From Clostridium sp. 1001271st1 H5 (GTDB taxonomy: Bacteria > Bacillota > Clostridia > Lachnospirales > Lachnospiraceae): a stretch of 64,000 bases of DNA. Shown piece after piece: positions 1 to 64,000 of the stretch (its first letter is position 1; each line of letters begins with the position of its first letter). Below the pieces are notes generated by a model, which was not told where the DNA came from, searched no databases, and saw only the letters and a list, made by a program, of their open reading frames with translations. Position numbers and translations under genes: made by a program. The stretch is from positions 124,001 to 188,000 of the forward strand of contig NZ_SPHO01000002.1 of the NCBI RefSeq assembly GCF_005845215.1. Reading direction: 5' to 3'.

Positions 1-2
1 CG

Positions 3-566
3 GTGGAGCCATATTACACCCCGATTTCCGAAACAATGGATTTGTTGGCTGAGCTAAAGGAAAAAGGAAAAATCAGGGCCGTGGGAGCTGCCAATGTGAC
101 GGTATCCCAGGTGGAGGAATACATAAAGCACGGAGGTCTTGATATTGTACAGGCGAAATACAGCGTGCTGGACCGGGCTGTGGAGGATGAGCTTCTTCCC
201 CTGTGCAGGGAGAACGGCATTGTGCTGCAGGCCTATTCACCGCTGGAAATGGGGCTTTTAAGCGGAGCCCTGCCCCGGGATTATAAGCCTGTGGGCGCCC
301 AGTGCAATAAAAAATGGTTCCAGCCTGAGAACATGCCCAGGGTTATGGACTTCCTGGACCAGCTGGAGCCAATGTGCAGGAAATATGACTGTGCGGTGGC
401 TGATTTGGCCATGGCATGGGTTCTGGCCCAGGGAGATAAGGTGATTCTTCTGAGCGGCGCCACAACCGAAGAACAGATTAGAAAGAACACCAGGGCGGAC
501 GAGCTGGAGCTGGATTCCGGGGATGTGGCGGCCATCAGGGAGATGGCGGAGGCCCTTGATTCATAA
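3..566 (+). CDS. Aldo/keto reductase, C-terminal part
   Basis: This is the last 187 residues of an aldo/keto reductase; the window begins inside the gene, so the N-terminal catalytic Tyr/Lys/His part is missing. What is visible is the second half of the (beta/alpha)8 barrel: an IRAVGAANVT strand that resembles the 'IGVSN' segment of the family, the QAKYSVLDR segment, the AYSPLEMGLLSG loop, and the C-terminal cofactor-binding stretch ending LSGATTEEQIRKN. Such enzymes reduce aldehydes or ketones with NAD(P)H in the cytoplasm. The substrate cannot be told. The gene ends 99 bases before a DeoR regulator on the same strand, so it may belong to an upstream catabolic operon. Confidence 0.85.
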   Translation: MEPYYTPISETMDLLAELKEKGKIRAVGAANVTVSQVEEYIKHGGLDIVQAKYSVLDRAVEDELLPLCRENGIVLQAYSPLEMGLLSGALPRDYKPVGAQCNKKWFQPENMPRVMDFLDQLEPMCRKYDCAVADLAMAWVLAQGDKVILLSGATTEEQIRKNTRADELELDSGDVAAIREMAEALDS

Positions 567-665
567 CTTTCCTTGCAATTCCTGCATGGTTGTTTTATAA
601 TGAAATCGAGGAAAACCGTTTATTTATAAGGTTTTTTGCCAGTAAGACATGTGGAGGAACAAAGT

Positions 666-1427
666 GTGGCACAGAAAGGTCGATTAGAACAGATAAGACA
701 GATTGTACGTCTGGAGAAGAAGGTAGTTGTTGCCAATCTGAGCAACCAATTTGGGGTTACTCCGGAGACGATACGGCGTGATTTGGAAAAATTGGAGGAG
801 GAAGGGCTTGTAGTCAGGACGTATGGCGGGGCTGTTTTAAATCAGACAGAATCTTTTGAGAAGATTGATTTTGTGAAACGTTCGGAGACAAATGTTGAGG
901 AGAAAAGGGCAATTGCAGGCATTGTTTCTGAGATGGTTCCCCCTAATGCAAGCATTGGGTGCGATGCCAGTTCAACGGTTATGGAGACGCTTAAGTATCT
1001 CGGTGAAAGGGAGGATATCCTGGTCCTGACGAATTCGGTTAAAGTCATCCGGGAGATGGAGAGGAGCCGTTTTGGAATCCTGTCCACGGGCGGGCGCGTT
1101 AACCGCCAGTCCTATTCCATGCAGGGCGGCGTTGCCCGGAGCACCATACAGGAATACCATCTGGACATGGTATTTATCAGCTGCAAGGGGATGAGCATGG
1201 AAGGCGGGATATTTGACTCCCATGAATTGGAGGCGGATGTGAAGAAGTCCCTGATTGAACGGGGGCATAAGGTCTATCTTCTGGCCGACCACTCCAAGTT
1301 TGGCCGTGTGGCGTTTATGAAGCTTACTGACCTGGACCAGATTGATGTGGTGGTCACGGACCAGAAGCCGTCGGATGAATGGATGCGGCTGTTCAGCAGG
1401 AATCACGTAGAGGTATACTATCCATAA
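666..1427 (+). CDS. DeoR-family transcriptional regulator (upstream copy)
   Basis: A 253-residue DeoR-type repressor. An N-terminal winged helix-turn-helix carries the family signature (NLSNQFGVTPETIRRDLEKL, then VVRTYGGAV), followed by a sugar-phosphate-sensing domain (DASSTVMETL, LTNSVKV, STGG, ADHSKFGR). I chose GTG 666 because GGAGG at 653-657 lies 8 bases before it; a TTG at 636 in the same frame has no such site. It precedes the LIV-type transporter/sugar operon and is clearly homologous to the DeoR gene at 10463 at the other end, so it probably controls that operon in response to a phosphorylated intermediate. That role is inferred from position. Confidence 0.9.
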   Translation: MAQKGRLEQIRQIVRLEKKVVVANLSNQFGVTPETIRRDLEKLEEEGLVVRTYGGAVLNQTESFEKIDFVKRSETNVEEKRAIAGIVSEMVPPNASIGCDASSTVMETLKYLGEREDILVLTNSVKVIREMERSRFGILSTGGRVNRQSYSMQGGVARSTIQEYHLDMVFISCKGMSMEGGIFDSHELEADVKKSLIERGHKVYLLADHSKFGRVAFMKLTDLDQIDVVVTDQKPSDEWMRLFSRNHVEVYYP

Positions 1428-1463
1428 TTGCAGGCTGATTATGTTAATTGAATGAGTTGACAG

Positions 1464-1499
1464 AGGGCGTTTTTGTGATTTTCACAAAGACGTCCTTTT
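1464..1499 (+). terminator. Intrinsic terminator after the first DeoR gene
   Basis: An imperfect hairpin (AGGGCGTTTTTGTGA paired with TCACAAAGACGTCCT) is followed by TTTTGTTG. It lies 37 bases after the DeoR stop and separates the regulator from the transporter operon. Confidence 0.75.
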
Positions 1500-1551
1500 G
1501 TTGTGCGCAAAAATACAAAGAAAAGAAGAAGGGATGGTCGATTTTCTTTTA

Positions 1552-1667
1552 GAAACAAAGAAAATATACTTAAAAGATAAGTTTAGTCTGAAAAAAATCC
1601 GAAAAACATAAAAATATACCACATTAAAATCCTAAAACAAATAAAAAATCTTTGAAACAAACAAAAA
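1552..1667 (+). promoter_or_regulatory. Repeated AAACAAA-type elements, candidate DeoR operators
   Basis: In the AT-rich leader of the transporter operon, three similar 12-14-mers lie on the same strand: GAAACAAAGAAAA (1552-1564), AAACAAATAAAA (1635-1646) and GAAACAAACAAAAA (1654-1667). DeoR-family repressors such as LacR and FruR of Gram-positive bacteria are known to use TGTTT/AAACA-rich direct repeats. The last element lies just upstream of the -35 box. The assignment to either flanking DeoR protein is inference. Confidence 0.4.
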
Positions 1668-1670
1668 TGC

Positions 1671-1699
1671 TTGCTATTTAGAAAAGAATATGGTAATAT
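1671..1699 (+). promoter_or_regulatory. Predicted sigma-70 promoter of the LIV/sugar operon
   Basis: TTGCTA (1671-1676), a 17-base spacer and TAATAT (1694-1699) form a good housekeeping promoter 47 bases before the first permease gene. It is the only good match I see in the 318-base gap between the DeoR gene and that permease. Confidence 0.6.
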
Positions 1700-1745
1700 T
1701 GAATAAAATAAATAACAAAACAACAAACAAGGAGGATAACGGTGA

Positions 1746-2606
1746 ATGAGTATGTTCATGCAGGCCTTATTTGAAGGCATTATTAATGGCTCGACCCTGG
1801 CGCTGGTAGCCATGGGCATTGCCCTGGTATGGGGGGTTATGGGAATCCTGAGTTTCACCCAGGGTGAATTCCTGATGATTGCAATGTTTTGTTCCTTTTA
1901 TCTGAATCTGTATTTCGGACTTGACCCAATCGTTTCTCTTCCTATTTGTATGGCAATCATGTTTGGCATTGGCTTCATTGTGTATAAGCTGATTATTGCC
2001 AGGGCTTTGAGGGGACCGGTTCTCTCCCAGCGTCTGATTACATTCGCGCTGAGTATGGTGCTGGTGAACCTGGCCCTCCTGCTGTTCAGCGGCGATTTTA
2101 AGACCATACCGGAAGTGGCTGTCAGCGGGTCCATTGATTTGGGATTCATGGTGCTGAGCAAACAGAAAATCGTACCATTTGTCATCTCTGTCTGTGTGGC
2201 GGGCTTTATGTTCCTGTTCCTCAACAAGACCCGTACCGGAAAAGCCATCCGGGCCACCTCCATGAACAAGACAGCCGCCGGGCTGGTGGGTATCAACCCG
2301 GAAAAGACATATGCCCTTGCATTTGGCCTGTCGGCCGCCATAGCAGGAGCAGCGGGATGCGCGCTGACCTACTTTTACTACATTTATCCCAATGTGGGAG
2401 CCAATTTCCAGCTGTTCGGATTCATCGCCGTTGTAATGGGAGGCTTCGGAAGTATACCGGGCGCTTTCTTCGGAGGGCTGATTATGGGCCTGGCGGACTC
2501 CTTCACAGGCGTTTATATGAACACGGCGTTTAAGTATGTGGGTATCTGCGTGGTGTTCCTGCTGCTGGTTCAGTTCAAACCAAAAGGACTGTTTGGAGGT
2601 AAATAA
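1746..2606 (+). CDS. livH: LIV-type ABC transporter permease (LivH family)
   Basis: A 286-residue integral membrane protein of the branched-chain amino acid (HAAT) permease family. Several hydrophobic helices are visible, with the family stretch TLALVAMGIALVWGVMGILS near the N-terminus and a C-terminal FGSIPGAFFGGLIMGL segment. AAGGAGG at 1729-1735 supports ATG 1746. It would pair with the next gene to form the membrane channel. The family usually moves amino acids, but every non-transport gene in this operon is a sugar or sugar-phosphate enzyme, so the real substrate is probably not a branched-chain amino acid. Confidence 0.9.
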   Translation: MSMFMQALFEGIINGSTLALVAMGIALVWGVMGILSFTQGEFLMIAMFCSFYLNLYFGLDPIVSLPICMAIMFGIGFIVYKLIIARALRGPVLSQRLITFALSMVLVNLALLLFSGDFKTIPEVAVSGSIDLGFMVLSKQKIVPFVISVCVAGFMFLFLNKTRTGKAIRATSMNKTAAGLVGINPEKTYALAFGLSAAIAGAAGCALTYFYYIYPNVGANFQLFGFIAVVMGGFGSIPGAFFGGLIMGLADSFTGVYMNTAFKYVGICVVFLLLVQFKPKGLFGGK

Positions 2607-2608
2607 AT

Positions 2609-3622
2609 ATGAAAAAGACATTGCGTGATAATAAGAGATGGTTCATAGGATTGGGAATCGGAGTGCTGGCGGCAATTATTTTCCCCCAGGTGGTAAGAAT
2701 CCGGTTTGTATGGAACCTGCTGTCCCTGATTCTGGTCTGGGCAATCGTGGGAATGGGCTGGAACGTAATCGGAGGATACTGCGGCCAGGTTTCCAACGGA
2801 CACAGCCTGTTCTACGGCATAGGAGCCTATACGGTGGGACTTTCCGTTTCCTATTTTAAAATCAGCCCCTGGATTTCCATCTGGATTGGGGCGGGGATTT
2901 CCATGCTCATTGCCTTTATCGTGGGCAAGCCCCTCCTCAGGCTGAAGGGCCATGTATTCGCCATATCCACCATGGCCCTGGCGGAATGTACCAGAATCAT
3001 ATTTATTAACTGGAAATGGTGCGGAGGCGCTACCGGCGTTTACATCTATTCCAAGGGCGTAAATGAATGGGCCTTCATGCAGTTTAAGAATCCCCTTAAC
3101 TATTACTATGTGTTCCTTATCTTTACCGTTGCTGTCCTGGTGCTGATTAAATGCCTGGACAAATCCAAGTTTTTCTATTACCTGCGCACCATAAAAGGAA
3201 ACGAGATGGCGGCGGAAAGCGTTGGCATCAATGCAGCGTCCTATAAAATCAAGGCTTATATGCTCAGCGCGGCCATTGTAAGCATTGGGGGAAGCTTATA
3301 TGCACAGTTCATTTTATACATAGACCCATCCATGCTTATGACCCTGAATGTCTCGATGATGATTGTGCTTACGGCCGTCATGGGAGGCGTGGGAACGGTC
3401 CTGGGACCGGTTCTGGGAGCAATCGTGCTCACCAGCATATCGGAGTACTCCAGGGTGTATCTGGGGCAATACGGAGGACTGGACATGATTCTTTACGGAA
3501 CACTGGTCATCCTGATTGTTCTCTTTATTCCGGGAGGCATCCTTTCTATCCTGGAGGGAAGATATGAGCGGATAGTCTCTTATCTCAGGAATAAGAAAAA
3601 GAGCAGTGTGGCAGGAGGCTGA
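2609..3622 (+). CDS. livM: LIV-type ABC transporter permease (LivM family)
   Basis: A 337-residue second permease, starting 2 bases after the first one stops, with GGAGG directly upstream. It shows multiple membrane helices, the GMGWNVIGGYCGQVSNGHS stretch typical of LivM (usually 'GYAGQ.SLGHA'), the RTIKGNEMAAESVGIN cytoplasmic coupling loop, and AVMGGVGTVLGPVLGA near the C-terminus. It should form a heterodimer with the LivH-type protein in the cytoplasmic membrane. The signature loop reads YCGQVSNGH where Ala and Leu are more usual; the effect on specificity is unknown. Confidence 0.9.
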   Translation: MKKTLRDNKRWFIGLGIGVLAAIIFPQVVRIRFVWNLLSLILVWAIVGMGWNVIGGYCGQVSNGHSLFYGIGAYTVGLSVSYFKISPWISIWIGAGISMLIAFIVGKPLLRLKGHVFAISTMALAECTRIIFINWKWCGGATGVYIYSKGVNEWAFMQFKNPLNYYYVFLIFTVAVLVLIKCLDKSKFFYYLRTIKGNEMAAESVGINAASYKIKAYMLSAAIVSIGGSLYAQFILYIDPSMLMTLNVSMMIVLTAVMGGVGTVLGPVLGAIVLTSISEYSRVYLGQYGGLDMILYGTLVILIVLFIPGGILSILEGRYERIVSYLRNKKKSSVAGG

Positions 3623-3624
3623 AT

Positions 3625-4356
3625 ATGGGAAAAATAATAGAGATTAAGAATGCTACCAAGCGTTTCGGGGGACTTGTGGCAAATGAGGCGGTTACCTTTG
3701 ATGTGGAGGAGGGGGAGATTGTGGGTGTGGTGGGACCCAACGGAGCAGGCAAGACCACCCTGTTCAACTCCATAAGCGGCGCCCATACCCTGACGGAAGG
3801 CAGTGTTATTTTTAAGGGTAAGGACATCACCAGCATGAAGCCTTATGATATATGCAAGCTGGGAATCGGAAGGACCTTCCAGATTCCGCAGTCCTTAAAC
3901 GATATGATGGTCTATGAAAATGTTCTGGTGGGAGCCCTGTGCAAGCGGCACAACATTGAGGAGGCCATGGAGCATGTGGACCGGATTCTGGAGCTGTGCG
4001 GGATGCTGGATATGAAGTATGTATATGCCGGCAAGCTGAATGTCCCCCAGAAAAAGCGCCTGGAGATTGCAAGGGCCATGGCCACGGACCCGGAGCTTCT
4101 GCTGCTGGACGAGACAATGGCGGGCCTGACAGCCACTGAGCGAAAGGATGCAGTCAATCTGATTAAGAAGATTAATACCATGGGCGTCGCCATATTGACC
4201 ATTGAACATAATATGGACGTGGTCATGAATGTGTCCAGGCGGGTGGTGGTGCTGGTATCGGGCAAGGTACTTGTGGTCGGCTCGCCGGATGAGGTTACAT
4301 CGAATCAGGAAGTAATCAATGCGTACCTGGGAGGAGGAGCAAAGAAGGATGAGTGA
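3625..4356 (+). CDS. livG: LIV-type ABC transporter ATPase (LivG family) with atypical signature motif
   Basis: A 243-residue ATP-binding subunit. Walker A is GPNGAGKTT (residues 37-45) and Walker B with the catalytic Glu is LLLLDET. The C-loop, normally LSGGQ or LAYGQQ in LivG, reads LNVPQKKRLEIARAM, so both the Ser/Ala and the Gly positions are changed. Since the signature motif completes the ATP site of the partner subunit, one of the two sites in the LivG-LivF dimer may be degenerate. The gene is tightly coupled to the permeases (2-base gap, AGGAGG) and overlaps livF. Confidence 0.88.
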   Translation: MGKIIEIKNATKRFGGLVANEAVTFDVEEGEIVGVVGPNGAGKTTLFNSISGAHTLTEGSVIFKGKDITSMKPYDICKLGIGRTFQIPQSLNDMMVYENVLVGALCKRHNIEEAMEHVDRILELCGMLDMKYVYAGKLNVPQKKRLEIARAMATDPELLLLDETMAGLTATERKDAVNLIKKINTMGVAILTIEHNMDVVMNVSRRVVVLVSGKVLVVGSPDEVTSNQEVINAYLGGGAKKDE

Positions 4357-5068
4357 TGAGAGGTTATTGGAAGTAGTTGACCTGCAGGCAGGTTATAACG
4401 GTATGGCTGTTGTGCACGATGTGTCCTTCAGCGTGCGGGAAGGCGAAATCCTGGCCATCCTTGGTTCAAACGGTTCAGGCAAAACCACTACCCTCAGGGC
4501 CATCACAGGAACCATTAAGCCCATGGGCGGCTCCATACGCTATAAAGGAGAGGACATCACGGGCATGCCCCCCTTCAAGCTGGTCAGCAAGGGAATCGCG
4601 ATGGTGCCTGAAGGCAGAATGCTGTTCGGCGGCATGACGGTGGAGGATAACCTTCTGATGGGAGCCTATTTGAACCAGGATAAGAAGGCCATACAGGAAC
4701 GTCTGAAGCTGGTCTATGAACTGTTCCCCAGGGTGGAGGAGAGAAAGAAGCAGACGGCCAGCACTCTTTCCGGAGGCGAGCAGCAGATGGTGGCAATTGC
4801 CAGGGGGCTGATGTCGGACCCCAAGCTGCTGATACTGGATGAGCCTTCCCTTGGCCTGATGCCCAAGCTGGTGCAGGAGATATTCAAGTTCGTGAAGGAA
4901 ATTGCGGATATCGGCATCACGGTAATCATTGTGGAACAAAATGCAGTGGATACACTGGCGCTGTGCGATTACGCCTTTGTCATACAGAACGGGGAATCGG
5001 TAATCGAAGGCAGGGGAGAGGACCTGCTGAGCAATGAGGATGTAAAACGGGCCTACCTTGGCGGCTGA
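4349..5068 (+). CDS. livF: LIV-type ABC transporter ATPase (LivF family)
   Basis: A 239-residue ATP-binding subunit with canonical motifs: Walker A GSNGSGKTT, signature LSGGEQQMVAIARGL, Walker B LLILDEPSLGL, and the C-terminal EQNA switch histidine replaced in the usual LivF manner. I chose ATG 4349, which overlaps the end of livG by 8 bases and has GGAGG/GAAGG just upstream; an ATG at 4319 would add residues unlike the family. It dimerises with the LivG-type subunit to drive import. Confidence 0.9.
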   Translation: MSDERLLEVVDLQAGYNGMAVVHDVSFSVREGEILAILGSNGSGKTTTLRAITGTIKPMGGSIRYKGEDITGMPPFKLVSKGIAMVPEGRMLFGGMTVEDNLLMGAYLNQDKKAIQERLKLVYELFPRVEERKKQTASTLSGGEQQMVAIARGLMSDPKLLILDEPSLGLMPKLVQEIFKFVKEIADIGITVIIVEQNAVDTLALCDYAFVIQNGESVIEGRGEDLLSNEDVKRAYLGG

Positions 5069-5102
5069 TGCGGCAGGAGGTTTTCACGCAGGAGGGAAGC
5101 AT

Positions 5103-6602
5103 ATGAAGGATTCCTTGTATGCGGCGGCTGATATCGGGGCCACAGGAATCAAGATGGCGGCGGCTGTGTACGACGGCAGCAGGCTGAGGATAACGGATAC
5201 ATACTCAGAGCCAAACCTTCCCAAGGTGAAGGACGGCCATGAGTTTGCCGACATTGGGCACATGCTTAAGACCATAAGGGACGGACTGGGCTGGTTCGGA
5301 GAGAACGGTCAGTTTGTTTCCCTGGGAATCGACACCTACGGAAACGGCTACGGCATACTGGACCGTGAAGGAAAACTGATTCAGGAGCCGTATCATTACC
5401 GGGACCGGAGAATCGAAGGAATCATGGACCAGGTCCACCGCTGCTTCACGGACTGGCAGCTATATGAACAGATGGGGAATTATCCGGTAAAAACCAGGGC
5501 CCTGTTCCATCTTTACCGGGATGTGCTGGACCATTCGCCCAACATTCAGAGGGGGGAGCGGTTCCTGCCCTTATCCAGTCTGCTGGAATACCTGATAACA
5601 GGCCGGGCCGCCACAGAGAGAACCATAGCGTCTGTCCTGTATCTTCTGGAACAGGACGGGGAGCAGTGGAATTATGAGGTATTCAGAAAGCTTGGCATTC
5701 CGGAAAAATTATTCGGCCCCCTGTCCGAGCCGGGGACGGGAAAGGGAAGCATAACCCGTTCGTTTGCGGCCGGGGCCGGCATAACAGGTGTGCCGGTGGT
5801 CAGTGTGGCCGGCCATGACACGGAATCAGCCCTTATAGCTGCGCCGGGGCTGGATGAGACAAAGGCGTTTGTCAGCCTGGGCACATCCTTTATCTTCGGG
5901 GCAAGGGTGGCTGCGCCGGTGGTAAACCGGGAAACCTTCAATGACAGGTTCAAGAACATGAGAGGGGCCGGAGGGACCTACTCACTGTGCAAGGATTTCC
6001 CGGGATTCTGGATACTGGAGCGCTGCATGGAGCAGTGGAGGAAACAGGCGCCGGGGCTGGACTACGATGCAGTGTGCATGGCAGCGGCAGGGATAAAGGA
6101 TAACCGGACCTTTATTGACATAAGCGATGACCGGTTCCGGGTGTCAGGCAGCAATCTGCCGGAAACCATCAGGGAGTACTGCCGGGAGACAGGGCAGAAG
6201 TGTGTGGAGGGCATTGGGGAAACCGGCCGGTGCCTGTTTGAGAGCTACGCCCTGTACCTGAAATGGAACATCAGGAGATTGTCGCATATAACAGGGGTGG
6301 CATACCGGGAGCTGGTTGCGGTGAACGGGGGAGTAAGGAACAGGCTGCTGATGCAGATGCTGGCGGACGCAGCCGGCATTGCGGTGATGGCGGGAAGCCC
6401 ACTGGCTTCTGTGGGGGGAAATCTCCTGATGCAGCTGTATGCAGCAGGCGAGGCAGGGTCCCTGTGGGAGCTGGGACAGATTGCATCCGCTACTTGGGAG
6501 CCTGTTGTATATGAAAGCAGTCATTCCGGGCATTGGGATGAATGGCTGCAGGAGGTGGAACACAGAGGTTTATTTGGGGGCATGATTACTAAGTGTTCAT
6601 AA
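5103..6602 (+). CDS. FGGY-family carbohydrate kinase (rhamnulokinase-like)
   Basis: A 499-residue sugar kinase. The N-terminal phosphate-1 loop is AAADIGATGIK; the second domain has AGHDTESALIAAPG and FVSLGTSF, as in rhamnulokinases, and VNGGVRN near the C-terminus is the adenosine motif. I chose ATG 5103, 7 bases after GGAGGG at 5091-5096. It would phosphorylate a ketose or related sugar entering through the upstream transporter and feed the aldolase that follows. The exact sugar is unknown: the family covers rhamnulose, fuculose, xylulose and others. The stop codon lies in a 15-base tandem duplication. Confidence 0.88.
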   Translation: MKDSLYAAADIGATGIKMAAAVYDGSRLRITDTYSEPNLPKVKDGHEFADIGHMLKTIRDGLGWFGENGQFVSLGIDTYGNGYGILDREGKLIQEPYHYRDRRIEGIMDQVHRCFTDWQLYEQMGNYPVKTRALFHLYRDVLDHSPNIQRGERFLPLSSLLEYLITGRAATERTIASVLYLLEQDGEQWNYEVFRKLGIPEKLFGPLSEPGTGKGSITRSFAAGAGITGVPVVSVAGHDTESALIAAPGLDETKAFVSLGTSFIFGARVAAPVVNRETFNDRFKNMRGAGGTYSLCKDFPGFWILERCMEQWRKQAPGLDYDAVCMAAAGIKDNRTFIDISDDRFRVSGSNLPETIREYCRETGQKCVEGIGETGRCLFESYALYLKWNIRRLSHITGVAYRELVAVNGGVRNRLLMQMLADAAGIAVMAGSPLASVGGNLLMQLYAAGEAGSLWELGQIASATWEPVVYESSHSGHWDEWLQEVEHRGLFGGMITKCS

Positions 6603-6617
6603 ACTAAGTGCTCATAA
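6588..6617 (+). repeat. 15-bp tandem duplication across the kinase stop codon
   Basis: ACTAAGTGTTCATAA (6588-6602) is followed at once by ACTAAGTGCTCATAA (6603-6617), identical in 14 of 15 positions. The first copy encodes the kinase C-terminus Thr-Lys-Cys-Ser-stop; the second is untranslated and ends just before the next ribosome site. Confidence 0.9.
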
Positions 6618-6629
6618 CGAGGAGGAAAA

Positions 6630-7271
6630 ATGATGGACAGTCGAATTAAAACAGAGGTAATGGACGAAATCATGGAGATTGGGGCGTCTATGGAGGACAT
6701 GGGATTGGTCAATACATTTGAGGGGAACCTTTCCATTAAGGACGGGGACCTGCTCTATATTACGCCCGGCAGGACCAGCAAGAAAAAGCTTACCCATGAC
6801 AATATCTGCGTGTTTGATGAGAGTACCGGGGAGAAGCTTTGGGGCGGCAGGCCGTCTTCGGAGACTAAGATGCACCGCGGCGCTTATACGGTGAAGGAAG
6901 GGCTTCACGGGGTTATCCATTGCCATGCCCCCTATCTGACCGCCCATGCAGTGACCCATGTGCCGCTGGACTTTAAATGTCATCCAGAGCTTCTGTTTCA
7001 TTTTAAGGATATACCGGTTGCCCCTTATGGGATGCCGGGGTCGGATGAAATCATTGAGAATGCAAGGCCCTATCTGCTTCACAGAAACCTGGTGCTGATG
7101 GCTAACCACGGTGTACTGAGCATTGCCTCCAGCCTGGCACTGGCATGCCAGAGGGTGGTTGCGGCTGAAAAGTTTGCAAGGGTTATGTGCATTGCAAGGC
7201 AGATTGGAGAACCTGTGGATATCCCTGAGACAGAAATATACCGTCTGCTGGGAAGAGAATTAGAGCTGTAA
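6630..7271 (+). CDS. Class II aldolase/adducin family protein (L-fuculose-phosphate aldolase-like)
   Basis: A 213-residue zinc aldolase. The family features are GNLSIKDGD near residue 30, the metal-binding HCHAPYLTAHA (His-x-His) near residue 98, and a third His in MANHGVLSIA. It would cleave the phosphorylated ketose made by the kinase into dihydroxyacetone phosphate and an aldehyde, or act as an epimerase like AraD, whose fold it shares. GGAGG at 6621-6625 serves either of two adjacent ATGs (6630 or 6633). A second member of the family is at 47635 in the glycyl radical operon. Confidence 0.88.
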   Translation: MMDSRIKTEVMDEIMEIGASMEDMGLVNTFEGNLSIKDGDLLYITPGRTSKKKLTHDNICVFDESTGEKLWGGRPSSETKMHRGAYTVKEGLHGVIHCHAPYLTAHAVTHVPLDFKCHPELLFHFKDIPVAPYGMPGSDEIIENARPYLLHRNLVLMANHGVLSIASSLALACQRVVAAEKFARVMCIARQIGEPVDIPETEIYRLLGRELEL

Positions 7272-7283
7272 GCAGGTGGGAAT

Positions 7284-8156
7284 ATGATGTATACAAATTT
7301 AAACCCCAGGACCATGGGACTGAACCATCATCCGTATGAGGATTTGCTTGCAGCGGCAGGCAGGTGCGGGTTCGGCGGCATCGAGGTCCCTGCCCATGCC
7401 TTTGGAAGCGTGGAGAAGGCAAAAGAGGCGGGAAAGGCGCTGGCGGACCGCGGCATGAAGTGGGGGCTGATGATGGGGCCGTGCGACATGTTCCTGGTGG
7501 GGGATGAGGAATTCGACAAGGCCCTGGAACAGTGGGCCAGGTGGCTTGAACGGGCCGGGGCAGCGGGGTGCTGCCGGGCATACAACCATTTCTGGCCCGG
7601 AAATGATGAACGTGATTTTGAGGAGAATTTTGAATGGCATCACAAACGCCTTCAGAGGATTTATCACATCATGAAGGAGAACGGATTCCAATATGGCCTG
7701 GAATTCATGGGAGCCAGGACCGTGTGCAGTAAGTTCCGTTACCCTTTTATACGGACCATCAGCGGCACCATGGCTTTGGCGGACAGTGTAAGCCGCGATA
7801 TAGGGTTTGTATTTGACTGTATCCACTGGTATACATCCGGAGCCGGGAAGGATGACCTGTATCTGTATCTGAACAATATAGAACGGGTGGTAAACCTGCA
7901 CCTGGACGACGCGTACCCGGGAAGAGGGCCGGACCAGCAGGAGGACAGGGAGAGGGCTATGCCGAACCAGTGGGGAATCATTGATTCCACGGCCATTGTA
8001 CGGGCGTTTCATGAGAAGGGCTATGAAGGTCCTGTCATCGTGGAGCCCATGGCCCCCACCACAGAACGTTATGAAACCATGAAATTGGAGGAAGCAGTAC
8101 AGGAAGCAGCGCTGTGCCTGAATGGGGTATTACAGGAAGCCGGCGTCTTCATATAA
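7284..8156 (+). CDS. Sugar phosphate isomerase/epimerase (xylose isomerase-like TIM barrel)
   Basis: A 290-residue AP-endonuclease-2-fold protein. It has the family pattern of conserved acidic and histidine metal ligands: GGIEVPAHAFG, GLEFMGART, VFDCIHWYTSG, NLHLDDAYPGR and a C-terminal VIVEPM. Relatives isomerise or epimerise sugars, inositol derivatives or sugar acids in the cytoplasm. It lies 12 bases after the aldolase, before the binding-protein gene. It is the only isomerase in the operon and so probably converts the imported sugar to the ketose used by the kinase; this is inference. Confidence 0.82.
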   Translation: MMYTNLNPRTMGLNHHPYEDLLAAAGRCGFGGIEVPAHAFGSVEKAKEAGKALADRGMKWGLMMGPCDMFLVGDEEFDKALEQWARWLERAGAAGCCRAYNHFWPGNDERDFEENFEWHHKRLQRIYHIMKENGFQYGLEFMGARTVCSKFRYPFIRTISGTMALADSVSRDIGFVFDCIHWYTSGAGKDDLYLYLNNIERVVNLHLDDAYPGRGPDQQEDRERAMPNQWGIIDSTAIVRAFHEKGYEGPVIVEPMAPTTERYETMKLEEAVQEAALCLNGVLQEAGVFI

Positions 8157-8187
8157 GAAAACTATTAAAAACAGGGAGGTTATACAA

Positions 8188-9555
8188 ATGTACAAAAAGA
8201 TTTTAGCAGCAGCATTAGCAGCGACCATGGTATTGGGACTGGCAGCATGCGGTGGCTCCGCGGGCAGCAGTGCGGCCCCGTCCTCTCAGGCGAAGGAATC
8301 GTCTGCGGCGCCCGCAGGCTCCACAGGGGAGAGCACCACGGCACAGGCAGAGGGAACCGATGCGCCCACTGTGATTAAGGTTGGATTCCTTACCCCGCTT
8401 TCCGGCAACAATGCAACCTATGGCGCCCAGTGCAAGGCCGCAGGACAGATGATTGCGGATGTAATCAACGAGGAGCATCCGGAGATGGCCATGGCCCTGG
8501 CAAAGACAGCCGGAATTCCTGCCCTGGGCGGCGCTAAGATTGAGCTTGTGTTTGCTGATTCCAAGGGAGACCCCACCACCGCCACATCAGAGGCCAAACG
8601 TCTGATTACAGAAGAGGGAATTGTGGCGCTTACCGGCCAGTACACCAGCGCTATCACCAAAGCGGTAGCTGTTGTGACGGAAACCTATGGCATCCCCCTT
8701 CTGACAGCTGGTTCATCTCCTTCACTGACAACACCGGAGACAGGACTTGAGTGGTATTTCAGGTTTGGTCCCAATGATACATACTATATCCGCGATTCCT
8801 TTGAATTCATCAAGCAGCTGAATGAAGACCAGGATGCAGGCCTTAAGACGGTGGCCCTTGTATCTGAGGATACGGAGTTCGGCGCCAATATCAGAATTGA
8901 GGAAGAGAGAATGGCCCAGGAATACGGCATTGAGGTGGTTGAGAATATTACATATTCCTCATCTGCAACCAATGTATCATCCGAGGTCATGAAAATCAAG
9001 GCAGCCAATCCCGACGTAATCATGATGTCCTCCTATGCTTCCGATGCAATCCTGTATCTGAAGACATTCAAGGAGCAGAATTACGTACCCAAGATGCTGC
9101 TGGGACAGCGCGGCGGATTTGTCCAGACTGATTTCCTGGATGCAATGGGCAAGGATACGGAATTTATTTATACCACAGGCGGATGGTCCGCTGACATTGA
9201 TACGGACACAAGCAGGCAGCTGATTGAGCTTTATAAGCAGTACACACCTGACGGCGCGGACTTAAGCGAAGGCCACTGCAAGGATATGATTAATGTGCTT
9301 CTCATTGCCCTGGGCATCAACCAGGCGAAAACCACGGAGCCGGAGGCCCTGAATCAGGCGCTGAGGAACCTGGAAGTGGATACCTCCACCCTGCCGATTC
9401 CGTGGAATGCAATCACCATGGATGAATACGGCCAGAATACGTCCGCCAATGCGTTTGTGCTGCAGATGAGGGACGGCAAGTACCAGACCGTTTATCCTTC
9501 TGATTATGCAGCAATTGAGCCGGTTCTTCCTATGCCTGCCTGGAATGAAAGATAA
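8188..9555 (+). CDS. ABC transporter substrate-binding lipoprotein (LivK family)
   Basis: A 455-residue periplasmic-binding-fold lipoprotein. The signal peptide ends with a lipobox, LGLAAC, modified Cys 21, followed by a low-complexity Ser/Ala/Glu linker and a type I binding fold beginning IKVGFLTPLSGNNATYG, typical of LivK relatives. ATG 8188 follows GGGAGG at 8174-8179; an ATG at 8122 in frame lies inside the previous gene. It presumably delivers substrate to the LivHMGF proteins although four enzyme genes separate them. The ligand is unknown. Confidence 0.9.
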   Translation: MYKKILAAALAATMVLGLAACGGSAGSSAAPSSQAKESSAAPAGSTGESTTAQAEGTDAPTVIKVGFLTPLSGNNATYGAQCKAAGQMIADVINEEHPEMAMALAKTAGIPALGGAKIELVFADSKGDPTTATSEAKRLITEEGIVALTGQYTSAITKAVAVVTETYGIPLLTAGSSPSLTTPETGLEWYFRFGPNDTYYIRDSFEFIKQLNEDQDAGLKTVALVSEDTEFGANIRIEEERMAQEYGIEVVENITYSSSATNVSSEVMKIKAANPDVIMMSSYASDAILYLKTFKEQNYVPKMLLGQRGGFVQTDFLDAMGKDTEFIYTTGGWSADIDTDTSRQLIELYKQYTPDGADLSEGHCKDMINVLLIALGINQAKTTEPEALNQALRNLEVDTSTLPIPWNAITMDEYGQNTSANAFVLQMRDGKYQTVYPSDYAAIEPVLPMPAWNER

Positions 9556-9568
9556 GGGGTAACAGACT

Positions 9569-10396
9569 ATGTTGAGAACGCTGGACGAATTATTGCCCAA
9601 ATATATAGAGGCTGATGCAGCTGTAGGCGCTTTTAACCTTGCCCTTTTTCCGGACACAAGGGTCCTGATTGAAGCGGCCGAGGAAATGAATGCCCCTGTC
9701 ATCCTGCAAATCAGTCCTGTGGTGGCAGAATTTATGGGATATGATTACTGGGGTATGGTTGCGGGGGAAATGGCCCGCAGGTCAACGGCAGACGTGGTCC
9801 TGCACCTGGACCATGCCAACAGGGTGGAACCTATCTGGAAAGCCCTGGACGCTGGTTTTTCTTCGGTCATGTTTGACGGCTCCCAGCTTCCCTTTGAGGA
9901 TAATGTGCGTATCACCAACCAGGTGGTAAAGCGGGCGGAGCGCTACAACGCTTCCGTGGAGGCGGAGATTGGGTCCGTGGCCTATCTTGGAAGGGACAGC
10001 CACAAGGACCAGCTTACTGACCCTAAGGAGGCTGCTGCGTTTGCAGATGCCTCGGGCTGCGGCTGCCTGGCCGTATCCGTGGGCACCACCCATATGATGC
10101 GCACCCAGACTGCCAATATACAGTATGACCTTCTGGAGAACATTCAGAATGAAGTTAAGGTGCCCCTTGTGATTCACGGCTCCACAGGACTGCCGGACGA
10201 CCAGCTGATTAAGATGCGCGGATACCACGTGTGCAAGGTCAATATAGGAACAGCCCTCAGGATTGCATTTGACAGGGGACTCAGGGCGGAACTGGCGGAA
10301 CGGCCCAATGATTATATCTATATAGATCTTCTGAAGAGGCCGCTGGAGGACGAGAAACAGGTAGTCAGGAGAAAAATGGAACTATTAGGCTTTTAA
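9569..10396 (+). CDS. Class II fructose-bisphosphate/ketose-bisphosphate aldolase
   Basis: A 275-residue zinc-dependent aldolase of the FbaA/GatY/KbaY family. Characteristic elements are GAFNL near the N-terminus, the metal-binding VVLHLDHAN, the SVMFDGSQLPFEDN segment, EAEIGSVAY, VIHGSTGLP (metal His and catalytic loop) and VNIGTALR. It would split a ketose 1,6-bisphosphate or related sugar into two triose phosphates. Having this and a fuculose-type aldolase in one operon is unusual and suggests two cleavage steps or two substrates. It is the last enzyme gene before a hairpin and the second DeoR gene. Confidence 0.9.
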   Translation: MLRTLDELLPKYIEADAAVGAFNLALFPDTRVLIEAAEEMNAPVILQISPVVAEFMGYDYWGMVAGEMARRSTADVVLHLDHANRVEPIWKALDAGFSSVMFDGSQLPFEDNVRITNQVVKRAERYNASVEAEIGSVAYLGRDSHKDQLTDPKEAAAFADASGCGCLAVSVGTTHMMRTQTANIQYDLLENIQNEVKVPLVIHGSTGLPDDQLIKMRGYHVCKVNIGTALRIAFDRGLRAELAERPNDYIYIDLLKRPLEDEKQVVRRKMELLGF

Positions 10397-10411
10397 TAAA
10401 GTGTTTATGGC

Positions 10412-10442
10412 ATCCGGCAGTCAGGCATTCTGGCTGCCGGAT
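10412..10442 (+). terminator. Hairpin between aldolase and second DeoR gene
   Basis: ATCCGGCAG (10412-10420) pairs with CTGCCGGAT (10434-10442), with a further CAG/CTG pair inside. No U-run follows, so this is a weak or partial terminator or an RNA-stabilising hairpin that may lower expression of the regulator relative to the operon. Confidence 0.55.
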
Positions 10443-10462
10443 ATCCATAATGAAAGGTGTGA

Positions 10463-11269
10463 ATGACAATGGTTTTAAAAGACAGGCTGGACCACCTGAG
10501 AGGGATTGTCAGGACTGAGAAAAAGGTAAAGGTGACAGAGCTGAGCCAGAGATTCGATGTGACGGAGGAAACCATACGCCGTGATTTGGAACGGCTGGAG
10601 CTGGAAGGCCTTATTACGCGGACCCATGGAGGGGCGGTGCTGAAGGTGGAAAATATGTTTGACAGGCTGGGGTATATACACAGGAGCAGGACCAATGTGG
10701 AAGAAAAGAAAAAGATTGCGCAGATTGTGGCATCCATCATCCCCATGCAGGCAACGCTTTTTGCCGATGCCAGCTCCACGGTGATGGAAGCCCTTACCCT
10801 GATGGCTGACCGGGAGGACATTACCGTACTCACGAATTCCATCCCGGTCTTAAGCTCCCTGAACCAGTCCGGGCTTAACATCATGTCCACCGGAGGAGCA
10901 AACAACCGGGTATCCTGCTCCCTCCAGGGAATCATAGCCAGAAGCACCATCATGAATTACCATGTGGATTTTGTCCTGACCAGCTGCAAGGGATTAAAAC
11001 TGGAGGAGGGCGCCTATGATTCCAGGGAAGGGGAGACTGAGATAAAGCAGCTCATGATTTCCAGAGGGCAGAGAACCATCATGATGGCGGACCATTCCAA
11101 GTTTGACAGGACTTCGTTTGTAAAGTACTGTAATTTCCAGCAGATAGACATACTGGTAACGGACAGGCGGCCGGCGGATGAATGGATGGAGCTGTTTGAG
11201 GAATATCAGATTCACGTCCTGTATCCGGAGGCGGAGGATGTATATATAAAAGAAACAGGAAACAGCTGA
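10463..11269 (+). CDS. DeoR-family transcriptional regulator (downstream copy)
   Basis: A 268-residue DeoR-type repressor homologous over its length to the one at 666. The recognition helix region is TELSQRFDVTEETIRRDLER, followed by ITRTHGGAV; the sensor domain has DASSTVMEAL, LTNSIPVL, STGG and MADHSKFDR. Its extra C-terminal tail (EAEDVYIKETGNS) is not in the other copy. AAAGG at 10453-10457 supports ATG 10463. With DeoR proteins at both ends, the operon may be controlled by two inducers or by a heteromeric repressor; neither can be decided from sequence. Confidence 0.9.
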   Translation: MTMVLKDRLDHLRGIVRTEKKVKVTELSQRFDVTEETIRRDLERLELEGLITRTHGGAVLKVENMFDRLGYIHRSRTNVEEKKKIAQIVASIIPMQATLFADASSTVMEALTLMADREDITVLTNSIPVLSSLNQSGLNIMSTGGANNRVSCSLQGIIARSTIMNYHVDFVLTSCKGLKLEEGAYDSREGETEIKQLMISRGQRTIMMADHSKFDRTSFVKYCNFQQIDILVTDRRPADEWMELFEEYQIHVLYPEAEDVYIKETGNS

Positions 11270-11286
11270 TAAATAAGCTGTCCCTG
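11252..11286. terminator. Bidirectional hairpin between convergent genes
   Basis: GAAACAGGAAACAGCT pairs with AGCTGTCCCTGTTC across a short loop, between the end of the second DeoR gene and the convergent aminotransferase gene. T-rich sequence follows on the plus strand and AAA/TTT on the other side, so it may stop transcription from both directions. Confidence 0.6.
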
Positions 11287-11298
11287 TTCTGATTGGTT

Positions 11299-12477
11299 TT
11301 ATTGTGCGCGGAGCTTTTCCACGGCATCCCTGATGCGGCTGCAGGCTTCCACCAGGTTTTCATAGCTGCTTGCATAAGACAGGCGGAGGTATCCTTCTCC
11401 GGCCGCGCCAAAGGCAGTTCCGGGAACCAGGGCCACCTTTGCCTCTTCCAGGAGATACTCTGCCATTTCCATGGCGCTTTTTCCCAACTCCTTGATATTG
11501 ATGAAAAGATAGAAGGCTCCCTTGGGCTTATTGCAGCTTAGTCCGTCAATCCGGTTGATGGCTTCCACCACATAGTCCCGCCGTCTCTGGTACTCGGCCA
11601 GCATTTTCTGCACATCCGGTTCAGCCTGTTCAAGGGCGGTGATGCCCGCTTCCTGTACAAAGGAAGACGCGCAGGTGTTGATGTGCTGGTGAAGGCGGAC
11701 CGATGCGGCAATAATGTCCTTGGGAGCAGCCATATAACCCAGGCGCCATCCTGTCATGGAATATGCTTTGGAAAAGCCGTTCAGGGTTATGGTGCGTTCC
11801 TTCATTCCCGGAAGAGATGCGATACTGACATGCTGTTCGCCGTCAAATACCAGTTTTTCATATATCTCATCTGACATGACATACAAATCGTGCCGGATTG
11901 CGATGTCCGCCAGCTTTTCCAGGGTTTCCCTTCCAAGGACGCCTCCCGTGGGATTGTTGGGGGAGATAATGACAATCATTTTTGTCCGGTCCGTGATTTT
12001 GCTTTCCAGTTCCTCCATGTCAATCTGGTAGTCATTTTCCTGCTTCAGGGTATAGGGCACTGCCTTGGCGCCGAAGTATTCAGGCACATGGATGTAATTG
12101 AGCCATACAGGGTCGGGAATCAGGACCTCGTCCCCTTCCGCCAGGTAAGCGCCGAAGGCATCAAAGGTTCCCTCGCCCACGCCCACCGTAATCAGGATTT
12201 CGGAAGGGTCGTAATCAATGTGATTCTCTTCCCGGAGTTTTTTGGCAACAGCGGTGCGAAGCTCCATGGAGCCGTAATTTGAGGTGTAGAATACATTTCC
12301 TTTTTCCAGGCTCTTATAGGCAGCTTCCTTGATTACCTGGGGCGTATCAAAATCAGGGCGTCCCAGTTCCAGATGGATGACATGTTCTCCGCGGGCATCC
12401 ATCTGGGTTGCCTTTTCCATTACCACTCTTATGCCGGAAAAGGGCATGTGTTCCATACGTTCGGCAGTTGTAAGCAT
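11299..12477 (-). CDS. Pyridoxal-phosphate-dependent aminotransferase, class I/II
   Basis: A 392-residue fold-type I aminotransferase of the aspartate/aromatic group. Visible motifs are LELGRPDFDTP near the N-terminus, NPNNPTGGVLG, the Asp and Tyr of VMSDEIYEKL, the PLP lysine in GFSKAYSMTGWRLGYM, and the substrate-carboxylate Arg in YLRLSYASS. GGAGGG lies 7 bases before ATG 12477; a TTG 15 bases further up is less likely. It transfers amino groups between an amino acid and 2-oxoglutarate. It lies next to the 5-oxoproline/glutamate genes, which fits a role in amino-nitrogen use, but its substrate is not evident. Confidence 0.88.
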   Translation of the reverse strand: MLTTAERMEHMPFSGIRVVMEKATQMDARGEHVIHLELGRPDFDTPQVIKEAAYKSLEKGNVFYTSNYGSMELRTAVAKKLREENHIDYDPSEILITVGVGEGTFDAFGAYLAEGDEVLIPDPVWLNYIHVPEYFGAKAVPYTLKQENDYQIDMEELESKITDRTKMIVIISPNNPTGGVLGRETLEKLADIAIRHDLYVMSDEIYEKLVFDGEQHVSIASLPGMKERTITLNGFSKAYSMTGWRLGYMAAPKDIIAASVRLHQHINTCASSFVQEAGITALEQAEPDVQKMLAEYQRRRDYVVEAINRIDGLSCNKPKGAFYLFINIKELGKSAMEMAEYLLEEAKVALVPGTAFGAAGEGYLRLSYASSYENLVEACSRIRDAVEKLRAQ

Positions 12478-12583
12478 ATATAAACCCTCCAATCATCTGT
12501 GAATCATTAACTGATAATTGGATTATAAACGGAAAACATATATATTTCTAATGAATTATTTCAATGTATAATATAGAAAATTT

Positions 12584-13510
12584 TTATATATAACAGTCAC
12601 CCCATATCTCCCCCAGATGGAGGGAGGATTTGACCTGGCAGAGGTATTCGCCCAGGGCCTGCTCAAAGTAATCCACGGCTGTCTGGGTGGCGGAGCTGGG
12701 AAAGCGGTGTTTGATTTTATAGCATACCCTGTCGGGCGGCGGATTCTTCAGTTCGCTGACATAGAGGCGCCTGTAATGGTACAGCTCATTGATAACGGAT
12801 TCAGGGGCAATCATCCAGCTCCTCTTATCGGTCCATACGTGATTGAGGAGGGTGATGGTGTCCACGATGATGCGGGGTCTGGAATACCCTGTAAGCCACT
12901 GGTCATGCCAGATTTGGAAGTTGGCATCCCAGTTCAGGAACAATTCCAGGGAGGGGTCCAGTTCATCGGTGTGAATCAGCGACTTGCGTATGGCCGGCTG
13001 GTCTGACTGCACCAGGTACAGCCGTTCCTGATAAATGCGCTCTGAAAGAATGTTCTTATAGTGCAGGTGGTAGTACACAAACCCGATGTCAATGTCGTGG
13101 CGGTCCAGTATGCTGTAGAGCTCCGAGGACTGATGGGTATGGATGTCCAGGTCAATGGGGCAGTCCGATGTCTCCATCTGCCGGTAGAAGCCTGCAAAAA
13201 GGGCGATATTCAGGCTGTCCGTGCATCCGATGGACAGCAGGGTGCTGTCCCTGTCCCGGGCCAGTGCCTGGGTTTCCTTCCACAGGGATATGTACCGCTC
13301 CGCAATGGATACGAACTCACTGCCTTTGGAGGTGAGCTCAACATTTTTAAATCCCTTTTTGCGGACAATCAGCGGGAACCCCAGCTCCTTTTCAAGGGAC
13401 TTTAGCCTGTGGCTTACGGTGGGCTGGCTGAGAAACAGGATATCCGCTGTTTTTGTGATGCTTTTTGTGTTGACGATGGTGAGGAAGGTTTCAATTTCAG
13501 ACAGGTCCAT
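12584..13510 (-). CDS. LysR-family transcriptional regulator
   Basis: A 308-residue LysR regulator. The N-terminal helix-turn-helix is clear (TFLTIVNTKSITKTADILFLSQPTVSHRLKSLEKELG, cited here in parts: SITKTADILFLSQPTVS), and a type II periplasmic-binding effector domain follows. AAGGAG precedes the ATG. It is divergent from the RraA-pxpBCA-gdh operon with a 162-base gap holding a palindrome, the classical arrangement for a LysR protein activating its neighbour. It also reads toward the aminotransferase gene on the same strand. The inducer is unknown; 5-oxoproline or glutamate is a reasonable guess. Confidence 0.9.
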   Translation of the reverse strand: MDLSEIETFLTIVNTKSITKTADILFLSQPTVSHRLKSLEKELGFPLIVRKKGFKNVELTSKGSEFVSIAERYISLWKETQALARDRDSTLLSIGCTDSLNIALFAGFYRQMETSDCPIDLDIHTHQSSELYSILDRHDIDIGFVYYHLHYKNILSERIYQERLYLVQSDQPAIRKSLIHTDELDPSLELFLNWDANFQIWHDQWLTGYSRPRIIVDTITLLNHVWTDKRSWMIAPESVINELYHYRRLYVSELKNPPPDRVCYKIKHRFPSSATQTAVDYFEQALGEYLCQVKSSLHLGEIWGDCYI

Positions 13511-13538
13511 AGGCAGCTCCTTAAATATAGATTTTATT

Positions 13539-13557
13539 AATATTATATACTAATATT
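13539..13557. promoter_or_regulatory. Perfect AT-rich palindrome, candidate LysR site
   Basis: AATATTA-TATAC-TAATATT, two 7-base arms around 5 bases, lies 29 bases upstream of the LysR start in the divergent intergenic region. Its form fits the T-N11-A type LysR box. Simple AT richness could produce it by chance. Confidence 0.45.
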
Positions 13558-13672
13558 ATTCATTTTTCAATCGTTATCACTTGTGTTATCCTAGGCGTGT
13601 AGGAAACATTTTCAGGCCAGAAACTGGATGCAGTTTATGACTTACAAAATTATGGAGAGAAGGAGAAGGTAT

Positions 13673-14356
13673 ATGGCAAATGTAGGGTGCAGAATCAGAA
13701 AAGAGTTTGAGAGGCCGGACAGGAAATTGGTTGAGGCGTTTAAGGATATTCCGGTGGCGAATATTGACGACTGCATGAACCGGATTGGGGCGGTTGATTC
13801 CCAGCTGAAGCCCATGAATAAGGCCAGGCTTCTTGGGACCGCATTTACGGTAAAGGCACCGGCAGGGGATAACCTGATGTTCCACAAGGCCCTTGATATG
13901 GCAAAGCCGGGAGATGTGCTTGTGATTGCCACATTTGGCAGCCAGAGCAGGTCGCTGTGCGGTGAAATCATGACACGGTACGCCATGTCCAGGGGGCTGG
14001 CAGGCTTTGTGGTGGACGGATGTATCCGCGACAGTGCGGAAATCGGGGAGATACCGGATTTTCCGGTATATGCAAAGGGAGTGACGCCCAACGGGCCGTA
14101 TAAAAATGGACCCGGGGAAATCAATTTCCCTGTATCCTGCGGAAATCAGGTCATCTGCCCGGGAGATATCCTGGTAGGGGACGGGGACGGCCTTTTGGTT
14201 ATCAAGCCTGAGGAAGCGGCTGGTCTGGCGGAGAGAGCTAAGAAAGTAAGCCAGGATGAGACAAAGCAGTTTGCCAGCATTGCAGCCGGAACCGGCCTGA
14301 ACCGGGACTGGGTGGACGCAAAACTTGAGAGCATAGGCGTGGAGTACGTGGACTGA
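13673..14356 (+). CDS. RraA-family protein (4-hydroxy-4-methyl-2-oxoglutarate aldolase-like)
   Basis: A 227-residue member of the RraA/HMG-aldolase family. The Asp and Arg-Asp motifs of the metal and pyruvate site are visible in GLAGFVVDGCIRDSAEI, with ANIDDCMNRIG and FTVKAPAGDN upstream. Relatives cleave 4-hydroxy-4-methyl-2-oxoglutarate or decarboxylate oxaloacetate; others inhibit RNase E. An RNase-E role is unlikely in this organism type. AAGGAGAAGG at 13660-13669 sets ATG 13673, although an in-frame ATG exists at 13628. As first gene of the 5-oxoproline operon it probably acts on a 2-oxoacid linked to glutamate use. Confidence 0.82.
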   Translation: MANVGCRIRKEFERPDRKLVEAFKDIPVANIDDCMNRIGAVDSQLKPMNKARLLGTAFTVKAPAGDNLMFHKALDMAKPGDVLVIATFGSQSRSLCGEIMTRYAMSRGLAGFVVDGCIRDSAEIGEIPDFPVYAKGVTPNGPYKNGPGEINFPVSCGNQVICPGDILVGDGDGLLVIKPEEAAGLAERAKKVSQDETKQFASIAAGTGLNRDWVDAKLESIGVEYVD

Positions 14357-14413
14357 TTTGTGACTGTGGAGACTGTACAGTTGCATTGATTTAAAAATAG
14401 GAGCAGTGATGCT

Positions 14414-15133
14414 ATGAATGGTGCTGTGTTGCGGTTATGCGGAGACTGTGGGGTTACAGTAGAATTTGAGAATGAGATATCCATTGAGACAAACAGAAAA
14501 GTTATTGCCCTTAAGTACCGGATTGAGGGGGAGCATGTTCCGGGAATAAGAGAACTGGTCCCGTCATACCGTTCCCTGCTGATTCACTATGACCCTTTAA
14601 GGATACCATATGACAAGCTGGAACGCCTGGTGGAGGAATGGACCGGCAGTATGGGGGAGATTGACCTGCCAAAGCCGGTGATAACCGAGATACCGGTCCT
14701 CTACGAGGGGGAGGATATCCTGGAGATAGCCAGGATTGAGAAAAAGACAGTGGATGAAATCATAAAAATTCACAGCCAGAGCGATTACTTTGTATATATG
14801 CTGGGATTTGCTCCGGGACATCCCTATACGGCCAGGTTTGAGAATCCTTTTTCCTTCAGGCGCAGGGAGAGCCCAAGGGTCCGCATACCCGGGGGCAGCA
14901 TCGTGGTGCAGCAGGGACTCAGCGATATCATACCCTTTGACCAGCCCTGCGGCTGGAACATCATCGGCATGACCCCCATAAAGGTGTGCGACTACAGGAA
15001 GGAAAATCCCTTCCTGCTCAGGGCAGGACAGTGGATTCGCCATATTCCCGTAAGCCGGGCCCGGTATGAGGAGATTAAGGCCCAGGCAGACGCCGGAACC
15101 TATGTCTGCCGGACGTACGTGAAGGAGGCGTAG
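14414..15133 (+). CDS. pxpB: 5-oxoprolinase subunit PxpB (KipI/allophanate hydrolase subunit 1 family)
   Basis: A 239-residue member of the KipI family. The signature stretch is YMLGFAPGHPYTARF, followed by RRRESPRVRIPGGSIVVQQG and PCGWNIIGMTP, as in PxpB proteins. With PxpA and PxpC it forms the prokaryotic ATP-dependent 5-oxoprolinase that opens pyroglutamate to glutamate. All three subunits are here in the order B-C-A with gaps of 3 and 51 bases. Older annotations call this family an inhibitor of the kinase KinA (KipI), but the three-gene context points to 5-oxoprolinase. Confidence 0.9.
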   Translation: MNGAVLRLCGDCGVTVEFENEISIETNRKVIALKYRIEGEHVPGIRELVPSYRSLLIHYDPLRIPYDKLERLVEEWTGSMGEIDLPKPVITEIPVLYEGEDILEIARIEKKTVDEIIKIHSQSDYFVYMLGFAPGHPYTARFENPFSFRRRESPRVRIPGGSIVVQQGLSDIIPFDQPCGWNIIGMTPIKVCDYRKENPFLLRAGQWIRHIPVSRARYEEIKAQADAGTYVCRTYVKEA

Positions 15134-15136
15134 CTT

Positions 15137-16162
15137 ATGGGTATGGTGATTGTGAATCCGGGAATCTATACAACGGTGCAGGACGAAGGAAGGTTCGGAT
15201 ACGAACAGTTTGGGGTATCCCCGGCAGGCCCCATGGATAAACGGTCATTCCATATAGCCAATCTCCTGGTGGGCAATGACATGGGGGAGGCAGGACTGGA
15301 AATGACGTTTACTGGGGCGGAAATCCGGTTTACGGGACCGGCTGTCATAGCCCTTGCAGGGGCGGATATGGGTCCTCTGTTTAACGGGGCTCCGGTGTGT
15401 ATGTACCGGGCGTTTTCGGCAGAGGCGGGAGATGTGCTCAGAATGCAGTCAGCTTCCGGCGGCTGCCGGACCTATCTGGCGGCTGCCGGGGGCCTGGATA
15501 TTCCTGTGGTAATGGGAAGCAGGTCCACGCTTGTAAAGAACGGAATCGGAGGATACCAGGGGCGGCCTCTGAAAAAGGGGGATGAAATCGGACTCCGGCA
15601 GAACCTGGATACCATAGAAAACCTGCCGGCAAGATGGATGCAGGCAGAATACAGCCAGGCTGGATGCCGTCTGGTACGGGTGGTTGAAGGCCCCCAGGAT
15701 GACTGCTTTACCAGGAAAGGACGGGAGGATTTCTTTGGAGGGACTTATAAGGTGACCGGGGAATCGGACCGCATGGGTTACAGGCTGGAGGGCCCCTGTC
15801 CGGAGCATGTGGCGGACGGCAATATTATTTCAGACGGCATTGTCATGGGTTCTGTCCAGGTGCCTACATCAGGACAGCCCATAGTGATGATGGCTGACTG
15901 CCAGTCCATTGGCGGCTATGCGAAGATAGCCACTGTCATAACAGCCGACCTGCCTGTAATCGGCCAGTGCAGGGCCGGAGATGAGATACGGTTTGTGCCT
16001 GTGGATATTGTGCAGGCACAGCAGGCGTATGCGGCATATTACAGGGAAATGGAACAGCTTAAGGCGAAGCTGGAGACGCCCGTGGCCTACCGCCCGCCCA
16101 GGCTGTTTCAGGTAAATGTGGGCGGGACCTCCTTTCAGGTGAAGGTGGAAGAACACAGTTAG
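15137..16162 (+). CDS. pxpC: 5-oxoprolinase subunit PxpC (KipA/biotin-dependent carboxyltransferase family)
   Basis: A 341-residue member of the allophanate hydrolase subunit 2 family. Recognisable segments are TTVQDEGRFGYEQFGVSPAG and PMDKRSFHIANLLVGN near the N-terminus, LEMTFTGAEI, and GSVQVPTSGQPIVMMADCQ in the C-terminal half. It begins 3 bases after pxpB with AAGGAGG upstream. It is the partner subunit of PxpB in the ATP-dependent cleavage of 5-oxoproline. The length is normal for the family. Confidence 0.9.
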   Translation: MGMVIVNPGIYTTVQDEGRFGYEQFGVSPAGPMDKRSFHIANLLVGNDMGEAGLEMTFTGAEIRFTGPAVIALAGADMGPLFNGAPVCMYRAFSAEAGDVLRMQSASGGCRTYLAAAGGLDIPVVMGSRSTLVKNGIGGYQGRPLKKGDEIGLRQNLDTIENLPARWMQAEYSQAGCRLVRVVEGPQDDCFTRKGREDFFGGTYKVTGESDRMGYRLEGPCPEHVADGNIISDGIVMGSVQVPTSGQPIVMMADCQSIGGYAKIATVITADLPVIGQCRAGDEIRFVPVDIVQAQQAYAAYYREMEQLKAKLETPVAYRPPRLFQVNVGGTSFQVKVEEHS

Positions 16163-16213
16163 GGTCAGCAGCCAGGGGAAGCAGTCAGAATAGAGTCAGG
16201 GAGGAGACGGAGC

Positions 16214-16984
16214 ATGTATCAGATTGACTTAAACAGCGATATGGGGGAGAGCTTTGGGGCATATACCATTGGGAATGACGATGAAATCATAAAATACGTC
16301 ACATCTGCCAATGTTGCCTGCGGCTGGCACGGAGGGGACCCCATGGTTATGGACAGGGTGGTGAAAGCAGCAGCAGAGAGGAATGTGGCTGTGGGCGCCC
16401 ACCCGGGTTATCCTGACCTCATGGGATTCGGCAGGCGGAAGATGGTATTAAAGCCCTCCGAAATCAAAAACTACGTAAAGTATCAGGTGGGCGCGCTTAT
16501 GGCCTTTACTGCCGGCTGCGGCATGAAGCTTCAGCATGTGGCCCCCCACGGGGCGCTGGGCAATCTGTGCCAGTATGACAGGGAGGTATCCAGGGCCGTC
16601 TGCCAGGCGGTATATGAGATAGACCCGTCCATACGGATTTATTACTGCGCGGGCGCGGTTCTGGGGGAGGAGGCCGGGAAAATGGGCCTTCAGGCCCTGT
16701 CGGAAATATTTGCGGACCGGGCCTACATGGATGACCTGTCCCTGGTTCCCAGAGGCACCAAAGGGGCCATGATTACAGATGAGGACGAGGCTATCAGGCG
16801 GTGCGTTAAAATGATTAAAGAGGGAAAGGTCACGTCCGTCAATGGAAAGGAACTGGACATAAAGGGGGACACGCTCTGTGTCCACGGGGACGGGGCAAAG
16901 GCGCTGGCCTTTGTCAGCAGAATCCGAACAGCGTTTGAAGCAGAAGGTATTCAAATAAACAATTTTATGGGAGGCAGGTCATGA
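16214..16984 (+). CDS. pxpA: 5-oxoprolinase subunit PxpA (LamB/YcsF family)
   Basis: A 256-residue LamB/YcsF-family protein with the characteristic opening DLNSDMGESFG, then SANVACGWHGGDP, VGAHPGYPDL and HVAPHGALGN, and the C-terminal LCVHGDG. It is the third subunit of prokaryotic 5-oxoprolinase. GGAGG lies just before ATG 16214. Its last codons overlap the start of the glutamate dehydrogenase gene (ATGA), so the product glutamate and its oxidation are translationally coupled. Confidence 0.92.
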   Translation: MYQIDLNSDMGESFGAYTIGNDDEIIKYVTSANVACGWHGGDPMVMDRVVKAAAERNVAVGAHPGYPDLMGFGRRKMVLKPSEIKNYVKYQVGALMAFTAGCGMKLQHVAPHGALGNLCQYDREVSRAVCQAVYEIDPSIRIYYCAGAVLGEEAGKMGLQALSEIFADRAYMDDLSLVPRGTKGAMITDEDEAIRRCVKMIKEGKVTSVNGKELDIKGDTLCVHGDGAKALAFVSRIRTAFEAEGIQINNFMGGRS

Positions 16985-18252
16985 ATAAGAACACGTATAA
17001 TCCATACGAAAATATGCTGGCGGTACTGGATGAGGCGGCATCCAGGCTGGGGTTAAAGGAAGCAGATTACATAACCCTGCGTTATCCGGAGCGGGAAATG
17101 ATTGTATCCATTCCAGTGAGGATGGATAATGGCGAGATGAAGGTATTTGAAGGATACCGGGTACAGCACAACAGTGCCAGAGGCCCTTATAAGGGGGGAA
17201 TCCGCTTCCATCAGAACTCGGATTTGGATGAGGTAAAGGCGCTGGCGGCCTGGATGTCATTTAAATGCGCAATCGTCAACATCCCCTACGGCGGGGCAAA
17301 GGGAGGAATCAAGGTGGACCCCTCCAAGCTGTCCAGGGATGAGCTGATTCGCCTGACCAGAAGATATACCACCAGGATACTGCCGATTATAGGGCCTGAC
17401 CAGGATATACCTGCCCCGGATGTAAATACCAACGGCGAGGTAATGGGCTGGATTATGGATACATACAGCATGTTCAAGGGACACAGCGTTCCCGGTGTTG
17501 TCACCGGAAAGCCCATTGAGATTGGCGGCTCCATCGGAAGGACGGAAGCAACAGGACGAGGCGTGACCATCATTACCCGCCAGTGCCTGGAGCACCTGGG
17601 CATGAGCTACGAGAATTCCACCTATGCCATCCAGGGCATGGGAAATGTAGGAGGCACCGCAGCCCAGATACTGTATGATAAGGGATGCAGGATAGTGGCT
17701 GTCAGCGACTATTCCGGCGGTGTTTACAATGAAGACGGACTGGATATCCCTGCTATCCGGGCATTCCTGTCGGACAAGACAAAGGCCCTGATTGATTATG
17801 TGTCAGATAATGTGGAACACATAACCAATGACCAGGTTATCACCTGCTGCTGCGATGTGCTGATTCCCGCTGCATTGGAGAACCAGATAACCGGCGATAA
17901 CGCAGCCGGCGTCCGGGCCAGGGTGATTATTGAAGCAGCCAACGGTCCTACTACCGTGGAAGCGGATAAGATACTGGAGGAAAAAGGCGTGGTGGTTGTG
18001 CCGGATATCCTGGCCAATGCAGGCGGCGTGGTTGTATCCTATTTTGAGTGGGTTCAGAATATCCAGAGCATGGCCTGGGATTTGGAGGAAGTGAACCGGA
18101 CCCTTAAGAAAATTATGAACAAGGCCTATGACGAGGTGGACGCCATGTCAAAGAATAACAAAGTAACCATGCGCATGGGCGCCTATATGGTGGCAATTAA
18201 CCGCATTTGTACCGCGGGTAAGATGAGAGGCGGGCCCATCTCCATGGCGTAG
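16981..18252 (+). CDS. gdhA: Glutamate (Glu/Leu/Phe/Val) dehydrogenase
   Basis: A 423-residue amino acid dehydrogenase. The substrate-binding Lys motif PYGGAKGGIKVDP and the second motif GPDQDIPAPDVNT are present, with a Rossmann GMGNVGGTAAQIL in the C-terminal half and ILANAGGVVVSYFEW. The length suits hexameric glutamate dehydrogenases of the roughly 420-residue class. It would convert glutamate to 2-oxoglutarate and ammonia with NAD(P). The 4-base overlap with pxpA supports glutamate as the substrate rather than leucine or phenylalanine. A strong terminator follows. Confidence 0.92.
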   Translation: MNKNTYNPYENMLAVLDEAASRLGLKEADYITLRYPEREMIVSIPVRMDNGEMKVFEGYRVQHNSARGPYKGGIRFHQNSDLDEVKALAAWMSFKCAIVNIPYGGAKGGIKVDPSKLSRDELIRLTRRYTTRILPIIGPDQDIPAPDVNTNGEVMGWIMDTYSMFKGHSVPGVVTGKPIEIGGSIGRTEATGRGVTIITRQCLEHLGMSYENSTYAIQGMGNVGGTAAQILYDKGCRIVAVSDYSGGVYNEDGLDIPAIRAFLSDKTKALIDYVSDNVEHITNDQVITCCCDVLIPAALENQITGDNAAGVRARVIIEAANGPTTVEADKILEEKGVVVVPDILANAGGVVVSYFEWVQNIQSMAWDLEEVNRTLKKIMNKAYDEVDAMSKNNKVTMRMGAYMVAINRICTAGKMRGGPISMA

Positions 18253-18274
18253 AAGAAAATCCCCGGACTGGAAA

Positions 18275-18321
18275 TTAAAAAGGAACCCCCTGGAATGGTT
18301 TTTTCGGGGGTTCCTTTTTAA
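18275..18321. terminator. Strong bidirectional terminator
   Basis: Sixteen-base perfect arms, TTAAAAAGGAACCCCC and GGGGGTTCCTTTTTAA, around a 15-base loop. It serves the gdh operon on the plus strand and the ABC-F gene on the minus strand. Confidence 0.92.
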
Positions 18322-18341
18322 CTGCTTCGGATTTATCCTGA

Positions 18342-19898
18342 TTAAGACAGCTTCAGCGCCCATTCCCTGCAATCCCACACATCCGTAGCCAGTCCCTCAA
18401 AAAATTCAGGTTCATGGCAGATTAAGAGGATGCTGCCCTTATATGCCTTCAGAGCCCGCTTCAGCTCCTCCTTTGCATCCACATCCAGATGGTTGGTGGG
18501 CTCGTCAAGAAGAAGTACATTGGACTCGCGGTTAATCAGCTTACACAGCCGGACCTTGGCCTGTTCGCCTCCGCTGAGCACCCTGACCTGGCTTTCAATG
18601 TGTTCCGTGGTCAGGCCGCATTTTGCCAGGGCGGAGCGGACCTGGTACTGGGTATAGGCAGGGAATTCCGCCCATATTTCCTGAAGGCAGGTGGTGGTGT
18701 TGCCGGGGGCCATCTCCTGCTCAAAGTAGCCGATGGACAGGTAGTCTCCCAGCTCCACGGTGCCGCCAAGGGCAGGCGTAAGGCCCAGGATGCTTTTCAG
18801 CAGCGTGGTTTTGCCGATGCCGTTGGCTCCTACCAGCACGATTTTCTGTCCTCTTTCCATCACCAGGTTAAGAGGGCGCGACAGCGGCTCGTCATAGCCA
18901 ATGATTAAATCCTTTGTCTCAAATATATACTTTCCCGGAGTGCGGGCCTCCAGAAAATGAAATTCCGGCTTGGGTTTTTCCCTGGCAAGTTCAATGACAT
19001 CCATCTTATCCAGCTTTTTCTGGCGGGACATGGCCATGTTTCTGGTGGCCACCCTGGCCTTGTTCCTGGCCACAAAATCCTCCAGCTCCGCAATCTCCTG
19101 CTGTTGGCGCTTATAGGCAGCCTCCAGCTGGGATTTCTTAACCGCGTATACCTCCTGGAATTTGTCATAATCCCCCACATAGCGGTCCAGCCTCTGGTTT
19201 TCCATATGGTAAATCAGGTTGATAACACTGTTGAGGAAGGGAATGTCATGGGAAATGAGAATAAAGGCATTCTCATACTCCTGCAGGTAGCGCCTCAGCC
19301 AGTCAATATGCTGTACGTCCAGATAGTTGGTAGGCTCGTCCAGAAGCAGGATATCCGGCTTCTCCAGCAGAAGCTTGCCCAGGAGCACCTTTGTGCGCTG
19401 GCCGCCGGACAGCTCCGTCACATCCTTGTCCAGGCCAATCTCAGAAAGGCCCAGGGCCCGTCCCACCTCCTCCACCTTGGAATCAATAATATAGAAATCA
19501 TGGGCCATGAGAAGGTCCTGTATGGTTCCCAGCTCCTCCATCATGGTGTTCATTTCGTCCTCGGCGGCTTCTCCCATCTTATCGCAGATATGGTTCATGT
19601 GTTCTTCCATCTCAAAGAGAAATGCGAAGGCGCTCTTTAACACATCCCGTATGGTCATGCCTTTTTCCAGCACTGCGTGCTGGTCCAGATACCCGACCCT
19701 TACGTTTTTGGCCCATTCCACCCTGCCCTCATCGGGCATGAGCTTGCCGGTAATAATGTTCATGAAGGTGGATTTGCCTTCCCCGTTGGCTCCGATAAGG
19801 CCAATGTGCTCGCCCTTTAACAGGCGGAAGGAGACATCCTGGAAAATGGCCCGGTCCCCAAAGCCATGGCTCAAATGCTCTACGTTTAAAATGCTCAT
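18342..19898 (-). CDS. ABC-F family ATPase
   Basis: A 518-residue soluble protein with two ABC cassettes and no membrane helices. First cassette: GANGEGKST, SGGQRTKVLLGKLLLEKP, LLLDEPTNYLD. Second: GANGIGKTT, SGGEQAKVRL, LLLDEPTNHLD. Between them lies a charged, helical P-site tRNA interaction linker with RNKARVATRNMAMSRQKKLD. ABC-F proteins bind the ribosomal E site and act as translation factors or, in some cases, antibiotic-resistance proteins. The short linker and length resemble housekeeping types (YdiF/YbiT-like) rather than the resistance types, but this cannot be decided here. Confidence 0.92.
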   Translation of the reverse strand: MSILNVEHLSHGFGDRAIFQDVSFRLLKGEHIGLIGANGEGKSTFMNIITGKLMPDEGRVEWAKNVRVGYLDQHAVLEKGMTIRDVLKSAFAFLFEMEEHMNHICDKMGEAAEDEMNTMMEELGTIQDLLMAHDFYIIDSKVEEVGRALGLSEIGLDKDVTELSGGQRTKVLLGKLLLEKPDILLLDEPTNYLDVQHIDWLRRYLQEYENAFILISHDIPFLNSVINLIYHMENQRLDRYVGDYDKFQEVYAVKKSQLEAAYKRQQQEIAELEDFVARNKARVATRNMAMSRQKKLDKMDVIELAREKPKPEFHFLEARTPGKYIFETKDLIIGYDEPLSRPLNLVMERGQKIVLVGANGIGKTTLLKSILGLTPALGGTVELGDYLSIGYFEQEMAPGNTTTCLQEIWAEFPAYTQYQVRSALAKCGLTTEHIESQVRVLSGGEQAKVRLCKLINRESNVLLLDEPTNHLDVDAKEELKRALKAYKGSILLICHEPEFFEGLATDVWDCREWALKLS

Positions 19899-20075
19899 AC
19901 TGTTGCAGACTCCTTTTATAAAAATCCTTTATTTTACAGGTGCTTCCGTTGGTTTTGTTCAGCAGTATTATTCTACATGACATAATCTGTTCTGACAAGG
20001 GAAAAAATAATTCTAAATAAAATGAACCATCTGCCTGCCAACTTTCTCTATATAGCAGGTGCACCGATTAACAAA

Positions 20076-20101
20076 CCCTTCTGGCAGTTAAGCCAAAAGG
20101 G
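20076..20101. other. Imperfect hairpin upstream of the ECF sigma gene
   Basis: CCCTTCTGGC pairs with GCCAAAAGGG (one mismatch) around AGTTAA. It lies between the divergent ABC-F and sigma-factor genes, with no following U-run on the plus strand. Its role is unclear. Confidence 0.4.
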
Positions 20102-20108
20102 ATATATA

Positions 20109-20144
20109 ATGGTTCCATATAAGCAGATGGTTCCAAATAAGCAG
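20109..20144 (+). repeat. 18-bp tandem repeat before the ECF sigma gene
   Basis: ATGGTTCCATATAAGCAG (20109-20126) is followed at once by ATGGTTCCAAATAAGCAG (20127-20144), identical in 17 of 18 positions. It ends 19 bases before the sigma-factor start and may be a leader element or a tandem binding site. Confidence 0.85.
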
Positions 20145-20163
20145 CGGACGATGGAAGGAGCGG

Positions 20164-20736
20164 ATGGACATGGAGCAGGAGACAGCAGGTCTGGTACGCC
20201 GTATGGCGGAAGGAGACAGCCAGGCATTTGACCGGTTGATGGAGCATTATTATCCCAAACTGCTGCGCGTGGCATATCTCATATCCGGAAGTCATGCAGA
20301 CAGTGAGGATATTGTACAGGAAACCTTTGTGCTGTGCTGGACGAACCGAAAGAAAATCAAAGAACCGGAGTATTTTGGGAACTGGCTTTATAAAACCCTT
20401 ACCAGGGAAGCCTGGAGGTTTTGCAGGAAAAACAGGAAGGAACAGCCGGTGGAAGAGGTATTTGGGACGGAAGAGCCTGAAACAGCCTCTGTGCTGGAGG
20501 AAGTCATGATGCGCTCCCGGGAAAAGGAGCTCTATGAAGCCATAAGGAATCTTCCGGTGAAACAGAGAACAGCCGTAGTCCTGTACTATTTTAACCAGAT
20601 GTCCACCAGAGAGATTGCGGGTATCATGGGCTGTATGGAGGGAACCGTTAAGTCCAGGCTGTATACGGCCAGGACGAATTTAAAACAGGAGCTGACGGAA
20701 GAAAACAAGAGGGTAGGAAGGGAGGTAACCTTATGA
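20164..20736 (+). CDS. ECF-type RNA polymerase sigma factor
   Basis: A 190-residue sigma-70-family factor with only regions 2 and 4. Region 2 is visible as FDRLMEHYYPKLLRVAYLISG and EDIVQETFVLCW; region 4 as LPVKQRTAVVLYYFNQMST and REIAGIMGCMEGTVKSRLYTAR, the DNA-binding helix-turn-helix. AAGGAG at 20155-20160 is 3 bases from ATG 20164 and 9 from ATG 20170, so the protein may start at the second Met. It would direct a small extracytoplasmic-stress regulon. The next gene overlaps by 4 bases and encodes a likely anti-sigma protein. Confidence 0.9.
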   Translation: MDMEQETAGLVRRMAEGDSQAFDRLMEHYYPKLLRVAYLISGSHADSEDIVQETFVLCWTNRKKIKEPEYFGNWLYKTLTREAWRFCRKNRKEQPVEEVFGTEEPETASVLEEVMMRSREKELYEAIRNLPVKQRTAVVLYYFNQMSTREIAGIMGCMEGTVKSRLYTARTNLKQELTEENKRVGREVTL

Positions 20737-21530
20737 ACAGACAAGACGGACCGGTGACACAAAAGGAACTGGAAGAGCAGATAAGCCGTACTCTTTGCAG
20801 CCGGGCAGAGTCCATACAGGTGACTTCCGCAGATACAGAGAGGATGCGGCGCTCTGTTCACCGGAAAATAGAGGAGGAATCAGGAATGAAGAAATGGAAT
20901 ATGAAGCGGGTATTTGTGGTGGCGGCAGCCATCTGCGTACTGGGTACCATAACAGCGGTTGCTGCCGGAAAGGCGGCATATACAAGCAGCGGAGGCAGTC
21001 ATCTGGATGATTTTACCTATGATAAGCTGGGGGAGATGGAGACAAAGCTGGGCTTTGCCACCAAGGCCCCTGAGACGTTCGGCAACGGGTACCGGTTTGA
21101 ACTGGGCATGCCCACCCATGATGAGGCCCATGATGAGGACGGAAATGTGATAAAGTCCACGGAAAGCTTTTCCCTGCAGTACAAAAAGGGCGGAAGCCCG
21201 GATATATTTGTCAGTGTACAGGGCTCAGGCTTGTATGAGGAGGAAGGCCGGCCGCACCAGACATTTGACCACAACGGGATTACCCTGAACTACACCAGGG
21301 ACCAGTACCGTTTTGTTCCCCCGGATTATCAGGTTTCCGAGGAGGAAAAGGCAAGAGAGGCGGCAGGAGAACTCTATATATCATACGGAAGCGATAAGGT
21401 GGAGGATAAGGCTGCCCAGAGCATGGTATGGAAGGACGGGGAAAGGGTTTATATCATAACAACCATGGATAATCCCATAACAGCAGAAGAGATGGCTCAG
21501 ATGGCCGCGGAATTGATAGACAATGAGTAG
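20733..21530 (+). CDS. Putative membrane-anchored anti-sigma factor
   Basis: A 265-residue protein coupled to the sigma gene by ATGA overlap. Residues 1-58 are charged and cytoplasmic, residues about 59-79 form one membrane helix (RVFVVAAAICVLGTITAVAA), and about 185 residues lie outside the cell. The outer part has no enzyme motif I recognise; it resembles the extracellular domains of uncharacterised clostridial sigma-factor regulators. The pattern (short cytoplasmic domain, single helix, sensor) matches anti-sigma factors. That it binds this sigma factor is inferred from the operon. There is no zinc-binding HxxxCxxC motif. Confidence 0.72.
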   Translation: MNRQDGPVTQKELEEQISRTLCSRAESIQVTSADTERMRRSVHRKIEEESGMKKWNMKRVFVVAAAICVLGTITAVAAGKAAYTSSGGSHLDDFTYDKLGEMETKLGFATKAPETFGNGYRFELGMPTHDEAHDEDGNVIKSTESFSLQYKKGGSPDIFVSVQGSGLYEEEGRPHQTFDHNGITLNYTRDQYRFVPPDYQVSEEEKAREAAGELYISYGSDKVEDKAAQSMVWKDGERVYIITTMDNPITAEEMAQMAAELIDNE

Positions 21531-21566
21531 GTGCGGATAACCAGACAGAAAAGCAGATTAGTAAAT

Positions 21567-21618
21567 GGCCCGGCGTGATTCAGGAAGCATTCCATATCCT
21601 GAATCGCGCCGGGCCTTT
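21567..21618. terminator. Terminator between convergent genes
   Basis: Two 19-base arms with a single mismatch, GGCCCGGCGTGATTCAGGA and TCCTGAATCGCGCCGGGCC, surround 11 bases and are followed by TTT. It closes the sigma/anti-sigma operon and may also serve the opposite-strand hydrolase gene. Confidence 0.85.
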
Positions 21619-21637
21619 GCCGGGTCAGCCGTTTCTT

Positions 21638-22354
21638 TTATTTCCGGCAGGCATCCACAAAGTGTTTGAATATATTGGCGGATACCGCGTCGGTCTGCCA
21701 CATATACTCGGGGTGCCACTGCAGGGCCAGGAGATAAGGATAATCCGGCATCTCCAGAGCTTCAATAATACCGTCGGGCGCATGGCCGCTGGCTATGAGA
21801 CAGGGGGCAATTCTGCGCACTGCCTGGTGGTGGGAGCTGTTTACCGCGATTTCCGGTTTCCCTTCTGCGATTTCGTACAGCAGTGTATCCCGGCGCACAT
21901 TCACATGGTGGGAAGGCAGGCTGCAGGAATAGGGCTGCTTATGGGCAATGGGAAAACCGGTTTCGGCCTGGCTGGGAATGTCCTGGTAGATGTCGCCGCC
22001 CAGTCCCACATTAATCATCTGGGCTCCGCGGCAGATTCCCAGCACCGGCTTGCTGGCCTCCATGGCAATCTTCAGAAGGGAGAGTTCCATGGTATCCCGG
22101 GCCATGGACACATTGCCGCAGTGCATGTGTGTTTCCTCCTTCAGAAGAAAGGGATGAATGTCCGGACCGCCGGAAAAGAGAAAGCCGTCGCACAGCCCTG
22201 ACAGCTGTTTTAAGTCTTCCTCCGACGCCTCCAGGGGAAGAAGGACGGACAGGCCTCCTGCTGCTTCAATGGCCCTCAGGTAAGTGGGGCGCACGCTTAT
22301 GTCGTCGTTTTCTGTATTATGGGAAGGGGTTATGCCGATTACTGGTTTATTCAT
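21638..22354 (-). CDS. Gamma-glutamyl-gamma-aminobutyrate hydrolase family (class I glutamine amidotransferase-like)
   Basis: A 238-residue peptidase C26-family protein. The nucleophile elbow is PVLGICRGAQMINVGLGGD and the catalytic His and Glu are in LQWHPEYMW. Relatives such as PuuD remove glutamate from gamma-glutamyl-GABA in putrescine degradation; others cleave gamma-glutamyl peptides. GGAGG lies 12 bases before the ATG. No putrescine genes are near. The enzyme could supply glutamate, which would suit an organism with 5-oxoprolinase and glutamate dehydrogenase close by, but the link is speculative. Confidence 0.85.
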   Translation of the reverse strand: MNKPVIGITPSHNTENDDISVRPTYLRAIEAAGGLSVLLPLEASEEDLKQLSGLCDGFLFSGGPDIHPFLLKEETHMHCGNVSMARDTMELSLLKIAMEASKPVLGICRGAQMINVGLGGDIYQDIPSQAETGFPIAHKQPYSCSLPSHHVNVRRDTLLYEIAEGKPEIAVNSSHHQAVRRIAPCLIASGHAPDGIIEALEMPDYPYLLALQWHPEYMWQTDAVSANIFKHFVDACRK

Positions 22355-22408
22355 GGTATTTGGATTCCTCCATGTGTTCTGTGAATAATATATGCTGAAT
22401 ATACGAAA

Positions 22409-22436
22409 AGAGCCCCTTCCGTCAGGAAGAGGCCCT
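22409..22436 (-). terminator. Terminator of the ferredoxin gene
   Basis: On the minus strand GGGCCTCTTCC, a TGAC loop and GGAAGGGGCTC form a fully paired stem (with G-U pairs), followed by TTTTC. It lies just after the ferredoxin stop. Confidence 0.85.
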
Positions 22437-22450
22437 TATGTAATACTACA

Positions 22451-22621
22451 TTAGCCTTCGGAAATAGCTCCGGTTGGGCAGGTAGCTGCACAGGTTCCGC
22501 AGTCGATACAGGTATCCGGGTCGATAACGTACTGGCTGTCTCCCTCAGAAATAGCGCCGACTGGACATTCGCCAGCACAGCTGCCGCAGCTTACACAAGC
22601 ATCACTAATTACATATGCCAT
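22451..22621 (-). CDS. 2[4Fe-4S] ferredoxin
   Basis: A 56-residue clostridial-type ferredoxin. The two cluster motifs are CVSCGSCAGECP (residues 9-20) and CIDCGTCAATCP (38-49), each Cx2Cx2Cx3CP, related by the usual internal duplication, and both are followed by GAISEG. AAGGAGG lies 9 bases before the ATG. It carries electrons at low potential in the cytoplasm, for example between pyruvate:ferredoxin oxidoreductase and hydrogenase, and could also supply the electron for the neighbouring radical-SAM activase. It has its own terminator and lies just downstream of the PFL operon on the same strand. Confidence 0.95.
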   Translation of the reverse strand: MAYVISDACVSCGSCAGECPVGAISEGDSQYVIDPDTCIDCGTCAATCPTGAISEG

Positions 22622-22729
22622 GATAAAATACCTCCTTAATATTTGTCTACATTGTTATTTTATTTTATACTATAACGTCTAATTATTCAAGAGGAAAATC
22701 GTTCCTATGCCCGCTAATATTGTATAAAT

Positions 22730-23482
22730 TTAGGAGCAATGGGCCCTTTCATCGCGCATTCCCCGGAGAATGATTTTGCGGGCCTCTGCAGCTTTTGCAG
22801 GAGGCAGGGGCGCCGTATCCTCTAAGGGGTAGGGGATTCCCATCTGGCTGTACTTGGCTTTTCCCATGTCGTGATAGGGCAGCACATCCAGCGCCTTTAT
22901 ATTTTTAAGCGTGCCGAGATAGCGTCCCAGGCGGTACAGATATTCCTCCCGGTCCGTGATGCCGGGAACCACCACATGGCGAATCCAGACAGGTATCTGC
23001 TTCTTTTCCAGGTATCCGGCAAAGGCCAGTATGTTGTCCTGGGGCTGGGCGCAAAGCTTTATATGTTCCTCGGGGTCAATATGCTTGATATCCAGGAGAA
23101 CCAGGTCCGTGGAGGCCAGAAGGCGGTCGAAAAGTGCCATAACTGCCTGCGAACCGGGGTTGAAAGTAATACCTGAGGTATCCAGACAGGTGTGGATTCC
23201 TTTTTGCCTGGCCTTCTCAAAAAGCTCTGTTACAAAACCAATCTGCATCAGGGGTTCGCCGCCGCTGACCGTGATGCCGCCTTTTTTATAGAAGGGGCGG
23301 GCCTGCTCGTACTGGTTTAATATATCGTCCGCCAGCATGGGCGTGCCTCCCTTGGGGTCCCATGTATCGGGATTATGACAGTAGAGGCATCTCATGGGGC
23401 AGCCGCTTAAAAAGATTACCATGCGGATACCGGGGCCGTCCACGGTGCCAAAGCTTTCTATGGAATGTACACGTCCAACCAT
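22730..23482 (-). CDS. pflA: Pyruvate formate-lyase activating enzyme
   Basis: A 250-residue radical-SAM enzyme. The cluster motif is GCPMRCLYCHNPDTW (Cx3Cx2C), with the SAM-binding VSGGEPLMQ and DTSGI after it; there is no extra ferredoxin domain, which is typical of PFL activase as opposed to dehydratase-type activases. It installs the glycyl radical on PFL. AAAGGAG before ATG 23482 fixes the start. It follows the two PFL genes on the same strand after a 163-base gap containing a hairpin. Here the target glycine is on a separate 81-residue protein. Confidence 0.93.
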   Translation of the reverse strand: MVGRVHSIESFGTVDGPGIRMVIFLSGCPMRCLYCHNPDTWDPKGGTPMLADDILNQYEQARPFYKKGGITVSGGEPLMQIGFVTELFEKARQKGIHTCLDTSGITFNPGSQAVMALFDRLLASTDLVLLDIKHIDPEEHIKLCAQPQDNILAFAGYLEKKQIPVWIRHVVVPGITDREEYLYRLGRYLGTLKNIKALDVLPYHDMGKAKYSQMGIPYPLEDTAPLPPAKAAEARKIILRGMRDERAHCS

Positions 23483-23580
23483 AAGGCTGCGCTCCTTTCT
23501 GAAAACCACAACATGTCATGCAGTGCGGACCAGCCGCGGGTAAAGATATTTAAAATAAGGAAAATGATAAAAGGAAACAT

Positions 23581-23624
23581 GGATGCCGCCCCAGCCGGAA
23601 GTGCTTCCTGTTAAGACGGCATCC
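23581..23624. other. Nested hairpin between glycyl-radical subunit and activase genes
   Basis: GGATGCCG (23581-23588) pairs with CGGCATCC (23617-23624), and GGAAG pairs with CTTCC inside. There is no U-run, so it looks more like an mRNA processing or stability element tuning activase level below PFL than a full terminator. Confidence 0.6.
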
Positions 23625-23645
23625 GGAGTAATTGTCAGACAGGGC

Positions 23646-23891
23646 TTAGATGGAGCCGTGGAAGGTCCTTGAAATGACCTCGTCCTGCTGCGCTTTTGTC
23701 AGCTTGTTAAAATTTACCGCATAGCCGGATACCCTGACTGTGAGCTGGGGATATTTTTCAGGATGGGCCTGTGCATCCAGAAGGGTTTCCTTGCTGAATA
23801 CATTTACATTCAGATGGTGTCCGCCTTCCTGGGCATAGCCGTCTAACAGGGCCACCAGGTTATCAATTTGTGATTCGCTTGCTTTTACCAT
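23646..23891 (-). CDS. Stand-alone glycyl radical domain of pyruvate formate-lyase
   Basis: An 81-residue protein equal to the C-terminal part of normal PFL. It opens with [25 protein letters not shown]-like sequence (cited in short: [18 protein letters not shown]) and ends with the radical loop [11 protein letters not shown], radical Gly 56, and VISRTFH. In usual PFL these residues are fused to the catalytic part. The upstream PFL gene stops before them, so this protein must supply the radical in trans. It resembles the spare-part protein YfiD/GrcA of E. coli, but here it is a required subunit, not a repair part. GAGG at about 10 bases upstream is a fair ribosome site. Confidence 0.92.
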
Positions 23892-23937
23892 AACATTAAT
23901 CCTCGCTTTCTCAAGAAAATGGTTTATATGCTGTTAA

Positions 23938-26046
23938 TCAGGATTCCTCGATGTCGGCCTCGGAGTCCAGTCCCTCAAAGAGGGTGGGCGCTTCGCAGCC
24001 GCCTCCGCAGCCGTTCAGCTCTACTTCCAGGTCGCCCATGAAAATCTGGTCATCCTTGCCCAGAGCGCCGGGAATGATGGAGAAGGTATTGGAGATACCG
24101 TCCTGCGCATCCCTGAATGGAAGCTTTGCCACAGATGCCAGGGATGCAACCGCCCCATGGCTGTCCCTGTGGTGCATTGGGTTGGCCCCCGGTGCAAATG
24201 GCTGGCCGGCCTTCCGGCCGTCCGGGGTTGCGCCTGTGTTATTTCCATATACCACATTGGAGGTAATGGTAAGGATAGAGGTGGTGGGAATGCCGCCGCG
24301 GTAGGTGTGGTTTCCCTTTATATAGCTCATGAAGGTGTGTACCAGGTCTGCTGCCAGCTGGTCTACCCTGTCATCGTTATTTCCATATTTAGGGAAGTCT
24401 CCCTCCACGATATAGTCGGTCACAATGCCCTGTTCATTGCGGACAACCCTGACCCTGGCATACTTAATGGCGGACAGGGAGTCTGCCACAACGGAAAGGC
24501 CTGCGATGCCGGTTGCGAACCAGCGGGTCACCTTCTTGTCATGGAGCGCCATCTGAAGCCTTTCATAGCAGTATTTATCGTGATTGTAGTGGATGATGTT
24601 CAGGGCATTGACATATACCTTGGCCAGCCACTTCATCATATCTTTGTATTTGTCCATTACATCGTCAAAATCCAGATATTCCGTGGTTACGGGGCGGTAC
24701 TTGGGGCCTACCTGCTTGCCGCTGATTTCATCCACCCCGCCGTTGATGGCGTAGAGCAGGCACTTGGCCAGGTTGGCCCTGGCGCCGAAGAACTGCATTT
24801 CCTTGCCGATGCGCATGCTGGATACACAGCAGGCAATGGCATAATCATCGCCATGGGTTACCCTCATCAAATCATCGTTCTCATACTGGATGGAGGAGGA
24901 CTCAATGGAAGTCTTGGCACAGAACCGCTTAAAGTTCTCAGGAAGCTTTGTGGACCAGAGTACGGTCAGGTTCGGCTCAGGGGCAGTGCCCAGGTTCTGA
25001 AGGGTGTGCAGATAACGGAAGGACATCTTGGTCACCATGTGGCGTCCGTCGATTCCGATACCTCCGATGGATTCCGTAACCCATGTGGGGTCCCCGGAGA
25101 ACAGCTCGTTGTATTCCGGCGTCCTGGCAAATTTTACAAGACGCAGCTTCATAATAAAGTGGTCTACAAATTCCTGAATCTCTTTCTCCGTATAACGTCC
25201 TTCCGCCAGGTCGCGCTCAGCGTAGATATCCAGGAAGGTGGAGGTGCGTCCCAGGGACATAGCGGCGCCGTTCTGCTCCTTGACAGCAGCCAGGTAGCCC
25301 AGGTAGGTCCACTGTATGGCCTCCTTCACATCGGAAGCCGGCTTTGAAATGTCAAAACCATAGATACGTCCCAGCTCCTTCAGGTCTTCCAGGGCTCGAA
25401 TCTGCTCAGACAGCTCCTCGCGCTCCCTGATAACATCCGAATACATGATGGTGCGCGTGGAATCCTTTTCTTCCTTTTTTTCCTGAATCAGGGCGTCCAC
25501 ACCGTAAAGGGCAATCCTGCGGTAGTCTCCGATGATGCGTCCGCGTCCATAGGCATCCGGCAGCCCTGTGATGATATGGCTGGAACGGCAGGCCCTCATT
25601 TCAGGGGTGTATGCATCAAACACACCGGCATTGTGGGTCTTCCTGTGCTTCATAAAGAATTCCACAATCTCAGGGTCAACCTCATAACCGTTATCCTGGC
25701 AGGCCTTCATGGCCATGCGGATACCTCCGTAAGGCTGAAGGGAACGCTTAAAGGGTTTGTCGGTCTGAAAGCCTACAATGGTTTCCTTGTCCTTATTCAA
25801 ATATCCCGGGCCGTGGGAGGTAATGGTGGAAATGATTTTTGTATCCATATCCAGGACTCCGCCGGCTTCCTGTTCTTTTTTTGACAGTTCCATGACCTGG
25901 TCCCACAGCTCTGTGGTATTCTGGGTAGGACCTTCCAGAAACTCATCGTTTCCGTCATAGGGGGTATAGTTTTTCTGTATGAAATCGCGTACATTGATTT
26001 CCCGCTGCCATACACCGCCTTTAAATGTGTTCCACTCTGTTCTCAT
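23938..26046 (-). CDS. pflB: Pyruvate formate-lyase, catalytic part lacking the glycyl radical domain
   Basis: A 702-residue PFL; full-length enzymes have about 750-760. The catalytic Cys pair is in [15 protein letters not shown] (Cys 406-Cys 407). The sequence follows PFL up to [12 protein letters not shown] and then, instead of the radical domain, carries a 36-residue acidic tail with a CGGGC motif (680-684) and ends ADIEES. The radical glycine is on the next gene 46 bases downstream. It converts pyruvate and CoA to acetyl-CoA and formate under anaerobic conditions. The clean ends of both parts argue for an established split, not a recent frameshift. Confidence 0.93.
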
Positions 26047-26091
26047 AGATTTTTCCTCCTGTGAAATGCGTGAACCTTTATATAAAAACTA

Positions 26092-26111
26092 TTGTTAACC
26101 AATTGTTTCAC
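26092..26111 (-). promoter_or_regulatory. Rex-like half sites in the pfl leader
   Basis: The plus strand reads TTGTTAACCAATTGTTTCAC, which contains the Rex-type half site TTGTTAA and a second, weaker TTGTTTCA. A further TTGTTAA occurs on the minus strand near 26240. Rex repressors often control fermentative genes in clostridia, but neither copy has the full inverted repeat, so this is a weak call. Confidence 0.25.
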
Positions 26112-26166
26112 AGCCATACCGGTCTTACCGGACATCCATAGTCTACTAAAAAAACAGGATTTGTGC

Positions 26167-26182
26167 TGTTGCTTTTGCAACA
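26167..26182. promoter_or_regulatory. Palindrome at the pfl transcription start
   Basis: TGTTGC-TTTT-GCAACA is a perfect 6+6 inverted repeat lying over the start point expected from the promoter just beside it. The position suits a repressor operator. I do not recognise the binding protein. Confidence 0.5.
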
Positions 26183-26185
26183 CTT

Positions 26186-26215
26186 ATTATATTATGCACA
26201 TTGTATACACGTCAA
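26186..26215 (-). promoter_or_regulatory. Predicted sigma-70 promoter of the pfl operon
   Basis: On the minus strand TTGACG (26210-26215), an 18-base spacer and TATAAT (26186-26191). It lies about 140 bases upstream of the PFL start, leaving a long leader. The rest of the 341-base divergent region to 26387 is AT-rich with no open gene. Confidence 0.6.
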
Positions 26216-26387
26216 GAGGGCTTAGTGATAATATTTTTTAACAAGCCTTGATAATTATGGTTAATATGAAAAATATGTATGTCCAGGTTGGACTTGTAAA
26301 ATGTCGAAAAACGTATTATGATGGTAGAAGCGTGGTAGACCGATAAATTGGGTATACTGATAGCAGAAATATAAGGAGGACACGATA

Positions 26388-26591
26388 ATGGAAATTAGTA
26401 AAGACATGCTCATCGGACAGTTAATCCATGTAGATGACAGTATTGCTCCAATCCTGATGCGTGCCGGAATGCATTGCCTTGGCTGACCGGCATCCCAAGG
26501 AGAGTCTCTGGAAGAGGCCTGTATGGTACACGGTATTGACTGTGATACACTTGTTTCCCAGATTAACGAAATTCTGGCAGCAAAAGCCTGA
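26388..26591 (+). CDS. DUF1858 redox protein with in-frame TGA, candidate selenoprotein (CxxU)
   Basis: A 67-codon gene with AAGGAGGA (26373-26380) before ATG 26388. It reads MEISKDMLIGQLIHVDDS... to GMHCLG, then TGA (26484-26486), then PASQGESLEEACMVHG and on to a second TGA at 26589. Family members (DUF1858, hybrid-cluster-protein-associated disulfide domain) have Cys at exactly this place, giving a CxxC pair; here it is Cys 30-Leu-Gly-TGA 33. Sequence after the TGA is fully conserved in frame. A hairpin with a UGGAA loop begins 14 bases past the TGA. Selenocysteine is the best reading; a nonsense mutation of a Cys codon is the alternative. A terminator follows. Confidence 0.75.
26501..26520 (+). 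promoter_or_regulatory. Candidate bacterial SECIS hairpin
   Basis: Downstream of the in-frame TGA, GUCUC (26504-26508) pairs with GAGGC (26514-26518) around loop UGGAA, and AG pairs with CU outside a bulged A. The loop starts 23 bases after the TGA and has G in its second position, matching the published bacterial SECIS pattern (loop 16-37 bases after UGA, G in the first two loop bases). Confidence 0.5.
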
Positions 26592-26616
26592 TGAATATCT
26601 GAAACAGTGATTGGAG

Positions 26617-26658
26617 GAACCTGGCTCAGGGGATATGTGACTGAGCCGGGTTCTTTTT
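26617..26658 (+). terminator. Terminator of the DUF1858 gene
   Basis: GAACCTGGCTCAG pairs with CTGAGCCGGGTTC around an 11-base loop and is followed by TTTTT. It ends the small gene as its own transcription unit. Confidence 0.92.
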
Positions 26659-26671
26659 ATATTCTATGGTA

Positions 26672-26700
26672 TTGACAGATTGTCTGGGAAATAGTAATAT
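26672..26700 (+). promoter_or_regulatory. Predicted sigma-70 promoter of the uxuA operon
   Basis: TTGACA (26672-26677), a 17-base spacer and TAATAT (26695-26700), 82 bases before the uxuA start. This is close to consensus. Confidence 0.75.
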
Positions 26701-26721
26701 ATTAGTATATTAAAATATTTA

Positions 26722-26739
26722 TTTCCGCATAAACGGAAA
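26722..26739. promoter_or_regulatory. Palindromic operator candidate upstream of uxuA
   Basis: TTTCCG-CATAAA-CGGAAA, a perfect 6+6 inverted repeat 22 bases past the -10 box and before the ribosome site. It would suit repression by the GntR-family product encoded at 28929; that pairing is inference. Confidence 0.5.
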
Positions 26740-26782
26740 AACACAAAAGCACTGCACATACAGTTCAAGGAGGAAATTAGTT

Positions 26783-27850
26783 ATGGATATGACATTGCGT
26801 TGGTTCGGTGAGGGCGTGGATTCTGTATCTCTGGAGCAAATCAGGCAGATACCGGGTGTGAAGGGCGTGGTTACCACCCTGTATGACATTCCGGCCGGGG
26901 AGGTCTGGCCCATGGAGCGCATCCTTCAGATGAAGGAACAGGTGGAGTCCAGGGGATTAAAGGTTCTGGGGATTGAGAGTGTCAATATCCACGATGCAAT
27001 CAAGGTGGGCACCCCTGACAGGGAGCAGTACATTGCCAACTACATTACTACCCTGGAGCGTCTGGGCCAGGCTGATATCCATGTGGTGTGCTATAATTTC
27101 ATGCCGGTCTTTGACTGGACCCGTTCCGACCTGGCTAAGGAGCGCCCGGACGGCTCCACGGTGCTGGCTTACAGTCAGAAGGAGATTGACAGGATTGACC
27201 CTGAGAACATGTTCCAGTCCATGGGAGAAAAGTCCAATGGATTTGAGCTGCCTGGATGGGAGCCGGAGCGCATGGCCCGCATTAAGGAACTGTTTGACAT
27301 GTATAAGGATGTGGATGAGGACCGCCTTTTTGACAACCTGGTGTATTTCCTGAAGGCAATCCAGCCTGTATGCGAGAAGTATGATATCAGGATGGCCATT
27401 CACCCGGATGACCCAGCGTGGCCCGTGTTTGGACTGGCCAGAATTATTACCGGCAAGGAGCAGCTCCTTAAGCTGATGAAGGCCGTGGATGCAGCCTTTA
27501 ACGGCGTCACTCTGTGCACTGGCTCCCTGGGAAGCAATCCGGAAAACGACATTCCGGATATCATCCGGTCCTTAAAAGGAAGGATTCCCTTTGCACATGT
27601 GCGCAATCTGCAGTATAATGCTCCTGGAGATTTCCAGGAAGCTGCCCATCTCTCAGAAGACGGCAGCATGGATATGTATGAGATAATGAAAGCGCTGTAT
27701 GACATTGGTTTTGACGGAATCATGCGCCCTGACCACGGAAGGGCTATTTGGGGAGAGGTGTCCATGCCGGGATACGGCCTTTACGACAGGGCCCTGGGAG
27801 CATGCTACTTAAATGGTTTGTGGGAGGCCATCCGGAAGCAGAACCGCTAG
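26783..27850 (+). CDS. uxuA: Mannonate dehydratase
   Basis: A 355-residue UxuA-type enzyme. The opening MTLRWFGEGVDSVSLEQIRQ, GVVTTLYDIPAGEVWP, the metal-site CYNFMPVFDWTR, AIHPDDPAWPVFGLARI and MRPDHGRAIWGE are all typical. It dehydrates D-mannonate to 2-keto-3-deoxygluconate in glucuronate breakdown, using Mn2+ or Fe2+. AAGGAGG precedes the ATG. It is followed closely by a YiaK-family dehydrogenase and a GntR regulator. The usual partners, uronate isomerase (uxaC) and 2-keto-3-deoxygluconate kinase and aldolase, are not in the window, so the pathway must be completed elsewhere. Confidence 0.95.
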   Translation: MDMTLRWFGEGVDSVSLEQIRQIPGVKGVVTTLYDIPAGEVWPMERILQMKEQVESRGLKVLGIESVNIHDAIKVGTPDREQYIANYITTLERLGQADIHVVCYNFMPVFDWTRSDLAKERPDGSTVLAYSQKEIDRIDPENMFQSMGEKSNGFELPGWEPERMARIKELFDMYKDVDEDRLFDNLVYFLKAIQPVCEKYDIRMAIHPDDPAWPVFGLARIITGKEQLLKLMKAVDAAFNGVTLCTGSLGSNPENDIPDIIRSLKGRIPFAHVRNLQYNAPGDFQEAAHLSEDGSMDMYEIMKALYDIGFDGIMRPDHGRAIWGEVSMPGYGLYDRALGACYLNGLWEAIRKQNR

Positions 27851-27878
27851 GACGATGCAGCAGGAAGGGATGGGTGCG

Positions 27879-28889
27879 GTGAGATTAACCTTTGATGAAA
27901 TTAAGAGTGAGATAAAGAGGGTGCTGGTCAAATACGGGATGTCTGAGGAAAAGGCGGAGATATGCGCCCGCATACACACGGAGACTACCTATGACGGGGT
28001 ATATTCTCATGGCACCAACCGGGTGGCCAGGTTTGTGAACTACATTAAGAAAGGCTGGGTGGATGTAAATGCCGTGCCATCCCTGGAGCGGGAATTCGGC
28101 GCACTCAGGGTTTACAATGGAAACATGGGCCCCGGCATCCTGAACGCCCTTTACTGCGCGGACCGGGCCATGGAGCTGGCGGACCAGTTTGGCATCGGCA
28201 TGGTGGGAATCCGCAATACCACTCACTGGATGCGGGGAGGCACCTATGGGCTGTACGCCGCCAGAAAGGGGTATGCGGCAATCATGTGGACCAATACGGA
28301 GTCCTGTATGCCCCCGTGGGGCGGAAAGGAATGCCGTCTGGGCAACAATCCCTTTGTCATGGCTGTACCGTCTGCTGGCGGGGGAGAACCTCTCCAGCTG
28401 GACATGGCAATGTCCCAGTACTCCTACGGAAAGCTGCAGGTTACGCGGCTGGCCGGGGAAAAGCTGCCGTATCCCGGAGGGTTTGATGAAGAAGGCAAGC
28501 TGACGGACGACCCGGGCGCCATTGAGAAGTCCCGCCGTGTGCTTCCTGTGGGGTACTGGAAGGGTTCGGCCTTTTCCTTCATGCTGGATATCCTGGGCTC
28601 CGTGCTCACGGACGGCATGGGCGCTGCCGGTATGGACGAGAAAGGCTGCGGCAGCTGCGGCGGCTGTTCCCAGGTCATGATTGTGGTGAATCCGGGCAGG
28701 ACCACCACGGATGCCCATATGAAGGAAATCATGGATACGGCGGTCCGGTACGTAAAAAGCTCGGCTCCGTCAGAGGAAGGCGGCAGTGTCAGGGCGCCGG
28801 GCCAGGGCAGCGCCCGGTTCCATGAGGAGCATGACAGGCTGGGGATTTACGTGGACGATGAGGTCTGGAAGGAGATACAGTCCCTGTAG
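27879..28889 (+). CDS. Ldh-family NAD(P)-dependent oxidoreductase (YiaK-like)
   Basis: A 336-residue member of the malate/L-lactate/ureidoglycolate dehydrogenase family with the YiaK-like start VRLTFDEIKSEIKRVL. The catalytic His is in YDGVYSHGTNRV, followed by HWMRGGTYGLYAA and PPWGGKECRLGNNPF. I chose GTG 27879 because AGGAAGGG ends 9 bases before it and the protein then matches the family start; ATGs at 27855 and 27870 lie in or before that site. YiaK reduces 2,3-diketo-L-gulonate; the role here may be reduction of a keto-sugar acid that feeds mannonate dehydratase. A second family member is at 57888. Confidence 0.85.
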   Translation: MRLTFDEIKSEIKRVLVKYGMSEEKAEICARIHTETTYDGVYSHGTNRVARFVNYIKKGWVDVNAVPSLEREFGALRVYNGNMGPGILNALYCADRAMELADQFGIGMVGIRNTTHWMRGGTYGLYAARKGYAAIMWTNTESCMPPWGGKECRLGNNPFVMAVPSAGGGEPLQLDMAMSQYSYGKLQVTRLAGEKLPYPGGFDEEGKLTDDPGAIEKSRRVLPVGYWKGSAFSFMLDILGSVLTDGMGAAGMDEKGCGSCGGCSQVMIVVNPGRTTTDAHMKEIMDTAVRYVKSSAPSEEGGSVRAPGQGSARFHEEHDRLGIYVDDEVWKEIQSL

Positions 28890-28928
28890 GTCTTCAGGAC
28901 TGAGGACTGGTATTAGGAGGTTTTACCC

Positions 28929-29612
28929 ATGAAGATAGAGGAAAAGAGACATGGAGAGACTGCCAGACAGTATGCATACCGGACCCTGAGGGAGAACATT
29001 ATTTCACTGGAGCTGGAACCGGGAGCGCCTTTTAACGATGTGGAGATGTCGCAGATGATAGGCATCAGCCGCACCCCTGTGCGGGAGGCAGTCATACAGC
29101 TCAGTGAGGAATCCAGAATCATTGAAATATTCCCTCAGAGAGGTATGCGCATTGCGCTGATTGATGTGGAGCTGGTGGAGGAGGCGCGTTTTCTCCGTCT
29201 GGTACTGGAAAAGGCAGCTGTTGAGCTGGTCTGCCAGCAGGCGGATGAGGAGGACCTGCGGTGGCTGGATGAGAACATCAGACTTCAGGAATTTTATCTG
29301 GAGGGAGGCTCATCCCGGAAACTTTTGGAGCTGGACAATGAGATGCACCGGAAGCTGTTTTCCATCTGCCGGAAGGAGCTGACCTATGAGATGTGCCAGA
29401 GGCTGGCGATTCACTATGACAGAATCCGCAGCCTGTCCGTGGCAACGGTAAAGGACCATAAGATAATAGAGGACCATAAGAAACTGCTGGAGGCAATACG
29501 GCGCCGGGATAAAAATCAGGCGGCGGAGACAATGGACCTCCACCTGAACCGGTGGATGATGAATGAGCAGATGTTCAGAAGCCAGTACCCGGCATATTTT
29601 AAGGCAATATAA
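28929..29612 (+). CDS. GntR-family regulator with FCD domain (uxu locus)
   Basis: A 227-residue FadR-subfamily GntR protein. The winged helix is clear in YRTLRENIISLELEPGAPF and MIGISRTPVREAVIQLSEE, and the C-terminal all-helical FCD domain has the metal-ligand pattern (DNEMHRKLF, later DHKKLLEAI and DLHLNRW). AGGAGG lies just upstream. As the third gene after uxuA it is probably the local repressor (UxuR-like), with a sugar acid such as mannonate or fructuronate as inducer. The palindrome at 26722 is its best candidate site. Confidence 0.88.
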   Translation: MKIEEKRHGETARQYAYRTLRENIISLELEPGAPFNDVEMSQMIGISRTPVREAVIQLSEESRIIEIFPQRGMRIALIDVELVEEARFLRLVLEKAAVELVCQQADEEDLRWLDENIRLQEFYLEGGSSRKLLELDNEMHRKLFSICRKELTYEMCQRLAIHYDRIRSLSVATVKDHKIIEDHKKLLEAIRRRDKNQAAETMDLHLNRWMMNEQMFRSQYPAYFKAI

Positions 29613-29613
29613 T

Positions 29614-29648
29614 ACCCCTGCGGTCCGCCTGGCCGCAGGGGTGTTTTA
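29614..29648 (+). terminator. Terminator of the uxuA operon
   Basis: ACCCCTGCGG (29614-29623) pairs with CCGCAGGGGT (29633-29642), followed by GTTTT. It lies just after the GntR stop codon. Confidence 0.9.
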
Positions 29649-29672
29649 ACTGTATCCATCTATATATGCAGG

Positions 29673-30422
29673 CTAGATTTTTGCAAGATTCTGAAGGGCA
29701 TTATCCTGAATCATGACCTCATAGTGTTCCCTGAAATAGGCTTCACTGGCTGCTTCACCTGACAGCTTGGTGGCATATTCCGCCAATATGTTGCATACCC
29801 GGGAGAAATCCAGGTCGCCGCAGTCCAGGCGTTTTACAATCAGATAGTACTGTCTGGTGCCGGGCTTCTTATACAGGGTGTTGACGCCGTTATAGATTCC
29901 CCATACGGCCCTGGACGCTTCGCTGATGCGGTCCAGACTGTTGAAACGGAAAATGCGGCTGCTGGCAACAGCGCCGGTATTTTTCTTGGCAGGGGTTTCA
30001 GGGGACCTGTCCGTGCTGTCCTCATCTCCAACCTGTTCCACGGAGCCGGGCTCCAGGTAATTCAGGGAATCCGGTGCGCCCTCCAGGAACTCACTGGCTA
30101 ACTGCGACACAAGAGAATTCTGGTTGTCGTCTGTGAAAGGTGAGAACTTGGCAAAACGGGTATCCAGTTCTTCCGGGTCTTCAATTTTGGTGATGACCAG
30201 CATAATGCTTTCGCTGGACAGCGGAATCGCCTCAACCATGAGCGGAATATCCTCCGCTTCAAAGCCGACCTCATTGGAGGCTTTCTGAATCATCTCCCGA
30301 AACAGCTTTCTGGCCTTTTCTGTTCCATAGGCCAGTTCAACCAGGTTAATATTGCGCGCGCTTAAATCAAAGCTGGTCAATGTACAGCGAATCTGGTTAT
30401 CATTGATACGTTCTATCTTCAT
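29673..30422 (-). CDS. mecA: Adaptor protein MecA
   Basis: A 249-residue MecA protein. The N-terminal region (MKIERINDNQIRCTLTSFDL) binds targets, a poorly conserved acidic linker lies in the middle (residues about 110-150), and the C-terminal domain (SLDRISEASRAVWGIYNGVNTLYKK...) binds ClpC. MecA delivers substrates such as competence factors to the ClpCP protease and activates ClpC assembly. AGGAAG precedes the ATG. It is monocistronic, with a convergent GntR gene on one side and a divergent kinase gene on the other. Confidence 0.9.
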   Translation of the reverse strand: MKIERINDNQIRCTLTSFDLSARNINLVELAYGTEKARKLFREMIQKASNEVGFEAEDIPLMVEAIPLSSESIMLVITKIEDPEELDTRFAKFSPFTDDNQNSLVSQLASEFLEGAPDSLNYLEPGSVEQVGDEDSTDRSPETPAKKNTGAVASSRIFRFNSLDRISEASRAVWGIYNGVNTLYKKPGTRQYYLIVKRLDCGDLDFSRVCNILAEYATKLSGEAASEAYFREHYEVMIQDNALQNLAKI

Positions 30423-30688
30423 AGAATCACTTCCTGTTCTGTGTCAAATGTGGTGGCATCTGCTTTGGACCAGGGTGTTTTTGGGTACTTCAGGCCGAAA
30501 GTAGACTTCTACACTTTAAATATACTACATTACAGGTGGAAATATCAATCATTTCATAAAAATTTAAAAAATATCAGCCCGCAGGATGCTTTTAAGTTGT
30601 ATAAATGACATACGGAAAGCCATGGAAGATATAACGACCATAGACAGGTGACATAAAAAAGGGTAAAATTGGAATATGAGATGATATT

Positions 30689-32236
30689 GTGACAAAGGAG
30701 GGGTGGATAAGGAATACCATTTTATTTGGCAAATACCGTCTGCTGCGCAAACTGGGAACCGGACGGACAGGAACCGTATGGCTGGCAGAGCACATTGGCC
30801 TGGAGGAATACAGGGCCATTAAGCGCATCTCCAGGAGTGATGCCGACTATGACACCTTCCAAAGGGAAGCATTGGTGTTAAAAGAACTGCGTCATCCGGG
30901 GATTCCCATGATTTATGACTTAGAAGAAGATTCCGAATTTTTTTATTTAATCGAGGAGTATCTTGAAGGATATTCTCTATATGCCCTGATTGCAAGTCAG
31001 GGTCCTATTCAAGAGGCAGAGGCAGCCCGTTATGGGATGCAGGTCTGCGGGCTTGTGGCTTACATGCACTCTGCATGTGAAATACCCATATTACATTTAG
31101 ACTTACAACCTAACAATCTGATTATCTGCAACGGCACTGTAAAGCTGATTGATTTTGATCATGCTGCAGGCAGCCGGCGGGCAAACATTGCCTCAAAGCG
31201 ATTCGGTACGGTGGGATGCGCGGCCCCTGAACAGTATGCTTCTGACCGTTTGTTGGACCAAAGGACCGACATTTATGCCATTGGTGCAGTCCTCCGTTTT
31301 ATGACAGCGGGAACCCTGAGGGAGGGGACCGGACAGCCTGCCGGACGGTCGGATGCGTTTGAGCGGATTATCAGAACATGTATGGAACCCAATATGGAGA
31401 AACGGTACGCTTCCGCCAAGGAGGTGGAGACAGCCCTCCGGGCGCTGTGTACCAGGGAACTGACAGTAGAAAAGAAACACAAGGCGATACCATCTCATAT
31501 TTTGATACTGACCGGAATGAAGGCTGGTACAGGCACCACGCATTTGGCCCTGGGGCTGGTACATTTCCTGAACAGGCACGGGTACCGGGCTCTTTATGAG
31601 GAGCATAACGATTCGCAGGCAGTGGCCGCCATGGCCGGGAGGACAGGTATGCGCCCGGACTGCTTTGGAATCTATGCCATGAACGGCTGTTTCTTAAGGC
31701 CGCGGTACGGACCTTGCGTGAAGCTGGATGAAGGGACAGGATTTGACGTCATAGTAAAAGACTATGGAACGGACTGGCAGCAGGCGGAACTGGAATTAAA
31801 GGCGTCAAAGGCGGATTTATTAGGGACAGGCAGCGCCGGTATCTGGGAGGGGCCGTACATCCGGCATTACATAACCTGGATGAACCGGGTTTGGGCCGGC
31901 CGGTGCGGCGGAAACCGCGGTTTTATAATGCGCGGAACGCGGACCGTATGCCAAAAGGAATTAAGGGCCGCGGCCAAATCAGACAGGGCCCTAAAAGGAA
32001 TAAAGCTGTTTGTCTCGCCGGATTATGGAAATCCTTTCCGGCAGAAACGGGAAGAAGAGGCTTTCTTTCAGTCGCTCTGGTCTGCCGTGACCGGCAGCGG
32101 CAGGGAACAGGGCGGAGCAAGAGGCTGGTTAGAGAGATGGGATTTTATAAAAGAAATCTTTTTAAACACAGCCGCGAACCTGCAAAAGGGTGCAGGGTCA
32201 TCGGAATCACAGGAACAGGACGGGGAACCGGGGTGA
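30689..32236 (+). CDS. Hanks-type serine/threonine protein kinase with C-terminal P-loop domain
   Basis: A 515-residue protein. Residues about 14-255 are a protein kinase: Gly-loop KLGTGRTGTV, ATP Lys 45 in AIKRI, catalytic loop HLDLQPNN (Asp 138, where HRDxKPxN is usual), DFD for DFG at 155-157 and APEQY. Residues about 270-500 are a separate domain that opens with a ParA/MinD-like P-loop, LTGMKAGTGTTHLA. There is no membrane helix or PASTA repeat. The start is uncertain: GTG 30689 has a weak site, while AAAGGAGG lies just after it with no usual start codon in place. The 3' end overlaps the next gene by 100 bases. Confidence 0.8.
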   Translation: MTKEGWIRNTILFGKYRLLRKLGTGRTGTVWLAEHIGLEEYRAIKRISRSDADYDTFQREALVLKELRHPGIPMIYDLEEDSEFFYLIEEYLEGYSLYALIASQGPIQEAEAARYGMQVCGLVAYMHSACEIPILHLDLQPNNLIICNGTVKLIDFDHAAGSRRANIASKRFGTVGCAAPEQYASDRLLDQRTDIYAIGAVLRFMTAGTLREGTGQPAGRSDAFERIIRTCMEPNMEKRYASAKEVETALRALCTRELTVEKKHKAIPSHILILTGMKAGTGTTHLALGLVHFLNRHGYRALYEEHNDSQAVAAMAGRTGMRPDCFGIYAMNGCFLRPRYGPCVKLDEGTGFDVIVKDYGTDWQQAELELKASKADLLGTGSAGIWEGPYIRHYITWMNRVWAGRCGGNRGFIMRGTRTVCQKELRAAAKSDRALKGIKLFVSPDYGNPFRQKREEEAFFQSLWSAVTGSGREQGGARGWLERWDFIKEIFLNTAANLQKGAGSSESQEQDGEPG

Positions 32237-32763
32237 CCCATCTCTGCATCCTGACGGCCAATTATATGGCCAGTGCCCTGCAGCGCAGGACTGCGGTGAT
32301 TGAGTGGAATGACCACGGCGGATGGAAAACCATGAAGGATATATGCCGGAGTCATATCGGAAAGCAGGCAGATTCTGCGGATTACAGATACAAGATTTTC
32401 GGGGTTACATATTATATGCAGGGAGGCCCCCGCGTGCTGGCGTCCTGCCTGGACGGAACCTATGATGAAATCATAATTGATTTTGGGGAATTAAGACCGT
32501 CCATCCGGGCGGAGTGGCTCAGATGCGAAGTGAGGATTATCATGGCTGCGCTGAGTGAGTGGAAACTGGAGGCATTTTTGGAGCTTTTATCAGAGGAGGA
32601 AGGACCCAGGACAGGGTGGATATATACGGCTGCCTTTGGCAGTGAGGACACCAGAAAACAGATAGAGAGACGGTTTGGGATTTCTTTGGTCAGGGTTCCT
32701 CTTTCAGTAGATGCATTTTCAGTGGATTACGCCGCCATGCAGTGGTTTGAGAGAATTTTGTGA
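32137..32763 (+). CDS. P-loop ATPase-like protein overlapping the kinase gene
   Basis: A 208-residue protein read in a different frame from the kinase, beginning at ATG 32137 inside its last 100 bases. It has a P-loop close to the start, VIGITGTGRGTGVTH, followed by IEWNDHGGW where MinD/ParA proteins have their switch regions, and a Walker B-like EIIIDFGE. It resembles the C-terminal domain of the preceding kinase, so the two appear to be tandem members of one family. Small P-loop proteins next to kinases occur in clostridial secretion or pilus loci, but no such genes are here. Function unknown. The ribosome site is poor, which suggests coupling to kinase translation. Confidence 0.65.
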   Translation: MGFYKRNLFKHSREPAKGCRVIGITGTGRGTGVTHLCILTANYMASALQRRTAVIEWNDHGGWKTMKDICRSHIGKQADSADYRYKIFGVTYYMQGGPRVLASCLDGTYDEIIIDFGELRPSIRAEWLRCEVRIIMAALSEWKLEAFLELLSEEEGPRTGWIYTAAFGSEDTRKQIERRFGISLVRVPLSVDAFSVDYAAMQWFERIL

Positions 32764-32867
32764 AGAAAAAAGAGACAGAGGGAACCGGCGCGCAAGCGTA
32801 TGTCACGGAAACAACTCCTTGGTGCCGCCGGCCGGCTGTCCCGTGGTAATGGGGAGGACTTATCAGT

Positions 32868-33140
32868 ATGATAAGAAGTGCCGAATATGGAGACCGGAAG
32901 AAACATCAGAGAACCTATCTGGACGGATTGAAGAGATACAAGAACAAAGGGGTTCGGATAACCATTGACGGAGTCGAGTGCCCGGAAAAGGAATGGGAAA
33001 AGATATTCGAGATGGGAGAAGACGGGGGCTTTTACATGGGCGACTATGTGGGCGCCGAGCAGGGCTGTCTGAAGGAAATCAGATTTGACAAAGTGTATCT
33101 CAGTGACCCTCCCAAAGAGAAAAAAAGCCAGGATTCATAA
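32868..33140 (+). CDS. Small hypothetical protein
   Basis: A 90-residue soluble, charged protein that I do not recognise. GGGAGG lies 10 bases before ATG 32868. It has no membrane helix, signal peptide or Cys cluster apart from two isolated Cys. It follows the P-loop gene by 104 bases on the same strand and precedes a block of 13-base tandem repeats. Codon use looks like that of its neighbours. The ribosome site and good reading frame make it a probable gene. Confidence 0.6.
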   Translation: MIRSAEYGDRKKHQRTYLDGLKRYKNKGVRITIDGVECPEKEWEKIFEMGEDGGFYMGDYVGAEQGCLKEIRFDKVYLSDPPKEKKSQDS

Positions 33141-33145
33141 ACAAG

Positions 33146-33197
33146 GCAGATAACAAAAGCAGATAACAAAAGCAGATAATAAAAGCAGACAACAAAA
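33146..33197 (+). repeat. Four tandem copies of a 13-bp unit
   Basis: GCAGATAACAAAA (33146-33158), the same again (33159-33171), GCAGATAATAAAA (33172-33184) and GCAGACAACAAAA (33185-33197). The block starts 5 bases after the stop codon of the small gene and runs into the left arm of a long hairpin. Confidence 0.92.
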
Positions 33198-33272
33198 GCC
33201 CGGCCCATGCGCGGCCAAGAGTACCGTCTCAGCCTGTGCAGCCAAAGCAGGCAGCGCATACCGGGCTTTTGT
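33192..33272. terminator. Long-range inverted repeat, terminator-like
   Basis: ACAAAAGCCCGG (33192-33203) and CCGGGCTTTTGT (33261-33272) are perfect 12-base arms around a 57-base GC-rich insert. The right arm supplies its own CTTTTG U-run, so the structure could end the kinase operon. The long insert is unusual. Confidence 0.6.
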
Positions 33273-33375
33273 TCCTGTTTCCTCCTTAATGACTGTAAAT
33301 TGTAAGCAATTAATTGGTACATACACTCTATTTTGTGGTAGAATAAATACAATCATTAGGAAACTGGAGGACAGG

Positions 33376-35058
33376 ATGAGCAGAAGAAGAAAAGGTCACG
33401 GCTGCGGAATCACGGTGCTGGTTCTGCTGTTCATATTTATCCTGGCAGGCGGTGGTCTGGGATTGCTTTTTGCCAGGAAATACATGCCCAGCAGTGAGTT
33501 GGCGGATAAGAGCAGGATATTTGGGATTAAGGGCAGTCAGGTGGCCCTTATTTTGGATAACCAGGTGCAGGAGGCCAAGGGAATCTATGAGGATGGCCAG
33601 GTGTACCTGCCGGTGGATTGGGTGAATGAATATCTGAACCAGCGTTTCTACTGGGACGAGGGCGAAAAACTGCTTGTGTACGCACTGCCCGATTCCATTG
33701 TATATGCGGACGAGAGTACGCAGGGCGAAAAGGGCCCTCTCTTTAAGGTTACAGATAGTGGGATGTATCTGTCCCTGGGCGTTGTGGTGAATTATACGGA
33801 TATCCGTACGCAGGCTTTTGCCACAAGCCAGATTAAGAGGGTGTTCATCGACACCTCCTGGCAGCCCTATGACACAGCCGTACTGAAAAAGGCAGGCCAG
33901 GTAAGGGTGAAGGGCGGCGTCAAGAGCCAGATTATCACAGAGGCAGCTGCCGGGGAGACGGTGGATGTGCTGGAGACTCTGGAAAAGTGGTCCAGAGTCA
34001 GGACCTCGGATGGTTATATCGGATATGTGGAGAACCGGAAACTGGAGCCGGGAGAGCAGGTTGTGCCTGTCAGCACCTTTGAGGCGCCTGTGTATACCAG
34101 CATTTCCATGGATGGCAAGGTGAGGCTGGGATTCCATCAGGTCACGCGGCAGGAGGGAAACAGCACCCTTGAGGACTATGCCTCCGATGCCAAAGGGATG
34201 AATGTGATTGTGCCCACCTGGTTCAATGTGGTGTCCAGTGATGGAACCTATACGTCGCTGGCCAGTAAGGATTATGTGGATAAGGCCCACGATATGGGAC
34301 TGAAGGTGTGGGCCATGGTTGAGAATGTAAGTACAGAGGAAAGTGTCAAGAACCTTAACACAAAGACCCTGATGTCCTCCACCAGCACCAGAAAAAAGCT
34401 CATTGAAAAACTGATGAATGAGGCGGATACCTACGGCTTTGACGGCTTCAATCTGGATTTTGAGAGCCTGAAGGCAGAGGCAGGACCCCACTATGTCCAG
34501 TTTATACGGGAAATGTCGGTTGCCTGCCGCAATAAAGGACTTGTACTGTCTGTGGACAACTATGTACCTTCTTCCTACACCGCGTTTTATAACAGGAAGG
34601 AGCAGGGAATCGTGGCTGATTATGTGATTGTTATGGGATATGACGAACACTATGCAGGGGGAGAAGCAGGCTCCGTGTCTTCCATTCCTTATGTGAGGGA
34701 GGGGATTGAGAATACCCTGAAGGAGGTCCCGAAGGAAAAGGTTATCAATGCAGTCCCCTTCTATACCAGGGTATGGACTGTGAATGAGGGAAAGACCTCG
34801 TCCAAGGCATACGGCATATCAGATGCCAGGAAGTGGGTGGAGGAGAACCAGGTGGAGCTTACATGGGATAAGCTCTTGGGGCAGTATTACGGTGAGACGG
34901 TGAGCGGAAGCGGCCAGCAGTATATATGGATGGAGGAAGAAGACTCCATGAAGCTTAAGATTGACCTGATTAATGAGTTTGACCTGGCAGGGGTTGCCTG
35001 CTGGAAACTGGGATTTGAGCCAGCGGACATATGGGATATCGTGTCTGAGGTTAAATAA
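33376..35058 (+). CDS. Membrane-anchored GH18-type glycosidase with SH3 domain (YaaH-like)
   Basis: A 560-residue exported protein. Residues about 14-35 form an N-terminal membrane anchor; then comes a copper-amine-oxidase-N-like segment, an SH3 domain (about 180-230: TVDVLETLEKWSRVRTSDGY...GYVENRKLEPGE) and a glycoside hydrolase 18 barrel from about 240 to the end. The catalytic DxE is in GFDGFNLDFESL (Asp 361, Glu 363). Such proteins cleave N-acetylglucosamine links in peptidoglycan, in spore cortex or in cell-wall turnover. GGAGG lies 5 bases before ATG 33376. Two more envelope genes follow. Confidence 0.88.
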   Translation: MSRRRKGHGCGITVLVLLFIFILAGGGLGLLFARKYMPSSELADKSRIFGIKGSQVALILDNQVQEAKGIYEDGQVYLPVDWVNEYLNQRFYWDEGEKLLVYALPDSIVYADESTQGEKGPLFKVTDSGMYLSLGVVVNYTDIRTQAFATSQIKRVFIDTSWQPYDTAVLKKAGQVRVKGGVKSQIITEAAAGETVDVLETLEKWSRVRTSDGYIGYVENRKLEPGEQVVPVSTFEAPVYTSISMDGKVRLGFHQVTRQEGNSTLEDYASDAKGMNVIVPTWFNVVSSDGTYTSLASKDYVDKAHDMGLKVWAMVENVSTEESVKNLNTKTLMSSTSTRKKLIEKLMNEADTYGFDGFNLDFESLKAEAGPHYVQFIREMSVACRNKGLVLSVDNYVPSSYTAFYNRKEQGIVADYVIVMGYDEHYAGGEAGSVSSIPYVREGIENTLKEVPKEKVINAVPFYTRVWTVNEGKTSSKAYGISDARKWVEENQVELTWDKLLGQYYGETVSGSGQQYIWMEEEDSMKLKIDLINEFDLAGVACWKLGFEPADIWDIVSEVK

Positions 35059-35086
35059 ACGAAATGGGTGACACCGGAGGAAGGAA

Positions 35087-36559
35087 ATGAGAGGAAGAGC
35101 AAGGATAACGGGAATCATGACAGCGGTCATAATGGCCGGAGTCATGGCGGGGTGCAGCGTACAGACTGGAAAACAGGCGGACGCCACCGCCGGAAAACAG
35201 CAGACAAAGGAAACGGTACAGGAAAAAGTTCAGGAAACAGAGCTGCAAAAGCCCACCCATCCTGCGCCCTCAGAGATACAGCCTTTTCCGGATGTTGAGA
35301 AGGAGACAAAAGCAGAACCGCTGATTGGAGGAAAACGCATCATCCTTATGACGGATATACATTATCTGGCGGAATCCCTGACAGACCAGGGGGATATGTT
35401 CCGGTCCATGGTGGAGCACGGCGACGGAAAACTGACCAATTACGTATGGGAGATAACCGATGCAGCCCTGGAGGAAATCAAGCTTCTGAGCCCGGATGTC
35501 CTGATTATCAGCGGGGACTTAAGTCTTCAGGGGGAAAAGAAAAGCCATGAGGAGCTGGCGGAAAAGCTGGATGAAGTGGAGAAGGCCGGTATCACGGTGG
35601 TAGTCATACCGGGCAACCATGACATTAACAATCCCAGCGCCTCGGTGTATTCCGGAGGAGACCGGTATCCGGCAGAGCCTACCACGCCCGAGGATTTTGA
35701 ACGCATCTATAAGGAGTTCGGATACTCAGAGGCCAGCAGCAGGGATACGGATTCCCTCAGCTACACCTATGACCTGGGACCCTCCATGCGCCTTCTCATG
35801 CTGGATACCTGTCAGTATGAACCCCGCAACAAGGTCGGGGGAATGATAAAGACAGAGACATATGAGTGGATAAAGAAGCAGCTTGAGCAGGCTGACCAGG
35901 ACAGCGTGATTCTTCTGCCTGTGGCTCATCACAACCTGCTGGAAGAGAGCAAGGTATATGCGGATGACTGCACCATTGAGCACAGTGAGGAGCTGATACA
36001 GATGCTGGAAGGGGACAATATCCCTCTGTTTCTCAGCGGACACCTGCATGTGCAGCATTTTATGAGGAATAATGATATCGGCATCTATGAGGTGGTAACC
36101 AGCTCCCTGTCCACGCCTCCCTGCCAGTACGGCGTGCTGGATTATATGGAAGACGAGACATTTTATTACTATACACGCAAGGTAAATATGGAAAAGTGGG
36201 CCAGGAAAAACAAGAGCACGGATGAGAACCTGCTGAATTTCAATACATACAGCCCTCCTGTGCTCAAGCAGATATTCTATAACCAGGCCTACGATGCCAT
36301 GAAGGATTCTGCGGAGGAGGAGACGGGAAGCATATTTGTGAAGCTGACCGAATCAGAGAAGCAGCAGATGGCCAAGGTATACGGGGACCTCAATGCTGCC
36401 TGCTACGGAGGCAGGGCATATGAGGTGGTAAAGGAGGCTGTGAAGCAGCCCGGATACGCCATGTGGAAGGAGTACTGCTATCCCAGTATCCTGTATGAAT
36501 ACCTGGAATATATCATAGAGGACGCGGTGCAGGATTATAACGTTCTGAGTATGGAGTAA
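35087..36559 (+). CDS. Calcineurin-like metallophosphoesterase lipoprotein
   Basis: A 490-residue lipoprotein: signal helix then lipobox VMAGC, modified Cys 23, and a Glu/Gln/Thr-rich linker. The metallophosphoesterase core carries all five metal-binding blocks: LMTDIHYL, ISGDLSLQG, IPGNHDIN, VAHHNLL and SGHLHVQH. It would hydrolyse a phosphate ester or anhydride outside the membrane; relatives act on nucleotides or lipid-linked phosphates. A GGAGGAAGG site precedes the ATG, 28 bases after the GH18 gene, so the two are probably co-transcribed. Confidence 0.88.
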   Translation: MRGRARITGIMTAVIMAGVMAGCSVQTGKQADATAGKQQTKETVQEKVQETELQKPTHPAPSEIQPFPDVEKETKAEPLIGGKRIILMTDIHYLAESLTDQGDMFRSMVEHGDGKLTNYVWEITDAALEEIKLLSPDVLIISGDLSLQGEKKSHEELAEKLDEVEKAGITVVVIPGNHDINNPSASVYSGGDRYPAEPTTPEDFERIYKEFGYSEASSRDTDSLSYTYDLGPSMRLLMLDTCQYEPRNKVGGMIKTETYEWIKKQLEQADQDSVILLPVAHHNLLEESKVYADDCTIEHSEELIQMLEGDNIPLFLSGHLHVQHFMRNNDIGIYEVVTSSLSTPPCQYGVLDYMEDETFYYYTRKVNMEKWARKNKSTDENLLNFNTYSPPVLKQIFYNQAYDAMKDSAEEETGSIFVKLTESEKQQMAKVYGDLNAACYGGRAYEVVKEAVKQPGYAMWKEYCYPSILYEYLEYIIEDAVQDYNVLSME

Positions 36560-36625
36560 AATCAGGTTCATTTTCATCAGGCGGGTGAATATACTGGAAT
36601 AAAGGTTATCAGGGAGCGCCCATTG

Positions 36626-37339
36626 ATGAAGCATTCAGCATGGCAGACAGTGATGGGGATTCTGCTGCTTTGTATCGTGGCACTGATATCATGGCAGGCA
36701 GGGACATTGGTGGCTGTCCATAATCAGGCAGCAGAGGCAGACAAGGCAAAGCCAGTGGTGGTTATTGACGCCGGACACGGAGGCAGTGACCCGGGTAAGG
36801 TGGGGATAAATGGTCAGCTGGAAAAGGATATTAACCTGAAGATATCAGAGCAGCTGAAAGCATATCTTGAGGCCTCCGACGTAAAGGTGGTCCTCACCAG
36901 GGATTCAGACCAGGGGCTGTACAGCTCCGGGGACAGCCATAAGAAGATGGCGGACATGAGAAAACGGTGTGAAATCATAAATGAGGCAGCACCGGATTTG
37001 GTGGTAAGCATTCACCAGAACAGCTACCATGAGGAGTATGTATCCGGAGGCCAGGTTTTTTACTATAAGACATCGGAGAAGGGGAAATATCTGGCAGAAA
37101 TTTTGCAGAAACGCTTCGACTATGTGCTGGGAGAGGCCAACAAGAGGATGGCCAAGGCCAATGACAATTATTATCTCCTGCTTCATGTAAAGGAGCCTAT
37201 CGTCATAGTGGAATGCGGATTCCTGAGCAATGGAAAGGAAGCCAAACGACTGGAGGATGAGGAATACCAGGACAGGATGGCCTGGACCATACATATGGGA
37301 ATCATGGAATACCTTAATACCGTAAAACAGAAGAAATAA
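36626..37339 (+). CDS. N-acetylmuramoyl-L-alanine amidase (Amidase_3)
   Basis: A 237-residue exported amidase. An N-terminal hydrophobic segment (VMGILLLCIVALISWQAG) serves as signal or anchor. The zinc-amidase motifs are VVIDAGHGGSDPGKVG (His, followed by a Glu in GQLEKDINL), VSIHQNSY (His) and VIVECGFLSN (catalytic Glu). It cuts the amide bond between MurNAc and the stem peptide in the cell wall. ATG 36626, 10 bases after AGGGA, is preferred to TTG 36623. It ends the three-gene envelope unit. Confidence 0.92.
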   Translation: MKHSAWQTVMGILLLCIVALISWQAGTLVAVHNQAAEADKAKPVVVIDAGHGGSDPGKVGINGQLEKDINLKISEQLKAYLEASDVKVVLTRDSDQGLYSSGDSHKKMADMRKRCEIINEAAPDLVVSIHQNSYHEEYVSGGQVFYYKTSEKGKYLAEILQKRFDYVLGEANKRMAKANDNYYLLLHVKEPIVIVECGFLSNGKEAKRLEDEEYQDRMAWTIHMGIMEYLNTVKQKK

Positions 37340-37344
37340 AGCCA

Positions 37345-37388
37345 AAGGGGCTGCCGTGGATTTTGATAATCCGGGCAGCCCTTAAAAA
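37345..37388 (+). terminator. Terminator of the envelope genes
   Basis: AAGGGGCTGCC with inner GGATT pairs with AATCC and GGCAGCCCTT. It lies 5 bases after the amidase stop. The T-run is short. Confidence 0.8.
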
Positions 37389-37527
37389 ATGCCTATTACT
37401 GTGGATGGAATTTAAAAAGTGAACGCAAGGGCGCGATGTTAAGGGGGACCTTTCCTGTCTGGAAGGAGGTATGGTATTGGTATAATATTTCAATATGCAG
37501 CTTATGCACCTGAAGGCAATAAAAAAA

Positions 37528-37598
37528 GCGCGAGACGGGATTCGAACCCGCGGCCCCCACCTTGGCAAGGTGGTGCTCCACCCCTGAGCCACTCGCGC
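37528..37598 (-). tRNA. tRNA-Gly (anticodon GCC)
   Basis: The minus strand folds as a 71-base tRNA: acceptor GCGCGAG/CTCGCGC, D arm with GGCTCAGGGGTGGAGC, anticodon stem CCACC/GGTGG with loop TTGCCAA (anticodon at 37564-37566), and T arm GCGGGTTCGAATCCCGT. CCA is not encoded. Confidence 0.96.
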
Positions 37599-37711
37599 AT
37601 ACTAGAATGATATTACTTTGACGTGGTATAGTCTATCATATTTCTGCTGATAAATCAAGAGGTTTTTGCCAGGTTTTTTGGGCCGCTTGCTTGAAACCTG
37701 ATTAAAATTTA

Positions 37712-37749
37712 TCCGGAAAGGCAGCACATGCAATTCCTGTCTTTCCGGA
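37712..37749 (-). terminator. Hairpin after the LacI-family gene
   Basis: TCCGGAAAGGCAG pairs with CTGTCTTTCCGGA around an 8-12 base loop. On the minus strand it is followed by TAAATTTTAA, a weak U-run. Confidence 0.7.
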
Positions 37750-37785
37750 CGGTTCCCCATCTATTTTGTTATCTGGCTGCACTTT

Positions 37786-38814
37786 TTACCTTTGAGGTGC
37801 CTCAATTCTGCTGCAGGTAGCTCCTTCGATGAATGAAGCCTCGATGATTTTGGACACAGGCTCCTCCGGCGGATTGACTACCAGCTCAAACAGTTCAAGG
37901 GATATCTCCCTCAGATTTTGCTGCACAGTGGTTATCTGGGGCTGATGGAGATTGCTGATAACATTATCAAATCCTACAATGGACATGTCCGCCGGAATCT
38001 TTAATCCCAGGGAATATGCTGCATTCAAAGCTCCCAGGGCGATGATGTCATTACAGCAGATGATTGCCGTTGGGGCGGCTGGAAGGGAGAGGAAGTAGTT
38101 GAGCGCCTGGCTTCCGGCCTGAAGGGTCAACTGTGGGTTTCTGTCATAAATGTATTCCTGGATAACGGGAAGGCCCTTTCCCGTCATTGTCTCTATGTAA
38201 CCATTCTGTCTGGAGATTACGGAATCCATGGGTGTGCCGCAGCCGACAAATGCAATTTTCCTGTGACCCAGATTGTAAAGGTAGTCCACAATGGGCTGCA
38301 TCATCTGCCTGTTATTGGAACGCACACTGGAAAACTTGCCATGTGTTTTCCGGTCCAGGAACGCAATTGGAATATGAATTTTGCAGGCTTCAAAAATATC
38401 GGAGTCAACGCCTTCTGTCAGGATTATACCTGCGCACCGGTTGGCAAGACAGAAATAAAGATATTTCTTTTCCAGCTCAGGGCTGCTGCCGGTATCGCAG
38501 ATAAGGAGCATATAGTTGTGTTCCAGACATATCTGGTTCAGCTCTTTAATCAGGCTGATAAAAAAAGGGTTCTCCATATCATATATAAATACGGCAATGG
38601 TATTGCTTGTCTTGGAAAAGATTTTTTTGACAGGCTGATTCGGTATATAGTTATATTCCTCAATTATTTTCTGCACTTTCTCCCTGACTTTTTCAGATGT
38701 CATTTCTGGATTGTTGATGACACGCGACACAGTTGCAGTAGATACTCCTGCCAGTTTTGCAATGTCCCTGATTCCAATGTATCCGCTGTTTTCCGAACGG
38801 CCTTCCTTGTTCAT
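37786..38814 (-). CDS. LacI-family transcriptional regulator
   Basis: A 342-residue LacI-type repressor. The N-terminal helix-turn-helix is IGIRDIAKLAGVSTATVSRVINN, with the hinge helix NYIPNQPVKKIF, and a ribose-binding-type effector domain follows (TIAVFIYDMENPFF, AIICCNDIIALGAL, SIVGFDNVI). AGGAGGAG precedes ATG 38814; earlier in-frame ATGs lie in the operator region. It is divergent from the glycyl radical operon at 39125 and has a matching palindrome in front of itself, so it very likely represses both. The effector is presumably the sugar or polyol imported by that operon. Confidence 0.92.
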   Translation of the reverse strand: MNKEGRSENSGYIGIRDIAKLAGVSTATVSRVINNPEMTSEKVREKVQKIIEEYNYIPNQPVKKIFSKTSNTIAVFIYDMENPFFISLIKELNQICLEHNYMLLICDTGSSPELEKKYLYFCLANRCAGIILTEGVDSDIFEACKIHIPIAFLDRKTHGKFSSVRSNNRQMMQPIVDYLYNLGHRKIAFVGCGTPMDSVISRQNGYIETMTGKGLPVIQEYIYDRNPQLTLQAGSQALNYFLSLPAAPTAIICCNDIIALGALNAAYSLGLKIPADMSIVGFDNVISNLHQPQITTVQQNLREISLELFELVVNPPEEPVSKIIEASFIEGATCSRIEAPQR

Positions 38815-38841
38815 ACGGTTTCTCCTCCTGGTTTTGAAGGG

Positions 38842-38855
38842 TGAAACTTGTTTCA
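38842..38855. promoter_or_regulatory. LacI-type operator near the regulator gene
   Basis: TGAAAC-TT-GTTTCA, a perfect 6+6 palindrome with a 2-base centre, 28 bases before the LacI ATG. It shares the pattern TGNAACNNGTTNCA with the palindrome at 39083. A related half site, AAGTTTCA, lies 13 bases further on. Confidence 0.75.
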
Positions 38856-39048
38856 TAAATAAGAAAATAAGTTTCATCCAACCATATCATATTATAGTTG
38901 AAATAAAAATAATTGTAAATATGAAAAAAATGTAACAGTTTTACTTGAAACGAAAGAGCAATACATAGAACATAAGATAGAGCGAGAAATAATTGCTAAA
39001 AAAAGAGAAAAAAATATAATATTGTATGAAAAATGCACAAATATAATA

Positions 39049-39077
39049 TTGACAACAGGGTTATAAAGTGCTATATT
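39049..39077 (+). promoter_or_regulatory. Predicted sigma-70 promoter of the glycyl radical operon
   Basis: TTGACA (39049-39054), a 17-base spacer and TATATT (39072-39077). The expected start point falls on the operator at 39083. The remaining part of the 310-base divergent gap is AT-rich and holds no gene. Confidence 0.75.
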
Positions 39078-39082
39078 GAAAA

Positions 39083-39096
39083 TGTAACAAGTTACA
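39083..39096. promoter_or_regulatory. LacI-type operator over the glycyl radical operon start
   Basis: TGTAAC-AA-GTTACA, a perfect palindrome 29 bases before the first gene and just past the -10 box. The same framework occurs upstream of the LacI gene. Binding here would block transcription start. Confidence 0.75.
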
Positions 39097-39124
39097 TACA
39101 CGATGTGAATGTGAGGGGCGGAAC

Positions 39125-41536
39125 ATGAATACAAGAATAGAAAGATTGAGAAAACGGTTATTTGATGCAGACCCGCGTATTTGTCCGGAGCGGTGTACCT
39201 ATTTTACGGAGTCTATGAAGAAATCAGAGGGAAAACCAATTGCACTGCGGCGTTCCCAGGCATTTTATGATGTACTGGCCCGTATGACGGTTTATGTGAA
39301 TGAAGATGAGCTGATTGTAGGAAATCAGGCGCAGTGGCCAAAGGCATCTCCGATTTATCCGGAGTATTCCACAGACTGGCTGGAAGCAGAATTAAATGGT
39401 TCACCCTTTTTCCCGGATAAAAGACCTGGCGATAAGTTTTACTATACGCAGGAAGATAAAGACAAAATATTAGAATGCGTAAAATATTGGAAAGGTAAAT
39501 CCCTGTATGAAAATCTGAGAAAAACGCTTCCGGATAAAATCAACCAGGCCTGGGATGCCAATGTGATTGATGATACATGGGTTTCAGCAGCCGGCCTGGG
39601 CAATGTTATTGTGGATTATAAAGGCGTGGTGGACAAAGGCTTGTCCGATGTCATGAAACGGATAGAGAATAAGCTTAAGCGTCTGGACCCAAGAGAACCA
39701 GGCAATACAAGAAAAAGATGGTTTCTTGAGGCTGCCCTTCAGGGTAATCAGGCGGTGGTGATGTTTTCCAACCGTATTGCTGATTGCTGCAAAGAACAGG
39801 CAGAACAGGAGACAAACGCAGCACGCAGAGAGGAGCTTCTTAAACTGGAAGATATATGCAGGAATGTTCCACTGAATCCTGCCAGGACCTTCCATGAGGC
39901 AGTCCAGGCCATCTACATGATTCTCCTGGCGGTTCATCTGGAATCCAACGGCCATGCCATATCCCTGGGGCGTTTTGATCAATATGTATATCCCTACTAT
40001 AAAAAGGATTTGGAGGAAGGCAGAATCACAAGGGAAGAGGCCCTGGAGATAGTTGAGTGCTTTTTCATCAAATGCAATGAACTTAACAAGCTCAGAAGCT
40101 GGCCGGATACAGAATTTTTTCTGGGATACCAGATGTTCATCAATCTTGCCATTGCAGGACAGACAGTGGATGGTAAGGACGCTTCCAATGAAGTTTCCCA
40201 CCTGTGTGTGGAAGCATGTGAGAATGTAAGACTGTTTACACCGTCTGTATCCATTAAGTGGTTCGAGGGAACCAGTGATGCGTTCATGATGAAGGCGCTT
40301 AAGGCAGCGGAGCGGCATCAGGGCGGCCAGCCGGCATTTTATAATGACAAGGCATTTATCAGAACCCTTGAGAATATGGGAATCGCCGAGGAAGACAGGG
40401 TGGATTGGGTTCCGGATGGATGTATTGAGGCCTCTATTCCCGGAAAGTGGGATTTTGCGGCCAAAGGTCCATGGCTGAATGTGGAGAAGGTGTTGGAAAT
40501 CACGCTGCATGACGGCACAGACCCCAAGACCGGATACCACTTTGTGGATTTGGAAAAATCTGCAGGGGATTGTGGCAGCGTAAGGGAGCTGATGGAATTA
40601 TATAAGCAGACCCTGGATTATTTTATGGGGCTGCAGGTGGAGACAGAGCATATTAATGATGAAATCCACATACAGCAGGATATCAATGCATTCCGCTCCT
40701 CCCTCGTATATGACTGTATCGAGAGGGCCATGGACCTTGTGGAAGGCGGCTCTGTTTACTCAGCGGACGGAGGGCCTACAGCAGGTACCATCAGCGCAGG
40801 CGACTCTCTGGCGGCATTGGATGAGATTGTATTTAACCAGAAGCTTCTGACCATGGAACAGGTACTTCACGCTATGAACACAAACTATGAGGATATGGAC
40901 ACAGTGCCCTCCGGACCGGAAATCAGAGCCATACTGGTAAATAAGGCACCTAAATTTGGAAATGATGATGAGAGGGCTGACAAGTGGGTGGTGGAGCTGG
41001 AGGATTACATTGGTTCCAGCTACAGGTATAAATATAGAAGCTCAAAGTATGGAAAAGGACCGGTCCCCTGCTGCTATTCCTACAGTCAAAGCCCTGTGAC
41101 CGGTAATATTGCCTTTGGAAAGAGCATTGGGGCCACGCCGGACGGGCGCAAGGACGGACAGCCGGTTAACAACGGCATTTCTCCCGCCAATGGTTCGGAG
41201 AAAAATGGAGCTACGGCAGCCTGCAATTCCGTCATGAAATTGCCCAGCATATGGTTCCAGAAGGGCGCTATATTCAATATGCGTCTGTCCAAGGGAGCTC
41301 TGGATACCGATGAGAATAAAGAAAAGGTAATTGCCATGATTAAGGTTCTGTTTGAAAACTACGGACAGCAGATTCAGTTTAATGTGGTGGATAACAAAGT
41401 GTTTAAGGAAGCAATGGAGCATCCGGATGAATATAAGGATTTGATGGTCAGGGTTTCCGGTTACAGTGCGTTGTTTACATCTCTGTCCCCTGAGTGCCAG
41501 ATGGATGTAATAAGCAGGGCAGAGCTGGAATTATAG
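39125..41536 (+). CDS. Glycyl radical enzyme, dehydratase type, substrate unknown
   Basis: An 803-residue glycyl radical enzyme. The active-site Cys is in VDWVPDGCIEASIPGKW (Cys 433, Glu 435) and the radical loop is VRVSGYSALF (Gly 779). Cys followed by x-Glu is the pattern of C-O or C-N lyases such as glycerol, propanediol and choline enzymes; PFL has Cys-Cys instead. The next residues, ASIPGK, are not ones I can match to a characterised subtype. It is the first gene of a LacI-controlled operon with its activase, a sugar kinase, a ribose-type transporter and an aldolase, so it probably dehydrates an imported polyol, deoxysugar or a product of it. No microcompartment genes are present. Confidence 0.9.
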   Translation: MNTRIERLRKRLFDADPRICPERCTYFTESMKKSEGKPIALRRSQAFYDVLARMTVYVNEDELIVGNQAQWPKASPIYPEYSTDWLEAELNGSPFFPDKRPGDKFYYTQEDKDKILECVKYWKGKSLYENLRKTLPDKINQAWDANVIDDTWVSAAGLGNVIVDYKGVVDKGLSDVMKRIENKLKRLDPREPGNTRKRWFLEAALQGNQAVVMFSNRIADCCKEQAEQETNAARREELLKLEDICRNVPLNPARTFHEAVQAIYMILLAVHLESNGHAISLGRFDQYVYPYYKKDLEEGRITREEALEIVECFFIKCNELNKLRSWPDTEFFLGYQMFINLAIAGQTVDGKDASNEVSHLCVEACENVRLFTPSVSIKWFEGTSDAFMMKALKAAERHQGGQPAFYNDKAFIRTLENMGIAEEDRVDWVPDGCIEASIPGKWDFAAKGPWLNVEKVLEITLHDGTDPKTGYHFVDLEKSAGDCGSVRELMELYKQTLDYFMGLQVETEHINDEIHIQQDINAFRSSLVYDCIERAMDLVEGGSVYSADGGPTAGTISAGDSLAALDEIVFNQKLLTMEQVLHAMNTNYEDMDTVPSGPEIRAILVNKAPKFGNDDERADKWVVELEDYIGSSYRYKYRSSKYGKGPVPCCYSYSQSPVTGNIAFGKSIGATPDGRKDGQPVNNGISPANGSEKNGATAACNSVMKLPSIWFQKGAIFNMRLSKGALDTDENKEKVIAMIKVLFENYGQQIQFNVVDNKVFKEAMEHPDEYKDLMVRVSGYSALFTSLSPECQMDVISRAELEL

Positions 41537-41585
41537 CCGTTAACACGCTCCAGGCAGCAAATAGTAAATAGGGGGAATAAGGAAA

Positions 41586-42494
41586 ATGAGGGTTTGCAAT
41601 GTATTCAACATAGAACGTTTTGCAACAGAGGATGGCCGCGGTATCCGTACCGTAGTATTTTTAAAGGGCTGTTCCCTGCGGTGCAGATGGTGTGCAAACC
41701 CTGAATCCCAGAGAGCGGGGACAGAGGTCCTGGTTAAGGCAAATGCCTGCATAGAGTGCGGAAGATGCAGGGTCCTGTGTCCTGAGAAGGCCATAAGTTA
41801 TATGGAAGGTTACGGATATATTACGGACCAGAGTAAATGCAGGCAATGCGGCGTCTGCGTCAGGGAGTGCTATGCAGACGCCAGGGAGATGATGGGGAGG
41901 AGATACAGCGAGGAGGAGCTTCTTGCGGAAATATTGAAGGACCGCCAATATTATGGAATGTCAGGCGGCGGTGTTACGTTCAGCGGAGGAGAGCCTTTGT
42001 ACTACAGCGAAGTCATAGGGGCCATTGGGGAGCAGATGCATTTGAGGGGTTATAACACCCTGGTTGAAACATGCGGTCATGTCCCTCAGGAGGCGCTTGA
42101 AGACATAAACGGGCGTGTCGATGCGGTTTATTATGATTTTAAACAGATTGATTCTGAAAAACATAAAGAATTGACAGGTGTGGATAATACCTTGATACTC
42201 AGCAACCTGGAGTGGCTGTGCGGGCACTACCATGGGGAATTGTCGGTCAGATATCCCTATATTCCGGGCTGCAATGACGATGAGGCGTCCATCAATGGTT
42301 TTTTCAAGTACATAAAAGGTTTGAAGCATATATCTGAGATTGTATTTCTTCCCTATCACAGGCTGGGTCTTCCGAAATACCAGGGGTTAGGAAGAAAATA
42401 TGAGATGGGCAATATGCCATCCCTTAAGAAAGCAGACTTATCATTCCTGGTACAGTGGGCAGGAGAATATGGTTTGGAGATTAATATCCGATAG
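41586..42494 (+). CDS. Glycyl radical enzyme activase (radical SAM)
   Basis: A 302-residue radical-SAM activase. The SAM cluster motif is GCSLRCRWCANPES (Cx3Cx2C). Between it and the barrel lie two ferredoxin motifs, CIECGRCRVLCP and CRQCGVCVRECY, which mark dehydratase-type activases and are absent from PflA. VTFSGGEPL follows. It generates the glycyl radical on the enzyme encoded just upstream. GGGGGAATAAGGAAA before the ATG is a moderate ribosome site. It is 49 bases after its partner gene. Confidence 0.93.
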   Translation: MRVCNVFNIERFATEDGRGIRTVVFLKGCSLRCRWCANPESQRAGTEVLVKANACIECGRCRVLCPEKAISYMEGYGYITDQSKCRQCGVCVRECYADAREMMGRRYSEEELLAEILKDRQYYGMSGGGVTFSGGEPLYYSEVIGAIGEQMHLRGYNTLVETCGHVPQEALEDINGRVDAVYYDFKQIDSEKHKELTGVDNTLILSNLEWLCGHYHGELSVRYPYIPGCNDDEASINGFFKYIKGLKHISEIVFLPYHRLGLPKYQGLGRKYEMGNMPSLKKADLSFLVQWAGEYGLEINIR

Positions 42495-42509
42495 GAGGCA
42501 GGGGTGTTG

Positions 42510-43976
42510 ATGAAGCGGAATATGGTAGCGTTTGACTGTGGCAATTCGTCATGCAGGGTTATCCTGGGGGTGTATGACGGGGAGCAGATAGCCGCAGAGG
42601 TTATTACCCAGATACCAAATTACATGGTCAGGGTACATCAGTATTTCTATTGGGACATACTGATGATTTACCAGAAACTGTTGGAGGGGCTAAAGGAGGC
42701 GGTAAAACGGGCCGGAACCATCCACTCAATCGGTATCTGTACATGGGGAGTGGATTTCGGACTGTTTGACAGGCAGGGATTTATGATTCAGAATCCGCTG
42801 TCATACAGGAACAGCATAGGGGCCGAGGTTATGGAACAGATGCCTGACGAACAGAGAACATATCTGTTCAGGCAGACTGGTATCCTGTGCGATAAGATTA
42901 ATTCGGTTAATATGATAAAGGGAATGATGGAGAAGATGCCGTCGGTATTTTCCAACGGCCACAAGCTTCTCATGATACCGGATATTTTAAATTATCTCTT
43001 TACTGGCTGCATGGTAAACGAGCCCAGCGAGTTATCCACAACCCAGCTGATGGATGCCAAGAAAAGGCAGCTGAGTGAAGACGTGTTGGGGGAGATGGGA
43101 ATACCTTCCGGCTTATTTGCTCCAATTGGCAAACACGGCACGCCAATTGGCATGCTTCATTCCGGGGTAAAGGAAATACTGGGTATATCCTATGATGTTC
43201 CGGTTATCTGCGTGCCGTCCCATGATACGGCTGCTGCTGTACTGGCAATTCCGGCAGAGGAAGAAGAGTTTTTATTTGTCAGCACAGGAACCTGGGCGCT
43301 TATTGGTATGGAGCTGGAGGAGCCCATTATAAATGATGCGGTGAGAATAAGATGCCTGACCAATGAAATAGGGGCATTTAATAAAATAACCCTGCTGCAG
43401 AACAGCGCCGGAATGTTTATCATCCAGCGCATTAAGGAAGAGTATGAGGAGGAAAACGGGGCTATAGGCTGGGAGGAGCTTAATGGTCTTGGAGACCGGT
43501 ATGGGGGAACGGTTCCTCTGTTTCCGGTCAACGATGCCAGGTTTTTTAATCCGGTACATATGGCGGATGCGATATGGGATTATCTTGTAAAGACCGGTCA
43601 GGTTTCCGGAGAAAAAGACTGGGCGGCAATCATATGCAGTTTCCAGAATTCCATGGCCCTGAGCTTTGCGTCAGTGATACAAGGCCTGGAGGAAATAAGC
43701 GGAAAGAAAAAAGATACTGTTTATATGGTAGGCGGCGGCTCCCGGAATGTCAGGTTATGCCAGATGACGGCAGATGCCACGGGCAAGAAAGTGGTGACAG
43801 GGGGGAAGGAAAGTACTTCCCTGGGAAATCTGGGAGCCCAGATAAAGTACTTTGAGCCTGAGATGACAGTGAGGGAAATCAGGAACCTTATTGGAAGGGG
43901 CATTGAGAAAACAACGTATTGCCGCAGAAAAGATTCCGGTGAGGCATTGAAGCGGTATCAAAAACTAGAAGGATAA
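42510..43976 (+). CDS. FGGY-family kinase (rhamnulokinase-like)
   Basis: A 488-residue carbohydrate kinase closest in motifs to rhamnulokinase: AFDCGNSSCRVILG at the phosphate-1 loop, WGVDFGLFD, VPSHDTAAAVLAIPA, FVSTGTWALIGMELEEP and VGGGSRN. AGGAGG at 42493-42498 could serve GTG 42504, TTG 42507 or ATG 42510; I took the ATG. It would phosphorylate the sugar or the dehydrated ketone made by the glycyl radical enzyme, giving a substrate for the class II aldolase at the operon's end. No isomerase accompanies it, unlike a standard rhamnose or fucose locus. Confidence 0.88.
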   Translation: MKRNMVAFDCGNSSCRVILGVYDGEQIAAEVITQIPNYMVRVHQYFYWDILMIYQKLLEGLKEAVKRAGTIHSIGICTWGVDFGLFDRQGFMIQNPLSYRNSIGAEVMEQMPDEQRTYLFRQTGILCDKINSVNMIKGMMEKMPSVFSNGHKLLMIPDILNYLFTGCMVNEPSELSTTQLMDAKKRQLSEDVLGEMGIPSGLFAPIGKHGTPIGMLHSGVKEILGISYDVPVICVPSHDTAAAVLAIPAEEEEFLFVSTGTWALIGMELEEPIINDAVRIRCLTNEIGAFNKITLLQNSAGMFIIQRIKEEYEEENGAIGWEELNGLGDRYGGTVPLFPVNDARFFNPVHMADAIWDYLVKTGQVSGEKDWAAIICSFQNSMALSFASVIQGLEEISGKKKDTVYMVGGGSRNVRLCQMTADATGKKVVTGGKESTSLGNLGAQIKYFEPEMTVREIRNLIGRGIEKTTYCRRKDSGEALKRYQKLEG

Positions 43977-43988
43977 GGGGGCCTGTCC

Positions 43989-45479
43989 ATGGACGGATGT
44001 ATATTGAGGATGTGCGGGATTAACAAAAGCTTTTTTGGTGTTCCCGTGCTGAAAAATGCGCAGCTGGAGGTACTTCCCGGGGAGGTTCACGTCCTTTTGG
44101 GGGAAAATGGAGCAGGTAAATCCACACTGATTAAAATTCTGTCAGGGGCATACGGACGGGAAGGCGGTGACATCGTGCTGGACGGCAGGGAGCTGGCGCC
44201 CATGACGCCGAAGGAGGCTCTGGATGCCGGTATCAGCGTGATTTACCAGGAGTTCAATCTGGTGCCGGATTTGCCTGTATATGAAAATATATTCATTGGA
44301 AAAGAATATGGCCGGGGGCTTCTTGTGGACCACAAGCGGGCTATAAAAGAGGCAGAGGGATATATGAGGCGGGTCGGCCTGGAGGTCAGCCCTAAGACGC
44401 TGGTCCGTGAACTAAGTGTGGCCCAGAAACAGCTGGTGGAGATAGCCAAAGCCATATCCAATCATGTAAAGGTTCTGGTTCTGGATGAGCCCACAGCGGC
44501 CATCACGGACAAAGAGACAAACATGCTCTTCGGAATCATCCGTGAACTTCAGAAGGAAAAAATCGGAATTATCTATATTTCCCACCGTATGAGCGAGCTG
44601 TTCGAAATCGGGGACAGGTGCACGGTTATGCGTGACGGAGAATATATAGGAACCGTGGAATTGTCTGAAACCACAGAGGACGAGCTGACAAAGATGATGG
44701 TGGGACGCACGGTTAGTTTTGAAAAGATTGCCAATGAAGCGGTTGACATGAACCAGGTGGTGCTGAAGGTTGAAAATCTGGGATATAAGGATTTCCTGAA
44801 GGACATATCATTTGAGCTGCATAAAGGCGAGATACTGGGATTTGCAGGTTTGGTGGGCGCGGGCCGGACAGAAGTGGCAAAGTGTATGATAGGCGCTTAC
44901 AGAAAAAACAGTGGTACGGTTACATATAAGGGTGAAACCTTGTCCAATAGCCTGTCCAAAAATATCGAAAAGGGAATCGTCTATCTGAGCGAGGACAGGA
45001 AGGATGAGGGACTGGTTCTCATGCATTCTGTCATGGATAACATTGCATTACCCAATTTAAAGCAGCTTGCCAAGCCGTTCATCCGGAAAAAGGAGATGGC
45101 GGAACGCGCTAAGTATTACATTAAGAGTCTGCGGATTAAAACCCATACGCATCTGACAGAAGCAAAGAACCTGTCCGGCGGTAACCAGCAAAAGGTGGTT
45201 ATTGCAAAATGGCTGTATTCCAATGCAGATGTATATATATTCGATGAGCCCACAAGGGGAATTGATGTTGGGGCCCGTGATGAAATATATAATATCATGT
45301 ATGACCTGGTCAGCCAGGGGGCCTCTATTATCATGATATCCTCCGACCTTGTGGAGGTGCTTAAAATGTGCGACCGGGTTGCCGTTATGAGGGAGGGTGT
45401 CCTGGAGGCCATATTGGACAATACCCCGGATTTGACGCAGGAAACCATATTAAAATATGCGATGCAGGGAGGAATATAG
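43989..45479 (+). CDS. Ribose-type sugar ABC transporter, dual ATPase (RbsA/MglA family)
   Basis: A 496-residue protein with two fused ATP-binding cassettes, as in RbsA and MglA. First cassette: LGENGAGKST, VAQKQLVEIAKAIS, LVLDEPTAAIT. Second: AGLVGAGRTE (the usual degenerate Walker A), LSGGNQQKVVIAKWL, YIFDEPTRGIDVGA. It powers import through the permease encoded next. GGGGGCC lies upstream of the ATG. CUT2 transporters carry ribose, xylose, galactose, rhamnose, autoinducer-2 and polyols; the sugar here is unknown. Confidence 0.93.
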   Translation: MDGCILRMCGINKSFFGVPVLKNAQLEVLPGEVHVLLGENGAGKSTLIKILSGAYGREGGDIVLDGRELAPMTPKEALDAGISVIYQEFNLVPDLPVYENIFIGKEYGRGLLVDHKRAIKEAEGYMRRVGLEVSPKTLVRELSVAQKQLVEIAKAISNHVKVLVLDEPTAAITDKETNMLFGIIRELQKEKIGIIYISHRMSELFEIGDRCTVMRDGEYIGTVELSETTEDELTKMMVGRTVSFEKIANEAVDMNQVVLKVENLGYKDFLKDISFELHKGEILGFAGLVGAGRTEVAKCMIGAYRKNSGTVTYKGETLSNSLSKNIEKGIVYLSEDRKDEGLVLMHSVMDNIALPNLKQLAKPFIRKKEMAERAKYYIKSLRIKTHTHLTEAKNLSGGNQQKVVIAKWLYSNADVYIFDEPTRGIDVGARDEIYNIMYDLVSQGASIIMISSDLVEVLKMCDRVAVMREGVLEAILDNTPDLTQETILKYAMQGGI

Positions 45480-45481
45480 GT

Positions 45482-46447
45482 ATGGAGAGTTACAAAGAGG
45501 GTGTTAAGGCAAAGCTGCCGGCATTGACTTTATATCTCGGACTGATTGTTATTTTTATTGTATTTGCTGTAATCTGCAGCATGATGGGGAAGAACTTCCT
45601 GACCCTTAATAATATGTTCAATATCATTACGCAGGCCAGCATCATTTCCATAATTGCAATCGGGGCTTCCCTTGTTATTGTCACCGGCGGCATTGATTTG
45701 AGCGTTGGGTCCATTGTGGGGTTTGTGGGTATATTTGGAGGACTGATTCTGAAAGCAGGCATGCCTCTGGTTGCCATGGGGGTTTTGTGTATAGCGGCAG
45801 GTGCTGCCTTTGGTCTGGCCAATGGATGTCTGGTCAGTTACGGAAAGGTGCCGCCGTTTATAGTGACGCTGGGGGCCATGCAGATTGCCAGGGGCCTTGC
45901 GCTTCTGATTAATGGGGGGCAGCCCATATCCAGTTTCCCCAAGGGACTGGGAAGCCTGATGGCCTCCAAGGTGCTGGGTACAGTTCCGGTGTCTGTTATC
46001 TATGTGTTTGTGTTCTACGCAGTCATTATCTTTGTCATGGCATATACAAAGTTTGGAAGACATGTTTATTCCGCAGGAGGCAATATCTGCGCTGCCAGGC
46101 TTTCAGGAATCAATGTAAACAGGACCGTGCTCATGGTGTATGTCTTAAGCGGCGTATTTGCTGCCATTGGAGGCATCATGCTTTTGTCCCGTCTTACATA
46201 TGCAGACCCTAATGCAGGCTCAGGCTATGAAATGAACGCGATTGCTTCCGCTGTTATCGGAGGAATCTCCTTATCAGGCGGGAAAGGAAAGATAGGGAAT
46301 ACCCTGGTGGGAGCCATCATCCTCAGCACCCTGACCTGCGGGCTCCAGATAATGAACGTTGCCACCTATTATCAGACCATTGTCACGGGAATCGTTATCA
46401 TAGCAGCAGTGTTTGCTGATAAAAAGAAAGAGCGCCAGAGCGAATAG
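45482..46447 (+). CDS. Ribose-type sugar ABC transporter permease (RbsC family)
   Basis: A 321-residue membrane protein. The family stretch VIVTGGIDLSVGSIVGF is clear, with multiple helices, FIVTLGAMQIARG and the C-terminal AVIGGISLSGGKGKIGNTLVGA. GGAGG lies just before ATG 45482, 2 bases after the ATPase gene. Two copies would form the channel. Confidence 0.93.
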   Translation: MESYKEGVKAKLPALTLYLGLIVIFIVFAVICSMMGKNFLTLNNMFNIITQASIISIIAIGASLVIVTGGIDLSVGSIVGFVGIFGGLILKAGMPLVAMGVLCIAAGAAFGLANGCLVSYGKVPPFIVTLGAMQIARGLALLINGGQPISSFPKGLGSLMASKVLGTVPVSVIYVFVFYAVIIFVMAYTKFGRHVYSAGGNICAARLSGINVNRTVLMVYVLSGVFAAIGGIMLLSRLTYADPNAGSGYEMNAIASAVIGGISLSGGKGKIGNTLVGAIILSTLTCGLQIMNVATYYQTIVTGIVIIAAVFADKKKERQSE

Positions 46448-46494
46448 AAGAGCAAAATACAAAACGTATTTGCAAATAAAGGAGGAAATTGATT

Positions 46495-47580
46495 ATGAAG
46501 CGAAACATGACGGCAGCAGTGATGGCATTGGCAATGAGTACGGTTATGACGGCAGCGGCGCTAAGCGGCTGCGGCCAAACTCCAAAGGAGACAGTGCCTG
46601 AGACAACCAAAGCGCAGACAGAAGCCCAGACCGCTGAGACAACCGGGGAGAGCGGAAAGGACGGGGAGAGCAGCACTGGGGCTGCATCAGGCAGCTATGA
46701 GGATAAGACCATTGGATTTGTGGGTATGACCTTAAACAACGAATATCATATCACCCTTGCCAACGGCGCCAAAGTGGAGGCAGAGGCAAAGGGTGTGAAG
46801 ATTGAGGTTCAGGCCGGAGACCAGCATGCCAGCGCAGATGCGCAGCTTGGTATTATTGAGAATATGATAGCCAACAAGGTGGACGGAATTCTTCTGGTTC
46901 CCAGTTCTTCAGACGGTCTGGAATCCGCCCTTACAAAATGTAAGGAAGCAAACATTCCTATCATTAATCTGGATACAAAGCTGACGGATGAAAGCCTTGC
47001 CAATGTTGGTCTTGACATTCCGTTTTATGGAACCAACAATTACGAAGGCGCCAAACTGGCGGGAGAATATGTTGCGAAGAACTTTGAGCAGGGTACAAAG
47101 ACAGCCATACTTAAGGGGATTGAGGGACAGACCAATGCAGCGGACCGCTACAATGGATTTTTAGAGGGAGCCGGGGACACGGTGACCATTGTGGCTGAAC
47201 AGACAGCAAACTGGGAAGTGGACCAGGGATACACGGCTGCCCAGAATATCATAAGTGCCAATCCGGATGTGGAACTTTTCTTCTGCTGCAACGATAATAT
47301 GGGGATTGGAGCATTGAGAGCCATTAAGGAAGCCAATATGCAGGAGCAGATTCAAATCATTGGATTCGACGCTGTCAGCGAAGCTCTGAACCTGGTGGAA
47401 AATGGGGAGTTCCTGGCAACCGTGGCACAGTATCCGGCTGAAATGGGAAAACTGGGCGTGGACAACATGTTGAAACTATTTGACGGCGGCGAGGCAGAAT
47501 CCTATATTGACACCGGAACGGAAGTGATTACCAAGGACAATGTAGGCGAGTTTAAGGATTATTTAAAGACGTTTGAGTAG
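46495..47580 (+). CDS. Ribose-type sugar-binding lipoprotein (RbsB family)
   Basis: A 361-residue lipoprotein with lipobox ALSGC, modified Cys 26, a Thr/Glu-rich linker, and the type I periplasmic-binding fold (KTIGFVGMTLNNEYHITLANG, DGILLVPSSSDGL, FFCCNDNMGIGALRAI, IIGFDAVSEAL). AAAGGAGG precedes ATG 46495. It captures the sugar for the adjacent permease and ATPase. The binding-site residues cannot be read with confidence, so the ligand is open. Confidence 0.93.
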   Translation: MKRNMTAAVMALAMSTVMTAAALSGCGQTPKETVPETTKAQTEAQTAETTGESGKDGESSTGAASGSYEDKTIGFVGMTLNNEYHITLANGAKVEAEAKGVKIEVQAGDQHASADAQLGIIENMIANKVDGILLVPSSSDGLESALTKCKEANIPIINLDTKLTDESLANVGLDIPFYGTNNYEGAKLAGEYVAKNFEQGTKTAILKGIEGQTNAADRYNGFLEGAGDTVTIVAEQTANWEVDQGYTAAQNIISANPDVELFFCCNDNMGIGALRAIKEANMQEQIQIIGFDAVSEALNLVENGEFLATVAQYPAEMGKLGVDNMLKLFDGGEAESYIDTGTEVITKDNVGEFKDYLKTFE

Positions 47581-47634
47581 GAATAAGTCGGAATAAATTA
47601 GGGCTGCCTTCCGGCAGCAGAATGAGAGGCGGAA

Positions 47635-48282
47635 ATGGATTTTAAAAAATGTATCGTAGAGAGCGGAAAGAAACTGGAGAATTCAGGACTTACTGTTGAG
47701 ACATGGGGAAACATCAGTATACGCGACCCTGAAACAGGATTGGTGTACCTGACGCCCAGCGCCATGAAGTACAGTACGATTGTGGAAGACGATGTTGTGG
47801 TCTGCAGGCTGGATGGGACAATTGTGGAGGGTCACAGAAAACCAACCATTGAGACAGGGCTTCACCTGGCCATATACAGAAGCAGAGAAGAGGTAAATGC
47901 AGTCATCCATACCCATCCCATGTATTCCATGGTATATGCCACCCAGGGTAAGGATATTCCTCTTATCATAGACGAGGCGGCCCAGGCCATGGGAGACATC
48001 TGTAGATGCACCCAGTATGCATTGCCGGGGTCAGAGGAGCTGGCTTCGGAATGTGAAAAGGCGCTGGGAAAAGAGGCTAACTCTTGTCTTCTGCACTCCC
48101 ATGGAGCTGTCTGCGTAGGCGAGAACATGGACGCGGCATTTAAAGTGGCCGCTGTTCTGGAGGCCACGGCCAGGATTCTGTACATGATTGAAGCTACAGG
48201 AGGAAAGCCTGCAGGTATAACGCCTGAAAATGTAGCAGTAATGAAGGACTTTGCAAAAAATCACTATGGTCAGGGTAAATAA
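47635..48282 (+). CDS. Class II aldolase/adducin family protein (glycyl radical operon)
   Basis: A 215-residue zinc aldolase. WGNISIRDPETG near residue 25, the metal ligands in VIHTHPMYSMVYA, and LLHSHGAVCVG mark the fuculose/rhamnulose-phosphate aldolase family. It would cleave the phosphorylated product of the operon kinase to dihydroxyacetone phosphate and an aldehyde. The protein is similar in size to the aldolase at 6630 but clearly different in sequence. GAGAGGCGG precedes the ATG. A terminator follows, so this gene closes the operon. Confidence 0.9.
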   Translation: MDFKKCIVESGKKLENSGLTVETWGNISIRDPETGLVYLTPSAMKYSTIVEDDVVVCRLDGTIVEGHRKPTIETGLHLAIYRSREEVNAVIHTHPMYSMVYATQGKDIPLIIDEAAQAMGDICRCTQYALPGSEELASECEKALGKEANSCLLHSHGAVCVGENMDAAFKVAAVLEATARILYMIEATGGKPAGITPENVAVMKDFAKNHYGQGK

Positions 48283-48301
48283 AGGTTATAGGAAAAAGAA
48301 C

Positions 48302-48340
48302 GCAAAAGGCAACCGTATATCGCTGTTGCCTTTTGCTGCG
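48302..48340 (+). terminator. Terminator of the glycyl radical operon
   Basis: GCAAAAGGCAAC (48302-48313) pairs with GTTGCCTTTTGC (48325-48336), perfect 12-base arms whose right arm contains CCTTTTGC. It lies 19 bases after the aldolase stop. Confidence 0.9.
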
Positions 48341-48392
48341 CTATGAATATCGAATAAACAAAAAAAGCCCGTACAAGGCTTTTACATAAAAA

Positions 48393-48462
48393 GCAGGTGA
48401 TGGGAATCGAACCCACGTATCTAGCTTGGAAGGCTAGTGTTCTACCATTGAACTACACCTGC
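48393..48462 (-). tRNA. tRNA-Gly (anticodon TCC)
   Basis: The minus strand folds as a 70-base tRNA: acceptor GCAGGTG/CACCTGC, D arm GTTCAATGGTAGAAC, anticodon stem CTAGC/GCTAG with loop CTTCCAA (anticodon at 48428-48430) and T arm CGTGGGTTCGATTCCCA. CCA is not encoded. Confidence 0.96.
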
Positions 48463-48490
48463 ATAATGACCATGACACCACATGGTCAAT

Positions 48491-48562
<72 letters not shown>

Positions 48563-48795
48563 ATTTGCCTGTCCGGAACAAACAGGAGGTTTCCTGTTAT
48601 ACAAGGTTCCTTCAGCGACATCAACAATTTTACAGGATTTCTCTGATATTGTCAAGATGAAATTTGAGTAAAATTATGTTTTCTCATTCCTTTCTCATCC
48701 CTTTCTTATCCGCTATGGTGCGCTAATGCAGATTGCCAAAGTATTTTGAGTAATATATACTTATTTAGAAAGAAAAGGAATAATGAGGTTACTAT

Positions 48796-50676
48796 ATGAA
48801 AGAAAATATTTGCTGTGTGACATACGGTGAACTTAGTTTTCTGGTAAACAATGTAATCAGTAAGCTGGAGGATACCTGTGATTTCCAGATTGTAGAGGGG
48901 CTTAGAGAAGAAACCTTAGAGAAGATAGATAAAGCAATTCTGGATGGGGCGGAGGTAATTATAGCCGGAGGAGCCAATGCGCAGGTGATTCGGGGTTATT
49001 TTAATATTCCTGTATTGGAATATAAGGTGACGCCTCTGGATTATATTACAGCCATACATAAGGGATTTGGCTTAGACTGCAGAGTGTCCCTGGTTCACTA
49101 TAAATTCCCTATGAATGAAAGAATGAGGGAATGCCTGCGCTATATGGGGATGGAGACAGAGGAAATTGTTTATGAGGACATGGAGGATTTGGAACAGAAA
49201 ATGTCTTCCAGCGGCTGCAATGTCTTTGTAGGATATGCCCTGGCAGTGGATGTTGCGCGCAGGATGGGAAAAGAGGGTGTCTTGCTGTATTCCGGTGAGG
49301 ACAGTATTTTGGATACAATTGAAGAGGCCAGAATCCTTATTAAAGAACTGCGCAAAGAAAAGGAAAAGAATGAATTTGTGAGAGCCACTATGGATTACAG
49401 TCCCAATGGCCTTATGTTTCTTGATACGGATAAAAATATCATTGACTGCAATCAGAGTATATTCAGTCTGGTTGAAAATTCAGGGGCGGTGCTTAGAGGC
49501 AGGAAACTATCGGAGGTATTGCCGCAATGCATGCCAATTCAACAGGAGGAAATAGAGTCTCTGGTTGTTGATATACATGGGCAGAAGCTGTTGGAGCGCT
49601 GGGTGCCAATCTGTTCCGGCACAGAGAATCAGACTGGGTATATGATTGTGCTCACCCCGTTTTCAGATTATAAAAAGGCAGAATTGGATTATCGCAAACG
49701 GAAATTGGAGCAGAGACAGGCGTGCGGATTTACTGCCAAGCATACGTTCAGGGATATTATTGGGAGTTCCTATAAAATGAAGGCATGTCTGGACGAGGCG
49801 GAGCTGTTTGCCCAGAGCAGTGCAGCAGTCTTATTGTCCGGAGAGACCGGGGTGGGAAAGGAGCTGTTTGCCCAGAGCATTCATAATGCAGGCCTGAGAA
49901 AGGACGGACCCTTTGTGGCAGTGAATTGTGCGGCTCTTCCCGCCAACCTCCTGGAGTCGGAATTATTTGGTTATGATGAGGGAGCCTTTACCGGAGGACG
50001 TAAAGGAGGCAAGAAGGGGCTTTTTGAGCTGGCAGATGGAGGCACACTGTTTTTAGATGAAATTGGAGAGATTTTGCCGGAACTGCAGGCCAGGCTGCTG
50101 CGTGCCATCCAGGAGAAAGAAATAATGCATGTGGGCGGCGGACGGGTTATACCCGTAGATGTCCGCATTATCACGGCAACAAACCGGAATTTAGAGCAGA
50201 TGCAGAATCAGGAATTCAGGAAGGATTTATATTACCGCCTGAGCGTGCTGGAACTTCAAATCCCGCCGCTGAGGGACAGGGAAGATGATGTGATTGAGCT
50301 CTTTCTGTTTTATATTAAGAAGAACAGGGGAATTGACGCTTATGGATTCGACCTGACAGAGGATATCCGGGAAATACTTAGAAGATACAGCTGGCGGGGG
50401 AATATCCGGGAACTTCAAAATGTATGTGAACGGTTCTGCCTGTACATGGAACGAAGCATCAGATTTGAACCGCTCTACGCTAAGAGATGCATGATTAAAT
50501 CCATTGGTGAAGAGCGTCTCATAGGGGACATAATGCAGCCTTATAATCAGGACAACAGGGAGCTGGCAGCAGGAGAATTAAAACGTTTGTTATCCTATAA
50601 TAATGAACAGATAGCAAAGACACTGGGAATCAGCCGCACCACATTGTGGAGAATGATGGGGAATTCAAAAAAGTAA
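48796..50676 (+). CDS. Sigma-54-dependent activator, PrpR-like
   Basis: A 626-residue enhancer-binding protein. The N-terminal 190 residues match the PrpR sensor fold (AEVIIAGGANAQVIRGYFNIPVLE), next a PAS-like segment (residues about 195-310), then the AAA+ domain with Walker A GETGVGKE (349-356), the sigma-54 contact loop GAFTGG (396-401) and DEIGE, and a Fis-type helix-turn-helix at the end (NEQIAKTLGISRTTLWRMMG). PrpR proteins sense small acids or their derivatives. It must activate RpoN-dependent promoters; the nearest is at 50797, right downstream. GAGG precedes the ATG. Confidence 0.92.
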   Translation: MKENICCVTYGELSFLVNNVISKLEDTCDFQIVEGLREETLEKIDKAILDGAEVIIAGGANAQVIRGYFNIPVLEYKVTPLDYITAIHKGFGLDCRVSLVHYKFPMNERMRECLRYMGMETEEIVYEDMEDLEQKMSSSGCNVFVGYALAVDVARRMGKEGVLLYSGEDSILDTIEEARILIKELRKEKEKNEFVRATMDYSPNGLMFLDTDKNIIDCNQSIFSLVENSGAVLRGRKLSEVLPQCMPIQQEEIESLVVDIHGQKLLERWVPICSGTENQTGYMIVLTPFSDYKKAELDYRKRKLEQRQACGFTAKHTFRDIIGSSYKMKACLDEAELFAQSSAAVLLSGETGVGKELFAQSIHNAGLRKDGPFVAVNCAALPANLLESELFGYDEGAFTGGRKGGKKGLFELADGGTLFLDEIGEILPELQARLLRAIQEKEIMHVGGGRVIPVDVRIITATNRNLEQMQNQEFRKDLYYRLSVLELQIPPLRDREDDVIELFLFYIKKNRGIDAYGFDLTEDIREILRRYSWRGNIRELQNVCERFCLYMERSIRFEPLYAKRCMIKSIGEERLIGDIMQPYNQDNRELAAGELKRLLSYNNEQIAKTLGISRTTLWRMMGNSKK

Positions 50677-50685
50677 GCCTTATAA

Positions 50686-50732
50686 AAATGTTTCAGATTT
50701 CTATATATTAAGAAGTCTGAAACATTTTTTTT
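50686..50732 (+). terminator. Terminator of the PrpR-like gene
   Basis: AAATGTTTCAGA (50686-50697) pairs with TCTGAAACATTT (50716-50727) and is followed by TTTTT. The symmetric TTTCAGA/TCTGAAA arms could also be an activator site, since they lie about 80-110 bases before a sigma-54 promoter. Confidence 0.88.
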
Positions 50733-50796
50733 GTTTGGCAGGATTTGTGTATGGCCTGACGCCTAAGAAATGAAAGGATATTTAATCTGTGGGAGG

Positions 50797-50813
50797 TTGG
50801 CATGGTTTTTGCT
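50797..50813 (+). promoter_or_regulatory. Sigma-54 (-24/-12) promoter
   Basis: TTGGCAT-GGTTT-TTGCT has the invariant GG and GC at the right 10-base spacing and matches the YTGGCAYR-N4-TTGCW consensus nearly perfectly. It lies 46 bases before the CoA-transferase start and downstream of the sigma-54 activator gene. rpoN itself is at 62580. Confidence 0.88.
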
Positions 50814-50858
50814 TTATTAATATGTATCATTAAAAAATATTGGGAAAGGGTGCGGGAA

Positions 50859-52049
50859 ATGAGCAAGGGATTACTGGATGGGGTTAAGGTATTGGACCTG
50901 ACAAGGGTACTTGCAGGTCCATACTGCGGAATGCTGCTGGCTGATATGGGAGCAGAGGTTATCAAAATTGAGATGCCGGGAAGGGGGGATGACGCCAGAA
51001 GAAATGCACCGATTGTAAATGGGGAAAGCGCCTATTTTATGAATCTGAACCGCAACAAAAGAGGGATGACCCTGAACCTTAAAAAGGAAGAAGGAAGGGA
51101 GGTTTTCCGTAAGCTGGTTAAAAAAAGTGACATTGTGCTGGAAAATTACCGTCCGGGGGTAATGGAGAAATTAGGATTGGGGTATGAGGACCTGAGAAAG
51201 ATAAACCCGGCTATTGTATATGGGGCCATATCGGGTTTTGGACATTATGGGCCATATTCGCAAAGAGCGGGGTACGACATTATAGGACAGGCCATGAGCG
51301 GTTTAATGAGTACAACAGGATGGCCCGGAGGAAAGCCCACCAGAACAGGGACAGCTATATCAGATGTGATGGGAGGCGTCAGCTGCTGCACCGGCGTGCT
51401 TGCGGCTTACATAAACCGTCTTAAAACCGGAGAGGGTGATAAGGTGGATGTATCTTTGGTGGATGCCATGGTGTCCTCACTGGAAATTATTAATATGATA
51501 TATCTCTGTACGGGACGTATTCCGGACCGGATTGGCAACCGTTATGAAGCGATTTATCCATATGACACATTTGAGTCCTCGGATGGAATGGTGGTTATTG
51601 CCTGCGGCAACGACAAATTATACGGAATTTTAAAGAGCGTGCTACAAATTCCCGAACTGGAGAGGGAAGATTTTGACGGTAATATCAAAAGAGTGGAAAA
51701 TCATGCTAAATTAAAACCTGTCATTGAGCAGTGGACAAAGCAGCATACCATTGACGAAGTGGTTGAGATTCTATTGGCAGCAGGAATCCCTGCCAGCCCT
51801 GTCAACACCATTGACCGCGTGGTTAAGGACCCTCACATAGCTGTGGCAAGAGAGATGTTTGTGGAATTGGAGCACCCTGTTGCCGGTAAAATGAAGGTAA
51901 CCGGGAATCAGCTGAAGTTTACAAATCATAAGGTGCATATTGACAGGCCGTCTCCGCTCCTGGGACAACATACAGAGGAAATATTAAAGGAATATCTGGA
52001 TATGAACCGGGATGACTATATGGCATTGGCTCAATCAGGCGCCTTTTAA
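50859..52049 (+). CDS. CoA-transferase family III (CaiB/BaiF/Frc)
   Basis: A 396-residue class III CoA-transferase. The CoA-binding opening VKVLDLTRVLAGPYCGMLLADMGAEVIKIE and the catalytic Asp 169 in GTAISDVMGG (equivalent to Asp 169 of formyl-CoA transferase) are present, along with KVDVSLVDAM. It moves CoA between carboxylic acids. I chose ATG 50859 because an in-frame ATG at 50802 lies inside the sigma-54 promoter. Coupled to an HMG-CoA-lyase-like gene 14 bases on, it probably makes a 3-hydroxyacyl-CoA that is then cleaved. The acid is unknown; hydroxymethylglutarate or citramalate are candidates. Confidence 0.9.
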   Translation: MSKGLLDGVKVLDLTRVLAGPYCGMLLADMGAEVIKIEMPGRGDDARRNAPIVNGESAYFMNLNRNKRGMTLNLKKEEGREVFRKLVKKSDIVLENYRPGVMEKLGLGYEDLRKINPAIVYGAISGFGHYGPYSQRAGYDIIGQAMSGLMSTTGWPGGKPTRTGTAISDVMGGVSCCTGVLAAYINRLKTGEGDKVDVSLVDAMVSSLEIINMIYLCTGRIPDRIGNRYEAIYPYDTFESSDGMVVIACGNDKLYGILKSVLQIPELEREDFDGNIKRVENHAKLKPVIEQWTKQHTIDEVVEILLAAGIPASPVNTIDRVVKDPHIAVAREMFVELEHPVAGKMKVTGNQLKFTNHKVHIDRPSPLLGQHTEEILKEYLDMNRDDYMALAQSGAF

Positions 52050-52063
52050 AGGAGGGGATTGGA

Positions 52064-52966
52064 ATGAAAGCAAAAGTGGTTGAAGTGGGACCAAGGGACG
52101 GGTTTCAGAATGTAAAATCATTCATTCCCACAGAAAATAAAATTAAGATTATAGATGGGCTGGTAAAAGCAGGGATTAAGAAAATACAGATAACATCCTT
52201 TGTCAGCGAAAAGGCAATTCCGCAGATGCGGGATGCCCCGCGGATAGCAGAGGCCGTACTGGGGGCTTATGAAGGCGTGGACTTTTTTGCCCTGGTACCA
52301 AACTTCTATGGGGCCAAAGCAGCTGTGGCTGCAGGACTTAAGGAGATATCCCCTGTTATATCCCTGAGCGAAAGCCATAATAAGGCAAATGTAAAAAGAA
52401 CCAGGGATGAATCAATTGAGGAACTTAAAAGGATACGGCAGTCATTTCCGGATGTACGCATTACACAGGACATTGCATGTGTGTTTGGCTGTCCGTTTGA
52501 GGGCGAAATGCCCATACAGGATTTAGTGGATTTGGTTGGGAGGGTGAAGGAAACAGGAATTAATGCATTTACGCTTTGTGATACAGTTGGAATGGCGTAT
52601 CCGTCACTGATAGAGCGGGTATTTTCAACTATGAAAAAGGAATATCCGGATACAGAGTTTAACGTCCACATTCATGACACCAGGAATATGGGGATTTTAA
52701 ATAGCTACGTGGCCTTAAACTGTGGGGCCGACAGTGTGCAGACGTCCATCGGCGGGCTGGGAGGATGTCCCTTTGCCCCGGGGGCAACAGGCAACACATC
52801 CACCGAAGATTTGGTATATATGCTGAACCAGTGCGGGTATGATACGGGTATTGATTTTGATATATTGCTGGAAACAGCCAAGTATGAACTGTCTGTGATT
52901 GATGGAAATTACAGCGGACATCACATCCGTATAGCAGAGAATCCCTGTATGGTTGTGCAGGCGTAA
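52064..52966 (+). CDS. Hydroxymethylglutaryl-CoA lyase-like protein
   Basis: A 300-residue HMGL-family TIM barrel. The opening VEVGPRDGFQN (Arg-Asp), SFVSEKAIPQMRD, the metal His-x-His in NVHIHDTRNMG, and the active-site loop GGLGGCPFAPGATGN with its catalytic Cys are all present, as in HMG-CoA lyases. It would cleave a 3-hydroxyacyl-CoA to acetyl-CoA and a ketoacid. AGGAGG lies before the ATG, 14 bases past the CoA-transferase. In a gut clostridium with no leucine-degradation genes nearby, the natural substrate may differ from HMG-CoA. Confidence 0.9.
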   Translation: MKAKVVEVGPRDGFQNVKSFIPTENKIKIIDGLVKAGIKKIQITSFVSEKAIPQMRDAPRIAEAVLGAYEGVDFFALVPNFYGAKAAVAAGLKEISPVISLSESHNKANVKRTRDESIEELKRIRQSFPDVRITQDIACVFGCPFEGEMPIQDLVDLVGRVKETGINAFTLCDTVGMAYPSLIERVFSTMKKEYPDTEFNVHIHDTRNMGILNSYVALNCGADSVQTSIGGLGGCPFAPGATGNTSTEDLVYMLNQCGYDTGIDFDILLETAKYELSVIDGNYSGHHIRIAENPCMVVQA

Positions 52967-52991
52967 AGGTCCAATATCTGCGTTTATGATA

Positions 52992-53005
52992 TGGCAAATG
53001 TGCCA
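52992..53005. promoter_or_regulatory. Palindrome upstream of the hydroxyacid dehydrogenase promoter
   Basis: TGGCA-AATG-TGCCA lies 27 bases upstream of the -35 box at 53032. It may be an activator or repressor site. It is not a sigma-54 promoter, since the spacing fails. Confidence 0.35.
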
Positions 53006-53031
53006 AAAATGAAATCAGAACATGATATGTA

Positions 53032-53060
53032 TTGACAATATATACAAAAAAGTATATCCT
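53032..53060 (+). promoter_or_regulatory. Predicted sigma-70 promoter of the hydroxyacid/TRAP operon
   Basis: TTGACA (53032-53037) with TATCCT (53055-53060) at 17 bases, or TATATC (53053-53058) at 15 bases. The -35 box is perfect; the -10 is fair. Confidence 0.6.
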
Positions 53061-53078
53061 TAATCATGTAATGTCAAA

Positions 53079-53094
53079 TGTATCCATTTATACA
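53079..53094. promoter_or_regulatory. Candidate GntR operator before the TRAP operon
   Basis: TGTAT-CCATTT-ATACA is an inverted repeat just past the promoter. Its complement, GTATAAATGGATACA, shares 13 identical bases with 59741-59753 next to the GntR gene and 11 with 59875-59885 before citD. Confidence 0.65.
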
Positions 53095-53149
53095 ATATCC
53101 AGTTGGACGAGGAAATGCGTAGTAAGAATGGCAGTAAGGAGGTAATGTC

Positions 53150-54106
53150 ATGAAAATTGTAGTATTGGATGGTTACACTTTAAATCCAGGAGATTTAAGC
53201 TGGAATGGCCTTCATCAATTGGGGCAGTTAACCGTGTATGAGAGAACTTCAGAAGAAATGGTTTTAGAACGGATTGGTGATGCGGAGGCTGTATTTACCA
53301 ATAAGACTCCGATTACCAGTAAGGTGATTGAAAATTCTCCCAACCTTAAATTTATCGGTGTACTGGCAACAGGGTACAATGTTGTGGATGTGAAGGCTGC
53401 GCGCAGTGCAGGTATCATAGTGTCCAATATTCCTACTTATGGGACAGATGCAGTTGCCCAATATACCATTGCTTTATTGCTGGAGATGTGCCATCATGTG
53501 GGAGCTCATGCTGACTGTGTAAAAAGAGGAGAGTGGACCTCCAGTCCTGACTGGTGTTTCTGGAAATTTCCTCTCATTGAGCTGGCAGGAAAAACAATGG
53601 GGATAATTGGTTTTGGAAAAATAGGACAGGGAACAGCTAAGATTGCACAGGCTTTGGGCATGAATATACTGGCATATGATGCCTTCAGAAGACCAGAGCT
53701 GGAATCAGGTACCTGTCATTATGCGGAGCTGGATGAACTTCTTTCTGAATCAGATGTCGTTGTTCTCCATTGCCCGCTGTTCCCTGACACACAGGGCATC
53801 ATCAACCGTGACACCATATCTAAAATGAAAGATGGAGTGATGATTATTAATGACTCCAGGGGGCCTTTGATTGTAGAAGAAGATTTGCGGGATGCTCTGA
53901 TTTCAGGCAAGGTAGCAGGGGCAGCAGTGGATGTTGTATCCGAAGAACCTATTAGCCTGGATAATCCCCTCCTCCATGCCCCCAATATGATTATTACACC
54001 TCACATGGCCTGGGCGCCGAAGGAGAGCCGCCAGAGACTGATGAATTTAGCAGTAGGAAACCTGAAAGCATTTTTGGGGGACGCACCAGTTAATGTTGTT
54101 AATTAA
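53150..54106 (+). CDS. D-2-hydroxyacid dehydrogenase (glycerate dehydrogenase-like)
   Basis: A 318-residue NAD-dependent enzyme of the D-isomer 2-hydroxyacid family. The catalytic Arg is in INDSRGPLIVEED, a Glu in VVSEEPI, and the His in ITPHMAWAP; the nucleotide motif is GIIGFGKIGQGTAKIA. It interconverts a 2-hydroxyacid and a 2-oxoacid. AAGGAGG precedes the ATG. It heads an operon with a TRAP transporter and an Ldh-family (opposite-stereo type) dehydrogenase, so together they could convert one enantiomer of a hydroxyacid into the other through the oxoacid. Confidence 0.9.
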   Translation: MKIVVLDGYTLNPGDLSWNGLHQLGQLTVYERTSEEMVLERIGDAEAVFTNKTPITSKVIENSPNLKFIGVLATGYNVVDVKAARSAGIIVSNIPTYGTDAVAQYTIALLLEMCHHVGAHADCVKRGEWTSSPDWCFWKFPLIELAGKTMGIIGFGKIGQGTAKIAQALGMNILAYDAFRRPELESGTCHYAELDELLSESDVVVLHCPLFPDTQGIINRDTISKMKDGVMIINDSRGPLIVEEDLRDALISGKVAGAAVDVVSEEPISLDNPLLHAPNMIITPHMAWAPKESRQRLMNLAVGNLKAFLGDAPVNVVN

Positions 54107-54174
54107 TTTTGTAAAATTGTGAAATAGATTTATAACTGTGGGGAATTACATCAATATTTATGGAGGTATTTATT

Positions 54175-55260
54175 ATGGGATTAAGGAAACAATTCATTGC
54201 ACTTAGCGCAGTTCTTTCTTTGGCAGTGGGGTTATCAGGCTGCGGAAGCCTTCAGAGCCCGGGTACAGCAAATACAAGCGCGGCACAATCCGGCTCTGAG
54301 ACAGCCGCGGAGTCAGCAGAGCCGTCCAAGGCCCAGGTGCTGACCTTGACGTTTGCATTGTCTGAAAATTCGGCACATTACGAAGCAGGCAAAAAATTTG
54401 CTGAGCTGGTAAACCAATATACAGACGGGGCATATGAAGTAGAGGTTTATCCCAATTCGTCATTGGCCAGCGGGAACCAGTTAGGAGCGATTGAGATGGT
54501 GCAGAAAGGAACTATTTCCTGCGGCTGGCTTTCACCATTGGTACAGTGCAGTATAGAACCAAATCTGAATGCTCTGTGCATACCATTTTTATGGAAGGAC
54601 ACGGATGCAATAGACGCTGCCTTAAGGCCCGGAACGGATGTGGATGCGGCACTGAACAAGATTTTAAAAGAAAAGGGATATATTGCAGTTGCATATGCTG
54701 AAAATGGGTACAGGGAGCTTACCAACAGCAAGAGGGAAATTAAAACCCCGGAAGATATGAAGGGCATAAAGTTCCGGGCCATTGGAAGCACCATGATTTT
54801 TGATGTATTCAAGGCAATGGGAGCAAATCCAATGGACCTGAATTTCAGCGAGCTCTTTACAGCGCTTCAGCAGAAGACAGTTGACGGGCAGGAAAACCCC
54901 ATATCAACAGTTATTGTTCCGCAGAAGTATTATGAGGTACAGGATTATATGACTATCTGGAACTATGTTTACGAGCCTCATCCACTGATGTTTAACCTGG
55001 AGCTGTGGGAATCATTTAGTCCGGAAACACAGCAGGCAATTCAGAAGGCTGCAATTGAAGCATGCGACTACCAGAAGAAATTATCCAGGGATGCATTGGC
55101 AGAGAATGTTGAATTGATTAAACAGAGCGGAACAACGGTTACAGAACTTACACCTGAAGAAATCCAGGCATTTAAAGATGTTGCTGTTCCTGTTGTGGAA
55201 GGATATTATGCAGACTTTAATCCGGAGTTGATGGGTGCGCTGCAGGCAGCTAACCAGTAA
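54175..55260 (+). CDS. TRAP transporter solute-binding lipoprotein (DctP family)
   Basis: A 361-residue DctP-family protein. Lipobox GLSGC, modified Cys 23, shows it is a membrane-anchored lipoprotein, as expected in a Gram-positive organism. The mature fold begins VLTLTFALSENSAHYEAG, and the ligand-carboxylate Arg is in GIKFRAIGSTM. GGAGGT at 54162-54167 sets ATG 54175. It delivers an organic acid to the DctQM membrane pair using the sodium gradient. The surrounding enzymes suggest a hydroxy-carboxylate. Confidence 0.92.
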   Translation: MGLRKQFIALSAVLSLAVGLSGCGSLQSPGTANTSAAQSGSETAAESAEPSKAQVLTLTFALSENSAHYEAGKKFAELVNQYTDGAYEVEVYPNSSLASGNQLGAIEMVQKGTISCGWLSPLVQCSIEPNLNALCIPFLWKDTDAIDAALRPGTDVDAALNKILKEKGYIAVAYAENGYRELTNSKREIKTPEDMKGIKFRAIGSTMIFDVFKAMGANPMDLNFSELFTALQQKTVDGQENPISTVIVPQKYYEVQDYMTIWNYVYEPHPLMFNLELWESFSPETQQAIQKAAIEACDYQKKLSRDALAENVELIKQSGTTVTELTPEEIQAFKDVAVPVVEGYYADFNPELMGALQAANQ

Positions 55261-55279
55261 GCAGGGGGGCGCATAGCAT

Positions 55280-55741
55280 ATGAAAAAGAAACTGATTCTA
55301 GAGGAACACATCATTGCGGGTACATTGCTGATTATGCTGTCAATCCAGGGTATTAACGTATTCTGCCGGTACATAACAGGATGGTCATTCTCCTTCTCAG
55401 AAGAGCTGGTTGTGTATTTATTCGCGGTGTCCTCGTTTATCGGGGCCTCCGCGGCCTGCGCCCGGGGCGCCAACATGGGCTTAAGCGCTCTGGTGGATTT
55501 ATGTCCGCCCAATATTCAGAAGGTCTTTATTTTACTGTCAGCCATTGGCAGCATTCTATTATTCGCACTTTTATTTAAGCAGGGAATTGAAGCAGTCAGA
55601 ATGATGTTGAAATATGGCCAGAGAACTCCCATATTAAGATGGCCGACATGGATGTTTGAGATTGCTTATCCCATTGGAGCTGTTTTGTATATTTTCAGGA
55701 CAATCCAGTTTACAGTAAGAAAGCTAAAGGAGGTGGCTTAA
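55280..55741 (+). CDS. TRAP transporter small permease (DctQ family)
   Basis: A 153-residue membrane protein with four predicted helices. The segment VFCRYITGWSFSFSEEL is the conserved DctQ motif. It lies between the solute-binding and large permease genes and supports DctM in the membrane. Confidence 0.9.
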   Translation: MKKKLILEEHIIAGTLLIMLSIQGINVFCRYITGWSFSFSEELVVYLFAVSSFIGASAACARGANMGLSALVDLCPPNIQKVFILLSAIGSILLFALLFKQGIEAVRMMLKYGQRTPILRWPTWMFEIAYPIGAVLYIFRTIQFTVRKLKEVA

Positions 55742-55742
55742 T

Positions 55743-57032
55743 TTGAATATTGAGATTGGGCTCATCCTTCTTATCTTATTCTTTCTGCTGGTACTGATGA
55801 ATATACCGATTGCGGTTTCACTGGGGTTGTCTACCATCATTACTATGATATTATACGGCATTCCTTTAGGGATGTATCTGGACACCATTAATGCCGGCCT
55901 TTCAAAGTATACACTGTTAGCCGTGCCGTTTTTCATTTTAGCAGGTTTTATTATGGAAAAATCGGGGATATCCAAACGAATTATTGCATTTGCGCGGTTG
56001 TTGACCGGACCGGTTCCGGGAGGTCTTGGAATTATCTCCATTGTGGTTACCCTGTTTTGGGGAGCCATATCCGGTTCAGGTCCTGCTACCGTGGCAGCCC
56101 TTGGAAGTATACTTATACCTGCCATGATTGAGGACGGATACGACAAGGGATTTGCAGCGGCTCTCATAGCGGCCAGCAGCGCTGTTGCTGTTGTCATTCC
56201 TCCCAGTATTAATCTGGTGGTTTACGGAGTTATCTCCGGGGATTCGATTGGCACGCTGTTTATTTCGGGCATTATTCCGGGAATTTTAATGGGAATCTGT
56301 TTTATTGTATATGCATTTATCTACTCAATGAGACATGGATACAGGGGGGAGCGCTTCGGAACTGTCAAAGAGGTGCTTCATGGATTCAGGGAGGCCATCT
56401 GGGGCTTATTTTCTCCCATTATTATACTGGGCGGCATATACGGCGGTATCTTTACACCCACGGAAGCAGCAGTGGTTGCAGTAATCTACAGTCTCTTAAT
56501 TGGTTTATTTGTTTACAAAGAATTTAATGTGAAAGATTTATGGCACATACTTGCGGATGCGGGAGTCAGCTCCGCCAGCATATTGATTATCATGGCAAAC
56601 GCAGGGGCCATGACATGGTTAATCACATCCCAGGGTATTGCAACCAGGTTCGGGACAGCCCTTCTGGGGGTATCGGACCATCGTATCGTAATTCTTTTGC
56701 TGATTGACCTTATGGTTATTATTGCCGGTGTATTTATCGACGGTATTTCCATTGCATATATTTTTGTTCCGCTGTTTCTGCCGGTTGTAACACAGCTGGG
56801 AATGAGTTCCATATGGTTCGGCGTTGTATTGACAGTCGGCATTGCCATTGGATTCACAACCCCTCCGGTGGCAGTCAATCTGTATCCGGCCTGCCGCATT
56901 GCCAATATAACCTTAGGCAAGATATCAAAAGAAATTATAGGGTTTGTGGCGGCAGGTGTGGTTGCCCTGATACTCATAACAATATTCCCTGATATCGTAT
57001 TACTGCTTCCAAAGACGTTGGGAATGATGTAA
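55743..57032 (+). CDS. TRAP transporter large permease (DctM family)
   Basis: A 429-residue, 12-helix permease. Typical segments are LLAVPFFILAGFIMEKSGI, GAISGSGPATVAALGSI, VIPPSINLVVYGV and the C-terminal GFTTPPVAVNLYPACRI. The gene begins with TTG at 55743, 1 base after dctQ stops: AAGGAGG (55727-55733) sits 9 bases upstream and no ATG or GTG is in position. This subunit carries the substrate and sodium. Confidence 0.9.
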   Translation: MNIEIGLILLILFFLLVLMNIPIAVSLGLSTIITMILYGIPLGMYLDTINAGLSKYTLLAVPFFILAGFIMEKSGISKRIIAFARLLTGPVPGGLGIISIVVTLFWGAISGSGPATVAALGSILIPAMIEDGYDKGFAAALIAASSAVAVVIPPSINLVVYGVISGDSIGTLFISGIIPGILMGICFIVYAFIYSMRHGYRGERFGTVKEVLHGFREAIWGLFSPIIILGGIYGGIFTPTEAAVVAVIYSLLIGLFVYKEFNVKDLWHILADAGVSSASILIIMANAGAMTWLITSQGIATRFGTALLGVSDHRIVILLLIDLMVIIAGVFIDGISIAYIFVPLFLPVVTQLGMSSIWFGVVLTVGIAIGFTTPPVAVNLYPACRIANITLGKISKEIIGFVAAGVVALILITIFPDIVLLLPKTLGMM

Positions 57033-57063
57033 GGGAAGGCGAAAAGAGAGGTTGAATGATTTT

Positions 57064-57828
57064 ATGGAGACATACAAGATATATCCCTTGAAATTAGGAG
57101 AGTTTCAGAAGCATGAAAAATCAACACTTTTATATTTGCAGGGGGCGGGTGAAAAACTGATAACACCCATCATCGCATATCTGATACAAGGGAATGGAAG
57201 AAATATATTAGTGGATACGGGATGCGGGGACCCGGAGTGGTCGAAGGTGCATCACCATCCCATTGTCCAGACAGAGGATATGCTGTTGTTAAATGTATTG
57301 AAGGGCCATGGAGTGTGTCCGGAAAATATTACCTGTGTGGTCAATACCCATCTCCATTGGGACCACTGCTGGAATAATGACCTTTTTCCGGGGAAGAAGA
57401 TATATGTTCAGAAATCCGAGATGGATTTTGCCATGAAGCCGCTGCCCACACAGTGGGCGTATTATGAGTCGGAGGAGATTGGCTTAAAGCCTCCTTTTAA
57501 GAAAACAATGGACCAATACGAATTGGTGGACGGTGATGTGGATTTATATCCGGGGATTCAGCTTACTTTTATTCCCAGCCATACGCCTGGTTTTCAGGGC
57601 GTATTAGTTGATACGGATAATGGCCGTTATCTGATTGCCAGCGATTGCCTGGGAAGGTTTGATAATTGGGAAGGAAACGGAGTCATGAGGCATATTCCTT
57701 CAGCGATTCATGTGGATTTGAACCAGTGCTACAGGACGTATGATAAGATTGAGAAGATATGCGATTATATCCTTCCCGGACATGACGGCCGCGTATTTGA
57801 AGAGCGTGTCTATCCTCCGGAGAGATAA
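57064..57828 (+). CDS. Metallo-beta-lactamase-fold hydrolase
   Basis: A 254-residue MBL-fold protein. The two-metal motif is NTHLHWDHCWN (HxHxDH), with NILVDTGCG before it, IPSHTPGFQG and ASDCLG after it, and a final GHDGRV. Members close to this type include N-acyl-homoserine lactonases and other lactone or thioester hydrolases. AGAGAGG is 13 bases before ATG 57064; a TTG at 57052 is an alternative. In this operon it might open a lactone of the imported hydroxyacid; that is speculative. Confidence 0.85.
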   Translation: METYKIYPLKLGEFQKHEKSTLLYLQGAGEKLITPIIAYLIQGNGRNILVDTGCGDPEWSKVHHHPIVQTEDMLLLNVLKGHGVCPENITCVVNTHLHWDHCWNNDLFPGKKIYVQKSEMDFAMKPLPTQWAYYESEEIGLKPPFKKTMDQYELVDGDVDLYPGIQLTFIPSHTPGFQGVLVDTDNGRYLIASDCLGRFDNWEGNGVMRHIPSAIHVDLNQCYRTYDKIEKICDYILPGHDGRVFEERVYPPER

Positions 57829-57887
57829 GAAAACTCATGGATATATGAGCCGGGGACAGGAATATCGCTTAGGGGGCAGAAATACCT

Positions 57888-58970
57888 ATGTCTAGTTCAG
57901 ATTATAAATTTAATGAAAAAAAGATAATTCCATTGCCGAAAGCAGAGGCTTTTGAAAGAGAGCTGTATATGGCGGCAGGTATGTCGGAAAAAGATGCTGC
58001 CTGTGTGGCTGAAAATCTGGTGGAGGCTGATGCCAGGGGGGTATATTCTCACGGGATTCAAAGGAACGCTCTATACCTGGCCCGTTTTGAGCAGGGAGGA
58101 ACGGACCCTGCGGCGCAGCCGGAGACAGTCAGGCAGGTTGGAGCCACAGCTTTAATTGATGGCCATAATGCAATGGGAATGGTGGTGGGAACGTACAGTA
58201 TGGAAACCGCCATCCATTTAGCCGGAAAATATGGAACCTCCGCAGTATCCGTAACAGGAAGCAATCACTTTGGTACCTGCGCCCATTTTATTGAGATGGC
58301 CACAAAGGCAGGCATGATTGGATTCTGCTGGACCATCAACTGTGTCAATATCATGGCGCCATGGGGAGGAACTGACCGGCAATTGGGAAATAATCCGTAT
58401 GGGATAGGAGTACCATGTTTAGACAGGCCGGATGTTATTCTTGACATGGCTACAAGTGTGGCTGCAAGAGGTAAGATTGTGATGGCAAGAAAGACCCACG
58501 CGCCAATACCCGATACCTGGGCTTTGGATGTAAACGGAAAGCCGACCACAAACCCGGAAGCAGCGTATTGGGGAACGGTACAGCCGTTTGCAGGTTATAA
58601 AGGATACGGACAGACTTTCATGAATGCTGTCCTTGCAGCTGTATTAAATAATTCCAGCTTTGGGCCGGATATAATAGATTTATATGAGGAGCCCCAAAAA
58701 GTTCAGAATTCCGGACATCTGTTTCAGTGCATTGATATCAATGCGGTTGATGATATAAATAAATTCAAAAAAAGAATGGATGAGGCTGTTGGCTACATAA
58801 AAAGCGGAAAGAAAGTTGACGGGGTAGAGGAAATATATGTACCCGGAGAAATAGAAGCGCGGAACTATCAGAAAGCCCTTAAGGAGGGAATCGTGTATCC
58901 CTGTGAAGTAATAGAGGAGAACAATGAGATAGCGCGCAGATATCATCTTCCGGAACATGTTTTGCTCTAA
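57888..58970 (+). CDS. Ldh-family NAD(P)-dependent oxidoreductase (malate/L-lactate dehydrogenase type)
   Basis: A 360-residue member of the same family as the gene at 27879. The catalytic His is in ARGVYSHGIQRNAL, and SNHFGTCAHFIEMATKAGM and PWGGTDRQLGNNPYG are conserved. Relatives oxidise L-malate, L-lactate, sulfolactate or ureidoglycolate. AGGGGG precedes the ATG. As the last gene of the TRAP operon it pairs with the D-specific dehydrogenase at its start. The substrate is not visible, but the combination suggests a 2-hydroxy-di- or tricarboxylic acid. Confidence 0.88.
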   Translation: MSSSDYKFNEKKIIPLPKAEAFERELYMAAGMSEKDAACVAENLVEADARGVYSHGIQRNALYLARFEQGGTDPAAQPETVRQVGATALIDGHNAMGMVVGTYSMETAIHLAGKYGTSAVSVTGSNHFGTCAHFIEMATKAGMIGFCWTINCVNIMAPWGGTDRQLGNNPYGIGVPCLDRPDVILDMATSVAARGKIVMARKTHAPIPDTWALDVNGKPTTNPEAAYWGTVQPFAGYKGYGQTFMNAVLAAVLNNSSFGPDIIDLYEEPQKVQNSGHLFQCIDINAVDDINKFKKRMDEAVGYIKSGKKVDGVEEIYVPGEIEARNYQKALKEGIVYPCEVIEENNEIARRYHLPEHVLL

Positions 58971-59001
58971 AGGCTGCTCTGATTAAACGCTGTACCAGAA
59001 C

Positions 59002-59031
59002 AAAAAGGCGGGGCCGTAAACTCCGCCTTTT
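59002..59031. terminator. Bidirectional terminator
   Basis: AAAAAGGCGG and CCGCCTTTT arms surround GGCCGTAAACT. It lies between the Ldh-family gene (plus) and the convergent GntR gene (minus). Confidence 0.88.
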
Positions 59032-59036
59032 ACTGT

Positions 59037-59666
59037 TTAGGAAAGCCGTGCCATCATGCCTTCGTAGCTCCGGTTGAGATGATTGGCGATGGTCTCGCAT
59101 CCGGTTTTTTCATCATGGTCTATAATGCTTTGAATAATAATTTTATGTTCTATATTCGACTGGATTGCAGACTCTTTGGCATAGTTATCCACATTCATGG
59201 TATGCCAGAGCTGGGACAGAAGCTGCTCTAATTTTATGTTATCCGCGCCATGCCAGATGAATTGGTGAATCATGCCGTTATATGTGTTAAACCGGCTGAA
59301 ATCATTGAACTGAATCGCCTTCTCAGCCAGTTCATAGTATTCCCACAAAGGTGCCGGGTCAATTTCACGTTTGCAGATTCGGCAGATTGCTTCTTTTTCA
59401 AGCAAAAGACGTATTTCAAAAAAGTCCTTTAAAAACTTGCCGGATATCTCGTTAACAGTTGCAACTTTATTGGGCCTGACATGGACCAGACCTTCATTAG
59501 CCAATATCTGTAGTGCCTCACGTACAGGCATGCGCGATACATTTAATTCTTCGGCTATTTTATCCTGATAAAGTTCCTGATGGGGCTTAAGACTACCATA
59601 TAGTATTTCACGCCGTAATTCAGCTACTATTTTGTCGCGGGTTAACAGACTGTCTATCTGACGCAT
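59037..59666 (-). CDS. GntR-family regulator with FCD domain (cit/TRAP locus)
   Basis: A 209-residue FadR-subfamily regulator. The winged helix contains LRREILYGSLKPHQELY and ELNVSRMPVREALQILANEG, followed by an FCD effector domain. GGGAG is 11 bases before ATG 59666; a GTG at 59678 is an alternative start. It lies between the TRAP operon and citDEF, and copies of an AAATGGATA motif occur on its own promoter side, in front of citD, and in front of the D-hydroxyacid dehydrogenase gene. It probably represses all three units until a carboxylic acid binds. Confidence 0.9.
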   Translation of the reverse strand: MRQIDSLLTRDKIVAELRREILYGSLKPHQELYQDKIAEELNVSRMPVREALQILANEGLVHVRPNKVATVNEISGKFLKDFFEIRLLLEKEAICRICKREIDPAPLWEYYELAEKAIQFNDFSRFNTYNGMIHQFIWHGADNIKLEQLLSQLWHTMNVDNYAKESAIQSNIEHKIIIQSIIDHDEKTGCETIANHLNRSYEGMMARLS

Positions 59667-59704
59667 AATTAATGACACTCCCTTCACATAACCGTTTTAA
59701 TTTA

Positions 59705-59770
59705 GTATAAATGGAAAAGAATTTGATGTCAATGATATAAGTATAAATGGATAAAATGCAAATGGATATA
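59705..59770. promoter_or_regulatory. Three copies of the candidate GntR motif beside the GntR gene
   Basis: GTATAAATGGA (59705-59715), GTATAAATGGATA (59741-59753) and AAATGGATATA (59760-59770) lie in the same orientation in the 263-base divergent gap. The middle copy is identical over 13 bases to the complement of 53081-53093. Confidence 0.65.
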
Positions 59771-59874
59771 TTTGCACAAAAATATATGTCTTTTTTTATG
59801 AATAAACACAATTTTAAAAAAAGCAATTGGCAGCACTTGTATTGATTAAAAATATGAGTTATCATATAAATGTC

Positions 59875-59885
59875 AAATGGATACA
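59875..59885 (+). promoter_or_regulatory. Candidate GntR motif before citD
   Basis: AAATGGATACA, 45 bases before the citD start. The identical 11-mer occurs inverted at 53079-53089. Confidence 0.6.
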
Positions 59886-59929
59886 TTACAACATTAACAC
59901 ATTACGCAATAAATGGAAGGCGGTCTGGA

Positions 59930-60217
59930 ATGGTTATAGAAAAAACGGCGGTTGCCGGTACATTAGAATCAAGCGATATTATGATTACCGTTGCGCCAAA
60001 AGAGGAAGGAATCAATATAAGACTAAATTCAACGGTTGAAAAGTATTATGGAAATAGTATTATCTCTTCCATTCAGGAAGAACTTGAGCGGTTAGGGGTT
60101 CGGGGGGCGGTGGTTGAGGCAGTTGACCATGGCGCTCTTGACTGTACAATCCGCGCCAGGCTTATTACCGCGGTCAAGAGGGCGTCCGTATCTGCAAATG
60201 AGGGGGGAATAGCATGA
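59930..60217 (+). CDS. citD: Citrate lyase acyl carrier protein (gamma subunit)
   Basis: A 95-residue CitD protein. The acceptor site is AVAGTLESSDIMI with Ser 14, where the phosphoribosyl-dephospho-CoA prosthetic group is attached, and GALDCTIRARL near the C-terminus is typical. GGAAGG at 59915-59920 supports ATG 59930; an in-frame ATG at 59870 falls on the operator region. It carries the acetyl thioester between the alpha and beta subunits. The 4-base overlap with citE shows coupling. Confidence 0.94.
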   Translation: MVIEKTAVAGTLESSDIMITVAPKEEGINIRLNSTVEKYYGNSIISSIQEELERLGVRGAVVEAVDHGALDCTIRARLITAVKRASVSANEGGIA

Positions 60218-61089
60218 GGCGTACAATGTTGTTTTTGCCAGGCAACAGTCCTAACATGATTATGAACGGCGGACTCCTTGGAGCGGACAGTATTATCTTT
60301 GATTTGGAGGATGCGGTCGCCCCGGACCAGAAGGATGCCGCCAGGGAGCTGGTGAGCCATGCGTTAAGGCATCTGGACTTCGGTAAATGTGAAATCATTA
60401 TACGTATTAATGCATTAGGCACTCCTTTCTGGGAAGAGGATTTAGAGGACATGATACCTTTGAAGCCGGATGTGATAATGCCCACAAAGGTCAGCGATGC
60501 ATCATACATTAAAACACTGTCAGACCGAATGAGCGTCATAGAGGAGAAAAACGGACTCCAGTCAGGGTCCATAAAGCTAATCCCGCTGTTAGAAACAACA
60601 TTAGGCATTGAGAATGCATATGAGATTGCAGCGGCAAGCAGAAGAATGGAGGCATTATATCTGGGGGCAGAGGATTTGACAGCGGACCTCAGATGCCCCA
60701 GGACAAAAGAGGGGGATGAGATTGCATATGCTAGGGGCAGAATGGTATGTGCTGCCAGGGCGGCAGGGATTGAAGCATATGATACACCATTTACAGATGT
60801 GGAGGATTTGGAAGGATTGGAAAGGGACGCCCGTCTTGCAAAGGGGATGGGATATACCGGAAAAGCAGTCATTTCACCGCGGCATATTGCATGCGTAAAC
60901 AGAATATTCAGCCCAAGTCCTAAGGAGATTGCATATGCAAAGGATGTTTTTGAGGCAATCAGGCAGGCCAGGGAGCAAGGGAAAGGGGCTATTTCTTTAA
61001 GAGGTAAAATGATAGACGCTCCCATTGTGCAGAGAGCGCGGCTGGTATTGGAGGCAGCTTCTGAAATAGAGGGGGTGGATTATCGATGA
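60214..61089 (+). CDS. citE: Citrate lyase beta subunit
   Basis: A 291-residue CitE-family TIM barrel. RTMLFLPGNSPNM at the start, FDLEDAVAPDQKDAAR with the Mg2+-binding acidic residues, ALYLGAEDLTADL, and KGMGYTGKAVISPRH are typical. In citrate lyase it cleaves the citryl thioester to oxaloacetate and the acetyl carrier. CitE-like proteins also cleave citramalyl- and malyl-CoA, so a citramalate-type substrate is possible. It overlaps citD and citF by 4 bases each. Confidence 0.94.
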   Translation: MRRTMLFLPGNSPNMIMNGGLLGADSIIFDLEDAVAPDQKDAARELVSHALRHLDFGKCEIIIRINALGTPFWEEDLEDMIPLKPDVIMPTKVSDASYIKTLSDRMSVIEEKNGLQSGSIKLIPLLETTLGIENAYEIAAASRRMEALYLGAEDLTADLRCPRTKEGDEIAYARGRMVCAARAAGIEAYDTPFTDVEDLEGLERDARLAKGMGYTGKAVISPRHIACVNRIFSPSPKEIAYAKDVFEAIRQAREQGKGAISLRGKMIDAPIVQRARLVLEAASEIEGVDYR

Positions 61090-62495
61090 GCAAACTTGCA
61101 GGGACAATTCGGGAAGCAATCCGCAGGTGCGGTTTAAAGGATGGAATGTGTATATCCTTCCATCATCATCTGAGGAGCGGCGATTATGTGCTGAACATGG
61201 TGATGGAAGAGATTGCCGCCATGGGAATCCGGGATATTAAAATCAATGCAAGTTCCATTCATGACGGACATGAGCCTTTGATTGGACATATCCGCAGCGG
61301 TGTGGTAACGGGTCTGGAGACGAACTATATCGGACCTGTTGTGGGACGGGCCATATCAGAGGGGATATTGGAGAAACCTGTTACATTCCGTACACATGGC
61401 GGAAGGCCCAGCGCCATAGAGCAGGGAGAGTCTAAAATTGATGTCGCGTTTATTGCTGCTCCTTCCTCGGACTCCATGGGGAACTGTTCAGGGAAGTATG
61501 GAAAGTCTGCATGCGGTTCACTGGGATATGCCTTTGCAGATGCAATGTGTGCTGACAAAGTAGTGGTGATAACAGACAATCTGGAAGAGTATCCGTTATG
61601 GGATTTTTCCATATCAGAGGATTATGTGGATTATGTTGTATGTGTGGAACAAATCGGTAATCCGGCCGGAATTGTATCCGGAACCACAAAGATGCCAAAA
61701 GACCCCATTGCATTAAGGATTGCCGAGTATGCAGCAAACGCAATTGCAGCCTCAGGGCTTCTGAAAGATGGGGTTTCATTTCAGACAGGAGCAGGAGGCG
61801 CCTCATTGGCAGTTGCTGGTTTTCTCAAAGATATCATGCTGGAAAGAAATATTAAGGGGAGCTATGCATTGGGCGGCATCACAGGATATATGGTAGATAT
61901 GCTGGAAGCAGGATGCTTTCATGCAATTCAGGATGTGCAGTGCTTCGATTTAAAAGCAGTTGAATCCATTCGTATGAATCCAAGACACCGTGAAATCACA
62001 GCCAGCCATTATGCCAGTCCTACAGCTAAAAGCTCAGCGGCATCCTCCCTGGATGTGGTAGTATTGGGGGCGACGCAGATAGACAAAGGGTTTAATGTAA
62101 ATGTACATACGGATTCGCAGGGATATATTATCGGCGGCTCCGGAGGGCATACGGATGTGGCGGAATGTGCCAAGCTAACCATTATAGTTGCGCCTTTAAG
62201 CAGGGCGAGAATGCCTGTTGTTGTAGATAAGGTAGTGTGTGTATCAACGCCCGGCAGCTCCGTCGATATGTTGGTAACACAATATGGAATTACAGTGAAT
62301 CCGGTTCATAAAGGGCTGGCTGAGAAGATGGAAGATGCCGGGCTGCCCCTAAAGACCATGGAAGAGTTGGTGGAGCTGGCATATAAGATTAATGGAATTC
62401 CCAGCCTGTCTGAACGAAATAAGGGCAGGGTAGTCGCACAGGTACTGAACCGGGACGGTTCGCTTCTGGATGAGATATTTGAAGTGAGGGAGTGA
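61086..62495 (+). CDS. citF: Citrate lyase alpha subunit
   Basis: A 469-residue CitF protein: the acyl-carrier transferase subunit of citrate or citramalate lyase. Typical stretches are GMCISFHHHLRSGDYVLNMV, THGGRPSAIEQGE, FQTGAGGASLAVAGFLKD, and IIGGSGGHTDVAECAKLT. It swaps the acetyl group on the carrier for the incoming acid. The helper genes that usually go with citDEF (citC ligase, citX and citG for the prosthetic group) are absent from the window: the operon ends here at a terminator. Confidence 0.94.
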   Translation: MSKLAGTIREAIRRCGLKDGMCISFHHHLRSGDYVLNMVMEEIAAMGIRDIKINASSIHDGHEPLIGHIRSGVVTGLETNYIGPVVGRAISEGILEKPVTFRTHGGRPSAIEQGESKIDVAFIAAPSSDSMGNCSGKYGKSACGSLGYAFADAMCADKVVVITDNLEEYPLWDFSISEDYVDYVVCVEQIGNPAGIVSGTTKMPKDPIALRIAEYAANAIAASGLLKDGVSFQTGAGGASLAVAGFLKDIMLERNIKGSYALGGITGYMVDMLEAGCFHAIQDVQCFDLKAVESIRMNPRHREITASHYASPTAKSSAASSLDVVVLGATQIDKGFNVNVHTDSQGYIIGGSGGHTDVAECAKLTIIVAPLSRARMPVVVDKVVCVSTPGSSVDMLVTQYGITVNPVHKGLAEKMEDAGLPLKTMEELVELAYKINGIPSLSERNKGRVVAQVLNRDGSLLDEIFEVRE

Positions 62496-62514
62496 CAGGC
62501 CTATATCTGAGTAT

Positions 62515-62556
62515 AAAAGGTGCTACAGAATTTTATGGTATTCTGCAGCACCTTTT
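62515..62556. terminator. Bidirectional terminator between citF and rpoN
   Basis: AAAAGGTGCT-A-CAGAA pairs with TTCTG-C-AGCACCTTTT around a 10-base loop. It has A- and T-runs on both sides. Confidence 0.92.
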
Positions 62557-62579
62557 CAGGTATGTGGCCATGAGATTAT

Positions 62580-63965
62580 TTATACATACTCCTTACGCCC
62601 GCTGGCATCCGCAATTCCTTCCTCTTCCCTGTATTTGGCAACGGTCCGGCGGGAAATGGATATGCCGCGTTCCGCCAGCTTTTCTCCCAGAAGGCGGTCG
62701 CTGTAAGGCTTCTTTTTGTTCTCTTCCTCTATGATTTCACGAAGCACCCGCTTGATATCCGCGGCAGTCACGGACTGGGCGCCGCTTTCATTGCTTCTGC
62801 TTTCCTGGACAGCAACGCTGCGGGAGAAGAAGAAGTTCATGGGGTATACCCCCCAGGAGCACTGAAGGTATTTCTTGCTGACAGCCCTGCTGACAGTGGA
62901 TTCGTGAATGTCCAGTTCCTGGGCAATATCCGCCAGCTTTAAGGGATTCAGATGGGCAGGACCGAAGGTGAAGAATTCCTCCTGGTGCTCAAGGATGGCC
63001 CTGGATACCTGCATCAGCGTCTTGCCGCGCTGGGTTACACACTGCTTCACCCACTCGGCCTGACGGATTTTATTGCCCAGGTATTCTTTTAATTCGGAGG
63101 ATTCCGGATTCTGGTTCATCTGGCGGTAATAGCTGTTAAGCTCAATGGTAGGATACATGGATTCATTTAACAGAATGTCAAAATGGTCCTTGAATTTTAC
63201 AATGGTCACATCCGGTATGATGTAGCGCAGCTGGTCCCTGCTGCTGAAGGATACGCCTGGCTTTGGATTCAGGGATTTGATTATCTGGCAGTAACCGGCG
63301 GTTTCAGTGGGGGAAAGGCGCAGTTTCCTGGCAATGGCCGGAATCTGGTTCTTGGCAACCATTTCAAGGCAGCTGTCAATGATGGATTCCAGTACCGGGG
63401 TCAGCATATCCCTGCGTTCCAGCTGCAGCTTAAGGCATTCCTCCAGAGTGCGGGCGCAGACTCCGGCCGGGTCCAGGGCCTGGAGGCCGGACAGGAGGTC
63501 TTCCACAATCTCTGCATTGGTTCCAAAATAGGAGGCAATGGTCTCGATACTCTCCTCCAGATAGCCCTTGTTGTCAAGACATTCCAGCATGAACTTAATG
63601 ATTTCCGTTTCCTGGTCCGTGAAGTTTTCCGTGATGAGCTGGGACCACAGATAGTCCTGAAGGGTCTCGCCGTCGTCCGTATTGATATTCCAGCTGGACT
63701 TAAAGTCGTAGTCATCGTCATTATTCTGGCGCTGGTACAGATAGTAATTCTCTTCATTAAAGGAATTGAGCCATTCCTGCTGTTCAATGGACTCGCGCTG
63801 TTCCTCCGCCGTGGGAGGTTCTACGATGTCGATTACCGGGTTTTCCAATGCCAGTTCATTGATATAGGTATTCAGTTCCTGAGATGTCATCTGAAGAATC
63901 TCAGCTGACTGAATCATCCGCTGTGATAAAGTCTGGGTTTGCTTTACCTGTAATTTTAAATCCAT
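62580..63965 (-). CDS. rpoN: RNA polymerase sigma-54 factor
   Basis: A 461-residue RpoN. Region I is the Gln/Leu-rich start (LKLQVKQTQTLSQRMIQSAEIL), followed by an acidic region II, the core-binding region, and a C-terminal helix-turn-helix with the RpoN box ISRRTVAKYREEEG. It recognises -24/-12 promoters and needs an enhancer-binding ATPase such as the PrpR-like protein at 48796. The start, near the window end, has AAGGAAG upstream at 63972-63978 on the minus strand. Only 35 bases remain beyond it. Confidence 0.95.
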   Translation of the reverse strand: MDLKLQVKQTQTLSQRMIQSAEILQMTSQELNTYINELALENPVIDIVEPPTAEEQRESIEQQEWLNSFNEENYYLYQRQNNDDDYDFKSSWNINTDDGETLQDYLWSQLITENFTDQETEIIKFMLECLDNKGYLEESIETIASYFGTNAEIVEDLLSGLQALDPAGVCARTLEECLKLQLERRDMLTPVLESIIDSCLEMVAKNQIPAIARKLRLSPTETAGYCQIIKSLNPKPGVSFSSRDQLRYIIPDVTIVKFKDHFDILLNESMYPTIELNSYYRQMNQNPESSELKEYLGNKIRQAEWVKQCVTQRGKTLMQVSRAILEHQEEFFTFGPAHLNPLKLADIAQELDIHESTVSRAVSKKYLQCSWGVYPMNFFFSRSVAVQESRSNESGAQSVTAADIKRVLREIIEEENKKKPYSDRLLGEKLAERGISISRRTVAKYREEEGIADASGRKEYV

Positions 63966-64000
63966 AACACTTCCTTCTTTCGTGATATCTCATATAGCTT

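Follow-up and report, generated by a model that had tools for sequence, protein, structure and literature searches.

The window, a 64,000-nucleotide stretch of the Clostridium sp. 1001271st1 H5 genome (G000; 6.52 Mb in 75 contigs), holds a short gene of the DUF1858 family with a TGA codon at a conserved cysteine position. The gene, its signals, and its immediate neighbors are as follows.

23646..26046, minus strand: divergent pyruvate formate-lyase (702 aa) and GrcA3 glycyl radical protein (81 aa), from profile matches
26373..26379, plus strand: ribosome-binding site AAGGAGG, read directly
26388..26591, plus strand: DUF1858/TIGR03980 gene, 67 residues with codon 33 as selenocysteine, TGA stop included, from the frame and domain matches
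26475..26486, plus strand: CxxU motif TGC (C30), CTT, GGC, TGA (codon 33, proposed selenocysteine), from the sequence and the genus comparison
26504..26518, plus strand: proposed bacterial SECIS apical stem-loop, loop at 26510-26512, from folding and geometry fit
26613..26657, plus strand: intrinsic terminator 3' of the DUF1858 gene, from folding and a T-rich 3' side
26783..27850, plus strand: UxuA-type mannonate dehydratase, downstream, from a profile match

The AAGGAGG motif, read directly from the DNA, ends 8 nt before the ATG at 26388, and the same motif with the same spacing is also found in three relatives (G002, G005, and G013, the last a different species of the genus). The sole in-frame interruption of the frame is the TGA at 26484-26486, codon 33, and the family sequence 3' of it is intact up to the TGA at 26589-26591, which is directly followed by a second TGA. 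With codon 33 taken as selenocysteine (Sec), the read-through product is MEISKDMLIGQLIHVDDSIAPILMRAGMHCLG-U-PASQGESLEEACMVHGIDCDTLVSQINEILAAKA, 67 residues in all. This product matches PF08984 (DUF1858) over model positions 1 to 59 of 59, with 77.7 bits against a cut-off of 32.2, and TIGR03980 over positions 1 to 58 of 58, with 91.5 bits against a cut-off of 44.95; C30 and codon 33 form the CxxC/CxxU pair of the DUF1858 protein. It is the only PF08984 match in the genome, and it has the one internal TGA. The terminator is a 17-pair hairpin of -28.1 kcal/mol (z -6.5) with a loop of 11 nt, and a simple consensus scan with a loop limit of 8 gave no match at 26613-26657. A first-pass annotation, made from the letters alone, had described a strong ribosome site, a DUF1858 frame open except for a TGA at the second Cys of CxxC, a second stop, and a terminator, and each of these elements, and with them the observation as a whole, was borne out. 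Gene callers that take TGA as a stop would be expected to truncate the gene, and the first-pass view that standard callers would miss it is plausible.

The flanking genes say little on the role of the DUF1858 protein. The pyruvate formate-lyase is split into the 702-aa part, which is without a full glycyl radical tail, and the separate 81-aa GrcA3 (NF038360, 165.7 bits; cut-off 158). G013 also keeps the 702-aa form, and the split arrangement is probably known, since GrcA3 has an NCBIfam model of its own. Farther along the window, 3 kb downstream of the DUF1858 gene and opposite to it in orientation, lies a MecA gene (29673-30422, minus strand), and a MecA gene is likewise downstream and opposite at the related loci L087, L092, L094, L096, and L100, with the assignment confirmed by Pfam for the window and L087 and made from the N termini for the other four.

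The genome that holds the window has a complete set of Sec machinery. The selB gene is at C7:106424-108313 (364 bits), adjoined by selA (599 bits), and a tRNA-Sec lies 1.5 kb from selB, scoring 61.7 bits against a gathering score of 47. On the same stretch as selB are glycine reductase genes, a selenium-associated LysR regulator (NF040786), a YedE-family putative selenium transporter (TIGR04112), and an aminotransferase class V protein. The selD gene (365 bits) itself has one internal TGA and reads CGGU, and GrdA reads CFVU, also by way of an in-frame TGA, so that the candidate is accompanied by two standard selenoprotein genes; these are the other in-frame-TGA genes that were examined here. 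The search for selA, selB, selC, and selD that the first-pass annotation had proposed therefore found all four, and a genome devoid of Sec machinery, which it had named as an argument against a selenoprotein, is not what is seen.

A scan of genome_contigs for the exact pattern TGY-NNN-GGN-TGA, together with downstream family residues, gave 32 loci, 20 of which read as DUF1858 with CxxU, G013 included. This is at least 20, a lower bound, because the scan demands some family residues and may miss the genomes nearest the window. By their labels, the carriers are Faecalicatena faecalis, Enterocloster hominis, Candidatus Copromonas, other Lachnospiraceae, Negativibacillus, an Oscillospiraceae bacterium, Faecousia, Ruminococcus-labelled MAGs, Tissierella, Anaeromonas, and Lutispora. 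The 12 remaining matches (L075, L081, L082, L084, L088, L090, L093, L097, L098, L099, L102, and L106) were dropped as chance, their sequence not being DUF1858. The same pattern in viral_contigs gave eight matches, none with the DUF1858 motif, and in seven of the eight the frame stops within 10 codons past the TGA. A selB gene over the cut-off is found in all 20 genomes with Sec-DUF1858 loci, versus 22 of the 98 genomes of a relatives set (the window genome plus relatives); the tie of TGA to selB is strong, and it is an association and not a calibrated P value, as the two genome sets differ in taxonomy.

The surroundings of the gene differ among carriers. A YedE-like transporter gene is near the Sec-DUF1858 gene at the Lutispora-type loci L078, L079, L080, L101, and L104; an aminotransferase class V (lyase-like) gene follows at all of these except L079, and a hemerythrin gene adjoins at L080 and L104. 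These neighbors were assigned by Pfam for four L104 genes and the L080 hemerythrin and by sequence likeness for the rest. At L104, the Sec gene is flanked by a ScdA_N-hemerythrin (RIC-type) gene on one side and a hemerythrin gene on the other, and the YedE-like and aminotransferase V genes lie 1.2 to 3.6 kb on from it. Such company raises the idea that UGA-33 is a selenium-responsive switch, giving a 32-residue product at low selenium and the full protein in excess, and the presence of both a YedE-like transporter and an aminotransferase class V gene within about 0.6 to 3.6 kb at L078, L080, L101, and L104 would fit it. We consider a switch at the window gene improbable, as no YedE-like or aminotransferase V neighbors are beside that gene, and as termination at UGA under selenium shortage is expected of any selenoprotein gene and so indicates nothing specific.

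The first-pass annotation had also pointed to a hairpin within the bacterial SECIS range, and one is present: GUCUCU-GGA-AGAGGC at 26504-26518, with six pairs and a GGA loop lying 23 nt past the UGA, and with outer pairs that extend further on both sides in the predicted fold. As given in the portion of PMC13188914 that sets out the bacterial SECIS model, the loop has 3 to 9 nt with a G in its first two positions, the upper stem has 4 to 16 bp, the distance from the UGA is 16 to 37 nt, and the minimum free energy is at most -7.5. The window hairpin falls within all of these, with -11.5 kcal/mol over 39 nt, computed on the identical stretch of G013. Agreement with the model means little, since the bare geometry, without the energy limit, admits some stem in 29 of 37 Cys rows and in 19 of 20 Sec rows. 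Folded alone, the window hairpin is no better than chance: the 57-nt fold 3' of the TGA has a z of -1.06, with 25 of 200 shuffles as good, and the synonymous-shuffle z for the stretch common to the window and G013 is -0.65. An Rfam search of 26470-26560 gave no match even at E values up to 10.

The hairpin stands out at the group level only. The comparison drew on 21 Sec rows, with 19 different sequences over the first 48 nt and 20 over the first 60; for the Cys side, 46 loci (L018-L047 and L055-L070) were searched and 41 kept, 37 of them distinct in the first 48 nt; L057 was left out because it has the TGA, and L029, L037, L039, and L043 because of a motif misfit. All four apical pairs form in 13 of the 19 distinct Sec rows versus 7 of the 37 distinct Cys rows (Fisher P of 4e-4); among rows with [ST]LEE, CTCTGGAAGAG is present in 11 of 14 Sec sequences versus 4 of 29 Cys sequences (Fisher P of 6e-5); and synonymous-codon shuffles give a mean z of -1.25 for the 19 Sec rows versus -0.28 for the 37 Cys rows (P of 0.003), all by Fisher and Mann-Whitney tests that ignore relatedness. 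At L095, the fourth apical pair is kept by a two-sided change. Six of the 19 distinct Sec rows, among them Negativibacillus and Oscillospiraceae-type rows, are without the apical stem, and the hairpin sequence is largely the coding sequence of a conserved motif. The weak statistics of the hairpin in this particular sequence, and the fact that Sec insertion is something we infer, leave some room for a reading in which near-cognate decoding, with Trp or Cys for instance, carries translation past UGA-33 and no Sec is involved. The chance of this is very small: TGA also terminates the same gene, its position is that of the conserved Cys, and it goes with selB in 20 of 20 genomes versus 22 of 98.

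A PF08984 profile search found a match in 92 of the 98 genomes, and among the matches listed there are two internal stops, both TGA, in the window gene and in G013; TAA or TAG interruptions are absent from the same matches. The DUF1858 gene is present in all 17 genomes of the genus, with Cys at codon 33 in 15 and TGA in 2, the window genome included, so the TGA is common to the window species and one of the 16 other species. A selB gene is over the cut-off in 7 of the 17 and a tRNA-Sec over the gathering score in 6. Both TGA carriers are among the seven selB-bearing members, and the other five keep Cys, which indicates that Sec is not required here. G013 has no tRNA-Sec over the gathering score; a contig break is the likely cause, for its selB starts 1.5 kb from the contig start, where the tRNA is expected by comparison with the window genome. 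Among the six genus genomes whose tRNA-Sec passes the gathering score, three carry a pair of them within approximately 270 bases of each other (G008:C107:567292-567554, G012:C1:575422-575652, and G015:C1:4657104-4657351), and the remaining three carry a single one.

The window genome and G013 differ in the flanking genes, with a pS of 0.40 and a pN of 0.012 over 702 codons of the pyruvate formate-lyase and a pS of 0.34 and a pN of 0.013 over 355 codons of UxuA. In the DUF1858 gene, the 34 codons 3' of the TGA show three synonymous differences and one nonsynonymous difference, and the 32 codons 5' of it show three synonymous and four nonsynonymous differences, a weaker sign of constraint 5' of the TGA than 3' of it. 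The differences fall at positions 6-59 and 149-194 (A of ATG = 0); there are none at 60-148, the span that holds the CxxU motif and the hairpin, so the first 53 nt counted from the TGA, its own bases included, are the same in both genomes. A TGA unique to the isolate, which the first-pass annotation had put forward as the mark of a nonsense mutation or a sequencing error, is contradicted by its occurrence in another species of the genus and at 19 further loci. Although a Cys codon in 15 of 17 genus genomes places a recent pseudogene just one change (TGC to TGA) away, that explanation is largely refuted, and barely credible, given the same TGA in G013 despite flanking synonymous divergence of 0.34 to 0.40, the intact frame after it, the lack of TAA or TAG among the matches listed of the 98 genomes, the 19 further TGA loci, and a selB gene over the cut-off in each of the 20 carrier genomes.

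A tree of 57 short rows and 61 columns, weakly resolved, was used to follow the site across carriers, leaving out L027, L044, L046, and L047 as duplicates of genus rows, L033 as the fusion copy of G007, and L077 as the same gene as L057. The tree needs nine U/C changes; the bootstraps give 7 to 9, and the well-supported branches by themselves call for at least 3. By these changes, counted without regard to direction, Cys and Sec have replaced each other at this site more than once.

We are highly confident that the window gene encodes a selenoprotein. The locus offers a whole gene, a TGA at a conserved Cys, machinery genes in the same genome, conservation across species, and selB in 20 of 20 carrier genomes, and these support the selenoprotein interpretation of the first-pass annotation. 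In the mechanism that we propose, SelB with Sec-tRNA, guided by the stem-loop just 3', would decode UGA-33 as selenocysteine, and the UGA at position 68, which lies past the hairpin, would terminate. The predicted product is a 67-residue DUF1858 protein with the CxxU redox pair C30-L-G-U33, most likely a small thiol/selenol module for disulfide or selenenylsulfide exchange, and of the kind that relatives carry as a fusion to Prismane-family (hybrid-cluster-type) proteins.

As to function, the protein is probably a small CxxU thiol/selenol redox module, which on the best reading would act in thiol, iron-sulfur, or nitrosative-stress chemistry. DUF1858 was found fused to the C terminus of a Prismane/CO dehydrogenase family (PF03063) protein in all three of the relatives examined, out of several with long frames, in line with the name of TIGR03980, a hybrid cluster protein-associated domain. 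The window genome has two PF03063 genes, both on contigs other than that of the DUF1858 gene, and unsorted between the hybrid cluster proteins and CO dehydrogenases that PF03063 covers; no ScdA_N protein was found in that genome. At L104:4743-5441 (minus strand), the ScdA_N (DUF542) domain of the RIC-type protein weakly matches DUF1858 with an E value of 5e-4, below the cut-off, hinting that the ScdA_N and DUF1858 domains may share common descent. A broader and rather speculative idea, which we think doubtful, makes DUF1858 a redox partner that anaerobic Clostridia-type bacteria have "selenium-upgraded" again and again: Cys and Sec would have switched several times at the one residue, and the Sec form would serve either selenium handling (the YedE-like and lyase-like neighbors) or a network of nitrosative-stress defense and iron-sulfur repair (hybrid cluster protein, RIC/hemerythrin). 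If this were true, the small protein would be a natural test case for what a thiol switch gains from selenium. Close selB-bearing relatives use Cys or Sec at one site, and this makes the benefit of selenium testable in one 67-residue protein.

The first-pass annotation had suggested that some relatives in other Firmicutes were noted as selenoproteins, and this proved correct. DUF1858 CxxU (pfam08984; representative WP_012065717.1) is entered as a predicted selenoprotein family in Table 1 of PMC9312934 and in the tabulation of PMC13188914, in both cases among the families listed as predicted and experimentally unverified. The searched literature on DUF1858, TIGR03980, Enterocloster, and Lachnospiraceae or gut selenoproteins, as far as its accessible text goes, yielded no report of the gene in this group; DUF1858 is named neither in the main texts of PMC5029168 and PMC2398784, both cited for this family by the 2026 review, nor in PMC12013277. 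A Thermus protein with an N-terminal DUF1858 acts in nitrate respiration, according to the part of PMC6282519 that describes it.

By its published description, the tabulated predicted selenoprotein has both its Pfam domain and its Sec motif, CxxU, in common with the window gene. With DUF1858 CxxU already tabulated, the window gene is a well-supported further member of a known family, beside 20 loci from several taxa, and what is added beyond that family is modest, namely, a wider list of carriers and the repeated Cys/Sec exchange; the short DUF1858 CxxU family is wider than a single table entry suggests. Compared to the TIGR03980 redox disulfide domain, which it matches over its full length with 91.5 bits, the window gene stands alone and has TGA in place of the second Cys. 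Two solved homologs, 2K53 (A3DK08; match to residues 1 to 66, E value of 9e-22) and 2K5E (residues 3 to 62, E value of 1e-7), both carry Cys, unlike the window gene, and their molecule names state no function. The GrdA and SelD genes of this genome have an in-frame TGA in CxxU-type motifs and share the same machinery with the window gene, but they belong to other protein families with known biochemistry.
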